A stretch of DNA of 11,787 bases from Amoebophrya sp. AT5.2. Lineage: Eukaryota; Sar; Dinophyceae; Syndiniales; Amoebophryaceae. Position 1 is the stretch's first letter; every line of letters begins with the position of its first letter. The notes under the pieces were generated by a model. That model had not been told where the DNA came from, did no database searches, and worked only from the letters and a program-made list of their open reading frames with translations. Below are positions 1-11,787 of the stretch, piece after piece. The stretch lies in NCBI GenBank assembly GCA_005223375.1, contig RXOD01005971.1, positions 1 through 11,787 of the forward strand, read 5' to 3'. Made by a program: the position numbers and the translations under genes.

Positions 1-33
1 CCAAAAAAAAGCCGCATCCTTTTTTTATCCCAG

Positions 34-650
34 GTCCATATGGGGCTTGCATTGGTACCAGCAAACGCGACACGATTGGGGGAGGCGCCGATGGTTCGAA
101 GCGCGTCGTGCTCTTCTTGGGCCTACTTCTCTGCTGCGTGGGCGTGGGGTGCGTCGTGCTGTGGTGGTTCACGGGTCAGGCAGTTTGGGACTTAAGCATG
201 GTGTCGACCCCGCTGCAGTCCTCGAAGGTTTCCTTCATGGAGCGTGATGCCACTCCAATTTCTAGAACTCTCCGGGCGAAGTTTTGGAAGAAATGCGGTC
301 GGTCGACGGATCGTGGACATGCGTGTGAAGCGGGTAATAAATTCCCGAGCCAGACAAAGTGCCGCAAATTCGGCTGCGAGAAACTTGGCGGTAAGTGCGA
401 GGATCGCGGCAAGTGCTGGTGGCGCGGGGGCAAGAGCGGGGGCTTGAGAGGGCTAAACCAGGGGCCATTGTGCCTGGTGGGGCCATTGTGGGACCGCCGC
501 TGGGCCTGCCGACAATCCGACGGCAAAGCCTGCGACTACGATGACGAATGTGTGGGGCGGAAATGCGATGACCATAAGTGTGCTCAAGAAGGCAATCCGT
601 TCCAAAACGCCTATAAGCGGATGCCAGAGATAAAATCTGGCATGGACTAA
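34..650 (+). CDS. 3' exon of a cysteine-rich single-pass membrane protein (5' part outside window)
   Basis: Not recognised as a known family. A T-rich tract followed by CAG at 31-33 looks like a splice acceptor, so the start codon lies upstream of the window. From 34 the frame is open to TAA at 648-650 (two bases of a split codon, then 204 codons). Residues about 24-47 of this exon are a strongly hydrophobic membrane span (VVLFLGLLLCCVGVG...). A linker follows, then about 110 residues containing 12 cysteines in two clusters: six at 292-418, and six at about 470-580 ending in C-x5-C-x4-C-x3-C spacing rich in Asp and Lys. The even cysteine count suggests a disulfide-bonded domain outside the cytosol (inference). 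Basic residues (KR) precede the span, which fits a type II orientation. A 12-base direct repeat (461-472, 479-490) encodes GPL twice. A perfect GTAAGT at 391 could act as a donor, but the frame and the cysteines continue past it. Confidence 0.6.
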
Positions 651-686
651 GCGGCGATGCCAGAGTTCTTAAGCCAGATGCCAGAG
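621..686 (+). repeat. Three ATGCCAGAG repeats with a hairpin across the stop codon
   Basis: ATGCCAGAG occurs at 621-629, 657-665 and 678-686, the first copy inside the end of the upstream reading frame and the others just past the TAA. Copies one and two share the preceding taagcgg; copies one and three share a following taaaatc. The first copy also forms a perfect 8-bp inverted repeat (621-628 with 636-643, 7-base loop). This could be a 3' processing or RNA-binding element, or simply a small tandem duplication; the sequence does not decide. Confidence 0.55.
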
Positions 687-980
687 TTAAAATCCTAAAG
701 CAATGGGGAAGCGTGGCAGCGCTTGTTTCGTAAATCTGAATGCAGACGGGAGTGATGGCTCGCTTGGGGTATTGATGGTCGCATCTGCTCTGGGCGTCGT
801 TGATTGCCTTCGGTTCATGAATGCGGTTAGTGTAGACCTATAGAGACACAAAAGCAAAATGACCTGGCGCCTGCCACGAGAACGTGGCTGATGACATCAT
901 CCGTGATCTGAACACTCAGGCGCAGCGTGGCCGCCTCTAGCCTGCGAACTTTCACCCCTGGTTGGGGACATCATTCAAAC

Positions 981-1510
981 ATGTCCAATGAGAAGGCCCT
1001 ATCTCAATCTCCCGAGGAGTATTAATTAAGTTGTCCTCTCCCGGGCACTTACCTTCAGGCACTTTCTTACATTTTTAAGCTATCCCCCGAGCTCGAGCAG
1101 GTACTTACACTATAAATATTGTTTGCCCGGTCCTGGCACCGGCTAGGAAGTACAGTATTCACGTGTCCCCGGATCATGTACAGCACCAAGCTATCTGCTG
1201 CTTAGAAAGCTTCAGTTTTATTCATTTATCCCCCGCCGATCATCAGAAAAAAGCATATCGAATGACAAGACCCTATCTCTATCTCCCGCGGAGGTGCAGT
1301 ATGAATTAGGTTGTCCTCTCCCGAGCACTTGCGTTCAGGCACTTACATTTTTAAGCTATCCCCCGAGCCCGAGCAGGTACATTATATTGCTTCCCCGGCT
1401 ATGAGGTACAGTATTCACGTGTCCTCTGATCAGGTACTGCACTAAGCTATCAGCTATATCTGATTAGAAAGCTACAGTAAGTATTCACTTGTCCCCCGCG
1501 GATCAATCTC
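981..1510. repeat. Imperfect tandem duplication, unit about 265 bp
   Basis: Two diverged copies lie head to tail, roughly 981-1245 and 1258-1510. Shared blocks occur in the same order: CCCTATCTC-ATCTCCCG, TTGTCCTCTCCCG-GCACTT, ACATTTTTAAGCTATCCCCCGAG (1069 and 1345), GTACAGTATTCACGTGTCC (1150 and 1406), a GATCA-GTAC-GCAC-AAGCTATC block, and TTAGAAAGCT-CAGT. The offset drifts from 276 to 256 because of indels. The end of copy two (about 1478-1505) holds a third partial version of the GTATTCAC-TGTCCCC block. Neither copy has a long ORF. It could be satellite-like sequence or part of a dispersed non-coding element; terminal inverted repeats or target-site duplications were not found by eye. Confidence 0.75.
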
Positions 1511-1939
1511 CGATCGGGTAAAAGAATGAAGCGTAAATCGGTAGAAGTTTCGAGCAGAATTTAATAAAGAACAGCTATAAGTCTTTTGTTGATCATCTAG
1601 TATTTTACTAGTATGCACGGTCTGCAAGGACAAGGAGCTGAAGAATGCGGAGGAAGCTATTTCTTCAATTGGAATTTTCAAAACTAGGCCCATTCTTCTT
1701 TCTTTTTTTCATGGTCTGGCCAAGTTCTCCAAGAAGATCTCTCGCGCGCGCACGAAGACTCTCGAGGTTGTGAGAAGATTACATCTCTTGCCGTCCTGAG
1801 CGAAAGCTCCTTCGCGCGTCCAGCGATGCGATCCTTTCGCCTTTCGCGGCTGCCGGCCGAGGTGTTCAGACAGCATTCGTTTCGACCAGACGCTGCGGCC
1901 TCATAATTGCATTCAATTGCCCAATTTCTGTAGTTCCTT

Positions 1940-2179
1940 ATGGACTGCGTCGTGTGTGGACGGATGTTTGTGCAAGCTCACCATGGACAGAACTGTGGAC
2001 ACGAAGCGAAGGCACCTGGCAGAAAACAGAAGTCGTCCCGAATCGTCGATATTCTCAGAGACTGGAGCGACCTACCGAGGGAGGTTCGAGTAGCGAAGAG
2101 TCTGCTGACATGTAGCTGTAGTAGCTACGGAGGGATGCGCGAGGCAAACCAGCAAAAAGAAAAAGCATGGTGGTTTTAG
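1940..2179 (+). CDS. Possible small ORF with a Cys/His-rich N-terminus
   Basis: A 79-codon ORF starts MDCVVCGRMF and continues with His-His, Cys and His in the first 22 residues, which resembles half of a zinc-binding knuckle (C-x2-C ... H-H ... C-x-H). The remainder is charged and has no recognised domain. Codon third positions are less GC-rich than in the confident exons, and the ORF stands alone with no supporting neighbour. I regard it as possible but unproven; it may be chance. Confidence 0.18.
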   Translation: MDCVVCGRMFVQAHHGQNCGHEAKAPGRKQKSSRIVDILRDWSDLPREVRVAKSLLTCSCSSYGGMREANQQKEKAWWF

Positions 2180-2401
2180 GAGAAAAGCGGCAACAGAAAA
2201 TACTAGTCTAAAACCAGACGCCCATCGATAATCGTGTGGTCTAGAGGTGCATGAATTTTGTGGCTCTAGCTCTACCACGTACTGGCACGAGCATCGAGAT
2301 TCTCCGTACCACTAGCAGCACTCCATAGCGCGGCCTTTATAGCTAAATTGCTCTCCCCGCAGCGCAGCTAGTATTTCGCTGTAGCTGTTCGGCTTCGGAT
2401 C

Positions 2402-2419
2402 GATTCCGATTCCGATTCC
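2402..2419. repeat. (GATTCC)3 hexanucleotide microsatellite
   Basis: Three exact GATTCC units sit just upstream of the ATG at 2426 and are in frame with it (they would read Asp-Ser repeats). The frame is open back to 2372 with no ATG, so either this is 5' UTR or the coding region begins in an upstream exon that I cannot see. Confidence 0.8.
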
Positions 2420-2425
2420 GGTTCG

Positions 2426-3589
2426 ATGCCATCAGATCGGATGAGTTCGGAGGCCTGGCTCGTCCGCGACGTCGACAGCGCCAGCGACGCCGGCGGCCTC
2501 AGCGCCGCTTCGTCCGCGGGCTCGGAAGCTGGCCCAACTGCCTCCGATGTAGTTCCGGCTCCGAAGCCGGCCGTCGCGTTCGCCCCCTCCTCGAACATCC
2601 AAACTGCGCGCGCCAACCAAACCGGGAGAGACCACCAAGCCTCGTCCTCCACGACCTCGAGCAGGAACTACTACCAGCCTGGGGCGGCAACTAGTGCGGC
2701 GACGAGCAGTAGGGACCGCAGCCCCGGCACCGTCGAGCCGGGCGAGAGCACCCGGACGCGTTTCGGAAATCAAGCTTTCGAGCCGCCAAAACGGGGGCTG
2801 GCGGGGCTGGCCAAGAAGAGCGGCGCGCGCGCCTTTCCGCAGCTGGGACTGGGTCCGAAGAAAACCTACGATCTTAAAATCGACCGCGGGTTGCGGGAAA
2901 ACCGGGACCGGTCGCGCTCGCCAGAGGCCCCAGATCCGGACGGACGCCCAGAATCCGGAGGTTTTTCGTTTTAATAGCTGCGCATGGCTTTTTCTGTTTT
3001 GCTCCTAGATAGTGCCACCGGATCAGGGCCTCGCTAGGACGGCTCTTATTTTGCGAATGGTTTTTTTGAATATACCATCGCACCGCCTTCGTCACAGACG
3101 GCTACCGAGTGCGGCACGCGAGCAGGGGGCGCTTGATTTTGGACTGCGAAGAAACAACAGGGGACGAGCGAAACAACGCGGCGGTCGAGGAGCCGGATCC
3201 CGGGGCTGGGGCAATGGAAGGGTACTTCTACTTTTTTGAAGCTTTTGCAGCTTTTTTTAAAGCTAGTATTACAGCATTTGTATGTGTGTCTTAAACTTAA
3301 TGTTTCTGCGACCAATTATCGGTCGAGAACGAACAACAGCCCGTCTAGCGTGGACCTGGTTGCCGACACGTTTGCGGGGAACTTCATCAGCTACATGTGC
3401 CTCGCGAAGGCGCGGACGCCATTGACGGGGGGAAAAGAAGGGGGGCGGGGGGAAACAAGAACACCCGACGCGAAGTTCGGAGCCCCGCTCGCGAATACCG
3501 CGAGTGCTTCGGGACTGACCACGCGCAGGCAAAAGAAAAGCGACCTGATGAAGATTCAGCAGAAAATTATGAACGGGGAGGAAAGCTGA
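2426..3589 (+). CDS. Unrecognised three-exon protein, low-complexity N-terminus, basic C-terminus
   Basis: Exons 2426-2960, 3098-3221 and 3340-3589 join in frame (535+124+250 = 909 bases, 302 aa, stop TGA). Intron 1 (137 bp, GTTTTT...TCACAG) is phase 1 and makes an Asp codon; intron 2 (118 bp, GTACTT...ACAACAG) is phase 2 and makes a Gly codon. Residues about 1-180 are rich in Ser, Ala, Gly and Arg and look disordered, with SRDRSP and RDRSRSP patches like nuclear or RS-type proteins. The best candidates for conserved segments are GYRVRHASRGRLILDCEE in exon 2 and VDLVADTFAGNFISYMCLAK in exon 3. The C-terminus (RRQKKSDLMKIQQKIM) is a basic helix. A possible nuclear role is inference from composition only. 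The ATG at 2441 is an alternative start. The first donor is weak, so the exon 1/2 junction is the least certain part. A G-run cluster at 3427-3452 lies inside exon 3. Confidence 0.6.
3427..3452 (+). other. Three G6 runs (potential G-quadruplex) in coding sequence
   Basis: G6 runs lie at 3427-3432, 3440-3445 and 3447-3452, separated by 7 bases and 1 base. They encode Gly-rich sequence (TGGKEGGRGE). The run density could support a G-quadruplex. It is also a place where a sequencing indel would go unnoticed: the next frame is open from 3397 to 3696 and would give a different, longer C-terminus. Confidence 0.5.
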
Positions 3590-4210
3590 TTCTCGGAAGA
3601 AAAGGAAAACCTAAAGCCGAGGCGCACTTGATTCTCGGCACTGGGCCGGAGACAAGAAGACAGCCTCATCCATTGTTCTCTGGGGCTATTATTTAAGTGC
3701 TGGTGGTGTTCAACAAGAAATTAAAATTTTCGATCGAAGCAAAGTGGAATTCATCGATCTGGCTTTTCCTCGCTGATCCGCTGGCTCCCCCCTCGTTCTG
3801 CATCTCACATTCGCTGTCGCGATAGGTGATTCAAATCCAAAACGCGGTCGTTCATGTGCATTCGCTATCCAACAGGCCGATAGATATCCGTGTGTAGTGC
3901 TAGCTAAAGTAGTACTTCCGCCGCTGCACTGGTAACAATAGATGCCAAGCGACGCGGTTTCAATTTCCGAAGACTTATGATTGCGAGACTGATCATACTT
4001 CATACTTCGTACTTCGAGAGAACCACACCCCAGAGGCTTCCAACGGAATTAAATTTTGCATTTAGCCGCGACCTTTTTTTTAAATACATATACGACGCTC
4101 GGCCTAGGCAAAACCGCTTGGCCCCTCTCGTCCCGCGGTCTCCTCGGCGATCGCCTCCGCCGGCGCGGCGTTTGCCCTTCCTGTAGCGACCACTAGCGAC
4201 ACAATACACG
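3590..4210. other. Intergenic region and likely ABCE1 promoter/5' UTR
   Basis: No gene supported. A TGATTCTCGG repeat occurs just after the upstream stop (about 3587 and 3629). A short tandem CATACTTC array lies at about 3994-4014. A T8 run followed by AAATACATATA (about 4073-4092) is the only TATA-like stretch before ABCE1. The next 120 bases are GC- and pyrimidine-rich, as expected of a 5' UTR. Transcription start and promoter assignment are inference. Confidence 0.35.
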
Positions 4211-7151
4211 ATGGGCAAGAAGAAGGACGACAAGGATGCTGGGGAGGAGCGGCTGCGAATCGCGATCGTTTCCAGCGACAAGTGCAAGCCGAAGAAATGC
4301 AAGCAGGAGTGCAAGAAGTTTTGTCCGGTGGTGCGGACCGGAAAAATGTGCGTGGAAGCCGCGAAAGACAGCAAAACCGCATGGATCTCAGAAAGCCTGT
4401 GCATCGGGTGCGGCATCTGCGTCAAAAAGTGCCCCTTCGAAGCGATAAACATCATCAACCTGCCGAAGGACCTCGGTACCCATTTACAAATTTCGTTACT
4501 TTATTTTCGACCGGGACGTGGAGGCGGACAAGGACATCACAAAGTTCGATGCAGAGGCAATGGCTATTGCAATTTAATGGGTCGATCCGATTCATCTACT
4601 TATTTTTTTCACCGGACATGAACATGATCGCTCGTAATCAATGTAAATCACAACTGCAATCTGCAGGCGCGGAGACTACGCATCGATACGGGCCCAACAC
4701 TTTTAAGCTGCACCGGCTGCCGATGCCGAGGCCGGGACAGGTGCTCGGGCTCGTAGGAACGAACGGGATTGGAAAGTCCACCGCACTGAAGGTGCTGTCC
4801 ACGAAGCAGAAGCCAAATCTGGGCCGGTACGATCTTTGTTCTCTCTCTCTTACGAAGAAAACCGCTGTCAGTGAACAATCAATTGACCACTAAAAATATA
4901 TCGAACGTTCCGTAAAAGTACATTAAAACCTCCCAAGAAAAGGTACGACAATCCGCCAGACTGGAAGGAGATTTTGCAGCACTTTCGGGGTAGCGAGCTT
5001 CAGGCCTACTTTAGTCGGATGCTGGAGGACAAGCTGAAGTCGACGACGAAGCCGCAGTACGTAGACCAGCTGAAGGCGAAGGTGGCGGGGCGCGTGGGCG
5101 AAATCATCGAGGCCAAGGACGAGCGGAAGGTGGGAGAGAAACTGTCGAAGGAGCTGGAGCTCGACCACCTGCTCGACCGCGAAGTGAAAGACCTCTCCGG
5201 CGGGGAACTGCAGAGGTACCGATTTCTCTTCACTCTGGCATGAGGTCTCGGACGCGAGAACGGAATCAATTTGGCATAGATACGATTGGCATGCAATTGT
5301 AACATCGTTTCCCTACTTTCGGGGACTACCACCGCTACTTTGGGCTATAGCTGCTTCATTCGATCGGTTTCTTGATACGTAAACGTAAAATCCAACATTT
5401 ACGTCCATACGGCTGCATGATCGTACAGGTTTGCCATCCTGGTATCGGCGATCCAGGACGCGACGGTGTACATGATTGACGAGCCTTCGTCCTACCTGGA
5501 CGTAAAGCAGCGCCTGGCCGCTTCCCAGGTGATTCGTGGGATGCTCCGGGAGGACAATTACATCATCGTGGTGGAGCACGACCTAGCGGTGTTGGACTAC
5601 TTGTCCGACTTCGTCTGCTGCCTCTGGGGCGCCGCCGGTGCGTACGGGGTAGTGTCTATGCCCAGCAGCGTCAGGGAAGGTAGACTTTCTTTAGTACTAA
5701 ATGTATACGGCGAACAGGTGTTTTTGGCTAGCAGGCTGTTCCTCTAGAGGGTTTTCGTTGAGGAGTTGTTGCAGCCTTAAAGCTGTTAGAGGGGAGTCCG
5801 TAGTAGAGCCCCCCCTCCCACGACGTCGACCAGAATGTATAGCTACGCATACTTTCCGATAATATCTCACCACAGGTATCAACATTTTTCTGGACGGGTT
5901 TTTGCCGTCGGAGAATTTGAGGTTTCGGGAGGTGTCTTTGACGTTTAAGGTGTCGGCGGACGACTCCCTCGTCAAAGAGAGGCTCCACAACGTGCCCTAC
6001 CCGGCGCTCACGAAGAAGATGGGCAGTGGTGAGAAAGCGTTTATTTTGGACGTGGAGGCGGGCAACTTCAGCGACAGCGAAATCATCGTCATGCTGGGGC
6101 AGAACGGAACCGGGAAAACCACATTCATCAGGTAGGGCGAGCGCTTGGAATTACTAGTAATTTGAAGTGGTTCTAAATGGAAATCTAGAATACTGTTATT
6201 ATCTTTATCCTCCATCGCTCCATCGAATGGCGACAGGATGCTCGCGGGGCTGCTGAAGTCGGACGACGCCGCGGAGGAGGACCAGCTCCCGAAGATGAAT
6301 GTTTCTTACAAGCCGCAGACGATCACCGCGAAGTTTCAGGGCACCGTGGAGCAGCTGCTGCTCGGGAAGATTCGCGAATCCTACCTCCACCCCCAGTTCC
6401 AGAGCGACGTGGTCAAGCCAATGCTCATCGAACAAATCAAGGACCAGGAAGTCCAGCATCTCAGCGGTAATTTTACCTATATATCGGTTGATGAATGATG
6501 ATGGTGCTCGCGTTCGCACTCCTTGGTGCTCGCGCTCGGCAAGCCCGCCGACATGTAGGATTACATCTTTCAGTTTCATGATGTTTAGTACTATCTCAAT
6601 CCAGAACATAGCCGCTAGTTCTTGCTCCTTTCCCCGTGCACTGCAAATATAGCACAGCTGCCAAAAAGCCATCCGATGCGAGAAATATCCGGACAAATGA
6701 AATTCGACTCGTTTATTTTTTCCTTCCATCGATCCCCGCAGGTGGCGAGCTTCAGCGTGTTGCGTTGGTGCTCGCGCTCGGCAAGCCCGCCGACATGTAT
6801 TTGATTGACGAGCCCAGTGCGTATTTGGATGTGGAACAGCGGATTGTGGCCGCGCGCGTTATCAAAAGGTACGTGCTGCACGCGAAGAAGACGGCTTTCA
6901 TCGTGGAGCACGACTTCATCATGGCGACCTACCTGGCCGACCGGGTGATCGTATACGAGGGGGAGCCGGGGGTCCACTGCACGGCGACGAAGCCGCAGCA
7001 GCTGGTGGAGGGGATGAACCAGTTCCTGCAGCAACTCGACATCACCTTCCGCCGCGATCCGACGAACTACAGGCCAAGGATCAACAAGATGCTGTCGGTG
7101 AAAGACCGGGAACAAAAGGAAGCGGGGAAGTACTTCGTTCTGGAAGACTGA
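4211..7151 (+). CDS. ABCE1: ABCE1/RLI1, iron-sulfur twin-ATPase ribosome recycling factor (seven exons)
   Basis: Exons 4211-4475, 4667-4826, 4943-5215, 5429-5679, 5876-6131, 6237-6466 and 6742-7151 join in frame to 1845 bases, 614 aa (human about 599). All introns are GT-AG (191, 116, 213, 196, 105, 275 bp). The N-terminus holds two 4Fe-4S motifs: Cys25/30/34/38 ([15 protein letters not shown]) and Cys64/67/70/74 ([12 protein letters not shown]). ATPase 1 has Walker [10 protein letters not shown] (119-127), signature LSGGELQR (226-233), Walker B VYMIDEP and the H-switch His at 283. ATPase 2 has GQNGTGKTT (391-399), LSGGELQR (477-484), DEPSAYLDV and His535. The C-terminus keeps [15 protein letters not shown]. 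All catalytic residues are present, so the gene looks functional. Known family role: with eRF1 or Pelota/Dom34 it splits terminated or stalled ribosomes in the cytosol using ATP, and it also acts in initiation. The start gives a basic MGKKKDD extension before RIAIV. Introns 1 and 6 contain odd coding-like sequence (see findings). Confidence 0.96.
6503..6557 (+). repeat. Copy of ABCE1 exon 7 sequence inside intron 6
   Basis: Bases 6523-6557 (35 bases) are identical to 6765-6799 in exon 7, which encodes [11 protein letters not shown] just before ATPase-2 Walker B. In the intron copy the same frame ends at once in TAG. A further 14-base near-copy (13 of 14 identical) of GGTGCTCGCGCTCG lies at 6503-6516. 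The flanks are unrelated, so this is a local duplication and not an alternative exon with its own splice sites. Confidence 0.9.
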
Positions 7152-8072
7152 GGCAAGGGAGCGAGGGAGGAGGAGTTCTTTACATACTTAGGGGGTGGAA
7201 AATATCTGGGATTTGATTTTTACCGTAAAGCGTGCGAGGAAGAAGATGTCAACGTAGAGCAGCGTAATCCGACCCTGGGTTGGCGAATGAAGGGGACCAA
7301 ATTTCGACCACTTTTACCCAGGAACGCTGCAATGCCATCGCCCGGACCTTTAGCTATGTCCGGAGGTAGCTATTCCGGCGGCATTTAGTACCGATATCCG
7401 ATACCGATGCTCAATAGCCGCGGCGACACAATGTAGTATCCAAACAGGTTGACTATGTAGTACACAGCTTTGTTGCTCGATAGATCCGATGGTTCGGGGA
7501 TAGTTATTCGCCGCTTCCGCGAAAAAGGGATCCGGGATCAACCATTGACGGCGAAACTGACGAACTCATAAATTTACTTTTACATCAAAGAACCCGCCGC
7601 GGGATTGACTTGACGAAAATGACGAAAGGCGAACCTCTGCACTACGGCCGCGGCCTTTGGACAGTTACTCTGACGAAGCTAGGCTTGCATCGGCAAACCG
7701 ACCGGATGCAGGCCCAGGAAAAAAACCGACGTACGACTGACGCCCTCCTGTGCAGCACAGGGGCGGCGGTGAGTATCTATTGGCTTTCTGGTTCGCTGTT
7801 CTTGTCCGCTGTAGAAAATGTCAGGAGCCCACTTTTCGAGGCCGCATCAGGGGCTCGGGAATTATCCGTCGTGTGATTCATTATAAAACCGTCCGAGTCG
7901 TGATCGTGTCGCTCCGATCGATCCGATATGCTGAATACACTCAGCCCAGCCACCATCCCCCATCATCACAGTCTTAGGTACTATAACTAGAATCAGAATG
8001 TAGAGCAACTACTAGCTACTGCTACTACGCCGACAGTTAGTACCATTTGCAACGGCTATCTGTATCACCTCC
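7152..8072. other. Intergenic region between ABCE1 and the SelU-like gene
   Basis: No gene supported. It holds the ABCE1 3' UTR and presumably the next promoter. A 7610-7876 ORF contains GTGAGT, a good donor sequence, at 7769. I tested whether 7610-7768 could be a first exon of the SelU-like gene. The phase (0) does not match the acceptors seen near 8113 or 8159, and the peptide resembles nothing I know. Short CTA/CTG-type repeats lie at about 8009-8028. A 5-bp inverted repeat (CCGGA/TCCGG) occurs near 7360. No tRNA-like cloverleaf was seen. Confidence 0.4.
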
Positions 8073-8892
8073 ATGCCTTCTTGTTTTTGGAAGCGGTCAG
8101 GCAGCAGCACAGCGACGACCGGCACCGAAGGCGATCAAGAGCCGAGCGGGAGCTGCAGTAATGACCAAAAAGAAAGACGCGCAACGAGCGACATAATGAC
8201 CTCCCCCGCCGTGTTCGAGCGGTTGGCCGCCAAACTGCGACCCTTTAGCGCCTCCGCGTGTGATGCGCTGCCCGCTCCCAAGCTGTGGTCCCCGAACGGT
8301 GCCGTGATTCAGGTGGTCCGGCGCGCTGGCTGAAAGCCCTGTCTGCACGAGGCGAATTTCGTCGCCAACAAGCTGAGCGATCCTTTTCGGGATCTTGGGA
8401 GAAAAAAACACATAAACCGGGTCTTCATCGTGGGCGAGTCGGACTCCGTGGAGAATGTGGAGGAAGCGCTTCGACCAGTGGTGCAGCGTTCGGAGGGAGG
8501 AGGTCCGATACTAGTGGACGGAGACCGGGAGTGGTTCGAACTGCTGCACGGAAAAGGGCCGAGCACGAAGGGGAGCGATTTTTTGTCTCCCTTCGCACTC
8601 TGGAATTTTTTGGGGAAACACGTGTTCCAAATACCAGACGGGGTGGAGCCAAAAATCGGCGGCGATGTCAGGTACCTTTGTCGAAATCGACAATTTTAGC
8701 GCCATTGATCATTTTGTAATTGCACTCCACGAGGAGATGTGATGTAATGGGTGTCTCTACTTCAGGTGGCTTGGGGGGCTGCTCGTGCTCGACGGAGAGG
8801 GGAGGGAGGTGTTTCGCCACACCGAATCGCGGTACGGAGACATCTGTGACGTGGACGCGCTCCAGGCCGCGGTGGACAGACTAGCCACCTAA
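8073..8892 (+). CDS. Selenoprotein U-like (PRXL2/FAM213 AhpC-TSA family) with TGA-encoded selenocysteine
   Basis: Exons 8073-8671 and 8766-8892 join through a 94-bp GT-AG intron (phase 2, Arg codon) to 241 residues if TGA 8331-8333 is read as selenocysteine. The motif is GAVIQVVRRAG-(TGA)-KPCLHEA (Sec87, Cys90). It aligns position by position with the family motif GAVI-x3-RRPGC-x2-C-x2-EA of PRXL2A/FAM213A, where vertebrate-type SelU has Sec at the first Cys. The frame stays open for 112 further codons up to the intron. The C-terminal half has the family hallmarks: WNFLGK, then LGGLLVLDGEGREVFRHTESRYGD, then a terminal helix. The fold is thioredoxin-like and a redox role through U-x2-C is the family expectation; the substrate is not known from sequence. 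TGA is the true stop in three other genes here, so it is not reassigned genome-wide. ATG 8196 is an alternative start giving 200 aa, closer to family length; the first 41 residues are low-complexity. If TGA were a real stop this would be a truncated pseudogene, which the intact downstream conservation argues against. Confidence 0.85.
8331..8333 (+). other. In-frame TGA, predicted selenocysteine codon
   Basis: This TGA sits exactly where relatives have the first Cys of CxxC (RRPG-C-x2-C); the resolving Cys (TGT, 8340-8342) is intact. A one-base change of TGC or TGT gives TGA, but strong family conservation continues downstream to residue 241, across an intron whose splice phase still fits. Confidence 0.82.
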
Positions 8893-9789
8893 CTTTGCAC
8901 ACACGGCGGGAGCAGCTATGAGGGGCGCGGCGATGATGCCTCCGCGAACCGTCTTGATCTCCTTCTAAACTACATCAACTCACTGCTTGATATCATGTAC
9001 AAGACAGACGACCACTCATTGTGACGCTCGAGCGCGGTTGACCCGAACGGGCCCGCAGCCCGTCGAGCTGATATTCGGCGACGAATCGACAAGGCAGTGC
9101 GGATGACGAGTTTCGGCCTAGCAAGCGGCACGGTTACCACCGGTCAGCGCAGCACTGGCCTCAGATGAAAAGGCGTGCAGCCGCGGTTTGAAGATGATAG
9201 AAGATCCGCCTGCGATGTTCAACCTGGGATGTTGCCTAGTGTGGTGTTACTCGTGGGGGATCAACCTGCCGTGGAGTCTATCGATCATCCATGGATTGCT
9301 TGTGAGAGCGCTTCTATCGAAGTAGAAAAAAATTGCTACCGTCCGCGTCAGTACAAAGGAAGAGATACTTAGACTGACTTTACAGTTGCATCAGAATTCG
9401 TGGCGTTCGTCGTGCAGCACCAGGGCTTCTTTTGCACGCGGCGTGCCTCTGCAGCTTTTACGCCTGCGCGTGCGAACGCGAAGAAGAAGCCCATCGCCAG
9501 TCGACCCTGCCCCTCTCCTCGGAGGACAGCGGAGCGGCCAATGCGTGTCCGACTTCGGCCGAAGATGAAGGTTGCCACCCTGGTATTTTCCGGAGAGCAG
9601 CTGCAGCACCAGGCCTACTAGTGTTACGAGCCGCTCCCTTCGCCTTCGCAGAGACGAGCGGCTGATACGAGATCGTCGGAAAAAGCAAGCGGTGGCTGAA
9701 AAGCGATCTCCAGAGGTGGAGAAGGAGGACTGATATCTGGATCGAAAGCTTCCCATAGAAGTTGCAGCATAGAAGTTGCAGAAAACGAG
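8893..9789. other. SelU-like 3' region plus unresolved coding-like sequence
   Basis: 8893 to about 9390 should contain the SelU 3' UTR; a SECIS would be expected here and one imperfect candidate is listed separately. 8906-8914 and 8937-8945 form a 9-bp near-perfect hairpin. From about 9394 to 9733 the + strand is GC-rich and looks partly coding in different frames. One frame reads EFVAFVVQHQGFFCTR and stays open to 9621; another gives a basic tail ERLIRDRRKKQAVAEKRSP ending in TGA at 9731-9733. I could not find splice sites that join them, since the available introns would be under 50 bp. It may be a small gene with an exon I misplace, a frameshifted relic, or chance. Confidence 0.35.
9021..9072 (+). 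promoter_or_regulatory. Weak SECIS-like hairpin candidate downstream of the SelU gene
   Basis: About 130 bases after the stop, GTGAC (9021-9025) is followed directly by GCTCGA, which pairs with TCGAGC just before TGAT (9069-9072). The flanks TGAC/TGAT can form the non-Watson-Crick quartet (U-U, G-A, A-G) typical of eukaryotic SECIS elements. An inner GCGG/CCGC stem and a CCC-GAAC-GGG tip place AA in the apical loop. Against it: GTGA instead of ATGA, AA about 20 bases from the quartet where about 10-14 is usual, an interrupted helix, and no clear helix I. The region is GC-rich with palindromes, so chance pairing is possible. Confidence 0.22.
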
Positions 9790-10934
9790 ATGGACTACCC
9801 CAGCAACCCGATCGAGTGCCGCGAGAAAGCGGCCCGGGCGCTTTACTTTCTTGTGAGGTATATGCGCACGCGACTCAACCGCTACAAACTCACCGTGAAA
9901 GACTACATAAGGTACTTTAATACCTTCTACGGTACTACTTTAAGTTTCTACTTCTATAACATAGCTGGCGTTGGCGATGGGAATGGGATGGAGTGATTCT
10001 TTCATTTCATTTATCATTTCACCATGCTCTCGGGAATGCGATACCCTTAAATTTCCCCCAATACAACAGATGGCACCGGTTGTCGCAGCTTTTGGAGAAG
10101 GTGGAGCGAAGTCTCCGCAGCGCCTACCGGTTTCTGTGGTTTGGCACCTTCCTTTTCCGCCTCGTCGCGCTGCGCAAGAGAATCAAATCCGGGGAGCTGC
10201 TGTACTGATGTCATCACATACTTAACTTAAGTAGGCCTGTTGGCCCAGCTAAAAAAGCCTGTTGATTGTGTGAATTATACTGATTATGCTGAGTAAATAA
10301 ACTGATGAAAGGTCGTCGCTGGAGATTGGGTATCGCACGTTGATGTTCGTGCAGGACATTGCGGAGGATGCGTTGACGATATCCCTCTTCGACTCCCAGA
10401 AACCCGACCTCCAGCCCGGCGCGCCCGTCCCCACTGACATATGGGGTAAAAAAGCTATATTTATACGTACGTTTGTTGGGATTATTCATTTCAGTTTAAT
10501 ATTTCACCCGAGTCAGAAGTGATCGATGTGAATGATGTCAGAAATTGCCGTTCCCATCTTGCCAAGGAATGCAGGTATACCGCGGGGGACGCCGCAGCAG
10601 CAGTTTAGCTCCGCGCTCTCCGTTTTGGTCATCACGGCGAGGGTAGCACTCGTGCGACGGACCGGGAAAGGTAGTTAATGAATCGTATTGGTAGAATAAT
10701 TTCTATTTCCCCTGTAGCTTTACACCACCACCAGACAAAGGTAATGACAACTCGACGACGGACCCCATCATTACAGGCGGCGTCGCGTCTTGGCTGCAGT
10801 TGCTTTCCGACGCGTTTCTGGCTGGCTGCGAGCTACACGCTTCGTATTTCCTCAACACCAAGCCCGTGCCCGATGGTCAGCTATTAATTGGGTGCCTCAG
10901 CAGCGTGTGCGCCAGCGTTCGCTCGCTCGCCTGA
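9790..10934 (+). CDS. PEX11-like peroxisomal membrane protein (five exons)
   Basis: Exons 9790-9911, 10070-10201, 10312-10445, 10575-10670 and 10777-10934 join in frame to 642 bases, 213 aa, stop TGA. Introns are 158, 110, 129 and 106 bp, all GT-AG. PEX11-like features in order: an N-terminal amphipathic helix (ECREKAARALYFLVRYM, matching the family pattern GRDK-x-LR-x2-QY), a long Leu/Arg helix (LLEKVERSLRSAYRFLWFG, like the LE-x2-LS-x2-RK-x2-RLG region), a middle segment (LMFVQDIAEDALTISLF, like the L-x3-DH-x2-W region), and a C-terminal helix ending GCLSSVCASVRSL, like the conserved (G)-x2-SS-x3-LY end. Length is close to the usual 210-260. Known role of the family: binds and tubulates the peroxisome membrane during division. 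The match is by pattern and order only, so a diverged paralog or another amphipathic membrane protein is possible. Exon 2 would end in an in-frame TGA at 10206 if its intron (donor GTACTG) were retained. Confidence 0.62.
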
Positions 10935-11745
10935 TTCTCAGTCGCTCCCTCGCATGTTGCTGCACCGAACGAGCAGTTCGTCATTCCTGTGGCTCGCGCA
11001 CCTACAGCGGAGACAGAAACCATCTTGCAATCATTTTTGACCCCCTGCGCGAGACTCGCGAATAGAAATAGATCGGTGTATTTGATATCTGCGCCTCGTA
11101 GAAGCAAATTGATCGGAGAATCGAAGTTCGTTGGGAATCGTTATCGCCTGAATTGGAGTAGAACCAGGCTCGCACTGGCATCGGTTCCATCGCTTGTTGT
11201 CGGTTTCTCTGGAACACGTTCGTCGTCGGTGGCTTATCGTTTTCCTAGCCGTTGCGGAAAGCTCGGTGCAGTGCGTCCAGAGTCCTGTCGAACAGCAACT
11301 CCAGCTACGCTCTATCGAAACGGTTCGTGATCGGTACGGGAACAATTATGGTCCGCGAAAAATCCAGGTCCTCCATTTGAATGAGCCAAACCCCGACGTA
11401 GTTGTAACACTCAAATTTATCTTACAACTAATATTTTCTTTGCGTTAGTTTATTTTTAGATGTTCTTGTTCAAGAGCTGGGCTAGCTAGACGCTATGTTT
11501 GTCCGTTTCGTCGCATCGCTTTCTTGATCCAGTGTTTCGCAGTCGTGGGAGGTTCGTGGCGGGCACAGTTGGATACGACTGATGGATCAGAATCGCTTTT
11601 CGCATCAGTATCGGAACGAACAGTATCTATAGAAGAGACTGATAGAAGGAAGCTCGAAGTATACAAACATGTACAACAGTACGCAATATTTATACAACAT
11701 CCCTTCATTCAGTACGCAAAAGTTGTGAAAAAGTGAGAATCGAGC
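10935..11745. other. Intergenic region, no gene supported
   Basis: Several open frames overlap here: + 10989-11330, - 11031-11345, + 11524-11736 and - 11493-11708. They lack the GC-rich third positions of the confident exons, show no recognisable domains, and shadow each other on both strands, so I treat them as chance. A CAGTACGCAA repeat occurs twice (about 11677 and 11710). No RNA gene was recognised. Confidence 0.4.
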
Positions 11746-11787
11746 ATGGCTGCGGCTAATCACCGCGGCTGGACGCGGCCTGCCTAC
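11746..11787 (+). CDS. Possible N-terminus of the next gene (truncated by window end)
   Basis: ATG at 11746 opens a frame of 14 codons (MAAANHRGWTRPAY) to the window edge. The context is GAGCATGGC, with G at +4 and GC-rich codons like the other exons. Too short to assign a function or to be sure it is coding. Confidence 0.35.
   Translation, partial: MAAANHRGWTRPAY

Follow-up and report, generated by a model that had tools for sequence, protein, structure and literature searches.

A probable SELENOU gene and candidate variant SECIS hairpins in a syndinian parasite close to Amoebophrya

The locus at 8073-8892 of the window (the whole stretch of 11,787 nucleotides that was analysed, which is contig C2175 of a genome of 50.7 Mb in 2,759 contigs) is, on the evidence of sequence comparison, very probably a SELENOU (PRXL2/FAM213) gene of a syndinian parasite close to Amoebophrya, with the UGA at 8331-8333 decoded as selenocysteine (Sec). 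The original prediction had read it as a selenoprotein U (SelU) gene in which a TGA replaces the first Cys of the CxxC motif, and this reading is now backed by homology, by tRNA-Sec genes and by three further selenoprotein genes found when the whole genome was searched.

The gene lies on the forward strand. Exon 1 (8073..8671) has its first ATG at 8073 and a second at 8196, and contains the TGA read as Sec (8331..8333), which is residue 87 counted from the ATG at 8073 and occupies the first position of a CxxC-type active site (U-K-P-C). An intron of 94 nt (8672..8765, GTACCTTT...TCTCTACTTCAG) follows, over which the phase is kept (G-D-V-R / W-L-G-G), and exon 2 (8766..8892) encodes the conserved C-terminal part of PRXL2 and ends with a TAA stop (8890-8892). 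Spliced and read through, the frame runs for 241 codons up to the TAA, with the TGA as codon 87 and 154 codons beyond it, in agreement with the earlier estimate of about 150 open codons past the TGA across an intron of matching phase. The residues flanking the TGA are LWSPNGAVIQVVRRAG-U-KPCLHEA, and the read-through protein carries the PRXL2/FAM213 pattern LWxxNGAVIxxVRRxG-U-xx-C-xxEA.

The family assignment is based on pairwise and profile comparisons. In BLASTP against human PRXL2A, the read-through translation is 27% identical over 176 columns (E = 5e-8), and RRAG[U]KPCLHEA is paired with RRPGCFLCREEA of the human protein, which places RRAG-U-KPC on RRPG-C-FLC, the alignment that had been proposed from the sequence alone. 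In hhalign against 12 vertebrate PRXL2A proteins the probability is 94.8 (E = 5.4e-8). Both methods find PRXL2 homology on either side of the Sec codon, so that the frame downstream of the TGA also belongs to PRXL2, and in the alignment to PRXL2 proteins the in-frame TGA falls at the position of the first active-site Cys (RRxG-U-xx-C). The match to Pfam AhpC-TSA_2 (PF13911) is below threshold (16.8 bits against a cut-off of 27, which is the cut-off of one model and not a trait of the family), and the only PDB sequence listed at E ≤ 10 is a prostamide/prostaglandin F synthase (E = 0.88). Because of these two results, the protein is regarded as a divergent member of PRXL2. An AlphaFold model of exon 1, made with nine vertebrate PRXL2A rows, has a mean pLDDT of 39, too low for it to be of use in judging a thioredoxin-like fold.

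When 5.8 billion proteins were searched with the read-through query, a single protein among 1,220 candidates was found at E ≤ 0.001. This protein, the EukProt model P0001 (155 aa), equals the query minus its first 41 residues and minus 45 codons around the TGA, and has the same junction at the 94-nt intron. It starts at the ATG at 8196 and drops 8304..8438 (forward strand, 135 nt), an in-frame stretch that holds the active site, as an intron. A gene caller had been expected to truncate the protein at residue 86 or to start it downstream; what happened instead is this excision of 45 codons.

Under the public model the TGA would be intronic and the protein would be made without the active-site stretch, which is very unlikely. 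The dropped stretch does start with GT, end with AG and keep the frame, and according to the text available from PMC7789003, non-canonical introns make up more than 60% of the total in A25 and A120, two related strains, so that unusual splice sites are possible at the level of the genus. However, no part of the family is more conserved than the one that this stretch encodes (VIQVVRRAG-U-KPCLHEA), and the TGA stands between conserved residues at exact spacing. Moreover, the supposed intron would begin with GTGATT and end with GCGAG, whereas all nine of the other introns placed by protein continuity (six in the neighbouring ABCE1 gene and one each in SelU, SelW and GPX) begin with GTA. The active-site stretch is also missing from two of the nine aligned vertebrate PRXL2A entries (P0119 of Amia calva and P0121 of Gekko kuhli); judging from the alignment, these gaps probably arose as in P0001, through the same error of gene calling at a Sec codon. 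With the TGA read as a Sec codon, the deposited model represents a well-supported selenoprotein without its active site, and public annotation has in effect wrecked the gene.

Three other genes of the same genome have a TGA at a Sec position. In a glutathione peroxidase (GPX) gene on contig C487 (658-1615 of locus L011; PF00255, E 4e-24), the TGA is exactly at the Sec position (NSATA-U-GRT); its Sec part and its FPCGQFG part are separated by about 90 inserted codons, which may hide an intron. In a SelM-like gene on contig C603 (174-1217 of locus L017, minus strand; PF08806, 28.1 bits against a cut-off of 26), it is likewise exactly at the Sec position (SCMA-U-RLNAL), and the protein has a long C-terminal extension with a possible membrane segment, as seen by eye; past the stop, 173 nt of the contig remain. 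The SelW gene on contig C1144 (QYCGG-U-GYKK) was recognised when the exon preceding a weak Rdx match was read, and is assigned by PF10262 (E 4.5e-11) and by Selenoprotein W in PDB (E 5.8e-7). Among the families looked for, this line of parasitic dinoflagellates therefore carries genes for the redox selenoproteins SelU, GPX, SelM-like and SelW.

The genetic code needed a test because one species in the genus, Amoebophrya sp. ex Karlodinium veneficum, has ambiguous stop codons: the available text of PMC12005148 and PMC6394959 describes roughly half of its gene models as carrying stop codons in frame, which are presumed to be translated. It is nonetheless extremely unlikely that the TGA specifies an ordinary amino acid here, under a reassigned or ambiguous code like that of the congener. 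The window contains the ABCE1 (RLI1) gene (4211..7151, forward strand), with six GT-AG introns placed by protein continuity. None of its 614 sense codons is TGA, and a genuine TGA terminator stands after ...GKYFVLED, at the same residue where the ABCE1 proteins of Amoebophrya A120 and A25 end; these two are its nearest relatives among the matches listed (the best 120 of 7,995 scored), at 90% and 88%, respectively. Since TGA terminates this neighbouring gene, the code is not reassigned, and the earlier statement that TGA is a normal stop in other genes of the window holds for ABCE1. The stretches matched in genome searches are also free of TGA: all four found with MsrA and all six found with a three-protein query have no stop, and nine of the ten found with selB are stop-free, the remaining one having a TAA. 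A TGA in frame was met only at the Sec positions of the four selenoprotein families, and the other Amoebophrya are described as having a canonical code in the part of PMC12005148 consulted.

Several other features of the window were recorded. The intron that precedes ABCE1 exon 7 contains a perfect 35-nt copy of part of that exon (6523-6557 and 6765-6799). By eye, two diverged copies of 'CCTATCTC..ATCTCCCG..GTTGTCCTCTCCCG..GCACTT' are seen at 983-1100 and 1259-1345. For the open frames at 108-650 (180 codons) and 2426-2974 (182 codons) there is no Pfam match above the cut-off, and the first of them is Cys-rich following a hydrophobic start. No Pfam match above the cut-off was found for the gene downstream of SelU, near 9790.

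Three tRNA-Sec genes with the anticodon UCA were found in the genome (C193:4851-4936, C811:15225-15310 and C1016:10453-10538). Each scores 65.8 bits against a cut-off of 47, and they are identical over the 86 nt matched; one copy is usual in eukaryotes. Their flanks differ, but a sequence of 19 nt (ATTTCGCAGTCTTATTCCA), which has no copy in 20 background stretches, is common to all three and ends 42-46 nt upstream, and a short T-run is present downstream in all three. Animal tRNA-Sec genes have an external promoter, and by analogy ATTTCGCAGTCTTATTCCA may be the promoter of the tRNA-Sec genes.

Of the Sec machinery that the original prediction implied, Sec-tRNA is thus present, in three copies, while EFSec was not recovered. 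An insensitive exon-wise search of the genome gave no convincing match to eEFSec among the matches read, a further weak one lying on C1644, and the same kind of search gave no match to SepSecS or SelD/SPS in this assembly, which may be incomplete. The GTPase matches of the selB search that were read were rejected as eEFSec; by our own recognition, we take them to be mitochondrial EF-Tu, EF-1alpha, eIF5B, EFL1, eIF2gamma, BMS1 and Snu114. SelT had no match in the genome in an exon-by-exon search with the human query. In exon-by-exon searches of this kind, an empty answer shows nothing unless a genome known to match is at hand, and it is not counted here as absence.

A strong candidate SECIS element of SelU, not named in the original prediction, lies at 9021..9072 on the forward strand, and consists of a GTGA core, a 44-nt stem-loop and TGAT. 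A hairpin of the form GTGA-(42-49 nt)-TGAT is found 3' of all four selenoprotein genes. The hairpins of SelU, GPX, SelM-like and SelW start 129, 184, 68 and 119 nt after the stop, respectively, with energies of -20.5 (inner part), -22.6, -19.2 and -19.7 kcal/mol. In all four genes, therefore, a stem located 3' of the coding sequence has at its base the xUGA ... GA core that is a trait of SECIS elements. The GTGA/TGAT pairing at 9021 emerged only when the 3' regions of SelU, GPX and SelM-like were compared, each of which has a GTGA-(43-49 nt)-TGAT hairpin; in an earlier scan for canonical elements, the site at 9021 had been paired differently on its 3' side (to 9085).

To define the hairpins, a fixed rule was used ([AG]TGA, [TC]GA[TA] and at least 9 closing pairs), with 20 stretches of 10 kb on both strands (400,000 nt) as the background. 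Under this rule the background has 0 matches at -19 kcal/mol or better, 1 at -17, 6 at -15 and 20 at -10; with GTGA/TGAT alone, the corresponding numbers are 0, 0, 2 and 2. The fixed rule gives one match each for SelU, GPX and SelM-like in 500, 500 and 173 nt, with thresholds that were set after these three had been seen, and SelW is the only blind test (one success in one). The GTGA/TGAT rule gives one match in each of the four 3' regions; under a looser rule, SelW also has a second, weak match (GTGA/CGAT, -10.0 kcal/mol) at 1,115 nt. Among 1,000 dinucleotide shuffles per 3' region (300 nt each, 173 nt for SelM), none was as good as the real hairpin in any of the four, and 0, 3, 2 and 2 of 1,000 had any match. 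A looser scan gave 15 matches in 63,072 nt of other loci; a looser-scan match within ABCE1 (5417-5476, ATGA/TGAT, -19.9 kcal/mol) was discarded under the stricter closing rule. We take the four 3' hairpins, on their sequence pattern, as candidate SECIS elements.

The recurrence of the pattern also bears on the last alternative, a pseudogene or a sequencing error that turned a Cys codon (TGC or TGT) into TGA, which is hardly credible: the change takes a single base, and one assembly was used with no reads seen, but the SelU frame shows no other lesion, either before or after the TGA or across the intron, and three unrelated families have the same TGA at the Sec position and the same 3' hairpin, so that the same accident would be needed four times.

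With the TGA taken as a Sec codon, the hairpins may be compared with the canonical SECIS rule, taken after the part of PMC2375036 consulted. This rule, with AA or CC unpaired 10-13 nt past the core, picks none of the four hairpins; that of SelW has CC 10 nt past the core, but paired in the predicted fold. Over the four regions (4,616 nt) the rule gives one match in SelU (-4.0 kcal/mol) and one in SelW (-15.3 kcal/mol, 900 nt away), and these fit the background rate of 116 in 400,000 nt. In a canonical scan of the window the best matches were no better than background, and they were dropped. The Rfam SECIS models have no match in 7900-9900 of the window at E ≤ 10, nor near GPX, and none above the cut-off genome-wide; a sub-threshold SECIS_1 match elsewhere in the genome was set aside, as an Rfam search around it gave nothing usable. 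The arms of the hairpins did not align in MAFFT, and a covariance model of them was abandoned.

Since the canonical rule picks none of the hairpins and a GUGA core is known from Ostreococcus, the core is canonical and the apical AA/CC is absent or moved. We give about equal weight to the two sides of the proposal that this is a SECIS variant of the Amoebophrya-like lineage, in which the GUGA/UGAU kink-turn core is kept and the unpaired apical AA/CC is lost in all four genes. If the proposal is true, the apical AA/CC is dispensable to, or has been replaced in, an entire lineage of eukaryotes, whose selenoproteome would escape standard SECIS searches. The four co-occurring 3' hairpins make the essentiality of the SECIS AA motif testable.

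Eukaryotic Sec decoding uses SBP2, eEFSec and tRNA-Sec, as described in the available part of PMC2746813. In the SelU mRNA, the hairpin at 9021-9072 would recruit a SECIS-binding protein together with eEFSec and Sec-tRNA, the UGA at 8331-8333 would be decoded as Sec, and translation would run on to the TAA at 8892. As suggested by its family, the translated protein would be an oxidoreductase of the PRXL2 type, with a thioredoxin fold and a U-K-P-C centre, in which the Sec-Cys pair may form a selenenylsulfide while reducing peroxide or disulfide substrates.

In the sections available to us, PMC7539508 counts Sec-containing SELENOU as one of the selenoproteins most widely found in algae, and PMC2375036 includes SelU in its lists for Ostreococcus and Thalassiosira. 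Because Sec-containing SelU is widespread in algae, the window gene adds a new member to a known family. It has Sec at the first CxxC-type position of a PRXL2 protein, like the SelU of algae, diatoms and vertebrates, but its host is a parasite related to Amoebophrya. It differs from vertebrate SelU by KP instead of FL between U and C, by insertions in the second half and by the weak Pfam score. The KP had already been named as a difference from the vertebrate proteins, and stands; an N-terminal stretch of 41 residues, named with it, is uncertain because P0001 starts at the second ATG. Mammalian PRXL2A/FAM213A belongs to the same family and has the same motif positions, with Cys where the window gene has Sec, and the N-terminal segment of vertebrate PRXL2A is unmatched by the window SelU.

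For Amoebophrya sp. ex Karlodinium veneficum, the part of PMC6394959 consulted reports selT, selM, selO and one tRNA-Sec, with a SECIS element (SECISaln) for selT only of the three. This related parasite shares the Sec trait and, by name, selM; it differs in its ambiguous stop codons, and the three selenoproteins named there do not include SelU, GPX or SelW. Within the literature searched, SelU was not found in print for the Amoebophrya group, and 'seleno' is absent from the main text of the Amoebophrya genome papers PMC12005148 and PMC7789003. An AAR-less SECIS of a whole lineage was likewise not found in the literature searched, as far as its text was available. The GUGA-core SECIS of Ostreococcus, in the available text of PMC2375036 and PMC11227280, resembles the hairpins described here in having a G before the core UGA and a long hairpin; in contrast, an unpaired AA/CC at 10-13 nt, which the rule of PMC2375036 requires in the part consulted, is missing from the present hairpins. 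The window gene itself is an ordinary member of a widespread family, and the AAR-less SECIS is the potentially new part.
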